A stretch of 64,000 nt of DNA. It comes from Lachnospiraceae bacterium. Lineage in GTDB: Bacteria; Bacillota; Clostridia; Lachnospirales; Lachnospiraceae. Position numbers and translations under genes: made by a program. Position 1 is the first letter of the stretch; every line of letters begins with the position of its first letter. Below, one piece after another: positions 1-64,000 of this stretch. The notes below the pieces were generated by a model that did not search any database, was not told where the DNA came from, and saw only the letters and a program-made list of their open reading frames with translations. Location: the NCBI GenBank assembly GCA_017500935.1, contig JAFVXW010000018.1, positions 1-64,000 on the forward strand, read 5' to 3'.

Positions 1-790
1 CCTCGTCCTCTTCTTCCTCTTCTTCATCCTCGTCGTCATATTCGTATTCATCGCCTGCATTGCGCAGTCTGATGATCAGGAAGGTCACAACACCGATCAG
101 GATCAGAACTACAACTGCCAGTGCGATAATGATGATGCGGAACTTGCCAACCTGTCCTTCTGCTTCTTCCACATCAGCGCTTCCTGCAGTCTGTGCGCTT
201 AACAGTTCGCTGATCTTGTACTGCTTGCCCATATTCTGGTCGATCAGATACCAGTCGCTTACGCCGGTACCGTCATCTGCATACTGTACATAGAAATCAG
301 CAGCCGGAGCCTGTTCTTCGGGAGCAGATGTATCTTCTGCGGGAGTTTCTTCTACAGGAGCAGTTTCTTCGGGAACCACTTCAATAGCTTCATAGGACAT
401 TAAGTCGCTTCTGATATAACCGTTGATGGTCTTGCCATCGCTGGTAAAGGTTACTGCGTACCAGAGCATATTGGAGCTGTCGTTCTTTTCACCGGTAACA
501 CCTACACTGGTACCCTGAGTTGCCTTGCCGACAACATCAGAATTGGTGGATGCATCTTTACGAACACGTACGCTGTCAGCAGTTACAGTACCGTTGCCGA
601 TCAGCTCTGCGGCAGCAGCAGTTTCCTGTGTATTAGCCTCCGTAGTGGTAGTAGTCTGGGTTGCGGTGGAACCGTTGCTCTGGCTGCCCAGAACGCGGGT
701 CGCATCAGCAGTCAGGGGTGTTGCCAGCAGCACAGCTGCGATGGTCAGACCTGCCAGGCCTGTCATCATATTCTTAAAAAATCTGTTCAT
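1..790 (-). CDS. SH3-domain membrane protein (3' part cut by window edge)
   Basis: Read directly: from the ATG at 790 the frame is open to base 1, giving 263 codons without a stop. Residues 1-31 look like a signal peptide (MNRFFKNMM then a hydrophobic run ending near ADA). A Thr/Ala-rich linker precedes a bacterial SH3 domain at about 67-131 (start TVTADSVRVRKDAS, end GYIRSDLM). A Glu/Pro/Ala linker follows, then a membrane segment at about 218-240 and a strongly acidic tail of Asp and Glu. SH3b domains usually bind peptidoglycan or other wall polymers, so a wall-facing sensor or scaffold is inferred; no catalytic domain is visible. It lies 36 bp after purD on the same strand. Its C-terminus is outside the window. 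Confidence 0.85.
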   Translation of the reverse strand, partial: MNRFFKNMMTGLAGLTIAAVLLATPLTADATRVLGSQSNGSTATQTTTTTEANTQETAAAAELIGNGTVTADSVRVRKDASTNSDVVGKATQGTSVGVTGEKNDSSNMLWYAVTFTSDGKTINGYIRSDLMSYEAIEVVPEETAPVEETPAEDTSAPEEQAPAADFYVQYADDGTGVSDWYLIDQNMGKQYKISELLSAQTAGSADVEEAEGQVGKFRIIIIALAVVVLILIGVVTFLIIRLRNAGDEYEYDDEDEEEEEEDE

Positions 791-826
791 TCTTTTACCT
801 CGTATCCTTTCTTGTTCTTGCGGAAA

Positions 827-2107
827 TTAAGCTTCGTCAATGGCTTTGCCGATATCAGTACGCATATATTTGTTGGCAAACTCTACCCAGCCGGTTGCTT
901 CATAAGCTTTTGCTCTGGCTTCTTTGAGGGTTGCGCCGTTGGCTGTTACGCCAAGAACACGTCCGCCGTTTGTCAGGAAGGTCTTTCCGTCCTCTGCCAG
1001 TTTGGTTCCTGCATGGAAGCAGAAGTAATCGTCCTTGCCTTCAAAGTTCTCAAGACCGGAAATCGGAAGTCCCTTGTCATACTTTAACGGATATCCGTCA
1101 GATGCCAGTACCACACATACGGTTGCCTTATCGTCAAACTGCAGATTGATCTGATCGAGTGTACCGTCGATACATGCATCAATTACATCGATAATGTCGT
1201 TCTTGAGTCTGGGCAGAACAACCTGTGCTTCGGGATCACCAAAACGTGCATTGTATTCCAGCACTCTGGGGCCGTCGGGTGTCAGCATCAGACCAAAGAA
1301 GATAACGCCCTTGAAAGGACGGCCTTCTGCAGCCATCGCATCCACAGTTGCCTGATAAATATACTGCTTGCAGAATGCGTCCACTTCTTCAGTATAGAAA
1401 GGAGAGGGGGAGAAGTTGCCCATACCGCCGGTATTTAAGCCCTGATCTCCGTCTTTTGCACGCTTGTGGTCCTGTGCGGAAGACATGATGCGGATAGTCT
1501 TGCCGTCTACAAAGGAAAGAACGGAAACTTCGCGGCCGGTCATGAATTCTTCAATGACCATTCTGTTGCCGGCAGTACCGAATTTTTTATCGGTCATAAT
1601 GGAGCATACACCGTCTTCTGCCTCTTCCAGCGTATTGCAGATCAGTACGCCTTTGCCGAGTGCCAGACCGTCAGCCTTTAATACGATGGGGAATTTTGCC
1701 TTGGTGTGCAGATATTCGATCGCTTCTTCTGCACTGTCAAAATTCTCATATGCTGCTGTAGGGATATTGTATTTTTTCATCAGATCCTTGGAAAAAGCCT
1801 TGCTGCCTTCCAGGATCGCTGCGTTCTTTCTGGGACCAAAGGTACGGATGCCTTCTGCTTCCAGCACATCCACAAGACCGCCTACCAGAGGATCGTCCAT
1901 GCCTACGATCACAAGATCGATCTCTTTTTCTTTTGCGAATGCTGCAATTTTATCAAATTCCATGGCACCGATCGCTACACACTCTGCAATGGTACCGATG
2001 CCGGCATTGCCGGGTGCACAGTAGATCTTGTCCACTCTTTCACTTTTTGCCACACTGTATGCGATGGCATGTTCTCTGCCGCCGCTTCCTACGATTAATA
2101 CTTTCAT
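827..2107 (-). CDS. purD: phosphoribosylamine--glycine ligase (GAR synthetase)
   Basis: The 426-residue product has the normal length and motifs of PurD, the cytosolic ATP-grasp enzyme that joins glycine to phosphoribosylamine in purine synthesis. Visible motifs are GSGGREHA at 7-14, the ATP-grasp NTGGMG at 225-230 and EYNARFGDPEAQ at 284-295, which carries the metal-binding residues. The usual GPExPL loop reads GMDDPL here. The start overlaps the purN stop by 4 bp (ATGA), which implies translational coupling. Order purE-purN-purD makes a partial purine operon; purK, purM, purH and the rest are not in the window. Confidence 0.97.
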   Translation of the reverse strand: MKVLIVGSGGREHAIAYSVAKSERVDKIYCAPGNAGIGTIAECVAIGAMEFDKIAAFAKEKEIDLVIVGMDDPLVGGLVDVLEAEGIRTFGPRKNAAILEGSKAFSKDLMKKYNIPTAAYENFDSAEEAIEYLHTKAKFPIVLKADGLALGKGVLICNTLEEAEDGVCSIMTDKKFGTAGNRMVIEEFMTGREVSVLSFVDGKTIRIMSSAQDHKRAKDGDQGLNTGGMGNFSPSPFYTEEVDAFCKQYIYQATVDAMAAEGRPFKGVIFFGLMLTPDGPRVLEYNARFGDPEAQVVLPRLKNDIIDVIDACIDGTLDQINLQFDDKATVCVVLASDGYPLKYDKGLPISGLENFEGKDDYFCFHAGTKLAEDGKTFLTNGGRVLGVTANGATLKEARAKAYEATGWVEFANKYMRTDIGKAIDEA

Positions 2108-2727
2108 ATGATCATTGCCTTTCCGTCTTCTACTTTAACTCTGCCATTGGCGATCAGGTCGATCGCAGCAGGTAAAATCTTCCATTCCGCCTCTTCCATC
2201 ACGCGCTGCTGGAGCTGTTTTGGGGTATCACCCGGCTCAACATTCACAGCCTTCTGCATCAGGATCGGACCGGTATCCATGCCGTTATCCACAAAATGAA
2301 CCGTCGCACCTGTCACTTTTACCCCGCGCGCAAGCGCCTGCTCATGTACGCGCAGTCCATAAAAACCGACACCGCAGAAAGAAGGGATCAGGGAAGGATG
2401 AATATTGATGACGCGGTTCTCATAGGCATCGATCATTGCCGGAGGAATCGCTACCAAAAATCCTGCCAGTACAATCAGATCCGGATTGATCTTATTGACT
2501 TCCTCCAGAAATGCTTCATTGAAAGCTGCTCTGTCGGGATAGTTCTTCGGTGAAATACAAAGTGCGGGAATGCCTTTGTTTTTTGCACGTTCCAGCGCAT
2601 ATGCGCCTGCATTGTTGCAAACAACTGCCGCAATCTCTGTATTGGTGATCACACCGCTGTCGATCGCATCCATAATCGCCTGCAGATTGGTGCCACCGCC
2701 GGAAACACAAACAAGAATCCTTAACAT
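2104..2727 (-). CDS. purN: phosphoribosylglycinamide formyltransferase
   Basis: The 207-residue protein matches folate-dependent GAR transformylase, which moves a formyl group from 10-formyl-THF to GAR. The phosphate loop GGGTNLQ is at 10-16. The catalytic triad can be read as Asn108 and His110 in INIHPSLIPSF and Asp151 in MDTGPI. It starts 12 bp after purE with AAAGGAGA upstream of the ATG, and its stop overlaps the purD start by 4 bp. Confidence 0.97.
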   Translation of the reverse strand: MLRILVCVSGGGTNLQAIMDAIDSGVITNTEIAAVVCNNAGAYALERAKNKGIPALCISPKNYPDRAAFNEAFLEEVNKINPDLIVLAGFLVAIPPAMIDAYENRVINIHPSLIPSFCGVGFYGLRVHEQALARGVKVTGATVHFVDNGMDTGPILMQKAVNVEPGDTPKQLQQRVMEEAEWKILPAAIDLIANGRVKVEDGKAMII

Positions 2728-2739
2728 AAGGTCTCTCCT

Positions 2740-3246
2740 TTACTTGCTGTAGTTCTTATAGCCGACTTCCTGTAATTTGGCGTCTTTTGCCAGAACGCCT
2801 TCTTTCATTTCCACAGTGTAGTCCTTCAGCTTAGCCAGAAGCTCTGCATCGGATACTGCCAGGATCTTGGCTGCCAGAATACCTGCGTTTGCACCGCCGT
2901 TGATGGCAACGGTTGCAACCGGAATACCGGAAGGCATCTGTACGATGGAATACAGGGAATCTCTGCCGCCTAAAGAAGTGGTGTGCATCGGAATGCCGAT
3001 AACGGGCATCGGGAAGATTGCCGCACACATGCCGGGCAGATGTGCTGCCATGCCTGCGCCTGCGATGATCACCTTGATACCTCTGTCTTCAGCGGTTTTT
3101 GCATATTCAAAAAAAGTGTCAGGCATACGGTGTGCGGAAATGATGGTCATCTCGTAAGAAATACCAAATTTGTCCAGAATCTCCGCTGCTTTTGCCATAA
3201 CGGGCATATCGGAATCGCTGCCCATAACAATGCTGACCTGTGCCAT
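2740..3246 (-). CDS. purE: 5-(carboxyamino)imidazole ribonucleotide mutase
   Basis: The 168-residue protein is a typical PurE: GSDSDMPVM at 9-17 and SAHRMPD from residue 37, with the conserved catalytic His39. It forms carboxy-AIR in the purine pathway. Whether it works as an N5-CAIR mutase (needing PurK) or uses CO2 directly cannot be settled here because purK is not in view. A strong AGGAGG precedes the ATG. It is the first gene of the purE-purN-purD run. The upstream 130 bp holds a TTGACA-like -35 at 3300-3305 (minus) without a convincing -10, and a perfect AAAATAG/CTATTTT inverted repeat at 3305-3320. Confidence 0.96.
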   Translation of the reverse strand: MAQVSIVMGSDSDMPVMAKAAEILDKFGISYEMTIISAHRMPDTFFEYAKTAEDRGIKVIIAGAGMAAHLPGMCAAIFPMPVIGIPMHTTSLGGRDSLYSIVQMPSGIPVATVAINGGANAGILAAKILAVSDAELLAKLKDYTVEMKEGVLAKDAKLQEVGYKNYSK

Positions 3247-3388
3247 GCTTGTTGTCCTCCTGTAAATAAACTAAGATATTTGTCATGTAATAGATGCTTT
3301 GTCAAAAATAGCCCTATTTTCTACAGTTTACTAAACTTTTCGACAGGATGCAACCCAAAATTCAAACTTAAAGAAATCTAAAGATTTA

Positions 3389-3419
3389 CAGCCGGGTGTC
3401 TGTCAAAAACACCCGGCTG
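3389..3419 (-). terminator. stem-loop downstream of the M29-like aminopeptidase gene
   Basis: CAGCCGGGTGT and ACACCCGGCTG form a perfect 11-bp GC-rich stem with a 9-nt loop just after the aminopeptidase stop. The T-run after it on the minus strand is weak (GTAAATCTTT), so it is a probable rather than classic terminator. It separates the aminopeptidase from the purE promoter region. Confidence 0.6.
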
Positions 3420-3426
3420 CTGTTTG

Positions 3427-5445
3427 TTATGCATAAAAAGGAATATTGAGTTCTTCTGTTCCGTCCAGTACAAACATACCGTCTTTGATGATCACATATT
3501 CCGTACCGTCTGCTGCCACCGCAGTCAGTTCGCCCAGATCATAATAAGGAAGCGTCAGATCACAGTGCGTGCTGAAATATGCCTTGCTCTTGTCGGTTTT
3601 TCTCAAAATGGAAATCTCATTGTCCTTTGCAATGATCTCCTTGCCGTCAGGATTATATACTTTAACATCTTCGGAGAACTTAAAGCAAGTATCGCCCAGT
3701 GCAAAATGAGGACCTGTCTTTTCTGCGATCAGACCGGTGAGTCTTTCATGGATGCCGTAACGCTGTGCCATCACATACGCAGTTGTATTGGTACCAATGG
3801 CAAATTCTCCCATAGGAAGTCCTTCCTTCTTGGCCATGATCCCCTCAAAGATAAATCTGCGGTTTTCCTCTTCGGTTTCAAAATTGCTGCAGGTAAAATC
3901 AGATACTCTGCCGTCCTTAAAGGTCACTTCCAGGTTATGAACATCTGCGCCCAGTTTTGTAATGTGCAGCACACCGTTGGTTCCTGCAAGCTTCGGGGAA
4001 GTAAACACTTCGCCTACGGGGATGTTGACATCTGCCAGACAGTTTTCAAACAGGGATTCATGCTCGGGATCATTTAAGGTATGCAGATTAATGGTCAGAT
4101 CCGTACGGTTTCCTTCTGCACCTTTCACACGCACATAGGATGCCTTATCCAGCGTATTGATAATAGTCTGCTGGATTCTGGAATACATGTCATAGTCCAG
4201 TGTATTTACCTTGGTGGTTTCATCAAAGATTGCCTCATAATCCTCGCCGATCTCGGGAATCGGGAATGCGATCATGGTAAAGCTGCGCTCATAGGGAATG
4301 ATATACTCATTGGTCAGTGCGGTATTGGCAGATGCATACTCACCGGACAGTGCAATGTACTCAGGTGTCAGTTTGAGTCTTTCCGGCTTCATGGCAGGCT
4401 CAAAGGGCGCTTCGCCATAGGAAAGAAATACCGCAGGTCCTGCATGCAGATTTGCCTTTTCCTCATAAGCTTCCCAGGCTCTCTTTTTGCAGTCCAGACT
4501 GCGCTGTACAAAGCGTTTGTCCATATATAAAACCGCATCATTTTCATGGTCATACGCAAACTGTCTGTTGACTGCCGCGCCGTGGAAGCCGCCGGGAGTG
4601 CGGTAAATAACCGGTTCCAGACCCATTTCGCGGAAATTTTCAATAGCCTTTTTGATAATGCGTTCAAAACCAATGGGATAACGTAAGTTTACGCTTTTTT
4701 TCTTATGTAAAGGCTTGTTGGCATTGGCAAAGCCTCTGCGGTAGCCTTCCGTGAAAGCAGACGCGATCTTGTCAATCTCCTCCTGACTCTTCTGGCTGAT
4801 AAACTCTGCAGTTCTCCACTGGTTTTCATTGATATATTCACCGTACCAGAACAGATAACGCAGATCATCCAGATCACTTTCTTCGATAATACGGCGTGCA
4901 AAATCCAGATCCCAGTCCACCAGATCCGCGATTTTTTTCTCTGCAAAATGATCTTCGTAATCACTCATATACCAGTAATATACGTGACGCACTTCTTCAT
5001 AGGAAGGAATGGTACCCAGTTCCTCCTGTGCATCCAGAAATACACGGTATAATTCCAAAAGCAGCTCCATACGGATCACCAGCTGTTCTAAATCCTGCTC
5101 ATATACATACCCGGGAAGACTGTGCAGATTTGCACTTACCGCTGCCAGAAGCTGTCCGTACTGATCTCCCAGCTTCTTTACCGCAAACGCCGGATTTGCA
5201 AAATGGGTGTCGTAATTTCTGCCCAGAAGGTCAATATGACAGATTTCGTTGTGTCTCTGCAATTCCTCCAGATCTGCATTCTTCAGACCACCCTTTGCGA
5301 TCCAGTTATACTCTTCCGCCATAATCGCAAGATATCCTGCGCATTCGGCAAAATATGCCTGAAATTCTTCCTTCAGCACATTTTCACCAAGAATCTCCAT
5401 AACGCGTTCCCGCGCCAGTTCATAACGTTCGTCGATCATACTCAT
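3427..5445 (-). CDS. M29-like (aminopeptidase T family) metallopeptidase
   Basis: The 672-residue product has a C-terminal half that resembles M29 aminopeptidases: IPVGEVFTSPK with a candidate metal Glu, then GEFAIGTNTTAY, EKTGPHFALGDTCF and STHCDLTLPYY with the HxD pair. These are cytosolic exopeptidases using two metal ions. The roughly 300-residue N-terminal part is Glu/Tyr-rich, helical and unlike classical 400-residue M29 enzymes, so this is a longer variant. The start at 5445 (MSMIDERYELAR) was chosen because its ATGA overlaps the stop of the upstream membrane protein; an open extension to 5598 lies wholly inside that gene. Motif-based assignment; substrate unknown. Confidence 0.85.
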   Translation of the reverse strand: MSMIDERYELARERVMEILGENVLKEEFQAYFAECAGYLAIMAEEYNWIAKGGLKNADLEELQRHNEICHIDLLGRNYDTHFANPAFAVKKLGDQYGQLLAAVSANLHSLPGYVYEQDLEQLVIRMELLLELYRVFLDAQEELGTIPSYEEVRHVYYWYMSDYEDHFAEKKIADLVDWDLDFARRIIEESDLDDLRYLFWYGEYINENQWRTAEFISQKSQEEIDKIASAFTEGYRRGFANANKPLHKKKSVNLRYPIGFERIIKKAIENFREMGLEPVIYRTPGGFHGAAVNRQFAYDHENDAVLYMDKRFVQRSLDCKKRAWEAYEEKANLHAGPAVFLSYGEAPFEPAMKPERLKLTPEYIALSGEYASANTALTNEYIIPYERSFTMIAFPIPEIGEDYEAIFDETTKVNTLDYDMYSRIQQTIINTLDKASYVRVKGAEGNRTDLTINLHTLNDPEHESLFENCLADVNIPVGEVFTSPKLAGTNGVLHITKLGADVHNLEVTFKDGRVSDFTCSNFETEEENRRFIFEGIMAKKEGLPMGEFAIGTNTTAYVMAQRYGIHERLTGLIAEKTGPHFALGDTCFKFSEDVKVYNPDGKEIIAKDNEISILRKTDKSKAYFSTHCDLTLPYYDLGELTAVAADGTEYVIIKDGMFVLDGTEELNIPFYA

Positions 5446-5765
5446 AATCCGTAAGCTCCCGCATATAAAATAAAACTTACACCTGCTATTGTCAGCAGAT
5501 TCAAAACAATGCCGATCCAGGCAAACAGATAAAAACGGTCCCGCTCCATCTTTGCCATGATCCCGAAGATCAGGCCGAGCACAGCAAACACAAGACATAA
5601 AATTGCCGCCACTCCGTACTTAACCGGCGCAGTTCCGCCGCCCAGATAGGTATAATGTACCGTCAAAATCAAAGACAACAGTGACAGCACACCCATGAAG
5701 GTGGAAAAAAAACCTTTTTCCGATTCCTTTTTATTTGTAAAAATGTAGCCCTTGCGTGCCATCAT
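5442..5765 (-). CDS. small three-helix membrane protein (DUF6142-like)
   Basis: A 107-residue protein with a basic N-terminus (MMARKGYIFTNKKESEKG) and three hydrophobic segments at about 20-40, 50-72 and 80-103. The pattern recalls small clostridial membrane proteins of the DUF6142 type; this link is from memory and tentative. GGAGG lies only 1 nt before the first ATG and 4 nt before the second, so translation may begin at 5762. It overlaps the aminopeptidase start by 4 bp, so the two are probably cotranslated. Function unknown. Confidence 0.75.
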   Translation of the reverse strand: MMARKGYIFTNKKESEKGFFSTFMGVLSLLSLILTVHYTYLGGGTAPVKYGVAAILCLVFAVLGLIFGIMAKMERDRFYLFAWIGIVLNLLTIAGVSFILYAGAYGL

Positions 5766-5775
5766 TCCTCCAAAA

Positions 5776-5810
5776 TCAGCAAGGGCTCCTGTCAGAGAGC
5801 CCCTTGCTGA
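5776..5810 (-). terminator. stem-loop between small ORF and DUF6142-like gene
   Basis: TCAGCAAGGGCTC pairs with GAGCCCCTTGCTGA (one bulged base) around an 8-nt loop. On the minus strand the stem is followed by ATTTTGGAGG, so the T-run is short and runs straight into the next gene's ribosome binding site. It could partly terminate transcription from pyrE, or process the mRNA. Confidence 0.5.
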
Positions 5811-5963
5811 TTAATATAAAATCTTACTCTTTGCTGCAAGCAGCTTTGCACCGCCAATAATCAACAGCGTACCACAGGCAACACCTGTCACGATTGTCAC
5901 CACACCCGCTGCAATATTCAGTGCACCGCAGCCGCTCATTGTCTTATAGATCTTTTCGTCCAT
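5811..5963 (-). CDS. 50-residue hydrophobic protein
   Basis: A short frame read by eye: it starts MDEKIYKTMSGCGALN at 5963 with GGAGGAATCTG just upstream, and ends at TAA 5811. The middle (about residues 15-42) is one Gly/Ala/Val-rich membrane segment, GVVTIVTGVACGTLLIIGG, followed by a Lys-rich end. The good ribosome site and tight spacing (26 bp after pyrE) argue that it is real. Function unknown; similar tiny one-helix proteins are common in Lachnospiraceae. Confidence 0.65.
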   Translation of the reverse strand: MDEKIYKTMSGCGALNIAAGVVTIVTGVACGTLLIIGGAKLLAAKSKILY

Positions 5964-5989
5964 CAGATTCCTCCGGGATATTGATCTTA

Positions 5990-6667
5990 TTATTTTGCGC
6001 CGTATTCTGCGTAGTAAGCATCGATAGCAGCTTTTAAGGTGTCATCGATGTAAACATTTCCCTTGTAAGGCTTGTTGTACAGATATTCGGTTACTTCTGC
6101 CATGTTTACGATCGCGGTTGCACCGAAGCCATAAGTCTGTTTGATCTCATCCAGTGCGCTCATGGTGGTGTTTAAGCCTCTTTCCATACGGTTTAAGGAA
6201 ACCATCAGACCAACGATCTCAACATCTGCCTGTGCCTTTAAGATAGGGAAGGTTTCTTCGATGGACTTGCCGGAGGTGGTAACGTCCTCGATGATCACTA
6301 CGCGGTCACCGTCTTTTAACTTGCTGCCAAGTAAGATACCGGTATCGCCGTGGTCTTTTACTTCCTTACGGTTGGAGCAGTAACGGATGTCCTTGCCGTA
6401 AAGTTCGCTGATTGCCATGGTGGTAGCAACGGTCAGCGGAATACCCTTGTATGCGGGTCCAAAGAGCACATCAAAATCCAGACCGTAGTTGTCATGAATT
6501 GCCTTTGCATAATATTCGCCAAGCTTTCTGAGCTGTGTGCCGGTTACATATGCGCCTGCGTTCATAAAGAAGGGAGATTTGCGTCCGCTCTTTAAGGTGA
6601 AGTCACCAAATTTTAAGACATTGCTGTCTACCATAAATTCTATAAATTCCTGCTTGTACTGTTCCAT
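5990..6667 (-). CDS. pyrE: orotate phosphoribosyltransferase
   Basis: The 225-residue product carries the PRPP-binding signature VVIIEDVTTSGKS at 123-135 and the N-terminal FTLKSGRKSPFF typical of PyrE. It converts orotate and PRPP to orotidine monophosphate. AAGGAGG precedes the ATG. The next step's gene, pyrF, lies upstream but an acetyl esterase gene sits between the two. No PyrR-type attenuator was recognised. Confidence 0.96.
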   Translation of the reverse strand: MEQYKQEFIEFMVDSNVLKFGDFTLKSGRKSPFFMNAGAYVTGTQLRKLGEYYAKAIHDNYGLDFDVLFGPAYKGIPLTVATTMAISELYGKDIRYCSNRKEVKDHGDTGILLGSKLKDGDRVVIIEDVTTSGKSIEETFPILKAQADVEIVGLMVSLNRMERGLNTTMSALDEIKQTYGFGATAIVNMAEVTEYLYNKPYKGNVYIDDTLKAAIDAYYAEYGAK

Positions 6668-6691
6668 TGTTATTCCTCCTTGTATTCAGAA

Positions 6692-7654
6692 TCAATCCTC
6701 TGTAAAGAACTTAAAGATCAGTTCATCATGATCCTTTAAATATTCATGTGTGAAATCAGGGTAAATGATATGCTTCTTATTGCAGGTCATCTTATTGTAT
6801 GCCGCATACTGGGTGGAAGGCGGGCATACATTGTCCAGAAGTGCGGTGATCATGATGGTATCAGCCTTGATTCTGGGTGCCAGATACTGCACGTCGATGT
6901 AGCCAAGCTTTGTAAAGATCTCGTCTTCCTTTTCATGTCTGGGATCATAGTTGCGGAAGTAATCCTTTAATTCCGCATAGGCCTGAATATCCAGATCCAT
7001 ATCCCATACACGCTTATAGTCACTTAAGAACGGGAATACGGTCACGGCTTTGGACACTCTGGGCTCCAGTGCCGCACATGCGATGGTCAGTGCGCCGCCC
7101 TGGCTGCCGCCGGTTGCATACACCTTATTTTCATCCACGAAATCCATATCGATGGCAATGCCTGCCAGCTGCGCGGTATCCAGAAAGATATCTCTGAAAA
7201 GCAGCTTGTTGGGATTGTCTTCGCATAAACCTCTGATGATGTGTCCGTGATAGGTATTGCCATGCACACCGCCCACATCTTCACTCTTGCCTGCCTGACC
7301 TCTGCAGTCTAATGCAAACACTGCAAATCCGTTGGCTGCATAAGCGATCTTATCCATCCAGGAGCCGCTGTCACCGCTGTAGCCGTGGAACATTACCACT
7401 GCCGGAATCTTGCCGGTAATATTCTTGGGGCGGGCATGCTTTGCATACACTCTCGCACCGTTGACACCGGTAAAATACAGGTCATAGCATTCTGCATTGG
7501 GCGCCTGAAAAGCCGCCTTTGTCATTGTGATCTGAGGATCGATCGCTTTCATCTCTGCGATCGCGTTGTCCCAGTAAGCATCATGATCCGCCGGTCTGGG
7601 ATTCATACCGTTATACTGTTCCAGTTCCCTGATGGGCATATCAACCATCGGCAT
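6692..7654 (-). CDS. acetyl(xylan) esterase, CE7 / AXE1 family
   Basis: The 320-residue cytosolic alpha/beta hydrolase has the full CE7 signature: RGQ at 118-120, GGSQGG with nucleophile Ser184, Asp274 in LLDNVCPP and HE at 303-304. CE7 enzymes remove acetyl groups from acetylated xylo-oligosaccharides, cephalosporin C and similar small esters. No signal peptide, so it acts on imported sugars. It sits between pyrF and pyrE on the same strand with short gaps, an unexpected place for a carbohydrate esterase. The start follows AGGGGG. Confidence 0.92.
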   Translation of the reverse strand: MPMVDMPIRELEQYNGMNPRPADHDAYWDNAIAEMKAIDPQITMTKAAFQAPNAECYDLYFTGVNGARVYAKHARPKNITGKIPAVVMFHGYSGDSGSWMDKIAYAANGFAVFALDCRGQAGKSEDVGGVHGNTYHGHIIRGLCEDNPNKLLFRDIFLDTAQLAGIAIDMDFVDENKVYATGGSQGGALTIACAALEPRVSKAVTVFPFLSDYKRVWDMDLDIQAYAELKDYFRNYDPRHEKEDEIFTKLGYIDVQYLAPRIKADTIMITALLDNVCPPSTQYAAYNKMTCNKKHIIYPDFTHEYLKDHDELIFKFFTED

Positions 7655-7682
7655 AGTCGTTTCCCCCTGATATTTTTATTTT

Positions 7683-8609
7683 TTATCTGTTAGCCAGTGC
7701 CTGTGCGATATCTTCTCTCATATCGATAACAGCCTGTCTGGATGCATCCGCATAGTTTTCAGCACCAAACTGTGCATACTGCGCCTGCTGGTAAGCAGCG
7801 ATGATACCGCGGGAAGAGTTTACGATCGCGCCCAGTCCGTCTTCGTTAAAGAAGTGAACCAGATCTGCACCCTTGCCGCCCTGTGCGCCGTAACCGGGAA
7901 CCAGGATATAAGCCTTGGGCATTACCTTACGGAGAACCTTGCCCATTTCAGGATAGGTTGCGCCAACTACTGCGCCGACATAGCTGTAGGAATCGCCCAT
8001 ACAGTCTGCGCCCCATTCAGCAACCTTCTCACCAACCCACTCATACAGAGGTCTGCCGTCGATGATACGATCCTGGAATTCACCGCTGGACGGATTGGAA
8101 GTCTTAACAAGCACGAAGATACCCTTCTTTTCTTCCTTACATACATTGATGAAAGGCTTGATGCCGTCAGAGCCAAGATAAGGGTTTACGGTTGCAAAAT
8201 CTTCATCAAAAGGAGCGTATGTCTGGCTGCCAACCTTGATCTTGCCAAGGTGTGCGATCGCATAGGATTCGGAAGTGGAGCCGATATCGCCTCTCTTAAC
8301 GTCACCGATCACTACCAGACCTTTTTCCTTACAGTAATCAACGGTCTTCTTGAATGCGATCAGACCTTCGATGCCGAACTGCTCATACATAGCCACCTGG
8401 GGCTTCACAGCAGGGATCAGGTCATAGGTTGCATCAATAATGCCTTTATTGTACTGCCAGATTGCTTCCGCAGCACCCTTTAAAGTCTCTCCATATTCAG
8501 CAAATGCTGCCTGTTTGATGTGTTCGGGAATGAACTTCATGGTAGGATCCAAACCAACCACGATAGGAGCATTGGTTTTTTTGATGTTTTCAATCATTTT
8601 GTTGATCAT
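7683..8609 (-). CDS. pyrF: orotidine 5'-phosphate decarboxylase, type 2
   Basis: The 308-residue length and sequence fit the long (type 2) OMP decarboxylase subfamily, which makes UMP. The catalytic D-K-D series is visible at Asp103, Lys105 and Asp108 in IGDVKRGDIGS, and VVGLDPTMKF begins the barrel. AAAGGAGA lies before the ATG at 8609. It appears to begin the pyrF-esterase-pyrE run. Confidence 0.96.
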   Translation of the reverse strand: MINKMIENIKKTNAPIVVGLDPTMKFIPEHIKQAAFAEYGETLKGAAEAIWQYNKGIIDATYDLIPAVKPQVAMYEQFGIEGLIAFKKTVDYCKEKGLVVIGDVKRGDIGSTSESYAIAHLGKIKVGSQTYAPFDEDFATVNPYLGSDGIKPFINVCKEEKKGIFVLVKTSNPSSGEFQDRIIDGRPLYEWVGEKVAEWGADCMGDSYSYVGAVVGATYPEMGKVLRKVMPKAYILVPGYGAQGGKGADLVHFFNEDGLGAIVNSSRGIIAAYQQAQYAQFGAENYADASRQAVIDMREDIAQALANR

Positions 8610-8669
8610 ACGTGTATCTCCTTTTTCTTTTATCGTATATTTTTCAATGTTAATTCTTATCTGATGGTA

Positions 8670-9680
8670 TCATATTCTTTCAGGTGCGGCAAGCCTTGTG
8701 CTCAACTTTTTCACAGGCCTTTCGACCAAAACTTCTACCGCCAAGACTCCTGCAAACGTCAGAATGACTGCCAGCAAAAGCACTGCAAATGCCGGAATCT
8801 GTATCTTTCCCTGCAAAAGTACAATGCCGTCAATGACAAGGGCATGTACCAGATAAATACTGTAGGAATAACGGTCGGTCAGACTGACTGTCTTTTTCAC
8901 GACACCGCATCCCAAAGACAGATCCTGCGTCCAGAGCACAATCAGTGCAAACACCCAGGACCAGGTGGTAAAATAGTCCGGCTCCAGCCCGCACAGCTTA
9001 ACAGCTCCCCAGACAGCTGCACCTCCTGCCGTCAAAAGCACTGTTGCCTGCCGTCTTGCCAGATGTTCTTTCATTTCCCACAAAAGCATGCCCAGCAGGA
9101 AAAAATGCAGGTAATACAGACACATCATATAGGCATTTAACGGTGTCTGCGCCCAGAGATAGCGCACTGCCAATGCAGCCAGATAGACTGCCGCCGCACT
9201 TTTTACGCCCCGGATCAGACGCCGCCACAAAGGCGCTGTCAGGTAAAATACCACAAACAGGCTGATGGTCCAGGTGGCACTTAAATTGCTCCAGAAATTA
9301 TCCGGTGCCGGTATCAAGGCATTTGTCAGGAAAAAATAACGCAGCCAGTAAAGTTTTTGGGGATCCGGCGTCACATCCTGCAAAAGAAAGGTGTGCAGAA
9401 CGATATTGACAAGCACCACTGCATAATACAGCGGCAGGATCCGCAGAAGTCTTTTGATATAGAAGTTTTTGATCTGTGCAAAACTGCTGTCTCTCCCGAT
9501 ATCTTTCTGCATACAGACCAGATAGCCGCTGATCAGAAAAAACAGATACACACCGGAGGCACCAAAATTAGCGATTCTGGCCGCCAGACCCTGTACTTCC
9601 ATACGCGGTGCCAGATGTGTCACAAACACACCGATACAGGCAAGTGCACGCAAAAGCTGTATATTTTCCAGTTTCTTCAT
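8670..9680 (-). CDS. acyltransferase 3 family membrane protein
   Basis: The 336-residue protein has about ten hydrophobic helices and the family start LLRALACIGVFVTHLAPR, with the conserved Arg and catalytic-type His. Acyltransferase-3 proteins move acyl (often acetyl) groups across the membrane onto envelope or secreted glycans. The gene begins only 3 bp after an SH3-SGNH hydrolase gene. OatA-type systems pair the same two activities, so the pair may modify a wall polymer; substrate unknown. Confidence 0.9.
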   Translation of the reverse strand: MKKLENIQLLRALACIGVFVTHLAPRMEVQGLAARIANFGASGVYLFFLISGYLVCMQKDIGRDSSFAQIKNFYIKRLLRILPLYYAVVLVNIVLHTFLLQDVTPDPQKLYWLRYFFLTNALIPAPDNFWSNLSATWTISLFVVFYLTAPLWRRLIRGVKSAAAVYLAALAVRYLWAQTPLNAYMMCLYYLHFFLLGMLLWEMKEHLARRQATVLLTAGGAAVWGAVKLCGLEPDYFTTWSWVFALIVLWTQDLSLGCGVVKKTVSLTDRYSYSIYLVHALVIDGIVLLQGKIQIPAFAVLLLAVILTFAGVLAVEVLVERPVKKLSTRLAAPERI

Positions 9681-9683
9681 AGT

Positions 9684-10673
9684 TTATCTGCCAAGGCTCT
9701 GCATCAGGAAGGTGAACATTCTGGCATAGGTTTCCGGCTGGTAATGCATGCCGTCAGCCTGAATATTGCAGCCGCTGCCCACAAGGTAAGCATACAGATT
9801 GATGCGTCCGATGCTGCCGTCGAGTCTGCCGGACAGCTGATTGTTAAAATGCTCCACTGACCAGTTAGTCTTGTTGTATTCATTGGGACCTACGGGACCT
9901 ACCGTTGCGAAATAGGTGATCACGCCCTTTTCACGCCACTTTCTGTTGTAATGATTGATCACGGTAATATATTCATTAAAATCAGAAAGGTCATTGACAC
10001 CATAGTTGATGACTACCACGGAACCGGGAATCAGAAGCGGTTCAATCTCTCTTTTGAACGCATCGGATGCCAGCCATTCCACCTGGCCGCCATAGCAGGA
10101 TAAAAATGCCACACCGGGATTGGCTGCGGTATTTCCCACTGCATTTCCCATCTGTCCGGTTCTGGAATCCCCCACAAAAATGATATTGCCGCTGCCCGGA
10201 ACTACCGCCTGCTGTACCGGGGCCGGCTGTGCTGCCGCAGCTGCTGATGCCTGCGCTGCCGGTGCCGCTGCCTGACCTGCTGCCGCCTGTGCACTGTTTT
10301 GTTTCACCACAACCACCTGCTGTGCCAATGCTGCCAGCATGGCATCATCCACAGGAATCTGTTTGAGCAGGCTTCTGCTCATATAGCCGATCTGTGTACC
10401 GTAAATCACCTGATACCATCCATTATCAGACAGCCCGCAGACGTTCACTGCCTGACCTCCCTGTACACGTCCCATAACAGGATAATTAACTCCCGGACCG
10501 GAACGCACATTCATATCTTCTTTTGCCGCCATGGCCGCGGTCAACGGTGCCACAGCATGACCGCCAACCACTTCCGCGGCATCCGCTTTGACCGGAACAA
10601 GCCAAAACAGACACAAAACGCAAAATACTGCTGCCAACTGCAGCCATACCTGTTTCTTCCTTTGTTTCCTCAT
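9684..10673 (-). CDS. secreted SH3b plus SGNH hydrolase-type protein
   Basis: The 329-residue product has a signal peptide (1-33, cut near ADAAE), a bacterial SH3 domain at about 45-108, an Ala/Gln/Pro-rich linker (125-158) and an SGNH domain. SGNH blocks are visible: GDSR with Ser170, GVND at 225-228 and DGMHY with Asp307 and His310. Such domains act as esterases or as acetyl-group transferases on extracytoplasmic glycans. Paired with the adjacent acyltransferase, it could be the extracellular half of an O-acetylation system. A strong GAGGAGGG precedes the ATG. Confidence 0.9.
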   Translation of the reverse strand: MRKQRKKQVWLQLAAVFCVLCLFWLVPVKADAAEVVGGHAVAPLTAAMAAKEDMNVRSGPGVNYPVMGRVQGGQAVNVCGLSDNGWYQVIYGTQIGYMSRSLLKQIPVDDAMLAALAQQVVVVKQNSAQAAAGQAAAPAAQASAAAAAQPAPVQQAVVPGSGNIIFVGDSRTGQMGNAVGNTAANPGVAFLSCYGGQVEWLASDAFKREIEPLLIPGSVVVINYGVNDLSDFNEYITVINHYNRKWREKGVITYFATVGPVGPNEYNKTNWSVEHFNNQLSGRLDGSIGRINLYAYLVGSGCNIQADGMHYQPETYARMFTFLMQSLGR

Positions 10674-10714
10674 ATGTTTTCCCTCCTCATAATTGTCTGA
10701 ATCAGATATTCCGG

Positions 10715-11755
10715 TTACCTGGTCTGTAAAAATTCGTACTCCCGTATTGCTTCCGCATCGTCCGGATATGTTTTTAAATACTGTTCCATCAAAAGTGTGG
10801 CTTCATCAAATCTGCCCAGCGATTCACAGGCAACGATCTCGTTGAATTTCAAGGACTGCATGACGGTATTGTCCGCCATATCGATGCCTTCCCGAAAGGC
10901 TTTTAAAGCGCTTTCATAGTCTCCCACCAGCATTTTGCAAAGTCCCAGCTGATTATAAATACGGGCATTCGGCTGTCTGTTTTCGATGTAGTTGCTGTAT
11001 ACACTGGCTGCATAATTAAAATCACCTAATTTTTCATAGGTCTGGCCCAGCAATGCTGCCGCCTCGGCGCTGCCCTTTTCTCTGGCTGTTTCCAGACTCA
11101 AGCGCGCCTGTTCGTAATCGCCCAGATAATAGCTGATGCGTCCAAGATCGTAGTCATTTAATTTGACATTTTCATCCGCAAGAACCGCCTGCAGATAACT
11201 TTTTCCCATTTCCTCACTGCCAAAGCGGCTGCATGCACTGTAAATATTCACCATCTGGTCGTAATCATTGGGAGCGATCGCTACTGCCTGATCAAAATCA
11301 GCCTGCGCCTGTCCGGTATTTCCCTTTTCCAGCTCCATGATCCCTTTTAAGTACCAGGCATCATTTTCCTTTGGTCTTAAATCGGTGATCGCCTTATATA
11401 CATCGATCGCCTTGTTGATCCGACCTGACTTGTAGTAGGCTGTCGCCAGATAATAGTTGATATCATAATCCAGCTGATCCGGCCATGCATCGCTGTAGGT
11501 CAGTGCCTGCTCCAGACATGCTGACGCCGCCTCATAGTCTGTCAGTCCCATATAAGCGATACCCTGTCCGCGGCAGATCATCTGCTCATTTTCTTTATTC
11601 TCAGCCGCCAGTGCAAAACTCTCCAAAGCTCCCTGATAATCCAGCTGTTCAATCTGTTTCATTCCCTGCTGCAGATATTCTCCCTGCGCAGTGCCGCACC
11701 CGCCAAGCAAAAGTGCTGCGCTTAACAGCATGCAGAGCATATTCTTTAATTTCAT
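10715..11755 (-). CDS. TPR-repeat lipoprotein
   Basis: A 346-residue lipoprotein: residues 1-20 end in the lipobox LLGGC with Cys20. The rest is a run of about eight tetratricopeptide-type repeats, e.g. ALESFALAAENK, AIDVYKAITDLRP, AQADFDQAVAIAPND and ALKAFREGIDMAD. It should sit on the outer face of the membrane as a protein-binding scaffold. It lies between the SH3-SGNH gene and the rRNA methyltransferase on the same strand. No specific partner can be named. Confidence 0.9.
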   Translation of the reverse strand: MKLKNMLCMLLSAALLLGGCGTAQGEYLQQGMKQIEQLDYQGALESFALAAENKENEQMICRGQGIAYMGLTDYEAASACLEQALTYSDAWPDQLDYDINYYLATAYYKSGRINKAIDVYKAITDLRPKENDAWYLKGIMELEKGNTGQAQADFDQAVAIAPNDYDQMVNIYSACSRFGSEEMGKSYLQAVLADENVKLNDYDLGRISYYLGDYEQARLSLETAREKGSAEAAALLGQTYEKLGDFNYAASVYSNYIENRQPNARIYNQLGLCKMLVGDYESALKAFREGIDMADNTVMQSLKFNEIVACESLGRFDEATLLMEQYLKTYPDDAEAIREYEFLQTR

Positions 11756-11767
11756 ATTGTCATCTCC

Positions 11768-13165
11768 TTAAAATACTCCGTTTTTACGAAGTCCTCTGGG
11801 ATAATGATTCTTCATAATACCGCCGGCAAGCTTACCCCAGCCGATACTGCAGCCATCCGCCAGAATCAGATGCCATCCCTTTTCTCCCTCCGCATACAAA
11901 GTCATACCGTTTAAATACTGACTGAGTTCCTGACTGTCAAGGGAAAGATCCAGACTGTTTCTGACATCCTCTGCCTTCAGAGCCAGTGCCAGTGCATGAG
12001 ACGGTTCAAAACGGTTCTTTTTCATGGTGCCAAGATGCAGCCCCGGGCGAAGAACCTTAAGCCCTTTCAGCGAAGGCATCTCCCGGTGCGCCAGATACAG
12101 CTGTTCTCCAAACTTTAAGAAAATCCCGTCCCTGCACATCGCTGCCGCCTGCTGTGTCAGCACTTCCTTGCAGAACTCATCAAAACCGGCACAGTCTTTG
12201 GGACCGATGCCTTTTTCCGTACCGCTTGCACAGCGCGCTTTATAGGAATCCGGCACGCTTCCCTGTTTTTGAAGCACTGCCAGATAATGTCCTTCGCCCT
12301 GCACTTTGTGGGGCCATAAACGAATCGTATGCTCCATGCCTTCACAGGCATTTTCTGCCCATTGGCTGCGGCCGCTTTCCATACCGCCCCTTTTTACCGT
12401 TTCCACCAGTGAAAACTCCGGATGTCTTTCCAAAAATCTGCTGATGCTGCCCTCATCCTCTGACGGTGCAAAGGTACAGGTGGAATATACCATCCGCCCG
12501 CCGGCACAAAGCATCTGCGCCGCACAGTCCAGGATCATATCCTGACGGTCCGCACAGATCTGCACATTCTCAGGACTCCATTCCTCACAGGCTTCCTCAT
12601 GCTTGCGGAACATCCCTTCCCCGGAACAGGGCGCATCCACCAAAATACGGTCAAAATATGGTCCGAAATGTGCTGCAAGCTTATCCGGTGCCTCATTAGT
12701 CACCAGTGCATTTTTCACGCCCATGCGCTCCACATTTTCAGATAAAATCTTTGCCCTGCCCGGATGGATCTCATTGGCAACCAGCAAACCCTCACCCTTC
12801 ATCGCAGCCGCGATCTGGGTGCTCTTTCCGCCCGGTGCCGCGCAAAGATCCAGCACATACTGTCCCGGCTGCACATCCAGATAGGTTACCGGTGCCATTG
12901 CCGAAGCTTCCTGTATGTAATACACCCCCGCCTCATGCCAGGGATGCTTACCCGGCTGATCAGAATCGTCATAATAAAATCCGTTTTTCTCCCACGCCAC
13001 AGGGCTTAACGAAAACGGGGCTTTCTGCAAAAACAGATCCCTGTCCATCTTTGCCGGATTGACCCGCAGAGACTGCCAGTGTTTTTTTTCAAAGCTTTCT
13101 ATAAATAGAGGATATTCGTCCTGAAGCATCGCTTCCATACGATCCAGAAATTCCTTCGGTAACAT
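11768..13165 (-). CDS. 16S rRNA m5C methyltransferase, RsmF/RsmB-like
   Basis: The 465-residue protein has a NOL1/NOP2/Sun-type fold: SAM motif VLDLCAAPGGKS at 104-115, and two catalytic Cys residues, Cys180 in DAPCSGEGMF and Cys230 in YSTCTF. The C-terminal third resembles the RsmF accessory domain. It methylates cytosine C5 in rRNA, probably 16S. AAGGTG lies before the ATG. A 173-bp divergent spacer separates it from the GH78-like gene. Confidence 0.92.
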   Translation of the reverse strand: MLPKEFLDRMEAMLQDEYPLFIESFEKKHWQSLRVNPAKMDRDLFLQKAPFSLSPVAWEKNGFYYDDSDQPGKHPWHEAGVYYIQEASAMAPVTYLDVQPGQYVLDLCAAPGGKSTQIAAAMKGEGLLVANEIHPGRAKILSENVERMGVKNALVTNEAPDKLAAHFGPYFDRILVDAPCSGEGMFRKHEEACEEWSPENVQICADRQDMILDCAAQMLCAGGRMVYSTCTFAPSEDEGSISRFLERHPEFSLVETVKRGGMESGRSQWAENACEGMEHTIRLWPHKVQGEGHYLAVLQKQGSVPDSYKARCASGTEKGIGPKDCAGFDEFCKEVLTQQAAAMCRDGIFLKFGEQLYLAHREMPSLKGLKVLRPGLHLGTMKKNRFEPSHALALALKAEDVRNSLDLSLDSQELSQYLNGMTLYAEGEKGWHLILADGCSIGWGKLAGGIMKNHYPRGLRKNGVF

Positions 13166-13276
13166 GATTCACCTTCATTGTTTCAGATTCTACGCCGCAG
13201 TTTTTGTCAAAAAGGCATAGTTACACTTATATAGTATTGTACCATATTCCTTTTTAAACATCCACTGTGCTTTTTG

Positions 13277-13305
13277 TGTACAGAACAAAAAAAATACGTT
13301 ATGAT
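13277..13305 (+). promoter_or_regulatory. predicted sigma-A promoter of the GH78-like gene
   Basis: TGTACA (13277-13282), 17 bp, then TATGAT (13300-13305). Spacing is ideal and the -10 matches 5 of 6; the -35 is weak. It lies 34 bp before the chosen start codon. Confidence 0.45.
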
Positions 13306-13338
13306 AACTGTATGATCAATTTTTCCATGGAGGATTTT

Positions 13339-15419
13339 ATGTTTACAAAAGCAGACTGGATCTGGTATGAAGCTTTGGCAAAAGCAGATTCCTACGGAGA
13401 ATTTTATGATACTTTTCAGGGCAGGAAGGGTAAAATCACCCTTTCCGTTTCCTGTGATTCCAATTATGCGGTATATTTAAACGGCCATCTGGCAGCCTTC
13501 GGCCAGTATGCCGATTTTGAGCATTACAAAGTCGCTGACTGCGTGGAGGTTACTGACTTCTGTCAGGACGGCACAAATCATCTGGCTGTCATTGTCTGGC
13601 ATTACAAACAGGCAAGCTCTGCCTACAGCCCGCAGAAGGCAGGCCTGATCTATGAACTGCGTGCAGAAGCTGACGCAGATGCTGCCCCCGCTGTACTTGC
13701 TTTTTCTTCTGCAGATACTCTCTGCCGTCAAAGCCATGCTTACCGCACCGGCATGGAAAAGATCATCACCGGTCAGATGGGATTTTCCTTTTCCTATGAC
13801 GCCAACAAAGAAGATGACTGGATGTCCGGGGCAGGCAGGGATTTTACAAAATCCATTCCTGTTGAAAAAAGTCATGAACTGATCCCCAGACCCAATCAAA
13901 AGCTCTCGCTGCAGGACCGCTGTTCTTCTTCTTTGATTTTCAGCGGTTTAAGAAACGAAGAATACTGTTATCTGTTTGATTTAAAACAGGAGGAAGTTGG
14001 ATTTCTGGAACTGGAGCTGTTTTCAGAAGCGGCCCAGCCGTTACTCATTGCCTACAGCGAACATCTCTATGATCCCACCGCCGAAAAACCGCATATTCTC
14101 AATGTCACTCCCCTGCTGCCGCTGGCTTTTGACACTGCTTTACATGTCCCCCGGCTGATCGGCGGCCGTGATTTCAGCGTGGAATATCAGGCAAAGCCCG
14201 GTCACAACCTTTATATGAATCCGTTCCGGCGTCTGGGAGCCCGCTATCTGGAAATACGCAGCAAAACACCTCTGCAGATTTCCTATGCCGGTATCCGTCC
14301 CACCATGTATCCGTTAAAACGGACCGCATTTATGCCTTCCGGCGAAACTGACCGCCGTATTTATGAAATCTGCGTGCGTACCCTGGAATTATGTCTCCAT
14401 GAACATTACGAGGACTGCCCCTGGAGAGAACAGTGTTTTTATGCCATGGACAGCCGCAACCAGATGCTGTGCGGTTATGTCGCGTTTGAAGAATACGAGG
14501 CTGTGCGTGCGGGGCTTTCCCTGTTTGCGCTGGACCGCCACGAAAGCGGCTTTCTTTCCATCTGCTGTCCCAATGCCAGCGATGCACAGCTGTTTATCCC
14601 GTCCTTCTCCCTGCATTATTTTACCGCAGTGGATGAATATACGCGCTACAGCGGCGACCTTTCCCTGGCACGGGAGGTTTATGCCAAACTGACTACACTG
14701 CTTGCCAATTTTGTACAGCATAAAAAAGACGGGCTTCTCCACTGTCTGCCCGGAAATGCATGGAACTTCTATGAATGGCGTCCGCAGCTGGACGGTAATC
14801 TGGGTTCTGTCATCGATAAAACAGACTCCGGCATTCCCAAGGTGGATCTGATTTTAAATGCCCTTTATGTGCTGGCGCTAAAGCATATGGCTTCCATTGC
14901 TGCCGCGATCGGCAAGACCGGTGCTGCTTATCTGGCAGAAGCCCAGGAAATGTGTCAGAAAATCTTCCGATTATTTTACAGACCCGAAAGCGGACTGTTT
15001 TCTACTTTTATGGAACAGGAACACTACAGTGAAACCGCCAATGCACTGGCGATTTTGTGCGGTGCGGCTGATTTGGCTGCTGCAGAATCCGATGGCGGCG
15101 ATTTTCTTCCTGCCTCCGGTATTTCCCTTGCCGCACACATTGCCGCCCAGATGACACAGCATCCGGAGCGTTTTGTTCCCGCTTCCTTAAGCATGAAATG
15201 TTTCCCCTACGATGCACTGCTTATGGCAGACAGACAAACCTACGGTCCCTGGGTGATTGATCAGATTCGCAAACAGTATCAGATCATGCTGGATGCCGGT
15301 TCCACCACTGTCTGGGAGGACGAGGAAGGCGCTGCACCTTCGGCGATGCAGGAAGCCTCTGCCACGGCTGGAGTTCGATGCCGGTTTATTATTACTATAT
15401 TTTGAGAGATTTACTGTAA
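13339..15419 (+). CDS. alpha-L-rhamnosidase-like (GH78) enzyme, frameshifted near the 3' end
   Basis: Start 13339 (MFTKADWIWYE) follows GGAGG by 5 nt. The first frame stops at 15405. The protein has N-terminal beta-sandwich domains and an (alpha/alpha)6 catalytic region with EDCPWREQ at 358-365, the GH78 active-site hallmark. GH78 enzymes release L-rhamnose from plant or microbial glycans. After TTVWEDEEG the frame turns into unrelated residues, but one frame over, from 15336, the DNA reads FGDAGSLCHGWSSMPVYYYY and ends at TAA 15417-15419, the conserved GH78 ending with HGW. One missing base at 15331-15338 explains this. It is a mutation or a sequence error; no slippery heptamer is seen. Confidence 0.85.
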
Positions 15420-15424
15420 AAGAA

Positions 15425-15464
15425 AGAGCCTGAGATACATTTTTAAGTATCCCCGGCTCTTTTT
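15425..15464 (+). terminator. rho-independent terminator after the GH78-like gene
   Basis: AGAGCCTGAGATAC and GTATCCCCGGCTCT form an imperfect 14-bp stem followed by TTTTT. It begins 6 bp after the restored stop, which supports the longer reading of the gene. It may also serve the convergent XRE-type gene. Confidence 0.75.
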
Positions 15465-15488
15465 ATACGCATGACGTACACTTTTTTA

Positions 15489-16490
15489 TTATCTACGTCC
15501 CCGCACCATCGCAGCAATTCCGCACACTGCCGCAAACACAAGACCGCTGCAGGGCCAGATGATCCAGGTAATATCCCATCTTCCGGTCAGAAAACTTACA
15601 GCCAGATACACAGCAGTCAGTGCCGGCCAGTAGATTGCTGCCAGAGGGGCATTTTTCTTTTCTGCCAGTTTCTTTTCCAGTGTGTAATCCCCCTCTTCAA
15701 GAAGCTTCTGATAACTGTCATGGATCATGCCGCTCCAGATAAAAAGGACAACCGCCGCTGCGATCATCACCAAAAGCAGTGCCACGCAAAAGATACAGAC
15801 CACATCTGACATCTGAAAAGCGCCTGCGATCAGAATCGGCACCACACCCAGAATACAAAGCGTCACTCCTGCGATAATACATTTACTGAAAATGGGAGCA
15901 AACTGTTCTTTTTTGCGCTCCACGATCCCGGCAATTCCATACTGTAATAAAAGCGGCTCTTTTTCCAGAAATTCATACTTATCAAGCTTCATGCCCTGCG
16001 CGATAAATACTGCCACCGCAGCCGCGATCGCCACAAGCAAAAGCACCACGCCAATACCGCCTGCCGCATCTTCCGTAACTGCAAGGAAATTGCCGTCTGC
16101 CAGACCGCTAAGCAGGATCAACACTGCCACGGCAAGCAATATACCGGCCACACCTGCCGCGATCTTAACAGCTGCCTTTTCCACCAGTTCCAGATACAGA
16201 TTTGCCTGTTCCAGTGTCAATTCATACCTGCTGTCTGACTTTATTGCTTCATTTCCAGTCTCAAAATCTTCCTGTACCAATCCTTCCTCTTCTGCCTCAT
16301 CCTTGAGCAGATAATCGGTGCTCACGCCAAAAAGCTCACTCATTTTCAAAATTTTATCCAGATCCGGCATGGAAGCCGTACTCTCCCATTTGGAAACCGA
16401 TTGTCTGGAGACATTCAGCTTCATTGCCAGGTCCTCCTGTGACCATCCATTCTGTTTTCTTAATTTTGTAATCTTTTCCGCCAGAATCAT
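15489..16490 (-). CDS. XRE-family regulator with membrane domain
   Basis: Starting at 16490 (MILAEKITKLRKQNGWSQ), preceded by GGGAGGATAGC, the product has 333 residues. Residues 1-60 are a helix-turn-helix of XRE type (SQEDLAMKLNVSRQSVSKWE). The rest contains about seven hydrophobic segments from residue 105 on. Firmicutes have many such DNA-binding/membrane fusions, thought to sense envelope signals. It is convergent with the GH78-like gene. Its targets are unknown. Confidence 0.85.
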   Translation of the reverse strand: MILAEKITKLRKQNGWSQEDLAMKLNVSRQSVSKWESTASMPDLDKILKMSELFGVSTDYLLKDEAEEEGLVQEDFETGNEAIKSDSRYELTLEQANLYLELVEKAAVKIAAGVAGILLAVAVLILLSGLADGNFLAVTEDAAGGIGVVLLLVAIAAAVAVFIAQGMKLDKYEFLEKEPLLLQYGIAGIVERKKEQFAPIFSKCIIAGVTLCILGVVPILIAGAFQMSDVVCIFCVALLLVMIAAAVVLFIWSGMIHDSYQKLLEEGDYTLEKKLAEKKNAPLAAIYWPALTAVYLAVSFLTGRWDITWIIWPCSGLVFAAVCGIAAMVRGRR

Positions 16491-16551
16491 TCTGCTATCC
16501 TCCCTCTTCGATACTGTATTGCCTTTAAGCTGATATAACCATAACACAAAA

Positions 16552-16596
16552 GGCAGTTGACAGCCACCAATCCTGCTTGGAAATCTGTCAACTGCC
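16552..16596 (-). terminator. terminator after the 649-residue glycosidase-like gene
   Basis: GGCAGTTGACAG (16552-16563) and CTGTCAACTGCC (16585-16596) are perfect 12-bp arms with a 21-nt loop. On the minus strand the stem is followed by TTTTGTGTT. It sits 26 bp past the stop of the 649-residue gene. Confidence 0.65.
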
Positions 16597-16621
16597 GGTT
16601 GCAGCGTACAAAACAGTAAAT

Positions 16622-18571
16622 TTACACGAAAGGATCCACCGCTGTTTCTCCATATCGCCGCAGATACTCTGCAGCAGATACCAATGCAGAACCGCTGCCC
16701 CAGTGGAAGCCGCTCTGCCCGCTGCGGGCATCAATACCGTCATGTCCATAATTTTCTGCCATGCCGCCATGCTGTTCATTGAGCCACTCACGGGGTGTGA
16801 CCGTATGAGGCGAAACATCTGCATTTTCATCAATAACCATCAGTACAAAGGAAGCCCGCAATGCGGCAATACCGCGCTGGTAGTAGATTTTATCACCTGT
16901 CACATCATAATAATTGGAAAAAGTCTCTGCAAACTGTGCCTGCCGCGCATCATTCCATTCTGCATCTGTATTCATCACCCCAAAACCACCAAACGCATAT
17001 AAAGATACATAAGGCGGATTCCAGATCTGCTGATACAGACACATCAGATCAAGTGCGAAACGTCCGTAAGTCATATACTCTTTTTTATGTGTCAGTTTGT
17101 ACAGTGCCAGATATGCCTCTGCAGTCCACTGCATGGCAAGCGTATTTTGTCCATACATCCGACTGACAGGATCATAAAAATCCTCCGGTTTTGCAGAGCA
17201 GGAATAATACAATTCAAAATCTTCAAATTTTTGTGTCAGCAGACAATTTTTTGAAATATATTCCATATAATCTGCCGCTGCCTGTATATAACGTGAAATT
17301 TTTTTCTTTGCATCGGCATCCGGTGTTATCTCATTTTGCAAAAACTGTGCATATTCTGCCAGAAACAGCGCACACAAAACACTGGCGGTACTGCCCATAA
17401 GCCGACCAGTCACTTCGTCTTTTCCCCCGTCTTTTCTGACCCATACCGGGAATGTGCCGTCAGGCAACACCAGTCCGGTCAGACCGTCCGCAAAGTTTTG
17501 CAGAAAAGCTGCAGTTTCCTGGCTTTTCTCACATGTTTTTTCATACAGCAAAAGCTGATACGCCGTCCAGGCACAATCCGGCAAAGAATAGTATTCCGGA
17601 CCGCCGCCCTGCAAAGAAGAACCCTTCCAGCCGCCGTCATGCGGTGCGTAAATAGTCGGAAATAAGCCGTCCTGCTGCGGCGCAGACAGTAACAGTTTTT
17701 TGATCTGACGTGCCATATGAATCCACTTTTCATGATTCTGCCGTTTTCCAAACGCATACAGTTCTCTCGCAGTGCGCATATTGTTGAACCAACAGTGGAA
17801 AAACTGATCATCCGCATATTCGCGTCCACTGTAGCTGCCGTCTTCCTTTAAAAATGTGGTCAGAGGAATGCCGGCGCCGACTGCCTCTTCCCGATACATG
17901 CTTTCCCCGAAGGAATTTCCGTATTTTGCATAGGTATCAAAGGAAACGGTCTGAGGCAGAACAGACTGTACATACGATGCTGCATAGGTCTCAAACAAAA
18001 ATGTCTGAATCTGATGAAACGCTTCCCATACATCCGCTCCGCAAAATGCCATTACATAAAAAGGCAGCACCGTTCCTTCCTTTACTGCAAGTGTCTCCCC
18101 TGTAGGAATGTAATACATATGCGGCTCGCTTTTTTGTCGGATCAGACCAAATTCCAGATAGGGAACTGTCTTATCATCCTCTGCAAAACGCATATCCAGA
18201 AAAGTCAGTTCTGCAAGCTGTCTGTCCACCGTCAACATATCGGGGATCAATGCGATCATCCACTCACCATCGGAAAAAATGGCAACTGGTGAACGAAATA
18301 CATGTGCACCGCATATATTTTCCTTTCGCTGCTTAATACAGGGAATATAATGAAACTGCTCCGCAATTTGGGCATACTCCTCATTCTTTAATGTCAGAAT
18401 CACTGACATTTTGTCCGCCTCAAAATCATGGGCAGCGATTGCCTGCATCTGAAAGATTTCTGTTGTTCCATTCAAATCAGCCCTGCATCTGTCTGTCAGT
18501 TTCTCTGCCGATAAAATCAGCTCTTTATTTTTGCTGGCTACCGAGAATCCTTTTGCATCATACAATGTCAT
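16622..18571 (-). CDS. unassigned helical-toroid enzyme, probably glycan-active
   Basis: The 649-residue protein has no signal peptide. Residues 1-210 look like a beta-sandwich. From about 215 to the end there are repeated helical pairs with aromatic and Asp/Glu-rich loops (GGGPEYYSLPDCAW, GRLMGSTASVLCALF, MYGQNTLAMQWTAEAYLALY, QSGFHWGSGSALVSAAEYL), the pattern of (alpha/alpha)6 glycosidases or lyases. I do not recognise the family. Its neighbour is a GH43-like gene and the GH78-like gene is nearby, so action on a plant oligosaccharide is likely. A TGGACTGCT-coded WTA motif recurs twice. Confidence 0.7.
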   Translation of the reverse strand: MTLYDAKGFSVASKNKELILSAEKLTDRCRADLNGTTEIFQMQAIAAHDFEADKMSVILTLKNEEYAQIAEQFHYIPCIKQRKENICGAHVFRSPVAIFSDGEWMIALIPDMLTVDRQLAELTFLDMRFAEDDKTVPYLEFGLIRQKSEPHMYYIPTGETLAVKEGTVLPFYVMAFCGADVWEAFHQIQTFLFETYAASYVQSVLPQTVSFDTYAKYGNSFGESMYREEAVGAGIPLTTFLKEDGSYSGREYADDQFFHCWFNNMRTARELYAFGKRQNHEKWIHMARQIKKLLLSAPQQDGLFPTIYAPHDGGWKGSSLQGGGPEYYSLPDCAWTAYQLLLYEKTCEKSQETAAFLQNFADGLTGLVLPDGTFPVWVRKDGGKDEVTGRLMGSTASVLCALFLAEYAQFLQNEITPDADAKKKISRYIQAAADYMEYISKNCLLTQKFEDFELYYSCSAKPEDFYDPVSRMYGQNTLAMQWTAEAYLALYKLTHKKEYMTYGRFALDLMCLYQQIWNPPYVSLYAFGGFGVMNTDAEWNDARQAQFAETFSNYYDVTGDKIYYQRGIAALRASFVLMVIDENADVSPHTVTPREWLNEQHGGMAENYGHDGIDARSGQSGFHWGSGSALVSAAEYLRRYGETAVDPFV

Positions 18572-18599
18572 TTCCGCACCTTATCCTTTTTGCAAAACA

Positions 18600-18626
18600 G
18601 GGTGTTCTCCATTTCAGAGAACACCC
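18600..18626 (-). terminator. stem-loop between GH43-like and 649-residue genes
   Basis: GGGTGTTCTC and GAGAACACCC form a perfect 10-bp stem with a 7-nt loop, followed on the minus strand by TGTTTTG. It is likely a terminator for the GH43-like gene, possibly leaky because the next gene starts only 29 bp on. Confidence 0.65.
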
Positions 18627-18647
18627 CACATAGAGTTAGTTACCTGT

Positions 18648-19514
18648 TCAAGCCTCATAAATGGTATTTCCCACATCTTTTAAGGAAATCACGTGGGGAC
18701 GCTCATTGGGAGAATTGTTGGGCTGATGGAAAATAAATTTCAGCTCACCCTCCAGCGTCTTAAAGATCATACCATGACCGCCGTCTTCCGCAAACAACAG
18801 ACGCTCGTCATGAATCCAGCTGCCGGTGATATCGCCGTTGTCAGAATACGCAATGCCTTCACAGTAAGCATTCTGCGCAAAACTGGACCAAATCATCAAA
18901 AGCGTGCCGTCCTGGGTTCTGTAAAGGAACGGACCGTCTGTTACATAGTTGTCTTTTTCTCCTTCATCCTCAAAACCGGAAGCCCACACAGGGTCAGAAG
19001 CTCTGAACAAAAGGAAGGGCTTGCCAACAGGCGCAGAAAGATCCTCTGTCAGCTCAATGGCACACATTTCGCCGTCCTTGATCTGTACCCATTCATGACA
19101 GAAAACCATGTAAGGTTTTCCATCGGGAGCCACATATAAAGTACCGTCCAGACATTCCCATTCTTCGGGAGTCACAGGACCGTTACTGTGAGGCACAAAA
19201 GGTCCCATGGGAGATTCTGCCTTTAAAATCTGGGTGCCGCGGCGGCGGGTATCACTTTTGAAGCTGACAAACATGTAATATGCGCCCTTATAAGCATGCA
19301 CTTCCGGTGCCCAGAAATTAAAATCGGACCAGAAATCAGCCGGCGGTGTGAAAACTTCCACCGCTTCACTCCAGGTTTCCATATCTTCACTCACATAAAC
19401 ATCCAGGCCGGTGCATTTTCCCCAGGTTTCAGGACCGCGGGAACCATACAGATAATACTTGCCGCCATCCACAAGAATAAAAGGATCACGCACATGAATA
19501 TCATTGAAAGTCAT
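18648..19514 (-). CDS. glycoside hydrolase, GH43-like five-bladed propeller
   Basis: Start 19514 (MTFNDIHVRDPFIL) is chosen because AAGGAGG precedes it by 6 nt; 288 residues. The propeller pattern is clear: RDPF with catalytic-base Asp10, WAPEVHAYKGAYYMF at 68-82, and LDGTLY with Asp123, the pKa-modulating residue. Most GH43 enzymes have a general-acid Glu in an EGP motif; here the matching place reads VTDGPFLYR with Asp193. Family members cleave arabinan, xylan or related side chains. No signal peptide, so it probably acts on imported oligosaccharides. Exact specificity unknown. Confidence 0.82.
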   Translation of the reverse strand: MTFNDIHVRDPFILVDGGKYYLYGSRGPETWGKCTGLDVYVSEDMETWSEAVEVFTPPADFWSDFNFWAPEVHAYKGAYYMFVSFKSDTRRRGTQILKAESPMGPFVPHSNGPVTPEEWECLDGTLYVAPDGKPYMVFCHEWVQIKDGEMCAIELTEDLSAPVGKPFLLFRASDPVWASGFEDEGEKDNYVTDGPFLYRTQDGTLLMIWSSFAQNAYCEGIAYSDNGDITGSWIHDERLLFAEDGGHGMIFKTLEGELKFIFHQPNNSPNERPHVISLKDVGNTIYEA

Positions 19515-19588
19515 AAAAAATCCTCCTTGCAGCATTTTTTTGCTGTTAACTGTCATAATTATACACGAAACCTGTCAGCAAATCAATC

Positions 19589-21358
19589 TTACTCAAACTG
19601 TGCCGCATACAGTTTGTAATAAAATCCTTTTTGTGCCATCAGTTCTTCATGAGTTCCCTGTTCCACCACATCGCCCTGATTTACCACCAGAATGTGATCC
19701 GCATGCTGGATCGTGGAAAGTCTGTGTGCAATGACAAAACAGGTCTTGTCCGTCATCAGTTCGCGCATTGCCTTCTGAATCTGGCGCTCCGTGCTGGTAT
19801 CCACATTGGAGGTTGCTTCATCCAGAATCAGCATCTTCGCATTGTAAAGCATCGCTCTTGCGATAGTTAAAAGCTGTTTTTGTCCTTTGGAAATATTGCC
19901 GCCGTCCTCGCTGATCACCGTCTGATAACCTTCCGGCAGACGCTCGATAAAGGGATGAATATGTGCTGCCTTTGCCGCCGCAACCACTTCCTCCATGGTC
20001 GCGCCTTCTTTTCCGTAGGCAATATTTTCAAAAATAGTTCCCTTAAACACCCAGGTTTCCTGCAGCACCATCGCATAAGCACTGCGCAGGCTCTCTCTGG
20101 TACACGTACGAATCTCATTGCCGTCCACTAAAATCCTGCCGCTGTCCACATCATAAAAACGCATCAGCAGATTGATGATCGTGGTCTTTCCGGCACCGGT
20201 GGGGCCGACGATCGCCACCAGCTTTCCTGCCTGGGCATCCAGATTCAGCTTGTGAATGATAGTCTTGCCTTCTTCGTAGCCAAATTTGACATCTTCCATC
20301 TGCACATGTCCCTTCACTTCATCCAGAACATAGGCATTTTCCACGTCTTTGACTTCTTCCTCCTGATCCAGCAGGTTGAAAACACGCTCCGCCGCAGAAA
20401 GTGCAGAATACAGTTCATTGACAATGTTTGCGATCTCGTTGATGGGACCGGAGAACTTTCTGGAATACAGCACAAAGGATGAAATCTGTCCCAATGTCAC
20501 CATCTGAAACATATAAAAAACAGAACCCAGAACTGCGATCAGCCCCATACCAACGTTGTTGATCATGCCGACAGTAGGTCCCATGGTCATGCCGTAATAG
20601 TTGGCATCGTGATAGGCATCTGCCGCATTCTGATTTACCGTATCAAAACGCTCCTGCACCCTGTTTTCATAAGCATAGGCCATAATGGTCTTTTGTCCGG
20701 AAAACATTTCTTCCACAAAACCGTTCATGATACCGTAGTTTTTGGAACGCAGGGAAAATTTGGGGCGGGTGATCTTTCGCATCTTTGTGGTATAAGTGAT
20801 AGCTGCCGGAACCGTAAATACCACCACAACTGCCAGGATCGGGGAAATGATCAGCATCATGGTCATGGAACCCACCACCGTCACAAGGCTGTTTAAAATC
20901 TGCACAATATCGGTTGCCAGACAGCTGCTTACCACTTCCACGTCATAGGAAACACGGCTGATAATATCACCGGCCTGATTTCTGTCAAAAAATCCCACCG
21001 GCAGGCGCATCAGTTTTTCAAAAATATCTTTGCGCATCCGTCTTGCGATCCATTTGCTCACATGCATCATGATCATGCTAGTGGAAATGGCGATGATCGA
21101 AGAACACAGATAGCAGATCAGCATTCTTTTTGCATAGTAATAAACCATGTCAAAATTGACTTTTCCCGCGCCTGCTGCCGCCTCATTGATCGCTTTTCCC
21201 GCAAAATTGGGGCCAAGCAAAGATAAAATGTTGCTGCCGAAGCATAAAACAACCACGCCCAGCAGAATGAATTTATAAGCTCCCAGATAAGAAAGGAGTC
21301 TGAAAAAAGTACCCTTGGTATCCTTGGGTTTTCTTAAAGGTGTATCCATGCGTGCCAT
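19589..21358 (-). CDS. ABC exporter half, catalytically competent NBD
   Basis: The 589-residue protein joins six membrane helices (about 30-320) to an ATPase domain: Walker A GPTGAGKTT, signature ISKGQ (altered from LSGGQ), Walker B with catalytic Glu in LILDEATSNVDT, and H-loop VIAHRLST. It begins directly after the stop of the partner gene (TAA then ATG), so the two are cotranslated. Pairs like this (BmrCD, TmrAB type) export drugs, peptides or lipids. Substrate unknown. Confidence 0.93.
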   Translation of the reverse strand: MARMDTPLRKPKDTKGTFFRLLSYLGAYKFILLGVVVLCFGSNILSLLGPNFAGKAINEAAAGAGKVNFDMVYYYAKRMLICYLCSSIIAISTSMIMMHVSKWIARRMRKDIFEKLMRLPVGFFDRNQAGDIISRVSYDVEVVSSCLATDIVQILNSLVTVVGSMTMMLIISPILAVVVVFTVPAAITYTTKMRKITRPKFSLRSKNYGIMNGFVEEMFSGQKTIMAYAYENRVQERFDTVNQNAADAYHDANYYGMTMGPTVGMINNVGMGLIAVLGSVFYMFQMVTLGQISSFVLYSRKFSGPINEIANIVNELYSALSAAERVFNLLDQEEEVKDVENAYVLDEVKGHVQMEDVKFGYEEGKTIIHKLNLDAQAGKLVAIVGPTGAGKTTIINLLMRFYDVDSGRILVDGNEIRTCTRESLRSAYAMVLQETWVFKGTIFENIAYGKEGATMEEVVAAAKAAHIHPFIERLPEGYQTVISEDGGNISKGQKQLLTIARAMLYNAKMLILDEATSNVDTSTERQIQKAMRELMTDKTCFVIAHRLSTIQHADHILVVNQGDVVEQGTHEELMAQKGFYYKLYAAQFE

Positions 21359-23134
21359 TTATTTCATTTCTCCCATCTGTGTCCTGTAAATTTCTGCATA
21401 CATCGGGCAGCTCTCCAGAAGCTGTTCATGCGTACCGTGACCGATGATACTGCCCTCCTCCAGAACAATGATATCGTCCAGATTCATAATGGAACTGATT
21501 CTCTGGGCGATCACGATCATGGTCGTATCGGTGTGATGCTCGGCAATGGCTTTTCTGAGCATGGCGTCAGTCTTATAATCCAGCGCACTGGAGGAATCGT
21601 CCAGCACCAGAATCTGCGGTTTTGCCGCCAGCGCTCTGGCGATCAGCACACGCTGTCTTTGTCCGCCGCTTAAATTGGCTCCGTGGATCACCGCCTTATG
21701 CTCATAGGTATCTTCATAAGCTTCGATAAAGTCTCTGGCTCTCGCATCCTCTGCCGCCATCACCAGAGCTTCCTGATCCACATCGCGGCCAAACACGATA
21801 TTTTCCTTCAAAGTATCTGCAAAGATCACATCGTTCTGAAATACCACGCCAAACATTCTGTGCAGATCATCTTTGTCATAGGTACGCACATCTTTTCCAT
21901 CCACAAATACATGTCCTGCGGTGGGATCATAAAAACGCATCAACAGATTGATGATCGTAGTCTTGCCGCATCCGGTAGCACCGATAATCCCCAGAGACCC
22001 GCCTTTTTTCACAGAAAAATCAATATCTGTCAGGCATTTCTTGCGGCCGCCCTCGGTAAAGGCCATCGTGTTTTGCGGCAGGCTGCCGGCATTGGTGCTT
22101 TCCGCACCATAACTGAAATCCACATGATCAAAAATGATAAAATCATCCCTGTCCGTCTTTGCAGCCTCTTCCTGCGGAATCGGTGTCAGATCTTCCTCAA
22201 TCTGCACCACCGCCGCAATTCTTTTGGAAGAAGCATTGGCTTTGGAGATCATCATAAAGATACGGTTCAATCCCATAACGCCCATCAGGATCATATTAAA
22301 ATAAGTCAGAAACGCCAGGATCACACCAGGTTTTGTAAGACCTGCATTTACCCGGTTGGCACCGATGATCACAACCAGCACCAGACCGCAGTTTAAAAAC
22401 AGCGTCATAACAGGTCCGGGCAGAGACATCAGCATACTTGCCTTGATGTCTTTTTTCATCATCTGCTCATTGGTCTGCTCAAAACGGCGTTTTTCATAAT
22501 CTTCTTTGGAGAGTGCCTTCACCACACGGATGCCGGTGATATTTTCACGCATCACGCGCACAATATCATCCACACTGCTCTGCACTTTTTCATAAAGCGG
22601 AATGCCTTTTCGGGAGATGGTCACGATCACCACGATCATGATCGGCGCCATGATACACAGAATGGATGCAAGCCCCACATCCATAGTCAGCGTGATGGCG
22701 ATGCCGCCGATGAGCATAATGGGCGCGCGTACCCCCAATGTCTGCATGGACTGGATAAAATCCTGAATATTATAAGAGTCAGAGGTCATTCGGGAAGTCA
22801 AAGACGGCAGACCAAATTCATCCGTCTGACTGCCTGACAGGTTCAGGGACTTCCAGAACAGATCCTTACGCACACGGTAGATGCTGTTTCTGGCCACTTT
22901 TACCGCCATACGGTTTGCCTTGATATTCAGATACCGCACCAAAAATGCCAGCAGAATCATCGCAATTCCCCAGAACAGCACCTTGGAAAGCTGCTGCTTG
23001 GGCACCACATCATCGATCATAAATTCCAGCACATAAGGGATCATCAGTTCCCCTATCGTTCCCAGAAATTTGATGCTCAGTCCCAGCAAAATCGCCTTGC
23101 TATACGGTTTGACATAAGAATAAATGAATTTCAT
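21359..23134 (-). CDS. ABC exporter half, degenerate NBD
   Basis: The 591-residue protein has a transmembrane domain and an ATPase domain with Walker A GATGCGKTT and a canonical LSGGQ. The catalytic Glu is replaced by Asp (LVLDDSSSALD) and the H-loop His by Gln (IVIAQRISS). In heterodimeric exporters such losses mark the half that carries one non-hydrolysing site, while LSGGQ serves the active site of the partner. An insertion-like stretch before Walker A (about 340-370) is Ser/Gly/Asn-rich. It is the first gene of the pair. Confidence 0.93.
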   Translation of the reverse strand: MKFIYSYVKPYSKAILLGLSIKFLGTIGELMIPYVLEFMIDDVVPKQQLSKVLFWGIAMILLAFLVRYLNIKANRMAVKVARNSIYRVRKDLFWKSLNLSGSQTDEFGLPSLTSRMTSDSYNIQDFIQSMQTLGVRAPIMLIGGIAITLTMDVGLASILCIMAPIMIVVIVTISRKGIPLYEKVQSSVDDIVRVMRENITGIRVVKALSKEDYEKRRFEQTNEQMMKKDIKASMLMSLPGPVMTLFLNCGLVLVVIIGANRVNAGLTKPGVILAFLTYFNMILMGVMGLNRIFMMISKANASSKRIAAVVQIEEDLTPIPQEEAAKTDRDDFIIFDHVDFSYGAESTNAGSLPQNTMAFTEGGRKKCLTDIDFSVKKGGSLGIIGATGCGKTTIINLLMRFYDPTAGHVFVDGKDVRTYDKDDLHRMFGVVFQNDVIFADTLKENIVFGRDVDQEALVMAAEDARARDFIEAYEDTYEHKAVIHGANLSGGQRQRVLIARALAAKPQILVLDDSSSALDYKTDAMLRKAIAEHHTDTTMIVIAQRISSIMNLDDIIVLEEGSIIGHGTHEQLLESCPMYAEIYRTQMGEMK

Positions 23135-23172
23135 GAACTTTTCTTCCTTTGTTCGGTTTTTCGCACCTTTTT

Positions 23173-23202
23173 ATTATAATCCCTCTGTTTTGGAAAAGTA
23201 AA
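23173..23202 (-). promoter_or_regulatory. predicted promoter of the ABC exporter pair
   Basis: On the minus strand TTTACT (23202-23197), 18 bp, then a perfect TATAAT (23178-23173). It lies 39 bp before the ABC start, immediately downstream of the stem-loop at 23214-23267. Confidence 0.6.
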
Positions 23203-23213
23203 GATTTATATTT

Positions 23214-23267
23214 GCGAAGGTGTCGGCGGCTGAAATCGTTGCGAAACGCACCGATTTGTACCTTCGC
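23214..23267. promoter_or_regulatory. nested inverted repeat upstream of the ABC exporter promoter
   Basis: Outer arms GCGAAGGT (23214-23221) and ACCTTCGC (23260-23267) enclose a second hairpin: AAATCG (23233-23238), TGCG (23240-23243), AAA loop, CGCA (23247-23250), CGATTT (23252-23257), with one T/C mismatch. It could be an operator or a structured RNA. It lies in the otherwise gene-free 23135-23696 stretch. Confidence 0.5.
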
Positions 23268-23288
23268 CGTGACGGCTTGTATGTGTAA

Positions 23289-23574
23289 GCATGCAAATAA
23301 TGAAATTTATATATTTTACATGCTCAAATTCAGATGCCGACTCAATGTTTGCATGTAAATTTCCGATTTTTCGTAAAATGCATGCTTAAAATTGAAAGAA
23401 ATCAGCTCAAATTCATGCAAATATCTTATTTGCTTAAATTTACATGCTTTGTCCAAGGTAAAATCAGTTGATTAAACAAGCAAATACACTATTTTTGTTT
23501 TTTTGCATGCTTTTCTTTTTTCGTGCACTGAAAATATGCATGCAAAAATAGTTATTTTGCCAATTTGCATGCTT
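23289..23574. repeat. five tandem ~62-bp units of paired GCATGC palindromes
   Basis: CATG cores centred at about 23291, 23320, 23353, 23382, 23415, 23444, 23507, 23540 and 23569, plus a decayed CAAG near 23478, alternate at 29 and 33-34 bp. The consensus around each is TTTGCATGCAAA. Each unit is an inverted pair, seen best in the last one: GCATGCAAA, 17 bp, TTTGCATGC. The in-between bases are not conserved. No convincing gene is present here, although two open frames of about 69 codons overlap. Confidence 0.75.
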
Positions 23575-23594
23575 TTCAAACAGGAGCTCGATAT

Positions 23595-23628
23595 AAAAAG
23601 CTGCTCCCCTTAGAGAAAGCAGCTTTTT
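23595..23628 (-). terminator. terminator after the subtilase 3' part (bidirectional form)
   Basis: AAAAAGCTGCT and AGCAGCTTTTT are perfect 11-bp arms around a 12-nt loop. The A/T-rich outer ends give T-runs on both strands. It lies 69 bp after the subtilase stop at 23697. Confidence 0.75.
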
Positions 23629-23696
23629 CTGTATTATCAACATATTAATATTGCATAATGTGCATACTGGCATTTCCCAGTTTTATTTTCTCCTTT

Positions 23697-24680
23697 TTAG
23701 CCCAGGCTCTCCGACGCACATAACTGTCCGTAACCCGTTTTTTCATTTGGTCTTTCCGCTTCTCCTCTCAGCGGTCTAGCACCTGCCCGCAGCAGCGCTT
23801 TCATCTTTTCTCCGTAAAGATAAGGATCATTCCCCCGCACAATGCCCCATTCCATCAAAAGAGCCGCCGTTCCGGATACCAACGGTGCCGCAAAAGAAGT
23901 ACCGCTGACCTGTACTGTACCTCCTCCTGCAGTGGGTACCCGGATATCCACTCCCGGCGCCACCAGATCAGGTTTGGTGTCTGCAAATACATTTTCCGTG
24001 GTCGCATAAGTCGGTGCACCACGCCCGGAAAAATCCGCATAGGCATCATAAAGCGCATTGCTTGCCCCGACCGTGATCACCTTTGCAGAAGTAGATGGAA
24101 CAGTCAGCGTCAACTCCGGCACCGCCCGGGTAAAACGTGTTCCCGGCATCCGTGCCTCCTGTCCCGGCAGATAAAACTGATACATCCCTGCCACGATCCT
24201 GCGGGGTGTCAGACGAAACCGCCAAACCCCTGCACTTATATAATCATCCATCGGTAAAAAATCAAAAAAAATCTCCTGATGGACCGAATAAGGAGACGGC
24301 TGCCCTACATAGATCAGAATCTGTGTCTTTCCCGCTAAAATCTCCTGCCGCTTAAGCTGCGTAAACTGTACCGGAATCTCTTCTCCTGTCGGAGCACGAA
24401 GCTCTATATCGAATCGGTCTGCAAAATTTTTCCAAAGCTGCACATTGATGGTTCTCTCATAATCTGCGATCACCAGCTCAACCTGCTGTGTTACCGATTC
24501 CTCACCTGACGCCTGCTGTTCTTTGGACAGCTGTCCCGCCGCATGCCCCAGTGATGCGCCTTCATTGCCGCTGCCCACGCAGATCACAGTTCGTCCGGTT
24601 TCGGCCGCATTGTCCAGATAACGGGAGAGCAACGATGACCCGTCATGAGATCCGTATAACCAAGGGAAAAAGAAACGCAT
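23697..24680 (-). pseudogene. S8 subtilase, C-terminal part (gene split by mobile element)
   Basis: This frame holds the second half of a subtilisin-like protease: DGSSLLSRYLDNAAETGRTV then GSGNEG with the oxyanion Asn, and the catalytic Ser in VSGTSFAAPLVSG. The first dozen residues (from 24680, including FFFPWLYGSH) are read from the inserted element. True subtilase sequence begins at CAT GAC near 24646. The catalytic Asp and His lie in the other part at 29943-30910. On its own this fragment cannot be active. The full gene resembles the Csp-like subtilases of clostridia. Confidence 0.9.
24643..24647. other. left recombination junction core
   Basis: On the minus strand the sequence reads TCTCATGACGGGTC: element up to CATGA, then subtilase codons for HDGS. 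It matches the right junction only in the shared pentamer TCATG (plus strand). Large serine recombinases need only a 2-bp identical core, so such a short match is expected. Confidence 0.75.
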
Positions 24681-24742
24681 GGAAAAGTTTCTGTATCAGA
24701 AATCCCTTCCGTTGAGAATCCGTGCAGCGAAAACACCAGAAT

Positions 24743-25546
24743 TTATTTGCCGAAAATTCCATTACGCACTTTTTTCGGTGAAATACCATAATGCTTTTTG
24801 AATGCCCGGCTGAAATAAAAGGGCGTTTCATAGCCCATCTCCTCAGCAATTTCGGAAACAGACTTTGTGGTTGTCAAAAGAAGGTCCATAGCGGCATCCA
24901 TTTTGAGTTTGGACATGTATTCCTTGGGAGACATGCCGGTTACACGGTGTACGGCATCGCGAAAGCTTCTCTCACACATACCGGCGGTTTTGGCCAGTGT
25001 CTTAAGATCCAGCTGTTGGTAACAGCCTTTTTCCAAAATAGCAGTGAGCTCTGAAGCGGATAGCTGAGCAGATGTGCCGGAATGAAGGCGTATCATCCAA
25101 TCCGAAAGCAGAAAATTAAACAGCGCCTCTGCATTCAGACATTCATTGATGAACTTACTGTTAAGATTGGAAAAACATCGTTCCATATTTTTCAGTTCAG
25201 ATGCCGTGATATTCAGCTCTTCAACCCAGTTACACTTTTCCCGCCAGTCGCTATGATTAAAACGGAACCAGTAAAACTGCCATCCCTCCAAAGAGGCTTT
25301 GTATTGCGCCACGTCACCGGAGCAAAAGATTCCCAGACTATTCGCTTTTAATTCATGTTTTTCACCGTTATATTCTGTTAAAATTCCGCAGCCGCTGATG
25401 GTGCGAACCGCAATATAATCGGATTCCATAATGCCCGGCCGTTTGACGATATGATAGCTTTGATCGGCATCAATATACCATATCACACACAAATACGCAT
25501 AAGGCAGGTTTGCCAAAAACTGCCGCTTGGAAAATATATTTCTCAT
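24743..25546 (-). CDS. AraC-family transcriptional regulator (element cargo)
   Basis: The 267-residue protein has an N-terminal cupin-like sensor region (1-160, with SLGIFCSGDVAQY) and two C-terminal helix-turn-helix motifs: LDLKTLAKTAGMCERSFRDA and VSEIAEEMGYETPFYFSRAF, ending FKKHYGISPKKVRNG. AraC proteins of this type usually activate glycan or small-molecule genes. It is divergent from the URO-D-like gene over a 208-bp spacer and probably controls it. Confidence 0.92.
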   Translation of the reverse strand: MRNIFSKRQFLANLPYAYLCVIWYIDADQSYHIVKRPGIMESDYIAVRTISGCGILTEYNGEKHELKANSLGIFCSGDVAQYKASLEGWQFYWFRFNHSDWREKCNWVEELNITASELKNMERCFSNLNSKFINECLNAEALFNFLLSDWMIRLHSGTSAQLSASELTAILEKGCYQQLDLKTLAKTAGMCERSFRDAVHRVTGMSPKEYMSKLKMDAAMDLLLTTTKSVSEIAEEMGYETPFYFSRAFKKHYGISPKKVRNGIFGK

Positions 25547-25754
25547 GATAATCGCTTCTGCGCTCCCTTTATTTTAAATAATTGCTGACAGATTCAGAAT
25601 AACATAAAATGGAAGGCTCAACATCCTTTTTTGCCGAAAAGTGTATGTAAATAACCGATTATGGAATGTCTTTTCATCTGTTTTGTTCTAAAATAGAATA
25701 TAAGAACCAATGATTTTTAAGCGACCTGAAAATAAAACAACAGAGGTGACGATC

Positions 25755-26885
25755 ATGAATGAAAGACAGCGTTATGTAAACACTTTGACTTTTCAGGCAG
25801 TGGATAAAATTCCGCTGATGCCGGGCGGTCCCCGGGAATCCACTTTGAAACGCTGGCATGAGGAAGGGCTGCCGGAAGATATGGATTATATGGATTATGT
25901 CTGCAGCAGACTGGGAATTGTCCGCGAAAAGCCTTCTTCCACAGACGAAGGTTTCTTTGTGGATGCACGTATGAAGCCGCTGTATGAGGAGAAAACCTTG
26001 GAGCACAGGGACGGGCATTATATCTGTCAGGATTGTATCGGAATCATTACGGAGATATCTGATCAATACGATGTAAGTTACCTGCGCTCTGCCAAGGATT
26101 TTGTAACCCGCCGTTATATCAGCTTTCCGGTGAAAACCAGAGAAGATTGGGAAGAAATGAAAAAGCGTTACGATCCGTATGCACCGGGCAGGATTCCGGA
26201 AAATCTTTCACAGATCGGTCCGAAACTCGCTGAACGGGATTTCCCGCTGACTATCAATATCAACGGTCCTTTCTGGCAGATGCGTGAGTGGCTGGGACTT
26301 GAGAATCTGTGCATGCTGTTTGTGGATGACCCGGAATGGGTTGCCGAAATGGCAGAATTTTGGGGCGAGTATGTTTTAAAACTGCTGCAGCGCGTATTTG
26401 AGCATGTCCAGCCGGATTGCCTGCGTTTTTCAGAGGATATGGCTTATAAAGCTCACAGCATGATCAGTCCTGCCATGACCCGTGAATTTTTACAGCCGGT
26501 ATACCGAAAATGGTATCAGGAAATCAAAAAACATGACATTCCTCTTCTGCAGGTTGACAGCGACGGATACATTGCCGATCTTCTGCCGATTTGGATCGAG
26601 TCCGGCATCAATGCCTGTGATCCTTTGGAGGTTGCTGCACACAATGATATCGTAGAGTATCGTAGGAGCTATGGAAAGAAGATGGCATATGTAGGCGGTA
26701 TTGATAAACGTGCCATAGCTGCCGGTGGAGAAACGCTCCGAAATGAAGTGCTGCGTGTGGTTCCTCCGCTGTTAAAAGAAGGCGGTTACATACCTTCCTG
26801 CGACCATGGAGTACCGGGAGATATTTCTCTGGAAAACTTCGTTGAATACACCAGAATGCTGGCAGAATTAACCGGCTGGCTTTAA
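25755..26885 (+). CDS. uroporphyrinogen decarboxylase (URO-D) family protein, possible methyltransferase
   Basis: Start 25755 (MNERQRYVNTLTFQAVDKIP) follows GAGGTGA; 376 residues. The TIM-barrel pattern of the URO-D/MtaA/CmuA superfamily is clear (NINGPFWQMREWLG, CLRFSEDMAYK, YVGGIDKRA, PSCDHGVPGDISLENF). Corrinoid methyltransferases of this group usually carry an HxC zinc motif; the matching place here reads LQVDSDG, so the HxC is absent. No corrinoid protein or activator is encoded nearby. It is unlikely to be the haem enzyme; the reaction is unknown. The next gene starts 16 bp on, so they form an operon. Confidence 0.85.
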   Translation: MNERQRYVNTLTFQAVDKIPLMPGGPRESTLKRWHEEGLPEDMDYMDYVCSRLGIVREKPSSTDEGFFVDARMKPLYEEKTLEHRDGHYICQDCIGIITEISDQYDVSYLRSAKDFVTRRYISFPVKTREDWEEMKKRYDPYAPGRIPENLSQIGPKLAERDFPLTININGPFWQMREWLGLENLCMLFVDDPEWVAEMAEFWGEYVLKLLQRVFEHVQPDCLRFSEDMAYKAHSMISPAMTREFLQPVYRKWYQEIKKHDIPLLQVDSDGYIADLLPIWIESGINACDPLEVAAHNDIVEYRRSYGKKMAYVGGIDKRAIAAGGETLRNEVLRVVPPLLKEGGYIPSCDHGVPGDISLENFVEYTRMLAELTGWL

Positions 26886-26901
26886 AGAGGGGAACGAAAA
26901 A

Positions 26902-27966
26902 ATGAAATATTATACATCTGAAAAGCATTTTTTAAAAAAATTTCATTCAGCCTATCGCACCCACAGCTTTCAGGCTGACACCAAAGAAGAATTCCTGATC
27001 TGGCAGGATTCGCTGCGCCATAAGCTATGCGAACTGTTGGGAACCACACAGATGGAGAAATGTCTCCCACAGCCGGAACTGGTGGAAACTGTCGCCTGTG
27101 ACGGATATATACGGAAAAAAATGCTGATCCATACAGAACCGGATGTTATCATGCCGTTTTATGTATTGATCCCGGATGATCTGAAAGAGGGAGAAAAGCG
27201 AACCGCTCTGATCGCATGCCACGGCCACGGCAGTAACGGCAAAGAGGCGGTAGTGGGTCTCCGTCAAAAAGAGGGTGTGGCAAATACGATCGATGTCCAT
27301 AATTACAATTACGGAGAAATGTTTGTTAAGAAAGGATATATTGTATTTGCAGCAGATGCCAGAGGTTTTGGAGAACGTCGGGAAATTGATCTGCAGGGAG
27401 ATGAACAGGAAAAATATCTTTCGTCGTCCTGTCGGGGACTGGCACATCTGGCACTTCCCCTGGGACAAACAGTTGCCGGTATGTGGACCTGGGATCTGAT
27501 GCGTCTTGCAGATTACATCATGACCTGTGATTTTGTTAACGGGCATCTGGCTTGTGTGGGATTATCCGGCGGCGGTCTGCAGACGTTATATTTCTCTGCA
27601 TTAGATCCCAGAGTGGAATGCGCCGTCATCAGCGGCTACTTTTACGGTGCCGGCGAATCCCTGGTTACCATGTTCCAAAATTGTGACTGTAACTTTATCC
27701 CCAATCTTTGGAAAACCGCAGATATTGGAGATATTGGTGCTTTGGTGGCTCCAAGACCGCTGCTGATCGAGACCGGAAATATCGATCCCCTTAATGGCAG
27801 CAGCGGGCTGGACAATGTTTATCCGCAAGTAGAAAAAGTCCGCAAGGCCATGAAACTTTGGAACGCCGAAGAAAATCTGTATCATGATGTTTTTGACGGA
27901 CCGCATATGTGGCACGGAGATTATGCATATGACTGGGTAATCACACACGTGCCGCCGAAACAGTAA
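26902..27966 (+). CDS. alpha/beta hydrolase (dienelactone hydrolase / acetyl esterase-like)
   Basis: The 354-residue cytosolic protein has the alpha/beta hydrolase core: oxyanion region CHGHGSNGKE at 106-115, nucleophile elbow GLSGGG with Ser222, a likely acid Asp295 (NIDPLN) and His335 or His338 in DGPHMWHG. It resembles large AXE1/abhydrolase-7 esterases linked to polysaccharide use. It follows the URO-D-like gene by 16 bp with AGAGGGG upstream. Substrate unknown. Confidence 0.87.
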   Translation: MKYYTSEKHFLKKFHSAYRTHSFQADTKEEFLIWQDSLRHKLCELLGTTQMEKCLPQPELVETVACDGYIRKKMLIHTEPDVIMPFYVLIPDDLKEGEKRTALIACHGHGSNGKEAVVGLRQKEGVANTIDVHNYNYGEMFVKKGYIVFAADARGFGERREIDLQGDEQEKYLSSSCRGLAHLALPLGQTVAGMWTWDLMRLADYIMTCDFVNGHLACVGLSGGGLQTLYFSALDPRVECAVISGYFYGAGESLVTMFQNCDCNFIPNLWKTADIGDIGALVAPRPLLIETGNIDPLNGSSGLDNVYPQVEKVRKAMKLWNAEENLYHDVFDGPHMWHGDYAYDWVITHVPPKQ

Positions 27967-27993
27967 AAAAAAGAATCACTATAGAAAAAATTT

Positions 27994-28039
27994 ATCCTGG
28001 TTCAAATCTAAGCGTAAAAATTTGAACCAGGATTTTTTT
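27994..28039 (+). terminator. strong terminator after the element cargo operon
   Basis: ATCCTGGTTCAAAT and ATTTGAACCAGGAT make a perfect 14-bp stem with a 12-nt loop, followed by TTTTTT. It separates the cargo operon from the recombinase module. Confidence 0.9.
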
Positions 28040-28136
28040 GTACTTTCACGAAAGCCAACTTCAATCTTCACAGACTTTTGGACATTCCTGCCGGCATAGA
28101 ATATCAAAAAGCAATGTCTGTCGAAGGAGGCAATGC

Positions 28137-28301
28137 ATGAGCACAATCCCCGCACAGCCCCCGGTTCATCCTTCAGGAAATGCACCGCAGCCAAACGTGA
28201 ACTATCCGCATAATGGATATCAGATCCGTATTTACTTTAACGGGCCAAAAACCCTGACTCAATGTATCAAAAATTTAGCCGAACGAAAATTACTTACTTG
28301 A
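28137..28301 (+). CDS. small TnpW-like protein preceding the recombinase
   Basis: A 54-residue frame begins MSTIPAQPPVHPSGNAP at 28137, 6 nt after GGAGG. After a Pro-rich start it has a YQIRIYFNGPKTLTQCIKNL core, a pattern like the small TnpW proteins encoded next to TnpX-type recombinases in clostridial transposons. The match is from memory and only approximate. It ends 19 bp before the recombinase start, so the two are probably cotranscribed. An overlapping start at 28133 gives an unrelated short frame and was not chosen. Confidence 0.55.
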   Translation: MSTIPAQPPVHPSGNAPQPNVNYPHNGYQIRIYFNGPKTLTQCIKNLAERKLLT

Positions 28302-28320
28302 ATCATGATCGGAGTGAAAA

Positions 28321-29898
28321 ATGTATCAGATGGCGGCATATTGTCGTTTATCGAAAGATGACGGTGAAAACAAAATCAGTGAAAGCATTGAAAACCAATT
28401 AAAACTTATCCGTGAATATGTCGGCAAATCCAATGATCTCAAAATCGCAGATATTTACATTGATGACGGTTATTCCGGACTATATTTTTCAAACCGCCCT
28501 GATTTCCAGCGAATGATGGAAGATATCTGCAGCGGAAAGATTCAGGGGGTGATCACCAAAGATATTTCCCGACTTGGCAGAGAACATATTGAGACAAGTA
28601 ACTATATTGAACGTATCTTTCCTTCTCTGAATGTCAGATTCATTGCTATCCTGGATAATGTGGATTCTGTTTCACACAGTAATGAAGAATTGGCTCAGTT
28701 CAAAACACTGTTCAATGATATGTACAGCCGGGATATCTCTAAAAAAATCCGCGCTGCTCTTACCGCCCAGAAAAAAAGAGGACAGTTCATGTCCGGATTT
28801 GCTCCGTATGGTTATCAGAAAGATCCCAATAACAAGCATCGTTTCATTATCGATCCGCAGGCAGCTCAGACTGTCCGCAGAATCTTTAGTCTGTACCTCT
28901 CCGGCTATTCCAGAGACGGAATTGCCCAAATCCTGAATACAGAAAAGATTCTGTCTCCTTCCGAATACAAACGCAAAGTACAGAAACTCAATTATACCAA
29001 TGCCTGCGAGAAATCCGGAGCAAAAGGCTGGACATATCCCACCATTAACGTCATCCTGCGAAACCGTACTTACACAGGTGCAATGGTACAGCATAAGTCA
29101 GAAAAGATCTCCTATAAAATTGACAAATATAAATACATTCCTCCGAAAGAACAATACATTGTTGAAAACACGCATGAACCAATTATCAGTCAGGATACAT
29201 TTGAGCAGGTACAGAATCTCATGACCAAACGTACCAGAACTCCCGGTTACCTGCGTGAAGCAAAAAAAGTAAATCCTTATGCCGGTATTCTGGTCTGTGG
29301 AGACTGTGGTTATAATTTGCAGCGTGTTGCCTGCAGAGACGGATATGAATGCAGCTCCTATCACAAAAAGGGAAACACCTTCTGCTGCTCCCACTTTATC
29401 CAAAAATCTATCCTTGATGAAGTCGTGAAAATGGAAATTCAAAGTCAATTCTCCCTGGCCTTAACAGAAAAAGACAAAGAGGACATTTTAAAGGCTGCCG
29501 ATTATCGAAACGAATTTGCCAGAAAAACTCTTTTTGCAGACCAGCAACTGGAACAGCTACAAAAAGATCGTGCTGTCATCCAGAAATACAAAATGAAGAT
29601 CTTTGAAAACTATGTGGACCAAATCCTTTCCAAAGAAGAGTTCCTTTCCTACAAATCAGACTACGAACAGCAGGAAAAAGATATCCTCGACCGTATCTCC
29701 CAGCTTGCATCCAAAAAGGAACAATTCACCAAATCCCAGTCTGAATATGGGCACTGGATTGAAAAGCTCATAAAATACGGTTCTGTTGACGAAGTCACAA
29801 GGGAAATGGTTGTGGAATTGATCGATAAGATTCTGATCAATCAGGATATGAGTATTGATATTGTGTTTAAGTATCAGTCACCATATGCAGATACTTAA
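28321..29898 (+). CDS. large serine recombinase (TnpX/TndX-like)
   Basis: The 525-residue protein has the resolvase catalytic domain: Ser11 in AAYCRLSKDDGE, and KDISRLGREHIE with catalytic Arg. A recombinase domain follows (FAPYGYQKDP), then a zinc ribbon (GDCGYNLQRVACRDG, later CCSHF) and a coiled-coil-like Lys/Gln/Glu-rich region at about 375-470. Such enzymes integrate and excise mobile elements at short att sites without host factors. The gene ends 45 bp before the right junction. Codon use is more A/T-rich than the neighbouring host genes. Confidence 0.95.
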   Translation: MYQMAAYCRLSKDDGENKISESIENQLKLIREYVGKSNDLKIADIYIDDGYSGLYFSNRPDFQRMMEDICSGKIQGVITKDISRLGREHIETSNYIERIFPSLNVRFIAILDNVDSVSHSNEELAQFKTLFNDMYSRDISKKIRAALTAQKKRGQFMSGFAPYGYQKDPNNKHRFIIDPQAAQTVRRIFSLYLSGYSRDGIAQILNTEKILSPSEYKRKVQKLNYTNACEKSGAKGWTYPTINVILRNRTYTGAMVQHKSEKISYKIDKYKYIPPKEQYIVENTHEPIISQDTFEQVQNLMTKRTRTPGYLREAKKVNPYAGILVCGDCGYNLQRVACRDGYECSSYHKKGNTFCCSHFIQKSILDEVVKMEIQSQFSLALTEKDKEDILKAADYRNEFARKTLFADQQLEQLQKDRAVIQKYKMKIFENYVDQILSKEEFLSYKSDYEQQEKDILDRISQLASKKEQFTKSQSEYGHWIEKLIKYGSVDEVTREMVVELIDKILINQDMSIDIVFKYQSPYADT

Positions 29899-29929
29899 AC
29901 AATCTGGATGTGGACGCCTTATTCTTCCC

Positions 29930-30910
29930 CTATTTACAATGCTCATGCGGTCCATAACTGTTCCCGAAACTCAAATTGATCACCAGCGGCATCCCCATCG
30001 CCCGGGCCTTCTGCAGTACCCACTGTACCCCCCGCATCAGTTCCGTGGTACGTGGGAATCCGGTCCGGCGGTTTGCAAGTTTGACGATCAGCAATTTTGT
30101 CCCTGTCGCCACTCCCCGCAAAAGCGGATCGGCATTATTCCCTGCTGCCACAGCCGCCACCTCTGTGCCATGTCCGGAACGGTCACTGCTGGGAAGCTGT
30201 AGAAAGGCGTCCTCCCTGCTGCCGGCTGCCAGTGCGGTATTGATCTGTTCTTCCGAAAACTCCACACCGATGGAAAACCCTTCAGGGGGCGCATACGCAA
30301 ACACGGATGCCCTATCTTCCGACTCCTGCTGTCCGCCCGCACGCATACGCTGCTGCCTTACTGTCTCTGCATCCAGCGTCTGATCCCACAGCGCAGCAAT
30401 CCGCGTGGTTCCATCTGCATTGCGAAAATCCGACAGATAATAATCAATTCCCGAATCCAGCACTGCCAGTAAAATACCTTCCCCGGACAGCGGACTCCCA
30501 CTCCTCCCGGCTGCACTGCCCACCTGGCCGATCACACCACCGTCTATGATAGCGGCGGGCCATCCGGGCACTGCCCCTTCTGTCAGCGGTAAAATGCAGC
30601 TCTCCTGTTTGGCGGTATACAGATTTTCCTGCAGATTTTTGGGCATCTCCACATATTCGATCTGCGGCAGCAAAACCAATTCCCCGATCAGACTTTCCGG
30701 TACCGTCAGTATGGCATATCCTGCCAGCAATTCCTCCACGCCAATTCCTGCTTCCCGGATTTCATCCAGGCTGCCGCTGTATTTGACGATCAGTTCCCAG
30801 GTATTCTCCCGTTCATCATATCCAACGTCAAGCACCCCGGAACGGGCGCGCTGTTCCGGGGTGCTTTCCAAACTTAAATTCAATATGGTTTCCAGTTTTT
30901 GTGACGGCAT
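29930..30910 (-). pseudogene. S8 subtilase, N-terminal part (gene split by mobile element)
   Basis: This part starts MPSQKLETILNLSL at 30910 and encodes a propeptide-like region (1-110), the catalytic Asp in LLAVLDSGIDYY and the catalytic His in DRSGHGTEVAAVAAGNN. It runs to INLSFGNSYGPH, then enters element sequence and stops after EHCK. The Ser half is at 23697-24648. Joined, the protein would be about 637 residues. Clostridial Csp-type subtilases act in spore germination; that role here is only a guess. Confidence 0.9.
29943..29947. other. right recombination junction core
   Basis: On the minus strand the sequence reads GGACCGCATGAGCATTG: subtilase codons for GPH, then element. The shared TCATG (plus strand) matches the left junction exactly. 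Confidence 0.75.
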
Positions 30911-31020
30911 GTTTCCTCCGTAAAACGTTCTGCCTTACCGTATCCTATGCCGCTTGGAACCGATCGGTTCCTCTTTCCCGGTATCTTTGCCGGCATACAG
31001 CCCGCCCTCTGATGCGGCAG

Positions 31021-32562
31021 TTACCCTCTCTGCCAGGTCCGTTTGCTGAACAGGATCAATACCGGCAGAATTTCCAGTCGTCCAAGAAGCATCGTCAGGA
31101 TCAGCAGTATCTTGGAAACATAACTGAACCCTGCATAACTTGCATAAGCCCCTACAGCCTCAAAACCAGGTCCGATGTTGGAGATACATGCCAACACTGC
31201 CGAAAAGTTACTGAAAAATCCGTGTTCCACCGTATAGCTGCCCGCATCTGACAGGACGGTAAAGGTTTGTCCGTTGACAGGATCAAAGGACAGCAAAAAC
31301 AGCATCATCAGAAAAATCAGAAAATACAGTGTGAAGAATGCAAATACATCGTTGATCGTTCTCATTTCCAGAGACTTTCCTTCAAATTTTGCCTTGGGCA
31401 CATATCTGGGGCTGATCAGCTTTCTGACATTGATATAAGCTCCCTTTACGGCGATCACCAAGCGGGAAATCTTGATGCCGCCGGCGGTGGAACCGGCCAT
31501 CGCACCGGAAAACATCAACAAAACCAATGTTGTTGTCGCAAGCATAGGCCACACATGAAAATCAGTCGTGGAAAAGCCGGTTGTCGTGAGCAGGGAAGCT
31601 ACCTGAAACAGCGAATGCCGAAAAGCTTCTTCTGTTGTATATACCTGCGGATAGGATTCAAATTTCCACACCAGACTGATAAACACAAAAAATACCGCCG
31701 CTGCAATGATCAGGATATAGCTTCTGAACTCCTCACTGCGCAGCACCTCTTTGACTTTTCCGATCAAAATCAAATAGTAAAGACTGAAATTACAGCCAAA
31801 TAACAGCAGAAAAATTGCCATCACATACTGTGAAAACGGATGAAATACTTCCATACTGCCCGGTATAAAGCCAAATCCGCCGGTACCGGCACAGCCAAAG
31901 GCGGCCAGCAGGGAAAAAAACAGCTTTTCATTCTCATAACCCGGAATCGGCCTGTCACACATCAAAATAACAACTTCCAAAACTGTCATTCCCAAATAGA
32001 TCAGATACAGGATTCTTGTTGTCACTTTCATCTTGGACACGATTTTGCCCACCTGCGGTCCCGGGCTTTCTGCGCGGAGCAGATGCATGGAAGAACCGTC
32101 ATTGCTTTCCGGAATAAAAATCAGCACAAAGACCAGAATTCCCATTCCGCCGATCCAGTGGGAAAAGCTTCGCCAAAACAAAGATGAATGGGAAATTGCC
32201 GTAATATCCGTGATGATACTGGAACCAGTTGTGGTAAATCCTGACATGATCTCAAAACAGGCATCCACATAATTAGGAATATCCCGGTTGATCACAAAAG
32301 GGATCGCACCAAACAAAGTCATCAGGATCCAGACCAGTGCGGTAAGCGCAAACCCTTCTTTCTGATACAGATGATTTCGCTCGGGCCTTGGAAGCTGCAG
32401 CAGACCTCCTCCCAGACTAAGAAGCAGGATGGGAATCAAAAATGCCAGAATATGTCTGAAAGATTCCCGGTAGATCAGACTGACCGCAAGGGGTGCCAGC
32501 ATCAGAATCCCTTCCAGAATCATGATCTTACCCAGGATCTTGCCGAGTTTTTTATAATTCAT
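31021..32562 (-). CDS. trkH: Trk/Ktr-type potassium uptake membrane subunit
   Basis: The 513-residue integral membrane protein has the four-fold repeated P-loop layout of TrkH: motifs such as SGFTTTGSSIITDI, FGCAGTGGFGF, LLTTTGFSTTDF and FSAVLACISNIGPGF mark the pore loops. It forms the K+ channel with the TrkA gating subunit. It lies 14 bp after trkA. Its distal position in a long minus-strand run suggests cotranscription with the ABC exporter genes upstream. Confidence 0.95.
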   Translation of the reverse strand: MNYKKLGKILGKIMILEGILMLAPLAVSLIYRESFRHILAFLIPILLLSLGGGLLQLPRPERNHLYQKEGFALTALVWILMTLFGAIPFVINRDIPNYVDACFEIMSGFTTTGSSIITDITAISHSSLFWRSFSHWIGGMGILVFVLIFIPESNDGSSMHLLRAESPGPQVGKIVSKMKVTTRILYLIYLGMTVLEVVILMCDRPIPGYENEKLFFSLLAAFGCAGTGGFGFIPGSMEVFHPFSQYVMAIFLLLFGCNFSLYYLILIGKVKEVLRSEEFRSYILIIAAAVFFVFISLVWKFESYPQVYTTEEAFRHSLFQVASLLTTTGFSTTDFHVWPMLATTTLVLLMFSGAMAGSTAGGIKISRLVIAVKGAYINVRKLISPRYVPKAKFEGKSLEMRTINDVFAFFTLYFLIFLMMLFLLSFDPVNGQTFTVLSDAGSYTVEHGFFSNFSAVLACISNIGPGFEAVGAYASYAGFSYVSKILLILTMLLGRLEILPVLILFSKRTWQRG

Positions 32563-32576
32563 ACCTCTGCCGCTCC

Positions 32577-33932
32577 TTATTCAAATACATCTGTCAGATC
32601 GTCAAAGTTTTTATGCGTGGTGACTACCACCACATTATCACCAAGACGGATCTCAGAATTACCATTTGGAATGATCATCTCATTCTGGCGGATAATACAG
32701 GCGATCAGACAGTTTTTCTTGATTTTTAATGCTTTCAGAGGCTTATTGTAAATGCGTTCCTGCTTTCTGGCTGCAAATTCCAGCGCCTCAACCTGACCGT
32801 TTACCAGCTGATATAAAGTCAGCACATTACTGCCTCTGGAATTGGCTAGCGCACGGGCATAGCTTATGATCCTGCCCGCCACGATCTGCTTGGGAGAGAT
32901 ATTATTATCAATTCCCAGTTCGTCAAGCATGCCAAAGAGATCTTCACTTTCGATCTGTGTAATGGTCTTTTGTACCTTCTTTTTATTGGCAAACATGGAA
33001 ACAATGATATTTTCTTCATCCACATCCGTCAGCGCCACGAAAGCATCCATTGCTTCAATGCCCTCTTCCAGCAAAAGATCATGCTGGGTTCCATTGCCGC
33101 AGGCAACGGTCACGCGCGGCAGGTCCTCTGCCAGTTCCTCTGCCCTGGCAGGATTTTCTTCAATAAGCTTAACCCTGTATTTTTTCCGGGAAAGTGTGTC
33201 CGCCAGATAATAACCGATCCTTCCGCCGCCCACGATCATGATATTGCGCAGCGGAGATTTGACCAGGTTTACCTCCACTAAAAAATCACCCAGGCTTTTG
33301 GCATCGGCAGTAAAATGAATACGGTCACCTTCCTCGATCACAAATCCGCCGGACGGAATGATCACTTCATCGCCTCTCTGCACGGCACAGATCAGTACAC
33401 GCGACTTTAGTTTTTTCCCCAGAGAGATCAGACTTTCTCCTACCAGTGTACACCCCTTTTTGGCCGCCACCTCAACAAGCAGTACCTTTCCTTTTGCAAA
33501 ATGTTCGATACGGGCTACGGAAGGAAGGTTTATCATACTGAATATTTCATCGGCAGTCTCCCGTTCCGGGTTTACCACCATGGAAATCCCCAGATCATCC
33601 TTCATTTCCATGATCTGCTTTCTGTAGTCAGGATTTCTGACACGGGCAACCGTATATTTCACGCCGATTTTTTTTGCGACCAGACAGGCCAGAATATTCA
33701 GCTCATCATTTCTGGTCAGTACGATCACCAGATCAGCTTCCTTAACCTTTGCCTCATACTGGATATCAATACAGGCGCCGTTTCCTACCACACCGAATAC
33801 ATCATATTTTTCAATCAGACTCTCAACCAGACTCTTGTCTTCATCTATGATCGTTATCGTATGACCTTCCCCGGAAAGATTTCTTAAAATCGTCCTCCCG
33901 ATCATCCCAAGACCAATAACCACAATTTTCAT
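32577..33932 (-). CDS. trkA: Trk system potassium uptake protein, RCK-domain regulator
   Basis: The 451-residue cytosolic protein contains two RCK units in series. Each has a Rossmann nucleotide-binding motif: VIGLGMIGRTIL near the start and IVGGGRIGYYLA near residue 230. Each is followed by a C-terminal TrkA_C ligand domain (residues about 140-215 and 370-451). It gates TrkH in response to NAD(H), ATP/ADP or c-di-AMP. Its ATG overlaps the stop of the ABC gene upstream (ATGA, 33929-33932). Confidence 0.95.
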   Translation of the reverse strand: MKIVVIGLGMIGRTILRNLSGEGHTITIIDEDKSLVESLIEKYDVFGVVGNGACIDIQYEAKVKEADLVIVLTRNDELNILACLVAKKIGVKYTVARVRNPDYRKQIMEMKDDLGISMVVNPERETADEIFSMINLPSVARIEHFAKGKVLLVEVAAKKGCTLVGESLISLGKKLKSRVLICAVQRGDEVIIPSGGFVIEEGDRIHFTADAKSLGDFLVEVNLVKSPLRNIMIVGGGRIGYYLADTLSRKKYRVKLIEENPARAEELAEDLPRVTVACGNGTQHDLLLEEGIEAMDAFVALTDVDEENIIVSMFANKKKVQKTITQIESEDLFGMLDELGIDNNISPKQIVAGRIISYARALANSRGSNVLTLYQLVNGQVEALEFAARKQERIYNKPLKALKIKKNCLIACIIRQNEMIIPNGNSEIRLGDNVVVVTTHKNFDDLTDVFE

Positions 33933-35839
33933 AGTATCTCCACCAAGCCCTGTCTTTCCTGCATTTTCAGCTGTTCTTTGCTGTACTGCAGTGTATACAA
34001 TTGATAATATCTGCCTTTTTGCTTTAACAGCTCCTGATGATTTCCCTGCTCCATGATCTCGCCTTTGGACAAAAGAATGATATTGTCTGCATGCTGAATG
34101 GTAGAAAGACGGTGCGCCACGATCAGCATGGTGCCGATATTTTTCATCCTATCCAAAGAATCCTGGATCAGAAGCTCTGTTTCCGTATCAATATTGGCAG
34201 TCGCTTCATCCAGAATCATCACAGAGGGTTTGTGAATGATGGTTCTTGCAAAGCTTAACAGCTGGCGCTGACCGGCTGAAAAGTTGTTGCCGCGCTCTCT
34301 TACCGGCTCATCCATCCCCTGTTCCAGACGGTTGATAAACTTGTCCGCATTGACATAAGCACAGGCCCTGCGGATCTCTTCTTCCGTAAATTCGTCGCGA
34401 AGCGTGATATTGCTGCGGATCGTTCCCGCAAACAAAAATACATCCTGCAGCATCTGGCCGAAATGACGGCGCAGGGAAGAAATTTTGATCTTCCGGATAT
34501 CGATGCCGTCGATCAGAATCTGCCCTTTCTGAATCTCATAATTGCGGCAGATCAAAGACAGGATCGTGGTCTTGCCGGAACCGGTGGCTCCCACAAAGGC
34601 AACGGTCTGTCTGGGCATCACATGGAAGGAAACGCCTTTTAACACCCATTCATCGGGCTTATAGGCAAACCATACATCCTTAAACTCAATCTCTCCGCGG
34701 ATTTCCTCCAGCTCGATCGCATCCTCTTCATCCACAACCTGCGGTACCATGTCCAGAATGGTAAAAATCTTTTCTGCCGAAGCAAAGGATTTCTGCAGCA
34801 TGTCAAACTGCTCTGCCAATGCCTGGATCGGGTTGAAAAACTTGGAGATATACATATAAAAGGAAACAATGATACCGGCATCGATCACCTGTCCCATAAA
34901 GGAGGTCTGCTGAATGTATCCTTTTCCGCCGACATACAGAAGGCACATCACAGAGGACATATACAGCATCTGCACCATGGGACGGAAAATACCAAATACC
35001 AGCATGCGTCCCTGTTTTGCTCTCTGCAGCTTATGGGAACGGGTCAGAAAATCCTTCATTTTACGGTCTTCACGGTTAAAGATCTGGGTGATCTTGATGC
35101 CGGAAAGATTTTCGGACAGATAGGTATTTAAGTCTGTTGTCGCATCGTTTACGCTTCTGTGCACCTTTCTGGAAAACTTACGGAAGATCACGGTAAAGAT
35201 CACCACAAAAGGCACAAAGCATAAGATCATCAGCGTCAGCACATAATTAAGCATCAGCATCGCGCCCAGAATACCAAAGATCACCAGGATATTTTTTGCC
35301 AGTGTCACCAAAATATTGGTAAACATATAGCTGATGGAGTTGGGGTCATTGCTGACTCTGGTCACGAGCTTGCCGACAGGAATATTGTTTAACTGCTCAT
35401 GGGACAGATTTTCAATATGGGTAAACACGTCCTGACGAATCGCAGAAAGTATTTTCTGTCCGGTTTTCTGCAAGATCATCGCCTGCAGATAGGTACAGAT
35501 CAGGGAAACGATCAGAATCCCTGCATAGGCAGCCACGATCTGCACCAGATAACGCATTTCAAAATCACTGCTGATCGTGGTTGTGATATGACCGATCAAA
35601 AGCGGAGAAACCAGATCATAAACGATGGAAAACAGCATGACAAAAAAGACGATCACAAAGCTTTTCCAGTAAGGTCTGCCATAGGCAAGCAGACGTTTTA
35701 TGATCTCTGAATCAGGCATATTCCGGTCAAATCCCATGCTTTCCTTCTTATTTTTTTCCATTGCATACAAGGTCAGAAAGATCAGGGTAAACACGCCGAT
35801 AATGCTTCCCACGATCAGAATGGGCAAATATTCACGCAT
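33929..35839 (-). CDS. ABC exporter half, catalytically competent NBD (second pair)
   Basis: Start 35839 (MREYLPILIVGS) is preceded by AAGGAGG and overlaps the partner's stop by 8 bp, so a longer open start inside the partner gene was rejected; 636 residues. One extra N-terminal helix precedes the six-helix domain. The ATPase has Walker A GATGSGKTT, signature FSAGQ, Walker B with catalytic Glu (VMILDEATANIDT) and H-loop IVAHRLST. It pairs with the next gene as a heterodimer; substrate unknown. Confidence 0.92.
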   Translation of the reverse strand: MREYLPILIVGSIIGVFTLIFLTLYAMEKNKKESMGFDRNMPDSEIIKRLLAYGRPYWKSFVIVFFVMLFSIVYDLVSPLLIGHITTTISSDFEMRYLVQIVAAYAGILIVSLICTYLQAMILQKTGQKILSAIRQDVFTHIENLSHEQLNNIPVGKLVTRVSNDPNSISYMFTNILVTLAKNILVIFGILGAMLMLNYVLTLMILCFVPFVVIFTVIFRKFSRKVHRSVNDATTDLNTYLSENLSGIKITQIFNREDRKMKDFLTRSHKLQRAKQGRMLVFGIFRPMVQMLYMSSVMCLLYVGGKGYIQQTSFMGQVIDAGIIVSFYMYISKFFNPIQALAEQFDMLQKSFASAEKIFTILDMVPQVVDEEDAIELEEIRGEIEFKDVWFAYKPDEWVLKGVSFHVMPRQTVAFVGATGSGKTTILSLICRNYEIQKGQILIDGIDIRKIKISSLRRHFGQMLQDVFLFAGTIRSNITLRDEFTEEEIRRACAYVNADKFINRLEQGMDEPVRERGNNFSAGQRQLLSFARTIIHKPSVMILDEATANIDTETELLIQDSLDRMKNIGTMLIVAHRLSTIQHADNIILLSKGEIMEQGNHQELLKQKGRYYQLYTLQYSKEQLKMQERQGLVEIL

Positions 35840-37613
35840 TGGCTTGTCCTCCTTCCTCTTCCAGCTTCTGCAGATCCACCATCTTACGGTATTCGGGACA
35901 GGACTGATAAAGATCTGCATGTTTTCCGACTGCTGCCAGTTTTCCGTCATCGATAAACAAAATCTTATCCATCTTTTCGATGGTGGAAATACGGTGCGCG
36001 ATCAGAATCGTGGTTCTGCCGGCACGGGTTTCTCTTAAGTTTTTCAGGATATTGCGCTCTGTATTGGTATCCACCGCAGAAACCGAATCATCCAGAATCA
36101 GGATCGGCGCTTCTTTCATCAGCGCACGCGCAATGGAAATACGCTGTTTTTGTCCGCCGGAAACAGTCACGCCGCGCTCTCCCAGAATAGTCTGATAACC
36201 CTGGGCAAATTCTTTGATGTTGCTGTCCACATCTGCAAAGCGTGCCGCCTGTTTAATCCCCACGGCATCAAATTTATCCACACCAAAGGCGATATTATTT
36301 TCGATGGTATCGGAAAACAGGAAATTATCCTGCGGCACATAGGCACAGGCTTTTCTCACAGATTCAATGGTCACATCATTTACATCATGGCCGTCGATAA
36401 ACAGCATACCGTCTCCCACATTGTAGGTACGCAGGATCAGATCCACAAGCGTGGTCTTTCCGGAACCGGTTTTGCCCACCAATCCCACATTTTCACCGGC
36501 TTTAATGGTAAAGGACACATTTTCCAGCACATTATAGTCACCGTCGGGATAACAAAAATCCAGATTGCGGAATTCAATATCACCGCGGATGTTGTTCAGT
36601 TCAGCTGCACCTTCTCTGTCGGCCACATCCACTTTGGCATCCAGAAGCTCACCCACACGGTTTAGGGAAGCCTTGCCTCTGGAAGTCATATCGATCATTT
36701 CGGACACCGACATAATGGGCCATATAATAGAAGTAAAATATCCGATAAATTCCACCAGCTGACCGGCATTGAAGCTGCCTTTATACACCAGATAGCCGCC
36801 GTAGCCCAGAATAATGCAGATAACGCTTTCCACAAACAAGGTCACCAGCACACGCATCATGACAGATGCCTTGGTGTGATCGATGTTTGCCTTTTCATTT
36901 TCCACATTCAGCTTCTTAAAGGCCATCAGTTCCTTTGCTTCCTTGACAAATGCCTTGATCACGGCGATACCCGAAAAGCTTTCCTGCGCAAAATCAGACA
37001 GATTGGAAAAAGCTGCCTGGCGGATATCCCATTTTTTCATCATATAGCGGCCGATCACCGTTGCCGATGCCATAAGGCATGCCATAGGAATCAGTGACAG
37101 GATCGTCAGCAGCGGATCCATGCCCCACATTTTCCGTACCGCCATAGTCAGCATCAGTACCGCATCCACACACATCATGATGCCCCAGCCAAAGCATTCC
37201 TGCACGGTATCCAGGTCATTGGTAAACAAACTCATCAGATTACCGACTTTATTGACCTGATAATACTGCTGGCTTAAGTTTTTGGCATTGTCAAACATTC
37301 TGTTGCGCAGGTCAGTTTCCACACGGATGGCCGATCCCAGAAAGCAGACTCTCCACAAAAATCTTCCGACCGCCATTGTCACAACAACAGCGATCATGGG
37401 CATACAGATATGATCCAGCAAAAAATCCATATCAAATGCCATCTGCACACCGTCTTTTACCACATATCCCTGACTGACGCCGTTGACTGTCATCTGATAC
37501 AGTTCAGGCACCCGCAGGTTCATATAATCCACTGCGATCAGCGCCAGGATACCCAACAGCAAAAGATGGGCATTTTTCAAATAATACCGGTTAATATGCT
37601 TACCGAGTATCAT
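35832..37613 (-). CDS. ABC exporter half, degenerate NBD (second pair)
   Basis: Start 37613 (MILGKHINRYYLKN) lies 9 nt after AAGGAGG and 1 nt past the DUF1667 stop; 593 residues. It has six membrane helices and an ATPase with Walker A GKTGSGKTT and canonical VSGGQ. The catalytic Glu is Asp (LILDDSVSAVDT); the H-loop His is kept (LIAHRIST). The pair is organised like the pair at 19.6-23.1 kb but is clearly a different paralogue. Confidence 0.92.
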   Translation of the reverse strand: MILGKHINRYYLKNAHLLLLGILALIAVDYMNLRVPELYQMTVNGVSQGYVVKDGVQMAFDMDFLLDHICMPMIAVVVTMAVGRFLWRVCFLGSAIRVETDLRNRMFDNAKNLSQQYYQVNKVGNLMSLFTNDLDTVQECFGWGIMMCVDAVLMLTMAVRKMWGMDPLLTILSLIPMACLMASATVIGRYMMKKWDIRQAAFSNLSDFAQESFSGIAVIKAFVKEAKELMAFKKLNVENEKANIDHTKASVMMRVLVTLFVESVICIILGYGGYLVYKGSFNAGQLVEFIGYFTSIIWPIMSVSEMIDMTSRGKASLNRVGELLDAKVDVADREGAAELNNIRGDIEFRNLDFCYPDGDYNVLENVSFTIKAGENVGLVGKTGSGKTTLVDLILRTYNVGDGMLFIDGHDVNDVTIESVRKACAYVPQDNFLFSDTIENNIAFGVDKFDAVGIKQAARFADVDSNIKEFAQGYQTILGERGVTVSGGQKQRISIARALMKEAPILILDDSVSAVDTNTERNILKNLRETRAGRTTILIAHRISTIEKMDKILFIDDGKLAAVGKHADLYQSCPEYRKMVDLQKLEEEGGQANA

Positions 37614-37614
37614 G

Positions 37615-37968
37615 TTATGTTTCCTCCTTTGTCGCCACCACCGCCACACCGGTGCCGGCTGCGTTTTCAATGATCACCTGTCCGACTTTCACAGGTGCCT
37701 GTACACAAACTTCCTTTAACTGCCGGATACAGTCCATGATCTTACCTTTTGGAATGTCGGAAGCCGTTTTTACCGGCAGCATCTTTCCGTCTGTCATCCG
37801 TACCGTACTGGTCACGATACGGGTAGGGTTTGTCACCTCTTTGCGGGCGTAGACGTCACCGCGGTTACAGGTGTTGCCGGTCACGCTGACAGGCACACCG
37901 TCCTGCATTGTCACTGTCAGCTGACACCCCAGAGGGCAGCAGATACAGGTCATCTCACGTATTTCCAT
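37615..37968 (-). CDS. DUF1667 protein, Cys-rich partner of GlpA/GlpB-like flavoproteins
   Basis: A 117-residue protein with four N-terminal Cys in the spacing MTCICCPLGCQ and NTCNRG, likely a metal or Fe-S site. DUF1667 proteins are typically encoded next to anaerobic glycerol-3-phosphate dehydrogenase-like flavoproteins, exactly as here. It begins 2 bp after the FAD oxidoreductase. It may pass electrons or assist assembly; the molecular role is unknown. Confidence 0.88.
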   Translation of the reverse strand: MEIREMTCICCPLGCQLTVTMQDGVPVSVTGNTCNRGDVYARKEVTNPTRIVTSTVRMTDGKMLPVKTASDIPKGKIMDCIRQLKEVCVQAPVKVGQVIIENAAGTGVAVVATKEET

Positions 37969-37970
37969 CT

Positions 37971-39275
37971 TCAGTCCTCCTCTATCCGCACTGTAAGCTT
38001 TGCCCCATTTTGATATGCAGATTCCTGCAGCAATGCCTGCAGCTTCTGTTTTTCCAAAATGATCTCCTCCATCTCACCGGGAGCCATCACCGGGCGCTTT
38101 CTGTGAAGAAGCCGCTTGTCATCCAGATATACACTCACATAACAGCCTTTATAAATCTTTCCGACGCGGAAACGTACGATCAGTTTATCTTCCATTTTTG
38201 CCGGATCAATACTGTTTGGAACAGTGTAGCGCACACCGTCTGCGGCAGTCACCAAAATACGCTTTCCTTTTGCCGCAGCTTGCTGCTTTTCATCTGCTTC
38301 CTGTTTTCCCTGCAGATAGACAGCTGCCTGTTGTCCTGCTTTTTTAGCTTCCCCTGAAACATAATCCACCAAATCATGTACATGCAGCACATTGCCGCAG
38401 GCAAACACGCCTTCCAGACTGGTTTCCAGCGATTCATTGACAACCGGTCCGCCTGTCACCGGATTGATCTCCACGCCCATTTCTCTGGAAAGCTCGTTTT
38501 CCGGAAGCAGACCGCAGGACAGCAAAAGTGTGTCACAACTGTATTCTTCTTCTGTCCCTGCAATGGGCGTTCCGCTTTCATCCACCTGTGCAAGCACAAC
38601 CGCTTCCACTCTTTCTTTTCCTTTGATATCCACCACGGTATGGGAAAGCAGCAGCGGAATGTCAAAATCCTCCAGACACTGCACAATATTTCGCTTTAAG
38701 CCGCCGGAATAAGGCATCAGCTCTGCCACAGCCTTTACTTTTGCCCCTTCCAGGGTCATACGGCGCGCCATGATCAGGCCGATATCGCCGGAGCCTAAGA
38801 TCACCACTTCCCTGCCGGGTAAAAACCCTTCGATATTCACAAGCCGCTGTGCAGTGCCCGCCGAATAAATGCCTGCCGGGCGATATCCGGGGATATTGAG
38901 CGCGCCTCTGGGGCGTTCCCTGCATCCCATGGCCAGGATCAGTGCTTTTGTCTTAATCTGCACAAGTCCCTGCTCCCGGTTCAAAAGGGTTACTGTTTTG
39001 TCCTTGTCAATATGTACTGCCATGGTATTGGTCAGAAAAGGGATCTGCAGCGCCCTCACCTGCTCCACATATCTTCCGGCATATTCGGGGCCTGTCAGTT
39101 CTTCCTGAAAGGTATGCAGACCAAACCCGTTATGAATACACTGGTTTAAAATACCGCCCAGCTCTTTTTCACGTTCAATGATCAGAATATCATCCACGCC
39201 GCTTTGCTTTGCCGCGATCGCTGCCGCCAGTCCCGCAGGACCGCCGCCGATGATCACCAGTTCATGTTCTCTCAT
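37971..39275 (-). CDS. FAD/NAD(P)-dependent oxidoreductase, GlpB-position subunit
   Basis: The 434-residue protein has two dinucleotide folds: FAD motif VIIGGGPAGLAAAIAA near the start and NAD motif VVILGSGDIGLIMAR near residue 155. A GMGCRERPRG-like stretch and a late CG-rich FAD segment (GVFACGNV) complete a pyridine nucleotide-disulphide reductase-type fold. With the GlpA-like and DUF1667 proteins it probably forms an anaerobic dehydrogenase complex oxidising glycerol-3-phosphate or a similar polyol phosphate. It lies 3 bp from the GlpA-like gene. Confidence 0.9.
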   Translation of the reverse strand: MREHELVIIGGGPAGLAAAIAAKQSGVDDILIIEREKELGGILNQCIHNGFGLHTFQEELTGPEYAGRYVEQVRALQIPFLTNTMAVHIDKDKTVTLLNREQGLVQIKTKALILAMGCRERPRGALNIPGYRPAGIYSAGTAQRLVNIEGFLPGREVVILGSGDIGLIMARRMTLEGAKVKAVAELMPYSGGLKRNIVQCLEDFDIPLLLSHTVVDIKGKERVEAVVLAQVDESGTPIAGTEEEYSCDTLLLSCGLLPENELSREMGVEINPVTGGPVVNESLETSLEGVFACGNVLHVHDLVDYVSGEAKKAGQQAAVYLQGKQEADEKQQAAAKGKRILVTAADGVRYTVPNSIDPAKMEDKLIVRFRVGKIYKGCYVSVYLDDKRLLHRKRPVMAPGEMEEIILEKQKLQALLQESAYQNGAKLTVRIEED

Positions 39276-39278
39276 CTG

Positions 39279-40724
39279 TCATACCTCCCCGATCCTGTCC
39301 TTGTTTGTTCCAACGATCAGCCGGGAAGGCGGGTTATTTTTGCATATTTCCTGCTGTCCCCTGCTGCATTCCCTTGCCAGGATCTCCATGGTTTTCGGGG
39401 TGCAAAAGCCTGCCTGACAGCGTCCCATACCGGCTCTGGTACGGCGCTTGACACCGTCCAGTGTTGTCGCTCCAAGAGGCCTGTGAATGGCAGCCATGAT
39501 ATCGCCCTCCGTCACCAGCTCGCAGCGGCAGACAATCTGTCCGTACGCAGGATTTTTCTCCAGCATCCTCTGCTGCTCCTGTGCAGAACAGTCCATAAAC
39601 AGATGCAGTCCTTTTCGTTCTTCTATAAAATCTTCTTTTTCTTTTAATTCGGTTAAAGATGCCATCAGGTCACGCACATACACACCGATGGCAGGTGCGC
39701 TGGTAAGGCCGGGAGACTCAATCCCTGCCACATCAATAAAGCCTTGGGCATCCGCTGCTTCTTCAATGATAAATTCATGTCCGTCTTCATGGGCACGGAG
39801 TCCTGCAAAGGAAGTGATCACCTGACGCATGGGCACATTTTTGACAGAAAGTGCGCATTTTTCCTGTAAAGTCTGCAGTCCCTGTCTTGTGGTGGCCGTG
39901 TTTTCCTTATCCTCCACATCCACCGCAGTAGGACCCACCAGCAGATTTCCGTGCACGGTAGGCGTTACAAGCACGCCCTTGCCCATGGGACCGGGCAGCA
40001 TAAAGATCGTATGGGAAACCAGATTACCGGCTGTTTTGTCCAGCAGACAGTAATCGCCGCGTCTTGCCGTGATATGGATTTTGCGTTCACTTACCATATT
40101 GTGAAATACGTCCGCATAAACACCCGCCGCATTGATCACAAACCGGCTTTCAAACATTCCTTTGCTTGTCTGCAGCTGATAGCCGGCCTCCGTTTTTATG
40201 ATAGTTTCCACTTTGGTCTGCAGGAAAAATTCTGCGCCGTTTTCCGCCGCATTCTCTGCATAGGCAATATTCATGGAAAACGGACAGATAATACCCGCAC
40301 TGGGAATATGCAGTGCCGCATACACCCCGTCTGCCAGATTTGGTTCCAGCTCCAGTGCCTGACTGCGGTCCAAAATCCGCATGCCTTCCACACCGTTTTG
40401 ACGTCCCTGCTCCAAAAGCTTCTCAAGTCCTGCCACACCTTCCGGTGCCGTACAAACCACCATGGAACCGTTTCTGACAAAGGGAAAATCCAGTTTCTTT
40501 GCCATCTCCTCCATCATCCGGTTTCCAGCCACGTTAAGCTTTGCCATCAGAGTGCCGGGCTTTGCATCAAATCCGCCGTGTACAATGGCACTGTTTGCCT
40601 TGCTGGTGCCTTCGCACACATCACTTTCCTTATCCAAAACTGCTATTTTCAACTGATATCGGGACAGTTCCCTGGCCACGGCACAGCCGGAAACCCCTGC
40701 ACCGATAATGATCACATCATACAT
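39279..40724 (-). CDS. GlpA-like FAD-dependent oxidoreductase with C-terminal [2Fe-2S] domain
   Basis: Start 40724 (MYDVIIIGAGVSG) follows AGGGAGAA; a longer open frame upstream runs through the terminator and was rejected. 481 residues: a DAAO/GlpD-type FAD domain (GAGVSGCAVARELS, NSAIVHGGFD, GPTAVDVEDK), then a BFD-like region with Cys motifs CRC and GRCQAGFC that likely holds a [2Fe-2S] cluster. This is the domain layout of anaerobic G3P dehydrogenase subunit A. It is the first gene of a packed run reaching trkH. Confidence 0.9.
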   Translation of the reverse strand: MYDVIIIGAGVSGCAVARELSRYQLKIAVLDKESDVCEGTSKANSAIVHGGFDAKPGTLMAKLNVAGNRMMEEMAKKLDFPFVRNGSMVVCTAPEGVAGLEKLLEQGRQNGVEGMRILDRSQALELEPNLADGVYAALHIPSAGIICPFSMNIAYAENAAENGAEFFLQTKVETIIKTEAGYQLQTSKGMFESRFVINAAGVYADVFHNMVSERKIHITARRGDYCLLDKTAGNLVSHTIFMLPGPMGKGVLVTPTVHGNLLVGPTAVDVEDKENTATTRQGLQTLQEKCALSVKNVPMRQVITSFAGLRAHEDGHEFIIEEAADAQGFIDVAGIESPGLTSAPAIGVYVRDLMASLTELKEKEDFIEERKGLHLFMDCSAQEQQRMLEKNPAYGQIVCRCELVTEGDIMAAIHRPLGATTLDGVKRRTRAGMGRCQAGFCTPKTMEILARECSRGQQEICKNNPPSRLIVGTNKDRIGEV

Positions 40725-40748
40725 AGCGTTTCTCCCTGTTGTATGAAA

Positions 40749-40779
40749 ACAGGGCAGAGCTTTTAATGCTCTGCCCTGT
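40749..40779 (-). terminator. terminator after the PRTase-like gene
   Basis: ACAGGGCAGAGC and GCTCTGCCCTGT are perfect 12-bp arms with a 7-nt loop, followed on the minus strand by TTTCATAC. It lies between the PRTase-like gene and the GlpA-like gene and probably ends the upstream transcript. Confidence 0.7.
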
Positions 40780-40794
40780 AATAAACTAATCTGT

Positions 40795-41436
40795 TTATAA
40801 TTTTGAATATCCGTAACCGTTAACCATTGCATCCAGCTTCTGTTTTGCCTTGCAGTAAGGACAAGCATAAGCTTCGTATGCCTGATAACCGGGAACATCA
40901 TCTGTTGTGAAAATGCTCTCAACCTGCTTACCGTTGATGGAATCAATGGCACTGAATACGGAACAGATATGTACCACATTACCGCCGTAGTAATCGATAC
41001 ATTCCATACTTCTGCTGATGGTAAGACCGGTTGTGGAGGTTGCCAGAAGCAGGATCACATTCTTGCCGCGGATTGCAGACACCAGATTGTCTCTGAACAG
41101 CATCTGGTTGTTGATGTTGAATTCCGGTGTTACTACATATACGGTCTGATGCATGTTCTGGTTGGGGAAACTGCCCTTTTCCAGTTCTTCTGCCAGATAT
41201 GCACCGATCACTTCCGTGCCGTCCATACAAACGATGGTATCAATAACAGTATCTATCGGAAAACGCTGTACAAAAGCCTTCGCAACTGCTGCTGCCTCGC
41301 TGCGGCGGGTCTTTAAGCCGGTCATATCCACATAATAATTGATGTGGGAATGGCTGGTTGCAAAATGTCCCGGAATTGCGCGCAGAACAATGTTATTGCC
41401 TGCCTTGGAGTAAAATTTCATTACGCTGTTTTCCAT
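40795..41436 (-). CDS. orotate phosphoribosyltransferase-like orphan
   Basis: The 213-residue protein has a type I PRTase fold outline, but the PRPP loop is changed: NVILLLATSTTGLTISRSME lacks the usual two acidic residues before TTG. A CPYC motif near the C-terminus (ACPYCKAKQK) may bind metal. A genuine pyrE is present at 5990-6667, so this is unlikely to be the biosynthetic enzyme. It could bind a nucleotide as a sensor or act on another base. It is monocistronic between terminators. Confidence 0.7.
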   Translation of the reverse strand: MENSVMKFYSKAGNNIVLRAIPGHFATSHSHINYYVDMTGLKTRRSEAAAVAKAFVQRFPIDTVIDTIVCMDGTEVIGAYLAEELEKGSFPNQNMHQTVYVVTPEFNINNQMLFRDNLVSAIRGKNVILLLATSTTGLTISRSMECIDYYGGNVVHICSVFSAIDSINGKQVESIFTTDDVPGYQAYEAYACPYCKAKQKLDAMVNGYGYSKL

Positions 41437-41570
41437 ATATAGCCCCCTGTCCTTCCGGCGCTGTCCCGCGCCGAAACGCTTTTTTTCATTATAACTTGTA
41501 AGCGTATGGGACGCAAGAAGTATTTCTCACTTCAGCCTGTTAAATTGATATCAATGTAACAGCAGCCTGT

Positions 41571-42830
41571 TTAGCTCATGAAATACTTCACCAGCTCTAC
41601 CATGGACAGAGTATCCTCCACGCCCGCGGTTTCAAATGCAGAGTGCATTGCAAACTGCGCAAAGCCGATATCCGCTGCCGGGAATGCTGCCTGCGCCATC
41701 AGAATGTTGCCCAGTGTGGAGCCGCCTGCAATATCGGATCTGTTGGCCTGATTCTGCAGTTTGATATTGTGTTCCTTGCAGATATCACGCACCACTGCTG
41801 CGGATGCGCCGTCGGTGGTATATTTCTGGGAACCGCTGAACTTAAGCACTACACCGCCGTTTATGTAAGGATGGTTTACGCTGTCATATTTTTCAGGATG
41901 GTTGGGATGCAGCGCATGTGCATTGTCTGCAGAAAGCATAAAGCTGTTTGCAAGCAGATGCTTTTTCTGGCGCAGAGTCATGCCAAAGCTCTCGATCACA
42001 TCATCAATGATATCTGTGATAAAAGGAGAATTTGCCCCCTGCTTGGTGGTGCTGCCGGATTCTTCGTTGTCAAACAGCGCATAAATGGAAACATATTTTC
42101 CCGGTTTTGCACAAAGGAAACCTTTCAGGGTTGCAAAAGCACACTGCAGGTCATCCAGGCGGGGCGCACCCACCAAAGAATCATCCGCACCCATGATACG
42201 ACCCTGATCGCGGTTGTAAACATAAAGGTCACTGCCCAGAATATCTTCTTCTGCCACGCCCAGCTGCTGTGCGCACAGTTTTTTCAGTGTGCAGTCCTGA
42301 TCCATAGCCATTAAAGGCAGCATATCAACCTGTGCATTGGGCTTAAAGCCTTCGTTGAGATCACGGCTGTAGTGAATCGGCAGATTGGGAATGATCAGCA
42401 GATCTTTCTTAAAGTTCACCAGCTTTTCCACCAGCTTGCCGTTTTCTTTTACGATCACGCGGCCTGCTGCGGAAAGCGGTCTGTCAAGCCAGGGAAACAT
42501 CACGATACCGCCGTATCTTTCGGTGTTGAGCTTCACATACTGACCGTTTACCTTCATCTCCGGATTTTCCTTGATCTTAAAACAGGGAGAATCGCTGTGG
42601 CTGGAAACCACACGGAAACCTTCAAACTCACCTTCCGGAATCTCAAAAGCGATAATGGAAGAATTATTGCGTTTTTCATAATATTTGCCGCCGTGCACGA
42701 TCTGCTGATCCACAAGCAGTTCAAAACCGGCTTCCTTTAACATTGCCTCCGCATTTGCCACTGCATGAAAAGCGGTAGGGCTTTCATCGATAAAACGGAG
42801 CATTTCTTTTGATACTTCAATTGCGTTCAT
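41571..42830 (-). CDS. apeB: M18-family aminopeptidase
   Basis: The 419-residue protein has the M18 two-metal centre: SSHSDSPCFK, GADDSLVGAPRLDDL, FDNEESGSTTKQGA, SADNAHALHPNHPEKY and a C-terminal MHSAFETAG. M18 enzymes are large cytosolic complexes that release N-terminal residues, often acidic or aliphatic. The gene overlaps the DUF2156 gene by 14 bp, and the pair continues a minus-strand series. Confidence 0.93.
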   Translation of the reverse strand: MNAIEVSKEMLRFIDESPTAFHAVANAEAMLKEAGFELLVDQQIVHGGKYYEKRNNSSIIAFEIPEGEFEGFRVVSSHSDSPCFKIKENPEMKVNGQYVKLNTERYGGIVMFPWLDRPLSAAGRVIVKENGKLVEKLVNFKKDLLIIPNLPIHYSRDLNEGFKPNAQVDMLPLMAMDQDCTLKKLCAQQLGVAEEDILGSDLYVYNRDQGRIMGADDSLVGAPRLDDLQCAFATLKGFLCAKPGKYVSIYALFDNEESGSTTKQGANSPFITDIIDDVIESFGMTLRQKKHLLANSFMLSADNAHALHPNHPEKYDSVNHPYINGGVVLKFSGSQKYTTDGASAAVVRDICKEHNIKLQNQANRSDIAGGSTLGNILMAQAAFPAADIGFAQFAMHSAFETAGVEDTLSMVELVKYFMS

Positions 42831-43731
42831 ATGCGTTCTCCTTTTCTGTTACAATTCCCATCTCCATCAAAAATACGGGATGATAGGAAAGTTTTGCACG
42901 CCTTAAGCCTTCTGAACCTGCATCATCTTCCCGGTTGACATAGCGGTAACCTTCCATTGCATGTTCTGCAAACTGCTGGTTGATCATACTGTATGCACCG
43001 GGGACATCTGAAAATGCCTTTTCAAAATGTACCACAAACATGTCTTTTCCGCAGGGCTCTCCGATGGCAAATGCCACAACACGGCCGTCTGCCCGCAAAA
43101 GTCCTCCTGTCAGGTCCAGCTGTCCGAGCTGTTCCAGTGCCTGCATTGTCACCTGAATCTCTTCTGACTTTTCGCCCTCTTCATGGTCATCATTCAGGCG
43201 CCACCATTTTTGTGCCATCTCTTTGCATTCCTGCACATTGGCATCGGTAATGGGTTCATAACACCAGTCCGGATACAGACTTTTAAACTTATTACAGTGG
43301 TTTTTCTTGCCGTGATAACTCTTTCCCGACAATTTTACCAGTTTTTCCCTCTCGTAAACATAATCGGCTTCATCTCTGTTATATTCTGCCAAAAATCTTC
43401 CCGGCCACAATTCTTCCAATATGGAAAACTGCTGCGGACTCACAAGATGCAGCTTAAAGGGCAGTTTTTTTTGATAAAACCACTCTGCCAGCGCATCAAT
43501 AGCCGCTTTCACATCCTTTGCTCCGATCGGGAAGCTGACAGAGAGACCGCCGTCTCCGGACTTAAAGACCAGACTGTCTTCCACCACTGCATAATGCACT
43601 TCATAAAAGGGCTTCCATAAGATATTGTTGGCAAAGGTAAATTCACAGTTTCTGACCGGTTCTCTGTCATAGTAACTGTTGATGAGTTCCTTGTCCGAAA
43701 GGGACAGTTCTTTCCAATTAATTAAACTCAT
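42817..43731 (-). CDS. DUF2156 (GNAT-like, LPG-synthase C-terminal-type) protein
   Basis: The 304-residue protein matches the DUF2156 family, a double GNAT-like fold related to the aminoacyl transfer domain of lysylphosphatidylglycerol synthases. Typical stretches are SGKSYHGKKNHCNKFKS and the C-terminal YVNREDDAGSEGLRRAK. No membrane helices are present, so it is the soluble form. Its start shares one base with the SEL1 gene stop (TAATG). The acceptor is unknown. Confidence 0.85.
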   Translation of the reverse strand: MSLINWKELSLSDKELINSYYDREPVRNCEFTFANNILWKPFYEVHYAVVEDSLVFKSGDGGLSVSFPIGAKDVKAAIDALAEWFYQKKLPFKLHLVSPQQFSILEELWPGRFLAEYNRDEADYVYEREKLVKLSGKSYHGKKNHCNKFKSLYPDWCYEPITDANVQECKEMAQKWWRLNDDHEEGEKSEEIQVTMQALEQLGQLDLTGGLLRADGRVVAFAIGEPCGKDMFVVHFEKAFSDVPGAYSMINQQFAEHAMEGYRYVNREDDAGSEGLRRAKLSYHPVFLMEMGIVTEKENAYERN

Positions 43732-44345
43732 TATTTTCTGATCATACCAAGCAGTGCCTGCGCTTCTTTCTGGAACTGATTCTCTTCTTCAAGAGCTTTC
43801 TTTGCCCAGGTTTCTGCTTTTTCCATTGATTTTACAGTACCGTTGCCCACATAGTATTTGGCAGCCAGCGGATAATATGCGGAAGCATAGCCTGCTTCTG
43901 CTGCCTTTTTCATCCATTCATAAGCAGCCACATGGTTCTGCTTAGTTCCCAAACCGTGGAAATAGCAGAAAGATGCATTGTTCATGGCACTGGGATGCCC
44001 CATTTTAGCTGCCTTGAGAAAGCATTTGAGTGCTTCCGCATACTTTTTCTGCTGCATCAGAAAGCTGCCCTTGTTCAGGATCTTCATGCTTTCACTTTTT
44101 TCATCGGTATACTGATCTTCCAGTTCCTTATCAAGCCAGTATAATACCTGGGAAGCCAGCTGGCGGTCACCTTCTTCCACCGCTTTTTTTGCCCACAGTT
44201 CAGCCTGCTTTAAATCTCTTTCTGTACCGGAGCCTTCATAATATTTGTGCGCTAAAAGTGCATATGCTTTTGCATCACCGCTTTCCGCTGCAGTTTTTAC
44301 TTCTGCAAATGCTTCCTTTAAGCTGCGTGCTGTTTTTTCACTCAT
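43731..44345 (-). CDS. SEL1-repeat protein (short)
   Basis: Start 44345 (MSEKTARSLKEAF), preceded by GTGAGG, gives 204 residues; a GTG at 44360 is a possible earlier start. It contains about four SEL1-type helical repeats (AYALLAHKYYEGSGTERDLK, AMNNASFCYFHGLGTK, AYYPLAAKYYVGNGTVKS). Such solenoids are protein-binding scaffolds. It overlaps the upstream frameshifted SEL1 gene by 8 bp. The two are clear paralogues from tandem duplication. Confidence 0.88.
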   Translation of the reverse strand: MSEKTARSLKEAFAEVKTAAESGDAKAYALLAHKYYEGSGTERDLKQAELWAKKAVEEGDRQLASQVLYWLDKELEDQYTDEKSESMKILNKGSFLMQQKKYAEALKCFLKAAKMGHPSAMNNASFCYFHGLGTKQNHVAAYEWMKKAAEAGYASAYYPLAAKYYVGNGTVKSMEKAETWAKKALEEENQFQKEAQALLGMIRK

Positions 44346-45881
44346 TTTCTTTTTCCTCACTCACATCTACTGCAGGATATCCCCATTTTTTTGCCAGTTC
44401 AAAACAGATTTTTGCAATTTCAGGAGCTTTTTCCTCATAATGCTGTGCAGTGCGATACATCGCATAAGAGTGACCCATGTATGCCGCAATGCGGTACATA
44501 TCCACATATACTTCCTTAAATCTGGGATCGTCGATGGCTTCAAAAACAGAAGCCAGACCGCAGACTGCATCCAGATTGCCGTAATGCATCGCCTTTTCAA
44601 AACCGGGGCGTGCCATCATCGCAGGTGCAGATGCATTATTTGCAGCAGCCGGATTTTCTTCTGTATTTTTCCAATAGGTCGCTGCCTGTTCCATTGCGGT
44701 AAGTGCATTGAGCGCACTGCTGTATACACGCTTGGTCTTCTGTTCATTGGCAATAGTCAGATCAAAGATCTTATCCGCGCCTTCCAGACCGATCTGTTTT
44801 GCATAGGCCTGCCAGAGCGCCACTTTATTGACACCGTTGAAGGTACGGATGATCAAAACCAGCGCATACTGGTCTCCGCGGTAAACCGCAGCTTCCAGAA
44901 ACTGATATGCCTTTGCGGGATCTGCTTTCAGGCCAAGACCTTTTAAGTATGCAAAACCGATCAGACGCAGTGCTGCCGCATGACCGGCACGTCCTGCGAT
45001 CTCCAGCTGTTCAAGAGCAGCTTCGTATTCCTTTTTATTCCAAAGCTCATTTCCTTTTTCAAGGGCTTCGCGTACTTCCGGCGCAAAACTCTTTTCATGG
45101 GCAATGATGTTGAGCAGGATCTGTGCACCGGGCGTGAAGGGATTTTTAAATTCCACCGCTTTTTTCGCCCAGTATTCTGCCATATCCAGAGATTTTTCTG
45201 TTCCTCTGCCGTTTAAGTATTTATCTGCCATTGCGTAGAAGGAGGATACCAGACCGCCTTCTGCCGCACGTTTCATCCACTGGAAGGATTTTTCATCACT
45301 CTGCTCTACACCCTGTCCGGAAGCATAGCAAAGAGACAGATTGTTCATCGCATTTAAGTCGCCTGCCAGCGCAGCATTTAAGAAGCATTTGAATGCCTCT
45401 TCAAATTTCTGCTCCTTCAAAAACTCTATGCCCTTATTTACTTCGTTCATCGCCATCTGTCTGGTCTGGACAATAGGAGATTTCTGAATTGCTTCTTCAA
45501 GCTTTGCAAGAAGCTGTTTTGCCGGTTCCTGATGTTTGTTTCCGTCCTCAGCAGCGCGTCTTGCCCACTGGATCGCATCCGGCATGGACTGCTTTGTTCC
45601 GTCGCCTTTGAGATACTTAAGTGCCAGTATAAATAAGCGGGTGTATAACCGCCTTCAGCAGCCTTTTTCATCCATACAAAAGAAGCTTCCTTGTCCTCAG
45701 CGGTTCCCTGTCCGTTATAAAAACAGAGTGCCACATTGTTCATCGCACCGGGATGACCTTTGAGTGCCGCTTTCATAAACGCCTGAAAGCCTTCTTCATA
45801 CTTTTTCTGTGCAAAACACTGCAGGCCATATGTTACATCTGCTTCTCCTGCAATGTTTGGTTTATTATTCTGATCATTCAT
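44338..45881 (-). CDS. SEL1-repeat protein (long), broken by a single-base frameshift
   Basis: Two overlapping frames, 45447-45881 and 44338-45585, form one gene. Frame one begins MNDQNNKPNIAGEADVTYG at 45881 and runs through SEL1 repeats to EGGYTPAYLY, then loses homology. One base over, from 45627, the DNA reads LALKYLKGDGTKQSMPDAIQ, the exact continuation of a SEL1 repeat. One base is missing at about 45627-45630. Restored, it has about 514 residues with repeats such as AMNNVALCFYNGQGTAED and AMNNLSLCYASGQGVEQ, then a helical tail. Either a real mutation or a sequence error. Confidence 0.85.
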
Positions 45882-45892
45882 CTGCTTTTACC

Positions 45893-46960
45893 TCACTTCT
45901 TCCCTTTCAGCCATCCAAAGAGCCTGCCAGTTCCTTTTTCTTTCTGAGCGGCAGCATCTTTGTCTTCTGCAGCAGTCTCCTCAGCAGAAACTTCTGCTTC
46001 TTCTGCTGTTTCATTGGGCATGGTTCCGGGAATGGTGTCTGCCTCTTTCTCTGCTTCAGGCATCAGGAAATCATCTGCATTGAATCCGCCTGTTACAGCA
46101 TTTGCCACTGCAACTGCTGCTTCCGCTGCGGTCGCAGGCCTTTTGGGCATTGCCTGCATACCGCCATTGACAGAATTCTGCGCCATCATGGACGCCATTG
46201 CCGCCATCATCTGCTGTTCCTGATTCTGTGCAAAAGTCTCCTCTCCTGCTTTGGAAGGCCAGGGCAGCCTGTCAAGATCACTGTTGTCTCCTGCCCAGGG
46301 CGCTGCACCAAGAATAGGCTTTGCAACAGGCGCTTCGGAAAACGCAAAGCTTTTGATCTTTGTGTACGCCTCACGCACTTCTTCCACAGAAGGCTGTCTT
46401 AATGCTTCTTCCCGTGCTTTTCTCTGTTTTTCCACATTGACGGTAACCGCTTCATCCAGTTCCTTCAGATAAGAAGCAAGGTCCAGATCAGGCTTGATTT
46501 CCTTTAAAGTCTTTTCGATATCCAGAAGCCACATTTTCTCCTGCACACCAAAAATCGTGTTGTTTTCATTTTCTTCCATGGATGCATCCGGCTTATTGCG
46601 CAGTACATTGCTGTTGACGGTGCGCAGACGCTTAAAACGCTCAGGATTGGAGGCAAGACCATATTTTTCCTCCAGCATGGGCATTGCTCCGTCCAGATAC
46701 ATTTTCAGATCCTTATCATAAGGCATTACCAGATAGCAGAGTGCACTGATATCAAAGGCCTCGATCGTTTTTCCTTTTTTACCCTGCACAAAGCTGTCAA
46801 CTGTTTTAAATTCTGCATATCCTTCCATGATCGGACGTGCAAAATACATATACCATTCTTCCCCAAAACGTGCAGTCAGGGCAGAATCCACCGCTTCCCT
46901 GAAAGTGGGCAGTGCTTCCTGCTCCAGTGCTTTTTTGACGATATCCGCATATAAAAGCAT
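45893..46960 (-). CDS. hypothetical protein, first gene of the SEL1 cluster
   Basis: The 355-residue protein has a helical N-terminal domain (1-150) with a Tyr/Phe-rich core (WYMYFARPIMEGYAEFK, NSNVLRNKPDAS) that faintly recalls HEPN-type domains; this is uncertain. The middle contains charged helices with PSVEEVREAYTKI, then Met/Ala-rich and acidic low-complexity sequence ending Lys-rich. A GAGGAGG lies before the ATG. It precedes the SEL1 genes by 11 bp, so they likely act together. Function unknown. Confidence 0.7.
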   Translation of the reverse strand: MLLYADIVKKALEQEALPTFREAVDSALTARFGEEWYMYFARPIMEGYAEFKTVDSFVQGKKGKTIEAFDISALCYLVMPYDKDLKMYLDGAMPMLEEKYGLASNPERFKRLRTVNSNVLRNKPDASMEENENNTIFGVQEKMWLLDIEKTLKEIKPDLDLASYLKELDEAVTVNVEKQRKAREEALRQPSVEEVREAYTKIKSFAFSEAPVAKPILGAAPWAGDNSDLDRLPWPSKAGEETFAQNQEQQMMAAMASMMAQNSVNGGMQAMPKRPATAAEAAVAVANAVTGGFNADDFLMPEAEKEADTIPGTMPNETAEEAEVSAEETAAEDKDAAAQKEKGTGRLFGWLKGKK

Positions 46961-47016
46961 CTTTGTTCCTCCTCGTATCCCATCCTGTTCATTATGACGG
47001 GATTTCTTTTATTGCC

Positions 47017-47055
47017 AAAAACGAAAGAAGCACTGCCCTCCGGCACTGCTTCTTT
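47017..47055 (-). terminator. terminator-like hairpin in the leader of the 45893 gene
   Basis: AAAGAAGCA, TGCC, tetraloop, GGCA and TGCTTCTTT form a near-perfect 14-bp stem with one mismatch, followed on the minus strand by CGTTTTT. It is placed after the promoter at 47083-47111 and before the start at 46960, so it may be an attenuator. It may instead end the PHP gene transcript. Confidence 0.7.
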
Positions 47056-47082
47056 TGGCATATTCCGGCTATTATGTTTTTT

Positions 47083-47111
47083 AGTATACGTGACATGCCC
47101 CGATAAATCAA
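47083..47111 (-). promoter_or_regulatory. predicted promoter of the hypothetical-SEL1 operon
   Basis: On the minus strand TTGATT, 17 bp, TATACT: 5 of 6 at the -10 and 4 of 6 at the -35. It lies about 20 bp before the stem-loop at 47017-47055. Confidence 0.55.
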
Positions 47112-47135
47112 GGAAACTTTCTATAAAAATCGCTG

Positions 47136-47963
47136 TTATCTTGCAATTGGCGCAATATCTTCCTCTGTCAGCCCCAAAAGATCGGCGGCAAGCTGTGCAT
47201 TTCCGTATTTTTTGTGCGTTTCATTGTCATGGGAATCGCTGCCGAAGATAAATTTACAGCCGCATTCCTTTACGATCTTAAACATCCGCATCTGCGCACA
47301 TTCTGCGATCTGTTCCGGTGTCTTGTTCATCATCTGGGAAACATTGATCTCAAAGGCAATGTTTTTCTCTGCGCTCTTGGTAAACAGACGCTTCATTACA
47401 TCCTCAGACAGCATATTGATGAGGATGGTGTTGTCATACGGGCAGCATACGGCTTCAAAAGGATGTACCACTGCCGTGATATAACGGCTTACCGGGCTGT
47501 CTAAGATATCATCATAGGCCTGTATCATGTAATCCAGATGCTTCTGATAGGGCTGATATAAGTCTTTGGGCATGGTGATGTGAGTATGGGACTGGGGTAC
47601 GATGATAAAATCAAATTTTTCCGCAGTTTCCTCCGTCACTGCCACGCCGCGGTGAATGGGATCGTATTCGGTCTCGCATCCAAAATATACCTGCACATCG
47701 GGATCGGCATACTTTTCCAGTTCCGGCTTGATCCGCAGAAGATGCTCGTAATTCTGATGCTCCAGCTTTCCGTCCTCAGGTGCATAAAATCCCCAGCCGG
47801 GAATAAGGCTTCCGTCAATGGGGCTGTCCCAGAAATGATCCGCAAAGCCTATCTTTTTTAAACCGAGCTCCTTTGCGGTTTTCATGTAATGCTCCACCTG
47901 CGCGGAAGGATGTCCGCAGTGGGATAAATGGGTGTGGATGTGAAAATCATGTGTAATCTTCAT
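47136..47963 (-). CDS. PHP-domain phosphoesterase (histidinol-phosphatase-like)
   Basis: Start 47963 (MKITHDFHIHTHLSHCGH) follows AAGGAGG; a longer open frame upstream overlaps the alpha/beta hydrolase gene and was rejected. 275 residues with PHP metal motifs HIHTH, FADH, GCETEYD, and C-terminal GSDSHDNET. PHP proteins hydrolyse phosphate esters with metal ions; many resemble HisK but serve other pathways. It lies downstream of an alpha/beta hydrolase and a GntR gene on the same strand. Confidence 0.9.
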   Translation of the reverse strand: MKITHDFHIHTHLSHCGHPSAQVEHYMKTAKELGLKKIGFADHFWDSPIDGSLIPGWGFYAPEDGKLEHQNYEHLLRIKPELEKYADPDVQVYFGCETEYDPIHRGVAVTEETAEKFDFIIVPQSHTHITMPKDLYQPYQKHLDYMIQAYDDILDSPVSRYITAVVHPFEAVCCPYDNTILINMLSEDVMKRLFTKSAEKNIAFEINVSQMMNKTPEQIAECAQMRMFKIVKECGCKFIFGSDSHDNETHKKYGNAQLAADLLGLTEEDIAPIAR

Positions 47964-47988
47964 AAATACAAGGCCTCCTTCTTTAGTA

Positions 47989-48726
47989 TCAGCAATGTGA
48001 AAAACGCTCCAGAAAATCCGCGATCGGCGCAGGATCTTTAAGACCATGCGGATGATGATCACAGTTTTCTTTTATATAAACTTCAATGGTACCGCCGTTT
48101 TTCCGATAGAACTCTGCCAGAATCTGTCCGTTTTCACAATAGGGAACCACTTTGTCGCTGTCACCGGCTGCCAGCACCACCGGAATCCTGTTCTGCAGCA
48201 AAATATCCATCTTATCAATGGGATGTTCCCTGTAACTTAAAAGCTGACTGACTGTCCGCCCCGTGATCCTGTGATATTCTTCAAACAAAGAAATCTCCGC
48301 CGCTCCCAGCGCAGCGGGACAGCTTAACAGATTCAGCACAGGTGCGTCCAGATACAGCGCACTGATCTTTTCGGGACAAAGTGCTGCCAGCATCACACCG
48401 TAAAGACCGCCGCAGCTCATGCCCACTACAGCACATTTCTTTTCCAGTTCAAATCCGGACGCCACATGATCAATAAAACGCCCTTTTCTTTCCAGGTCAG
48501 GCTGCTGTGCCCACCGGTTGTCATTTTCATTATAAGCGATGTGCCAGCCTCTGTCCAACAATTCCATTTCCAGCGTCGGAAACGCTCCAAAATATTCGGT
48601 TTTCAATGCCCATTTCCCATTGGGTTTTCCATTGGGCTTTACCAGAATTGCCTTTTTTCCCTCAAATACAAAATGCTCCTGCCGATACTCTTTAAAATCA
48701 CTTTCGGTAATTGTTTCAAAAGGCAT
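47989..48726 (-). CDS. alpha/beta hydrolase
   Basis: Start 48726 (MPFETITESDFKEY) is preferred because GGAGG sits 8 nt before it; the ATG at 48735 touches the ribosome site. 245 residues: nucleophile elbow GMSCGGLYG, acid-type AAGDSDKVVPY and HHPHGLKDP near the end. Such enzymes often hydrolyse esters of imported sugars or phenolics. It overlaps the GntR gene by 11 bp. Confidence 0.88.
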   Translation of the reverse strand: MPFETITESDFKEYRQEHFVFEGKKAILVKPNGKPNGKWALKTEYFGAFPTLEMELLDRGWHIAYNENDNRWAQQPDLERKGRFIDHVASGFELEKKCAVVGMSCGGLYGVMLAALCPEKISALYLDAPVLNLLSCPAALGAAEISLFEEYHRITGRTVSQLLSYREHPIDKMDILLQNRIPVVLAAGDSDKVVPYCENGQILAEFYRKNGGTIEVYIKENCDHHPHGLKDPAPIADFLERFSHC

Positions 48727-49426
48727 TTTTTCCATCCTCCATGGTCTGCCAGCCTGCCTCCGGATATTCTCCGGGTTCCTTTAATGCGCCCTCCAGATCT
48801 CTTCTGCGCAGTGTTTCGTATAACTCTCTTTTGATTTTATACAGCTTGCCTGCTCCCTGATTGCGGATGTACCACTGCCACAGATATTCGCTTTCAATCT
48901 GAAAGGAATGGTAAAGCAGGGGCAGCAGCATATTGCCGCTTAACACTGCCAGTTCATGATGAAACAGATAAACGGCATGCGCTGTTTCTTCCGGTGTTCC
49001 CGGATCGCCGATGGCAGCAGCATAAGGTGCCAGACTGTCCAGCTCTTCATCAGATGCATTTTCGATCACCATCTGCAGACATAACTGTTCCAGCACATTA
49101 CGAACCTGTAAAAGTGACGCTACTTCCTTATGCCGCATAATGCCGCCGTTATAACGCATGATCGCAATCAGTGTTTCCAAAGTTCCCTTGCGGCGGTAAT
49201 CGCACACATAAACGCCCTGTCGGGGAACGATCTCTACAAATCCAAGCTTTTCCAGCTCGATCATTCCCGCTGAGATCACCGGTCTGCTGACTCCCATGCG
49301 CACGGAAAGCTCCCGTGCTGCAGGCAGCTTTTCTCCCACAGCCAATTCTCCTGAGAGGATCATATTTTCAATCTGCTGTACAAACAGATCTGTAAGAGAC
49401 AGTGTTGTGATCTTCTGAAATCCCAT
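48716..49426 (-). CDS. GntR-family (FadR/FCD type) transcriptional regulator
   Basis: Start 49426 (MGFQKITTLSLTDLF), 6-8 nt after GGAGGAG; 236 residues. Residues 5-75 are a winged helix (LPAARELSVRMGVSRPVISAGMIELEKLG). The C-terminal part is an all-helical FCD effector domain with His residues for metal/ligand binding (FHHELAVLSG). It is divergent from a GPH symporter gene. Two TGGTAATACCA palindromes in the intergenic region fit the FadR-type operator form TGGTnnnACCA. Confidence 0.92.
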   Translation of the reverse strand: MGFQKITTLSLTDLFVQQIENMILSGELAVGEKLPAARELSVRMGVSRPVISAGMIELEKLGFVEIVPRQGVYVCDYRRKGTLETLIAIMRYNGGIMRHKEVASLLQVRNVLEQLCLQMVIENASDEELDSLAPYAAAIGDPGTPEETAHAVYLFHHELAVLSGNMLLPLLYHSFQIESEYLWQWYIRNQGAGKLYKIKRELYETLRRRDLEGALKEPGEYPEAGWQTMEDGKNAF

Positions 49427-49451
49427 CTGTATCTCCTCCATTCAGTGCTTT

Positions 49452-49462
49452 TGGTAATACCA
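49452..49462. promoter_or_regulatory. GntR operator 1, in the GntR gene leader
   Basis: TGGTAATACCA, a perfect 5-1-5 palindrome, about 10 bp downstream of the predicted GntR transcription start. It would allow autorepression. Confidence 0.65.
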
Positions 49463-49477
49463 CAAACATTTTCTTCT

Positions 49478-49506
49478 ATTTTACAGTGATTATAAACCAA
49501 TGTCAA
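49478..49506 (-). promoter_or_regulatory. predicted promoter of the GntR operon
   Basis: Minus-strand TTGACA (perfect), 17 bp, TAAAAT (5 of 6). Operator 1 is immediately downstream. Confidence 0.75.
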
Positions 49507-49547
49507 CTTGCCGTATTCAGCATACCGCCGAAATTCTCCTGCCCGTA

Positions 49548-49577
49548 TTGACATTCATTTTTCCGTGATATTAAGAT
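49548..49577 (+). promoter_or_regulatory. predicted promoter of the GPH symporter operon
   Basis: Plus-strand TTGACA (perfect), 18 bp, TAAGAT (4 of 6). Operator 2 is about 13 bp beyond the expected start. Confidence 0.6.
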
Positions 49578-49595
49578 GGTTTTAACAAAAACATT

Positions 49596-49608
49596 CTGGT
49601 AATACCAG
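49596..49608. promoter_or_regulatory. GntR operator 2, in the symporter gene leader
   Basis: CTGGTAATACCAG, containing the same 11-bp palindrome as at 49452-49462. It is placed to block the symporter operon. Confidence 0.65.
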
Positions 49609-49653
49609 TCTGTTTATTTGCTTCAGAAAACATGACACGAAAGGAGTCACCCG

Positions 49654-51096
49654 ATGAAAACTTCATCAACCAAAACCAGATACACCACTACCTTTACAGA
49701 GCGCAGCAGTTTCTGGTTATTCGGCATCGGTATGCTGTTTTACTACCAGATCGTAGGCGGCTACTTAAACACTTACCTGCTTTTGCAGGGCGTTGATCTG
49801 GCAAAAGTTGCCCTGATCTTTTTGGGCATCAAAATCTGGGATGCGGTAAACGATCCTCTTTTTGCCTTTATCTTTGACCGTATCAAATTCAAAAAAGAAA
49901 AATGTCTCCCCTGGCTGCGTATCGCTGCTGTGATCATGCCTTTAGCCTCCATTGCCGTATTCAACATGCCCGGCAGCTGGACTCCCGGCGGCAAACTTGT
50001 ATGGTTTGCTGTAACCTATATGCTCTGGGATGCTGCATACACAGTCTGTGACGTGCCTTTCTTCTCCATGACCACCACCATGACCGCGGATATGAATGAA
50101 AGAAACGTACTCTTTTCCATCGCCCGCGTGTTCCACGGCGCTGGTACTCTTCTGTGTTCCACTACGATGACATTGCTGGTCGGCGAAAAAGTCGGCATGC
50201 CTTTCGGCAAGGCTGCCCTGATCGTCTGCCTGGTGGGTGCAGTATTTACCATTCCGTTATGTTTCCTTGGAAAAGAACGTTATGCGGTTCCTGAAAAGGA
50301 AGATAACGATGCACCCAAATTTACCTTAAAGGAAATGTTCTCCTATTTAAAACAGAACAAATATCTGACCATGATGTACGGCTGTCAGATTCTCTGCGGA
50401 ATCTGCGCTACCAGCGGTGCGGCCGGCATGGTGGGTACCTATTATGTGTACGGACAGACCAGCTTCGGTGTCATCACCACCTGGCTGAACATGATCCCCG
50501 GACCTGTGCTTGGTATGCTGCTGCCCATGATTTTAAAGAAAGTGGACCGTTTCAAGCTTTACATTACCTGTAACCTGTTTACCATGTGCTGGAGCATCTT
50601 CAGCTTCAGCGTTTACTTCCTTGGCTGGCAGACCGTTCCTTTTGCCATCACCGGTGCGATCGTCACCGCCATCCCCGCAACTTTAAGCGGTCTGGTTGCA
50701 TATATGTTTACGCTGGATGCTCTGGAATACGGTAAATTTAAAACCGGTATCGACGCAACAGGCATCAACTTTGCAGTGCAGACCTTCTCCGCAAAAATCC
50801 CCGGCGCTTTCAGCACTGCTCTGGGAACCTTCCTGTTAAGCCTGACCTCCTTTGTTTTGGTGGAAGCAGACAGCATCGCAGACCTGGCAGCTTCCGGTTT
50901 TGTACAGACAAAAGAAGCCATCGACCAGATGTGGATCGTGACCGGTCTTCCCGGCATCATTTCCAGTCTGATCTCCAATATCTTACTGCTTTGCTTCTAC
51001 AAACTGCGCAGCAAAGATGTCGCTGTCATGGCCAGATACAATGCCGGCGAGATCAGCAGAGCTGAGGCAGAAAGCCAGCTGTCCAGAAAATACTGA
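49654..51096 (+). CDS. GPH-family (glycoside-pentoside-hexuronide) cation symporter
   Basis: The 480-residue protein has about 12 membrane helices and the family's early GIKIWDAVNDPLFAFIFDRI motif with its conserved Asp. GPH carriers import oligosaccharides or uronides with Na+ or H+. ACGAAAGGAG precedes the ATG at 49654. It is followed by a serine hydrolase gene, and both are likely controlled by the divergent GntR protein. Confidence 0.93.
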   Translation: MKTSSTKTRYTTTFTERSSFWLFGIGMLFYYQIVGGYLNTYLLLQGVDLAKVALIFLGIKIWDAVNDPLFAFIFDRIKFKKEKCLPWLRIAAVIMPLASIAVFNMPGSWTPGGKLVWFAVTYMLWDAAYTVCDVPFFSMTTTMTADMNERNVLFSIARVFHGAGTLLCSTTMTLLVGEKVGMPFGKAALIVCLVGAVFTIPLCFLGKERYAVPEKEDNDAPKFTLKEMFSYLKQNKYLTMMYGCQILCGICATSGAAGMVGTYYVYGQTSFGVITTWLNMIPGPVLGMLLPMILKKVDRFKLYITCNLFTMCWSIFSFSVYFLGWQTVPFAITGAIVTAIPATLSGLVAYMFTLDALEYGKFKTGIDATGINFAVQTFSAKIPGAFSTALGTFLLSLTSFVLVEADSIADLAASGFVQTKEAIDQMWIVTGLPGIISSLISNILLLCFYKLRSKDVAVMARYNAGEISRAEAESQLSRKY

Positions 51097-51125
51097 TTGT
51101 TTCTGTTTTTGAAAGGAGTTTTATC

Positions 51126-52244
51126 ATGCCTAAGTTTACCTCAGTTCTTGATCAGCTGCTGGATGCCATTCAGGCTGAGTACAGCCTGCCCGGTTACGAC
51201 TGTGCGGTATGGCAAAACGGCAGAGAAATTTACCGCCGTATGTCCGGTGCCGCTGACCTTGAAACGCAGACCCCCGTTACAGATCAGACCCTCTACAATA
51301 TCTACTCCAACACAAAAGTCATCACCTGTACCGCCGCACTGCAGCTGTTTGAGCAGGGGAAATTTCTTTTGGAAGATGAGCTTTCCCGCTATTTCCCCGA
51401 ATTTGCCCACATGAAGGTGCGTATGCCGGACGGCACCGAAACAGATGCCAAAAATCCCATCACCATCCGCGATCTTTTCCGCATGACTGCGGGCTTTGGC
51501 GACGGCGGTGAATATAACGAAATGGGCATGAAATTTTATATGGAAACCGGCGGTGCCTGCCCTTTAAGCGCACTGCCTGCTTATCTGGCCCAGGTTCCCC
51601 TGTTTTTTGAACCCGGCACACAGTTTCGCTATGGTATCTGCCATGAAATGCTTGCCGCACTGATTGAAAAGCTTTCCGGCCAGACCTTCGGTTCCTATCT
51701 GGAACAGCACATTTTCCGCCCTCTTGGAATGCACAACACTGCTTTTTCTCTGGACAAGCTGGAAAACAAGGCACTGGCAAACCAGTACCGCTATGCCGGT
51801 CCCGACCAGCCGCTTGTCAGCCTCGGTGCTGCCAACTGCCTGATCCCGCCTATCTTAAAGGAAAGTGCCAGCGGCGGTCTGATCTCTTCTGTTGATGATT
51901 ACATGAAATTCCAGCAGGCACTTGCCTGCGGCGAGCAGCTTCTTTCCCGCCGCACCATCGATCTGATGCGTCTGGATCAGTTAAGCGGCTCCATGCGAGA
52001 AGGCTACGGCTATACCCATATCGGCACGGGCTACGGACTTGGCGTCCGCACCGTCATCGACCAGGCAGCCTGCGGTTCTCCCATCGGTTTTGGCCCCTTT
52101 GGCTGGGGCGGCGCTGCCGGAACCTACGGCTCCATCGATCCTGAAAACAATCTGTGCATCTTCTACGCGCAGCATGTGTTTGGTACCGAAGACCTGCGGA
52201 CACATAACCGCATCCGCAATGTGATCTATGCGGGAATTGAGTGA
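51126..52244 (+). CDS. serine hydrolase, class C beta-lactamase family
   Basis: The 372-residue protein has the SxxK motif SNTK at 61-64 with nucleophile Ser61 and the class-C-like surrounding LYNIYSNTKVITCTAALQLF. The second motif Y-x-N reads YGI and the third reads GWGG, so it is not a usual beta-lactamase. No signal peptide, so it acts in the cytosol; homologues with this outline are esterases or D-amino-acid hydrolases. GAAAGGAG precedes the ATG, 29 bp after the symporter. Confidence 0.88.
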   Translation: MPKFTSVLDQLLDAIQAEYSLPGYDCAVWQNGREIYRRMSGAADLETQTPVTDQTLYNIYSNTKVITCTAALQLFEQGKFLLEDELSRYFPEFAHMKVRMPDGTETDAKNPITIRDLFRMTAGFGDGGEYNEMGMKFYMETGGACPLSALPAYLAQVPLFFEPGTQFRYGICHEMLAALIEKLSGQTFGSYLEQHIFRPLGMHNTAFSLDKLENKALANQYRYAGPDQPLVSLGAANCLIPPILKESASGGLISSVDDYMKFQQALACGEQLLSRRTIDLMRLDQLSGSMREGYGYTHIGTGYGLGVRTVIDQAACGSPIGFGPFGWGGAAGTYGSIDPENNLCIFYAQHVFGTEDLRTHNRIRNVIYAGIE

Positions 52245-52283
52245 TAACGCAACAAAATACAAGCAGTATTCTGTAAAAAGATC

Positions 52284-52315
52284 AAGCCCGGCTGTCAAAT
52301 TTGGCAGTCGGGCTT
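52284..52315 (+). terminator. stem-loop after the serine hydrolase gene
   Basis: AAGCCCGGCTG and CAGTCGGGCTT pair across a 10-nt loop with one G-T-type mismatch. The following AAATTG is poor in T, so termination is moderate. Confidence 0.6.
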
Positions 52316-52457
52316 AAATTGTTGTCTGACAGTAACCGCGATCAGCGCAGTGTATGTGCCTTGCGCACTCTATTTTTACACTTTACCTGCTAAATCAAAC
52401 TTCAGGTCCTACAGTATGTAATTTTTTTGCGATTTATCCCGTCTTTTACCTACTACA

Positions 52458-52489
52458 AACGGGTCAATACGCCCTGGCAATGACCCGTT
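52458..52489 (-). terminator. stem-loop after the MFS transporter gene
   Basis: AACGGGTCA and TGACCCGTT are perfect 9-bp arms with a 14-nt loop; on the minus strand TTTGTAG follows. It lies 11 bp after the MFS stop. Confidence 0.6.
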
Positions 52490-52500
52490 CCTTTTCTCAC

Positions 52501-53769
52501 TTATTCTGTTCCGCCCTCACGGTCCTGGCGCTTCAAAACGCCGGATTTTGTCACCATAAGTGCCATAACAATAAAGATCACGATATTCAGCGCAAATGTC
52601 AGGCGGCGGTCCATCGCAGACAGCTGTCCGATCAAAAGTCCGAAAGGCGTGGTGATCGCCATGGTCACCACATAAAGCATGCCCTGAATACGGCTGCGCT
52701 CCTGCGCATCAATGAAAATGACCATCAGCGCATCCTTGCGGGGCATCAGCAGGGAACAGGCAAAGGCTTCACAGACTGTATAACCCAGCACCAGCCAGAT
52801 ATTGCCCACCGGCGCTGCCAGAAGCATCACATGACTTGCCACATACAAAACCAGTGCTCCCACCATGACAGGACGGTACGCCAGCCGGTTGCATCTGTCC
52901 TGGATGGTAAAAATAAAGCCCAGCATCAGCGCCGCGCGCACAATGGGAAATACCGCCACAAAGGACTGGGATACCCCCAGATTTTCCGTGATATACAAAG
53001 AAAAAAAGCTGCCCGTGATCATGGTGGACACATTGATCAGCGCATAAAGCAGAATGATAAAGCGTGTACCGGAGCTTTTAAAGATCATCTTCAGCACATC
53101 CTTATATTCCCACATCATTTTCCAGATGGAGGTATCCTTTGTTTCCTGCATCCGGATCTTGCCCTGTTTTGTCTCTCTGGAAGCAAAATACAGGATCAGA
53201 AATTTGCTGGTCATCATCACAAAGGTTACAAAATACAGAATACGCATCGTCGGGATGATCGTCAGCTTCGCGATCAGTACGCCGGAAATCGGTGCAAAAA
53301 AGACTGCCAGCAGACCCGACACGTTGATCCAGGTATAAATATCCACCAGATCTTCTTCTTTTGCATCCTCCACCAGCAGACAGTTCCAGGCATTGTCCGT
53401 GATCTTCCACATGCCGTTTACCACTGCCGCCGCCACAAACCACCAGAAATTCTGCGCAAACATCCAGATCAGACAGGGGACTGACCATGACAAAATATCA
53501 AACACAGCTGTCGTGACACGGCGTCCCAGCTTATCACACAAAACTCCGCCCAAAAGTGCCGCAATAACCTGAAACACCGCACCCAGAGAAAGCAAAAATC
53601 CGATCTGCTGATCGTTTACGCCCAATGCCACCATAAACAGGGTCGCATAGGGGGAATACAGGTTATAGGGGATTCCCCAGAGAGGCTCTGTGTATACACA
53701 GGCGCGCTGATTGCCCCGCAGGGAACGCAGAGCCTGCCAGAGGCTTCTTTTTTCATTGTTTTCAGACAT
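52501..53769 (-). CDS. major facilitator superfamily transporter
   Basis: The 422-residue protein has about 12 hydrophobic helices and an MFS loop 2-3 motif (GGVLCDKLGRRVTTAVFD). The Arg/Lys-rich loops and end QDREGGTE lie in the cytosol. Substrate unknown. It begins 17 bp downstream of the methyltransferase gene, so the two are cotranscribed. A 376-codon open frame on the other strand (52354-53484) is a shadow of this gene. Confidence 0.9.
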   Translation of the reverse strand: MSENNEKRSLWQALRSLRGNQRACVYTEPLWGIPYNLYSPYATLFMVALGVNDQQIGFLLSLGAVFQVIAALLGGVLCDKLGRRVTTAVFDILSWSVPCLIWMFAQNFWWFVAAAVVNGMWKITDNAWNCLLVEDAKEEDLVDIYTWINVSGLLAVFFAPISGVLIAKLTIIPTMRILYFVTFVMMTSKFLILYFASRETKQGKIRMQETKDTSIWKMMWEYKDVLKMIFKSSGTRFIILLYALINVSTMITGSFFSLYITENLGVSQSFVAVFPIVRAALMLGFIFTIQDRCNRLAYRPVMVGALVLYVASHVMLLAAPVGNIWLVLGYTVCEAFACSLLMPRKDALMVIFIDAQERSRIQGMLYVVTMAITTPFGLLIGQLSAMDRRLTFALNIVIFIVMALMVTKSGVLKRQDREGGTE

Positions 53770-53786
53770 TTACGTGTTCTCCTTTG

Positions 53787-54575
53787 TTACTTCTTTTCAA
53801 ACTCATACAGACGGTACATTTTCTTTGAAAGCCGTCCGCCATATAATTTTTCAAAAATCGCTTTTTCAATTCCATACAGCTGCGCGGTCAGCTCTGCCGG
53901 TGTCATCTCATGCTCTTTTACAAACGAAATACCCGTATCCGCGATAATCTGCAGAGGGGCATCCACACCGAAAACCTCGGTTACACCCACTTCATTGATG
54001 GGATTTTTGTATCTGGACATTTTTGCCGCAAAAACCGTATAACAGTCCATCAGGATATGTATCTTGCCGAAATACGCGCCGATCATTTTCAGAAATTTCT
54101 GCAGTTCCTGCGGCTTTAAATACATGCTCACACCTTCCATCACAAGGATCAGATCCTGTCCTTTTTCAAAATGCGCAAGCCATTCCGGCTGCCGGATATC
54201 GGCATCAAGCATACAATAGGTGCTGCTTTCTGCATAATACCGTCTTCGCTCTCTGATCACTTCAGGAAAATCCAGATCTGTCCACATCCTGCCGCCGGCC
54301 TCCACCCGCAGGCAGCGGCTGTCCATACCGCAGCCCACATGCAAAACTGCCGCATCCGCATCCTTTTTCATCTGTGCCGTCAGCCAACGGTCAAACACCG
54401 CAGAACGCATTCCCATGTAGTAAGCAAGCCATTTGGATCTTGCCTTTCCCTTTAAAGCAAAGCCCTCTGCCTCCCAGATTTCCTCTGCCTTTTTGTCCTT
54501 TAAAAGAATACCTTTTTTGCTCACGTACGCCTTTCCGTACAGCGGTATATATAAAGTTTTATTTACGTTATCCAT
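53787..54575 (-). CDS. class I SAM methyltransferase, leucine carboxyl methyltransferase family
   Basis: The 262-residue protein has the LCM-type SAM fold: VLHVGCGMDSRCLR, WTDLDFPEVIRERRR and LVMEGVSMYLKPQEL. Bacterial members methylate carboxyl or O-positions of small molecules; the partner here is unknown. It is divergent from the glycyl radical enzyme gene over 121 bp and is followed by the MFS gene, so methylation plus export is possible. Confidence 0.87.
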   Translation of the reverse strand: MDNVNKTLYIPLYGKAYVSKKGILLKDKKAEEIWEAEGFALKGKARSKWLAYYMGMRSAVFDRWLTAQMKKDADAAVLHVGCGMDSRCLRVEAGGRMWTDLDFPEVIRERRRYYAESSTYCMLDADIRQPEWLAHFEKGQDLILVMEGVSMYLKPQELQKFLKMIGAYFGKIHILMDCYTVFAAKMSRYKNPINEVGVTEVFGVDAPLQIIADTGISFVKEHEMTPAELTAQLYGIEKAIFEKLYGGRLSKKMYRLYEFEKK

Positions 54576-54696
54576 ACCTGATCATTCCTTTCAAAACTCT
54601 CAAAAAGAATTATAACGAAACAGGTGAAAAATCACAAGTAAACTGTTATGATTAAAGCAGCTGAATTTGTATCCCCTTTTTACGGAGGTATTTTTT

Positions 54697-56859
54697 ATGA
54701 ACTTTCCCACAGCCTCAGCCCATCCGCGCCCTGTCCGTTTAAGCGAAGAAACCCGCGCGTGGGCCTATACATCTCTGCACGGCAAATATGGCGATGAAGC
54801 CATTTCCAACGATGCCGTAACCCTGGATCATATCGAAGGTTTTGAAAACCTTTCCGCCACTGCGCAGTATGATCTGATGATCCGCGAGATCGCCGCCAAA
54901 TCCCCGCTCCGGATCTGTCCTGCAGAAAAAATCTGCGGCAGTGCCACCTTAGGACTTGGTATCTCTCATGAAGTACCTGCCCGTTTTAACGGCAAGCCTG
55001 TTTTTCCCAGCGTCAGCCATCTGACCATCCGCTATGACAAGGTGATCCGCGAAGGTCTTTTTTCCTATGAAAAAGAAATCCAGGAACGATTAACCGATCC
55101 TGCGCTCACAGCATATGAAAAAGAGTTTTTGCACAGCCTTCTTAACGTGATCGATTCCATGCAGATCTGGCATTCCCGTTATCTGAAAGAAACCAAAGAT
55201 ACGCGCCCCGATCTTCACGCGCTTCTCAAACAGGTGCCTTTTGAGCCTGCCCGCAATTTCCACGAGGCGCTGCAGTCTCTGTGGTTTGTATTTGCCTTTG
55301 TGCGCCTGTGCGGCAACTGGCCCGGCATCGGCAGAATCGACTGGCTTCTGGGCGATTACTTAAAACAGGATCTTGCCTCCGGTGCTCTCACCCTTGATAC
55401 CGCCCGCGAATTACTGGCATCCTTTTTTATCAAAGGCTGTGAATGGATCCAGTCCAACACACCACCGGAGTCCGGCGATGCCCAGCATTACCAGAATATC
55501 GTTTTAAGCGGTATTGATACAGACGGCTGCGAAATCACCAACGAAGTCACTTATCTGGTTTTAGATGTGGTGGAAGAACTGGCAATCTCCGACTATCCCA
55601 TCACCGTGCGTTTGAATCAGAATTCTCCGGCTGCCTTAAAACGAAAGATTGCAGAAGTGATGCGTCATGGCGGCGGTATCGTGGCGATCTATAACGAAGA
55701 TCTGGTGCTGCAGGCACTTGCCAACGAAGGCTATGAGGAAAAAGAAGCCCGCCGTTTTGCCAATGACGGCTGCTGGGAAGTGCAGATTCCCGGCAAGACC
55801 AATTTCTCCTATCATCCCTTTGACGGTCTGCAGATTTTCAATAAGGCGCTGGGACTGGACGAAGCCTGTGACGCTGCCATTCCTGCCTTTGCATCCGTCG
55901 ATGAAATTTACGAAGCCTTCCTGAAAGGTCTTAAAAAACATCTGGAAAACACCTTCCGGGAACGCGTGGCCGACCGCTTTATCAAAAAAGACGGCCGCTG
56001 GCAGCCCAAATATCAGGAAACACCCACTTCCGTTGTCAGCCTTTTTGAGGACGGCTGTATCGAAAACGCCCGTTCCTATCATGAATACGGTCCCACCTAC
56101 ATGGTTCGCTCCCCTCACATCGGCGGCGCACCGGATATCGCAAACTCCCTGTATGCAATCCAGAAGGCGGTATTTGAAGAAAAGAAACTGACGCTGTCCG
56201 AACTGATCCGGATCGTCAGAAACAACTGGGAAAACGAAGAGGTTTTAAGACTCTCTCTGAAAAACAAATATACCTACTACGGAAATGACAGCGATGACAG
56301 CAGCGAGATCACAGCCGATATCTGGCATGCCCGCATCTTAAATGACTTTGCGGATCTTGTCAAAAAATGTTCCGCCGGAACCGATTATCCCTGCCGCTTC
56401 ATTCCCGGCGTCAGCACCTTCGGCCGCCAGATTCAGTGGCTTCCCCAGCGTACCGCTACGGTTTTCGGTGCCAAAAAAGGAGATATCCTCTCCGGCAATG
56501 ACTCTCCGACTCCCAGCACGGATTCTGCCGGTGCCACAGCCATCATCCGTTCTCACTGTAAGGCAGACCTTGTCAGACAGTCCTGCGGCGCGGCGCTGGA
56601 TATCAAGCTCTATCCCAAAACACTCCATGATGAAACCGGTGTTTTGGCACTGATTTCCCTGATGGACGGCTTTTTAAAGCTGGGCGGATTCTTCCTGCAG
56701 CTGGATGCCATGGATGTGCAGACACTTTTGGATGCCCAGAAAAATCCCCGGAATCACAAAACCCTTTCCGTGCGTGTTTCCGGCTGGAATGCCCGTTTTG
56801 TCACTCTGGACGAACAGTGGCAGACCATGATCATTGAGAGAACGGCTCAGAATCTGTGA
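54697..56859 (+). CDS. glycyl radical enzyme (PFL/dehydratase-like), substrate unknown
   Basis: Start 54697 (MNFPTASAHPRPVR) follows GGAGG by 8 nt; 720 residues. The active-site loop reads NDGCWE with thiyl Cys359 and Glu361, and the C-terminal radical motif is RVSGWNARF with Gly696, so it should be a working enzyme. Known types usually read GCVE there; Trp is unusual. PFL itself has two adjacent Cys and does not fit. An activating radical-SAM enzyme is needed, but none is in the window. Neighbours are a methyltransferase (divergent) and, convergent, a GPH symporter/GH2 operon. No microcompartment genes are seen. Confidence 0.9.
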   Translation: MNFPTASAHPRPVRLSEETRAWAYTSLHGKYGDEAISNDAVTLDHIEGFENLSATAQYDLMIREIAAKSPLRICPAEKICGSATLGLGISHEVPARFNGKPVFPSVSHLTIRYDKVIREGLFSYEKEIQERLTDPALTAYEKEFLHSLLNVIDSMQIWHSRYLKETKDTRPDLHALLKQVPFEPARNFHEALQSLWFVFAFVRLCGNWPGIGRIDWLLGDYLKQDLASGALTLDTARELLASFFIKGCEWIQSNTPPESGDAQHYQNIVLSGIDTDGCEITNEVTYLVLDVVEELAISDYPITVRLNQNSPAALKRKIAEVMRHGGGIVAIYNEDLVLQALANEGYEEKEARRFANDGCWEVQIPGKTNFSYHPFDGLQIFNKALGLDEACDAAIPAFASVDEIYEAFLKGLKKHLENTFRERVADRFIKKDGRWQPKYQETPTSVVSLFEDGCIENARSYHEYGPTYMVRSPHIGGAPDIANSLYAIQKAVFEEKKLTLSELIRIVRNNWENEEVLRLSLKNKYTYYGNDSDDSSEITADIWHARILNDFADLVKKCSAGTDYPCRFIPGVSTFGRQIQWLPQRTATVFGAKKGDILSGNDSPTPSTDSAGATAIIRSHCKADLVRQSCGAALDIKLYPKTLHDETGVLALISLMDGFLKLGGFFLQLDAMDVQTLLDAQKNPRNHKTLSVRVSGWNARFVTLDEQWQTMIIERTAQNL

Positions 56860-56875
56860 GGTAAGTTTCAAAATC

Positions 56876-56932
56876 TGATATTTGTCTTACCAAATGATAT
56901 TTGTCTTACCAAATGATATTTGTCTTACCAAA
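56876..56932. repeat. three tandem 19-bp repeats
   Basis: TGATATTTGTCTTACCAAA occurs three times in direct contact (56876, 56895, 56914), all identical. It starts 16 bp past the glycyl radical enzyme stop and ends just before the terminator. Confidence 0.9.
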
Positions 56933-56936
56933 AGTG

Positions 56937-56977
56937 AAAGGCGTGAACCTGCATCATCAAAGTTCACGCCTTTTTTT
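56937..56977 (+). terminator. strong terminator after the glycyl radical enzyme gene
   Basis: AAAGGCGTGAAC and GTTCACGCCTTT form a perfect 12-bp stem with a 13-nt loop and end in a run of T. It stands between convergent genes. Confidence 0.88.
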
Positions 56978-57046
56978 GTTTATTTTGATCGTTGCTCTGT
57001 TTTACTACTTTTGTGCGCAGTTCACTTTGAAACCTGGCATTTCGCC

Positions 57047-58573
57047 TTACGCCACAGTTTCATCCGTAATCTTAACCATCGCCTCTTCCATGCTCATACC
57101 TTCCGCGATCGCCTGTCTTCTGGCCGCATTGACTGCCTGAATGGTTTTGACCCGTTCACCGGTCAGTGCATATCCTTTCATGGCGATCAGCGTTGCTGCC
57201 CATGCCACCATGGGAATGATGCAGAACAGAATGATCACAACCCAGTTCATACCTTCCGCATAGGGAGTTGTAATGGTAGGCAATGTTTCCAGTCCGATAA
57301 AAGTGACCGCCACGCCCACAACAGTCGCAGACAGAGAGGAAACCAGCTTATCCACCAGTGAAAACAGCGTACCCATGATACCGGGAATGAATTTGCCGGA
57401 ACGATAGGTTTCATAATCCGCACAGTCAGCCACCATGGGAATCGGCATATCTGCTGTCGCATAATACGCACCGTAACCGATGCCAAAAAACAGAATAAAC
57501 AGAACCGTATACAGATTGATCGCCAGTCCGTTTTCATTATATAAAGACATATTCAGTGCCGGAACACCGGGTTTCCAGAGAAGCAAAAGCACCAAAACAC
57601 CCACATAACAGATCAGTGCTACAGACACATAACGCATCAGGGATGCCTTCTGTCCTTTTTTCTGGGAAGTACGCACCGTCATAAGGAAAAACGGAGCGGA
57701 GAACACATATCCGAGTACCATCATCGGCAGATACAGACGGTTATAGTCGCCCATCATGCAGCCGTAAAGCATACATAAAACAGTCAGGTTTGTCGCAATG
57801 GAAAGTGCCAGTTTGCATCCTGCACCTGCCACCATCAGACGCTGCATGGGTTTATTGCCTTTGATGATCTCGATATATTCAGAAATTTTTACCTTCTCCT
57901 GACTGCCGCCGATACCGAAATACTTGGTCTGGTCTTTTTCCCAGATACCGATCACCGCAAGTGCGGTCAGAGCCATGGAGACAATAATACCAATAGGAGT
58001 CAGTACACGGAAAAACTGTGCATTATAATCGCCTACATTTGCTGCCACAATAGGGGCTAAAAACTGCATGGAACCCATACCTGCCAAAGAACCAACCGTA
58101 TTAAAAATGGTAAACAGCGGTCTCTGTTTGGGATCATTGGTCAGTACAGACTGACCGGAACGGGTACAGGAAGTCTGGAAAGTATAACCGATTACCCATA
58201 CCGCATACAGAACAATGAATGCCGCATAACGCATCCACATCAGCTTTTCAGGAATGGCAGGTGTCACCATATACAGTAAAATCACTGCTGCCGCCATGAT
58301 CACGTTGCCGATCACCATAAACGGACGGAATTTACCGAATCTGCCGTCTGTTCTGTCCATCAGCGCACCGATGATCGGATCGGTGACTGCGTCAAACACA
58401 CGCATACCGGTAACCATAAAAGATGCAAATACCATCGCCAACGCCAGTACATTGGAACCAAAGGTTGCGATATAACTTAAGATCAGAACATAATATACAT
58501 TGGTTGCGCCGTTGTTAAGCGGAAATAAAACCAGCTGATACAGTTTGGCGCGGTTCATTTTTTGGTCGTTCAT
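57047..58573 (-). CDS. GPH-family cation symporter (second)
   Basis: The 508-residue protein has about 12 membrane helices and the motif VTGMRVFDAVTDPIIGALMDRTDGRFGKFRPF, with the conserved Asp residues of GPH carriers. It begins 38 bp after the GH2 gene, so it probably imports the GH2 substrate. A cytosolic tail rich in Ala, Met and Glu ends VKITDETVA. Confidence 0.92.
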   Translation of the reverse strand: MNDQKMNRAKLYQLVLFPLNNGATNVYYVLILSYIATFGSNVLALAMVFASFMVTGMRVFDAVTDPIIGALMDRTDGRFGKFRPFMVIGNVIMAAAVILLYMVTPAIPEKLMWMRYAAFIVLYAVWVIGYTFQTSCTRSGQSVLTNDPKQRPLFTIFNTVGSLAGMGSMQFLAPIVAANVGDYNAQFFRVLTPIGIIVSMALTALAVIGIWEKDQTKYFGIGGSQEKVKISEYIEIIKGNKPMQRLMVAGAGCKLALSIATNLTVLCMLYGCMMGDYNRLYLPMMVLGYVFSAPFFLMTVRTSQKKGQKASLMRYVSVALICYVGVLVLLLLWKPGVPALNMSLYNENGLAINLYTVLFILFFGIGYGAYYATADMPIPMVADCADYETYRSGKFIPGIMGTLFSLVDKLVSSLSATVVGVAVTFIGLETLPTITTPYAEGMNWVVIILFCIIPMVAWAATLIAMKGYALTGERVKTIQAVNAARRQAIAEGMSMEEAMVKITDETVA

Positions 58574-58611
58574 AAAAAATCTCCCTTACCGGTTTCCCGG
58601 TTTTATCCTTT

Positions 58612-60573
58612 TTATACCCAGTTTTCACCCTTGCCGTCGTTTTTCTTTAATTTATAGGCCGGATTGGGCCTGGTCACCCGGCGGATGACAGCAGTATCCG
58701 TACATTTTGTACTTCCGCTTACCGCTGCTGCTTCCAGCTTCACTTCTCCCTCAAGAGGAAGTTTAAAGGTAAATACCTTATCTGCTGTCTGCTCACCCAC
58801 TTTTTTACCGTTGGCATACAGTTCCACGCAGGGTGCGTTGGAATATATTTTTATCCGGGTCTGCTTCTCTGCCCTGTCTGCATAACGGCTGCCGCAGATA
58901 TGCACGAAGGGCTCTTTTGACCAATAAGCCTTGTATAAATAAAAACTGTCTTTTTTGATCTTGCGGTCAAAGGTGACAAGTCCTTTGTGATTCATGCCGG
59001 GTTCTCCGCCCTGATTTCTGGCATCTGCCGCAAAATCAAACATATTCCAGAGATGGGTTGCCCACATAAAAGGACGTTTTTCAAAGAACCGGAGCAGATA
59101 TTCGTGATAAACCGCCTGATATTCTTCTGTCTGATCACCGCGGCGCGGACGGGATGAGTGGAGATTGGTCATCGCCTCGCAGCCGTACTCAGAATATCCC
59201 AGACAGCGGTTGGGATACTTCCAATGGAAGAAATCCACCCACAGGTCGTTTAAGAACAGGCACGGTGTATACCATCCCAGATACAGATTCCAGCTTACAA
59301 GGTCTGAAATATGCGCCACTTTGTTGAAAGGACCGCATACCGCATAACAGGCAAGCGTGGTTGGACGGGTCGCATCCATGCTGTGCACCAGATCATTGAG
59401 CATCCGGTGATTGTCCAGCATATCCTTATTATCTTTGGTGGAAATAGTGATCTCATTGCTTAATCCCCACACACAGATACTGGGGTGGTTGTAGTTCTGA
59501 ATGATCAGTTCCTTCATCTGGGAAACCGTATTTTCACGGCCATTTGGCATATGCTCTGAAATATAGGGAATCTCTGCCCATACCACCATGCCGTATCTGT
59601 CACACAGATCATAAAAATACTGGTCATGCTGATAATGTGCCAGTCTGATCGTATTGGCACCTACCTCACGGATCATGTCCATATCGGTATCGTGATGTTC
59701 TTTTGTCAGCGCATTGCCGATGCCTTTCCAGTCCTGATGACGGCATACACCGCGCAGCGGATAGCTTCTGCCGTTTAAGAAAAAGCCCTTCTGCGGATCC
59801 ACCAAAAAGGTACGCACACCGAATGCGGTACGGATGCGGTCTTTTTCTTCTCCATTCACAAAAAGCACGGCTTCGCAGCTGTACAGATAAGGATCGTCAA
59901 TACCGTCCCACAGATGAACATTGGGTAGGGTCAGATTCGCCTCTGCCATGACTTTATCCGCTGCCAACTGTGCTTCCGTCTTTTGCTGTACACAGAGATT
60001 TCCTTCCGCATCCCGAACAGAAATTTCCACTGTACTTCCCTCGATATTAACCCAGGTCTTCACATTGATTTGCGCATCTTTTCCTGTTACAGAAGGTGTA
60101 ACCGCAATCCCGCGTCCTCCAAAATAATCCATATCAAAATGACAGGCATTGACTGTCACAAGCTTTACATCCCGGTAAATACCGCCGTAAAATGTAAAGT
60201 CTGCTTTCTGGGGATACACGCGGTCATTTACCGAGTTGTCAACTTCCACAACCAGCGTATTCTCCTGTACCAAAACCTCTGTCACATCGCAGCGGAAGGT
60301 GGAATAACCGCCGTCATGACTCATCACACATTTCCCGTTCAGATATACCTTCGCAGACGCATTGACACCGTCAAATTCCAGATAAACACGTTCCTTTTCC
60401 GTATATTCGGGTGCTGCAAATCTTTTTTTATAAATGCAGGTTCCACGGTAATAATCGTTGCCGCCGTCCTGACCGTCCAGCGCATTCCAGGTATGCGGAA
60501 TATTCACTTCTGAAATACTGCTGTCATGGTATTGAAATTCCCAGCTCTGATTGAGCAGCTGTGTTTTTCTCAT
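58612..60573 (-). CDS. glycoside hydrolase family 2 enzyme (beta-galactosidase/glucuronidase type)
   Basis: The 653-residue cytosolic protein has a jelly-roll sugar-binding domain (1-150), an Ig-like domain (150-255) and a TIM barrel. Catalytic acid/base Glu374 is in WGLSNEI and nucleophile Glu462 in YSEYGCEA. GH2 enzymes remove beta-linked galactose, glucuronate, mannose or similar; the residues visible do not decide which. With the symporter it forms a two-gene uptake and hydrolysis unit. An inverted repeat lies 49 bp upstream. Confidence 0.93.
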   Translation of the reverse strand: MRKTQLLNQSWEFQYHDSSISEVNIPHTWNALDGQDGGNDYYRGTCIYKKRFAAPEYTEKERVYLEFDGVNASAKVYLNGKCVMSHDGGYSTFRCDVTEVLVQENTLVVEVDNSVNDRVYPQKADFTFYGGIYRDVKLVTVNACHFDMDYFGGRGIAVTPSVTGKDAQINVKTWVNIEGSTVEISVRDAEGNLCVQQKTEAQLAADKVMAEANLTLPNVHLWDGIDDPYLYSCEAVLFVNGEEKDRIRTAFGVRTFLVDPQKGFFLNGRSYPLRGVCRHQDWKGIGNALTKEHHDTDMDMIREVGANTIRLAHYQHDQYFYDLCDRYGMVVWAEIPYISEHMPNGRENTVSQMKELIIQNYNHPSICVWGLSNEITISTKDNKDMLDNHRMLNDLVHSMDATRPTTLACYAVCGPFNKVAHISDLVSWNLYLGWYTPCLFLNDLWVDFFHWKYPNRCLGYSEYGCEAMTNLHSSRPRRGDQTEEYQAVYHEYLLRFFEKRPFMWATHLWNMFDFAADARNQGGEPGMNHKGLVTFDRKIKKDSFYLYKAYWSKEPFVHICGSRYADRAEKQTRIKIYSNAPCVELYANGKKVGEQTADKVFTFKLPLEGEVKLEAAAVSGSTKCTDTAVIRRVTRPNPAYKLKKNDGKGENWV

Positions 60574-60621
60574 CTTGATCTCCTTGCTTTAATTTGTGCT
60601 GTTTTTCTGATCAGCCTTTAA

Positions 60622-60643
60622 ATTGTATTCAAATAAATACAAT
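60622..60643. promoter_or_regulatory. 22-bp inverted repeat upstream of the GH2 gene, probable operator
   Basis: ATTGTATT, 6 bp, AATACAAT is a perfect 8-bp inverted repeat. Placement 49-70 bp before the GH2 start suits a repressor operator. Form recalls GntR or similar sites; regulator unknown. Confidence 0.55.
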
Positions 60644-60677
60644 CCCGTTTCAAGTTTAGCACCGTATGGGAGGGGAT

Positions 60678-62219
60678 TCAACGCTTAAAAACCTTGGTGC
60701 AGCGCTGTTTCTTTCCTTCTTCTCCCCAGATCACTTCCAGTTCCACATCCACATTGCTCTCCAGAATAACCTGCGGCATTTCGTTAACATCCTTTCTTGC
60801 CATGCAAAGAAGAGTCAGTTCTCCCTCCTTGCCAAACGGATATTTTTTCACTCCGTGTTCTTCCGTCAGATTGATATCCCACACGATCCTATTTTTATCT
60901 GCATCAGGTTTAATACCAAATACATATTCAAACAGGACGGAAATCGGGATCAAACCTGTCCAGCCTACAAAATCCCGGCGCGCAATATTACCTTTTGCAG
61001 GTCTTCCCTCATTGACAAACTCCGGCGCATAGTTTTCAAACACTGTGTCCGTATCTTTATACACTTCCACCACTGCCGCAAGACTCTCTTTTCCAATTTC
61101 ATGAGCCAGACCGTACTTCCCGTATTTATCCAGCCCCTTTAAGATCATATAGTTGGTGGGTGCCCAGACACCTCCGCACCAATATTCCCCTGCCGGAGCA
61201 TAGTCTTTATGATCTCTGGACAAGGACGGAACTCTGTGAGGGGATTTAAAATATTTTTCATCCTCCAGCATCGCGATCATTCTTTCCGCGCGCTCCTTCG
61301 GCGCACATTCTGCGATCAGCGCCCAGTAAGCCCCTACATGGCGGACCATATTATACTTTCCATTGTTCCAAAGATCATAGTAAAATCCGCTTTCCTCATC
61401 CCAAAGTTTGCCGTTGATCACTTCTTCCATATGATCTCTCTCTGCTTCCAGCTCCGCGGCAAATTCCATACGTCCCAATACGCGGGCCATCTCCAGCAGA
61501 ATATTACAGTCAAAGAGTGCCTGCATACAGGCATCTACCCAAACCATGTGTCCATGTGAAAAACCAACATGATACCCCGGCATCAGACGGGGCATGTTAT
61601 CCATACCGCATCCCCATCCAGTCGAAAAATAAGTGCCGTCCGGCCATGTATGATGCTCAGCCATCCAGCGATGATATGCCATCAGCGGGGGAAATACTTG
61701 GGCCAGACGTTCTTTATCGCCAAAATTCTGAAAATATTCCCACTCACACCACGCCATTACAGCCGGCCCCGTTGCGGAAGGATCATACCTCGTAAAATGG
61801 TCACGTCCTGTACTCTCCTCGATCTCGCGGCAGATAAATCCATCTTTATGCTGATGGGAGTAAAGATTGTCCAGTGTTCCCTGAAAATTAAAGATTCTGT
61901 CCGCATACTTTCCAAACATCAGGATAAACGATGAATCCCACATAAACACACATCCGTTAAATGCAGTATCTATGAAGTTGGATACAAATCCGGTTCCCTC
62001 CTGCGGTGTGCAAAGATTGCCGAACGCAAGCTCCCAGGTCTTCCAATAACAATCTATGGTATCCTGATGTCCATCCCAGACCGGCAGCGGAAGCAGATCT
62101 TTGATCTTTCCAAAAACCGGCAGGGGATCTGTATCGGGTTCTTTCCTGAGAAAAACATTTTCTTTTACCAGTTCCTCTTCTTCTAAAGTAAACTCACTGT
62201 TTTGTTTGAAAAAATCCAT
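60678..62219 (-). CDS. trehalase-fold glycosidase (GH37/GH63-related)
   Basis: The 513-residue cytosolic protein has an (alpha/alpha)6 barrel: MWDSSFILMFGKYADR, QHKDGFICREI, DNMPRLMPGYHVGFSH, and GGVWAPTNYMILKGLDKYG are all hallmarks of MGH1/trehalase/GH63-like enzymes. Asp and Glu in these loops are the likely catalytic residues. Substrate is unknown; alpha-glucosides or mannosylglycerate are typical in the fold group. A short C-terminal beta-sheet region follows. It is transcribed from its own promoter, upstream of the GH2-symporter pair. Confidence 0.85.
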   Translation of the reverse strand: MDFFKQNSEFTLEEEELVKENVFLRKEPDTDPLPVFGKIKDLLPLPVWDGHQDTIDCYWKTWELAFGNLCTPQEGTGFVSNFIDTAFNGCVFMWDSSFILMFGKYADRIFNFQGTLDNLYSHQHKDGFICREIEESTGRDHFTRYDPSATGPAVMAWCEWEYFQNFGDKERLAQVFPPLMAYHRWMAEHHTWPDGTYFSTGWGCGMDNMPRLMPGYHVGFSHGHMVWVDACMQALFDCNILLEMARVLGRMEFAAELEAERDHMEEVINGKLWDEESGFYYDLWNNGKYNMVRHVGAYWALIAECAPKERAERMIAMLEDEKYFKSPHRVPSLSRDHKDYAPAGEYWCGGVWAPTNYMILKGLDKYGKYGLAHEIGKESLAAVVEVYKDTDTVFENYAPEFVNEGRPAKGNIARRDFVGWTGLIPISVLFEYVFGIKPDADKNRIVWDINLTEEHGVKKYPFGKEGELTLLCMARKDVNEMPQVILESNVDVELEVIWGEEGKKQRCTKVFKR

Positions 62220-62260
62220 TTTGGGTCCTCCGTTTCTTTTGATTCTTTTTCGAACACTTC

Positions 62261-62289
62261 TTGTTTTTCATTATAGCTGAGATTATAAT
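62261..62289 (+). promoter_or_regulatory. predicted promoter of the YitT-like gene
   Basis: TTGTTT, 17 bp, perfect TATAAT. It overlaps the divergent minus-strand promoter. Confidence 0.6.
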
Positions 62290-62299
62290 GACTAGACAA
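62270..62299 (-). promoter_or_regulatory. predicted promoter of the trehalase-fold gene
   Basis: Minus-strand TTGTCT, 18 bp, perfect TATAAT. The overlap means the two divergent promoters may compete. Confidence 0.6.
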
Positions 62300-62328
62300 G
62301 TTATCTGCGAAAGGAAAATTCTTTCTTT

Positions 62329-62976
62329 ATGAGAAAAAGCATTTTATCCCCCTTAATCGCACTGTCATTCAGGCAGTGTGTTTTATCGCTGGCAGGCAGC
62401 ATCATCCTCGCCTTTGGCCTATACCATATTCATGCCCAGTCCGGTATCACGGAAGGCGGTGTTCTGGGAATGACACTGCTGCTGCAGTACCACTTTGCCA
62501 TTTCTCCCTCAGTATCCGGATTTCTCTTAAATGCGGTCTGTTACTTTATCGGCTGGCGTTTTCTGGGTAAACGCTTTTTGTTTTACTCTGCAGTCGCTGC
62601 CCTTGGTTTTTCTGCTTCTTATCGTATTTTTGAATTTTTTCCGCCCCTTTGGCCTGCTGCCGCCGATCATCCCTTTCTTGCAGCCATGATCGGTGCTGTT
62701 TTTATCGGTGTCGGTGCAGGTTTAAGCGTGCGCGCAGGCGGTGCCCCCAGCGGTGACGATGCTCTTGCCATGGCTGTTTCCAAAGCAACCCGCATGCAGA
62801 TCCAATGGGCATACCTGATCTCCGACCTGCTTGTACTCGCCCTGTCCCTGACCTATATTCCGCTGTCACGTATTCTGTATTCCCTTTTGACAGTGGTTCT
62901 TTCCGGTCAGATTATCGGCTGGATACAGAACATAAATATCCCGAGACGCAAAAACGGCCAGTCCTCTTTGGACTGA
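62329..62976 (+). CDS. YitT-family membrane protein
   Basis: The 215-residue protein has about five membrane helices and the YitT (DUF161) outline with HAQSGITEGGVLGMTLL and RAGGAPSGDDALAM. Full-length YitT proteins carry a C-terminal DUF2179 domain; this one lacks it and is the short form. CGAAAGG lies upstream of the ATG. Transport role suspected, substrate unknown. Confidence 0.88.
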   Translation: MRKSILSPLIALSFRQCVLSLAGSIILAFGLYHIHAQSGITEGGVLGMTLLLQYHFAISPSVSGFLLNAVCYFIGWRFLGKRFLFYSAVAALGFSASYRIFEFFPPLWPAAADHPFLAAMIGAVFIGVGAGLSVRAGGAPSGDDALAMAVSKATRMQIQWAYLISDLLVLALSLTYIPLSRILYSLLTVVLSGQIIGWIQNINIPRRKNGQSSLD

Positions 62977-62988
62977 CCGCTCTTTTTT
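62955..62988 (+). terminator. terminator overlapping the YitT-like gene end
   Basis: CGGCCAGTCC and GGACTGACCG form a 10-bp stem with one mismatch and a 5-nt loop, followed by GCTCTTTTTT. The stop codon TGA is part of the stem. Confidence 0.75.
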
Positions 62989-63373
62989 ATACCGGAATAA
63001 ATGCCATCACCAGACAAAAAGCCGCAACAACAAAAACACAGTAATCTTCCCAGTAGAGCTTTCTTGCAATGATCATATCTTTAGGTTTTCTGGGATTTAC
63101 AAAAATAGGATATTCTCTGTTTGCCTTATAATTGAGTTCCCCTGTTTTCTTAAGAGAAAAGCATTCAAAAGAACGACAGCTGTACCATTCGCTGCCAAGT
63201 GTGAACTCAAATACCGGTGCAAACTGCTGACCGTCTTTTTTGGGTGTCATACTGTCCCATCTGACAAATCTTCCAGGAATCTGCAGTTTGCAGTTAAGCT
63301 TTCTAAGCAGTATCCAGATACCGGCTGCCAATGCTATGATGCCGGCACAAAGCCATATTATTCTGATAATCAT
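62987..63373 (-). CDS. small membrane protein, DUF3592-like
   Basis: The 128-residue protein has an N-terminal helix (1-22), a soluble stretch with FAPVFEFTLGSEWYSCRS and YPIFVNPRKPKDMI, and a C-terminal helix (107-126). This is the DUF3592 layout. It is convergent with the YitT-like gene. Function unknown. Confidence 0.75.
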   Translation of the reverse strand: MIIRIIWLCAGIIALAAGIWILLRKLNCKLQIPGRFVRWDSMTPKKDGQQFAPVFEFTLGSEWYSCRSFECFSLKKTGELNYKANREYPIFVNPRKPKDMIIARKLYWEDYCVFVVAAFCLVMAFIPV

Positions 63374-63485
63374 TCTCTAATTCCTCCTGATTTCTATGTA
63401 ACACAAACATATTCCAAGAATACATGAAAATCACAGGATTGTCCATACTCTAAATCACAGAACCGTTGTTTTGCAGCATTTTCTT

Positions 63486-64000
63486 TTACTTTAAATTGTT
63501 CAGAATCATTTCCTCCAGCACTCTGGAATTGATCGGCATCTTGGAAGTTTCAAATGTAAAGAGCAGCCTGTCTCCCCTGAAAATTCCGTTCTTTTCATAC
63601 GCAAGAATTCTTCTTAACGCTTCCTCCTGATAACTTTCATCATCCATCATCCCAAAATGCTCAAAATAGATTTCCTTCCTCTGTTTTACATCCAATACCG
63701 TGAAATCCGGATGAATTTGTCCATAGCCGTTTAAATACAGCGGATACTCATACCGATACGGAATTCCATGCCGGTAAAGAATGTTTGCAATCAGCAATTC
63801 TGATTTTGACCGCATCCGTTCCCCTTTTTCCGAATAGAATTCCGGTGCATCCTCCCGGAAGCCTTTTTTCTCGTATTCCACGTTTTCCCACTGTTTCACA
63901 AATTCCTCATCCGGCAGCCAGATTGGCTGTACATGCTTTTTGCGCCGTTCATCCAGCATTTCATAAATTGCTTCACATTCTGTGCCCTGCCCCGTTTCCT
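63486..64000 (-). CDS. PD-(D/E)XK nuclease-like protein (5' end outside window)
   Basis: The frame is open from 64000 with no stop, so the true N-terminus is outside. An in-frame ATG at 63959 exists but lies within the conserved-looking part. Visible motifs are MRSKSELLIANILYRHG (Glu), then IHPDFTVLDV (Asp) and EIYFEHFG (Glu), in the order of a PD-(D/E)XK nuclease of the kind found fused to, or near, UvrD-like helicases. It ends with VLEEMILNNLK. Inferred DNA-processing role only. Confidence 0.75.
   Translation of the reverse strand, partial: ETGQGTECEAIYEMLDERRKKHVQPIWLPDEEFVKQWENVEYEKKGFREDAPEFYSEKGERMRSKSELLIANILYRHGIPYRYEYPLYLNGYGQIHPDFTVLDVKQRKEIYFEHFGMMDDESYQEEALRRILAYEKNGIFRGDRLLFTFETSKMPINSRVLEEMILNNLK

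Follow-up and report, generated by a model that had tools for sequence, protein, structure and literature searches.

The window, by which we mean the whole 64,000-nucleotide stretch of DNA analysed here, lies in contig 86 of a 3.56-Mb draft genome and carries one Csp-type subtilase gene on the minus strand that is interrupted by an element of 5,300 bp. The N-terminal half of this csp gene (29930..30910, minus strand) encodes a CspB prodomain (PF18425, E 5.6e-31) and the catalytic Asp and His (Peptidase_S8 1-119) and runs up to LSFGNSYGPH, after which its last four codons (EHCK, then stop) are derived from the element. The C-terminal half (23697..24644, minus strand) starts with DGSSLL and contains the catalytic Ser in the motif GTSFAAP (Peptidase_S8 162-288). 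Copies of the core TCATG mark the junctions to the C half (left copy, 24643..24647) and to the N half (right copy, 29943..29947), and the element measures 5,300 bp with one core copy included (24648..29947). Both halves, the recombinase gene between them, and the TCATG edges lie where the original prediction had placed them, and its claim of an in-frame rejoining holds as well: Joining at the common core (CATGA in csp orientation) gives a single open frame of 637 aa, GNSYGPHDGSSLL, in which GNSYGPH is joined to DGSSLL. A 5-base direct repeat by itself could be due to chance, a doubt that is removed by the presence of homologous elements at the same codon elsewhere (see below).

That the interrupted gene encodes a Csp-type protease, initially no more than a conditional suggestion, is borne out by the CspB prodomain and the S8 catalytic domain that Pfam detects across the two halves. 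The best NCBIfam match of both halves is CspBA (200 and 110 bits vs. a cut-off of 1250) and the CspC model reaches about 79 bits vs. a cut-off of 675, scores that are not decisive for Csp membership when below cut-off because these models are of the type “exception”. Related genomes do carry the intact gene at this site, e.g., the same-genus genome G009 with a frame of 609 aa (68% identity) in which the homologue of the C half is likewise uninterrupted. Relative to the outgroup G015, the amino acid identity of the split csp is 0.581 (N) and 0.623 (C), vs. 0.563 (N) and 0.554 (C) for the intact csp of G009, i.e., the split gene shows no accelerated divergence compared to its intact congener; synonymous sites are saturated, and this relative comparison was therefore used instead of dN/dS. 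We note that a recent insertion would give the same identities, and that csp halves of recent origin would be undecayed whichever model applies.

The element encodes a large serine recombinase of 525 aa (28321..29898, plus strand), probably its integrase/excisionase, whose Pfam/NCBIfam domains (PF00239 Resolvase, PF07508 Recombinase, PF13408 Zn_ribbon_recom, and DUF4368) place it in this recombinase class. Directly upstream lies a small ORF of 54 aa (28137..28301, plus strand); the window shares an ORF of ca. 55 aa in this position, ahead of the recombinase module, with the genomes G181, G299, and G1027. Judging from sequence, the 54-aa protein is a candidate directionality factor; its assignment to a known family (TnpW or RDF) was rejected for want of any Pfam/NCBIfam match below E 0.05, and one homologue weakly matches PHROG 23540 (function not known; 0.00096). 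The cargo consists of genes for an AraC-family regulator (24743..25546, minus strand; PF12833), a URO-D / MtaA-CmuA-like methyltransferase (25710..26885, plus strand; PF01208, with TIGR01463 below cut-off), and an alpha/beta hydrolase of the Abhydrolase_7 type (26902..27966, plus strand; PF12715). A prophage identity was rejected since the Pfam matches of these three genes are confined to AraC, URO-D, and hydrolase families, with no structural or packaging gene among them. Matches in phage records were limited to recombinases (all below 60% identity and at most 37% among the 20 matches listed of 497), the plasmid collection contained no match to the element, and IMG/VR contained two distant recombinase relatives and no exact attP-arm match for the two patterns searched. 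A stem-loop before the recombinase leader (27983-28038 of the window), probably a terminator, resembles short stretches on contigs 28 and 29 of the same genome.

Taken together, both ends of the element form a near-palindromic attP of 44 bp that matches those of G181 and G299 at 34/44 and 33/44 positions, respectively, compared to 22 and 23 for the best of 2000 shuffles, and the attP arms are conserved among related elements. The matches are almost equal in both orientations (34/32 of 44 for G181 and 33/33 for G299), and this near-palindromic nature makes the inverted recombinase gene of the window compatible with insertion in either direction.

Split csp genes recur across the family. Out of 397 genomes drawn, 261 contain a homologue of the csp C half (E <= 1e-15), and the length of the best-matching frame was covered for 228 of them (148 plus 80 of the remaining 113, with 33 left out). 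Among these 228 genomes, csp is split in 11 at three conserved sites: the codon used in the window (site 1: the window genome G000, G181, G299, G282, and G063), the catalytic-Asp motif DSG (site 2: G287, G100, G232, G319, and G374), and SFG|N, six residues before site 1 (site 3: G160). A later recombinase draw of 392 partly overlapping genomes added G1027 and G955 to site 1, at which the target codons are conserved as YG[PS]H|DG. Short csp frames at contig edges (G087, G157, G254, and G383) or with adjoining parts and no insertion (G310, G073, and G378) were left out of the split count, and so were G309 and G295, in which the prodomain was not found upstream, so that 11 could be an undercount. 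The csp frame of G309 begins directly behind the matching linker, and csp may hence also be interrupted at another point, between its prodomain and its protease domain. In a class-level draw of 391 genomes, no further split frame was found among the 23 with a match at E <= 1e-40. As a single sporulation marker, SpoIVA is present in 12/12 genomes checked, including that of the window.

Wherever both halves could be paired, i.e., in 8/8 cases (window, G181, G299, G282, G063, G160, G287, and G319, with G1027 left out), joining at a shared core creates an open full-length frame. A single contig carries both csp parts in the window, G181, G299, G1027, and G319, whereas those of G282, G063, G160, and G287 come from different contigs and are only putatively linked. 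In G181, the motif-restoring join uses only a shared CA that was read by eye, with four longer cores ranked ahead by the script, and the motif-restoring core of G282 and G287 is similarly below the top rank. The C part alone was seen in G374 and G955. The insertion is thus as precise and reconstructable as had been predicted, and the relatives do not generally carry decayed halves. The exception is G232, where the sole N part detected comprises about 98 codons, does not reach site 2, and ends beside another gene; this lone prodomain on contig 12 (L148) ends with KRLYFE and a stop codon. The csp parts of G319 join in frame as well; here, an insert of about 71 kb separates them at the catalytic-Asp motif (contig 41, 93.4-164.3 kb; L150/L160/L159/L151/L116). 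This insert carries genes for FliF, FliG, a FliI-type ATPase, a rod protein, CheA, and MCP, and seven queries detected no serine recombinase in it. Chemotaxis genes next to a split csp were found in one more genome, G374 (contig 55; L157), whose C part starts at the site-2 motif and comes immediately after CheB, CheA, and MCP genes.

The recombinase of the window belongs to a clade that is tied to csp. Close relatives of 64-74% identity were found in G181, G299, and G063 (draw of 397 genomes) as well as G1027 and G955 (draw of 392 genomes), and together with the one in the window, all of these (6/6) are encoded beside a csp C half. Two of them are fragments, in G063 one of 309 aa that lies 2.0 kb from csp and lacks a CATAGRAT box and in G955 one that lies 3.4 kb from csp. 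Among the relatives of at most 42% identity that were examined, none had csp in the flanking DNA fetched. At site 2, recombinases with 31-38% identity to the one of the window are found in the csp genes of G287 and G232, which shows that csp is targeted outside this clade too, and at site 3 a different large serine integrase (21% identity) lies at the N-side edge in G160 (L145/L106). Several recombinase types therefore use csp, each at its own codons. The number of recombinases per element is two in G181, two in G299, and one in the window.

The leader of the recombinase operon contains a −10-like box, CATAGAAT (28095..28102, plus strand), which is conserved in the leaders of G299, G181, and G1027; all four have a CATAGRAT box there, with CATAGAAT or CATAGGAT in the conserved stretch before the small ORF. 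A similar box, CATAGGAT(A), is found upstream of the csp start codon (30942..30949, minus strand). By its sequence, the box of the recombinase operon appears to be of a mother-cell sigma type, and no convincing −35 element for sigmaE or sigmaK was found upstream of it. The motif CATANNNTA, which we take to be a sigmaK box, is present in 17/41 csp leaders vs. 1.97 expected from Markov-sampled shuffles, a comparison to which no probability is attached since the leaders are related. These 41 leaders exclude duplicates, matches not near the N terminus, and cases with no start codon or no 100 bp upstream. In C. difficile, the −10 boxes of sigmaE and sigmaK are very similar and the csp operon is sigmaE-dependent (PMC3789822). 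Among 50 recombinase loci compared, three of which (L018-L020) have the box set apart by the first recombinase or by a truncation, five have CATAGRAT within 400 bp upstream, none of them in csp, at −217 to −223 compared to −226 in the window. Four of these five adjoin a LysM-like frame (read by eye; Pfam detects LysM in both tested). The recombinases of L050, L051, L054, and L057, from genomes titled Tenericutes, Firmicutes, or Bacilli, have a similar box and a small upstream ORF and lie immediately before LysM-like VSGD[ST]L frames, possibly representing a second family of intervening elements in another gene.

Mobility is evident from an element common to two congeneric species, G299 and G1027, which spans 19.7 kb in G299 and about 1.5 kb more in G1027. 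From junction to junction, the two copies are nearly 100% identical, indels aside: every 200-column window of the alignment except a single one reaches 97% identity or more (median of 100%), compared to 64-83% for windows in the csp N half and about 92-95% in the C half, and the flanks are unalignable. With high identity confined to the DNA between the junctions, the insertion of this element into two differing csp genes was recent and exact at both ends. The cargo varies from element to element and includes, e.g., a Cys/Met PLP enzyme, a PALP enzyme, and an Rrf2 regulator in G181. G299 additionally carries a second csp N half (contig 10, L147) that is followed by the same attP arm as in L102 and then by different DNA, and among the matches listed for this genome there is one csp C half of a near-identical type; with two N halves and one such C half, half-swapping between csp copies is conceivable.

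We are highly confident that csp is interrupted by a precise, mobile, and recurrent intervening element, and we consider developmental excision with restoration of csp in the mother cell to be the best explanation of it, though with no more than moderate confidence. As proposed, a small non-prophage mobile element has a recombinase for which the YG[PS]H|DG codons conserved in csp genes would serve as attB, and no full-length Csp could be made from the split gene as long as the element is integrated. During sporulation, the recombinase and the putative directionality factor of ca. 54 aa would be expressed from a predicted mother-cell promoter of the sigmaE/sigmaK type. The recombinase would then join attL with attR so that the element circularises and csp, which would also be transcribed in the mother cell, is restored in frame. 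The forespore would retain the element, which could thereby be inherited at no cost to germination.

The strongest competitor, which we regard as possible yet clearly less probable than developmental excision, is an ordinary integrative element for which csp merely happens to be the attB, with the inactivation of one csp tolerated owing to the paralogue or to an ongoing reduction of sporulation in the host and with no developmental control of excision. The recent horizontal spread of the G299/G1027 element and the different cargo of each element would fit this scenario, as would the early end of the N part in G232 and the csp genes without detectable prodomain in G309 and G295. The window genome has one CspB-prodomain match and a second, distant Csp-like gene that is intact (contig 52, 605 aa), and loss of the split csp may be tolerated because of this paralogue. 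However, an ordinary element does not readily account for why a single sporulation/germination gene was chosen repeatedly by at least three distinct recombinase types, why all eight testable pairs have remained open, why SpoIVA is retained in every genome checked, and why the recombinase operon bears a csp-type −10 box.

It is unlikely that the element instead mediates stochastic, heritable phase variation in which excision and re-integration at a low rate in growing cells create spore subpopulations with and without Csp. Such a switch would agree with the situation in G100, the only genome with coexisting empty and occupied alleles, where the occupied form of site 2 (contig 28) overlaps with its empty form (at the end of contig 13) by 156 bp with two mismatches. 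However, the two forms may be alleles that coexist or may stem from a mixture of two strains, and they concern a different site from that of the window, whose own assembly contains no excised form of the element. Furthermore, the leader motif suggests developmental timing, and large serine recombinases often depend on a directionality factor to excise their elements (PMC5025042). An assembly or binning artefact that placed unrelated DNA into csp might be suspected given the 87-contig draft source and its estimated contamination of 5.67%, but the same site, att arms, and recombinase are found elsewhere, including on the single contig of G1027, which makes this the least credible reading and very unlikely indeed.

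If excision of the element is indeed developmental, then programmed DNA splicing of the protease that initiates cortex hydrolysis would gate germination in some gut spore-formers. Seemingly broken csp genes in genomes might then be functional, which would affect the genome-based prediction of spore-transmitted commensals, and the system would offer a clean test of why serine-recombinase elements favour spore genes as homes. Beyond this, we tentatively raise the rather doubtful idea that the csp genes of this family could be a recombination hub whose conserved codons were independently chosen by at least three distinct serine-recombinase systems, as a gene expressed in the doomed mother cell alone would be a cost-free home. 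Germination would then depend on DNA splicing, unspliced spores might be slow or dormant as a form of bet-hedging controlled by the element, and in some species even a 71-kb flagellar/chemotaxis cluster could be spliced out.

Among the matches listed in open-licence literature, none described an element that interrupts csp. The domain layout of the recombinase, including DUF4368, is that of serine-recombinase transposons of the TnpX/TndX type, but unlike for these transposons, its close relatives were found tied to one csp codon pair. Regarding the analogies drawn by the original prediction for a presumed on/off switch, the comparison to the element in sigK fits, whereas the one to comK fits less well, as the element in comK of Listeria is a prophage and the one described here has no phage-type Pfam cargo and a sporulation/germination target. 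Exact removal restores the frame of the interrupted gene, which in this respect places the csp element with the sporulation gene-intervening elements of the skin, gin, yin, and SPbeta/spsM class. The skin element of C. difficile (recombinase CD1231, RDF CD1234) is likewise a serine-recombinase element in a mother-cell sporulation gene, sigK, and has a small RDF gene inside the element, under sigmaE/SpoIIID control, and restores the gene upon excision (PMC5025042); the element of the window has a candidate RDF as well. However, the target of skin is a sigma factor gene, whereas the csp element of 5.3 kb has no recognised phage genes and resides in a germination protease gene, and CD1231 is described there as constitutive (PMC5025042) while the recombinase and the small ORF of the window adjoin behind one leader. 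In Bacillus cereus ATCC10987, gerE is interrupted by gin, also a non-prophage element with (three) serine recombinases whose excision restores a sporulation gene, but it differs in its size of 28.6 kb, its target, its host lineage, and the experimental demonstration of excision (PMC5595907). The yin element is likewise a serine-recombinase intervening element; it lies in the sporulation protease gene yabG of Clostridium botulinum V73 and occurs in integrated and excised forms in culture (PMC10747680). It is prophage-like and called “unique” by its authors (PMC10747680), whereas the pattern described here concerns csp and recurs across genera.
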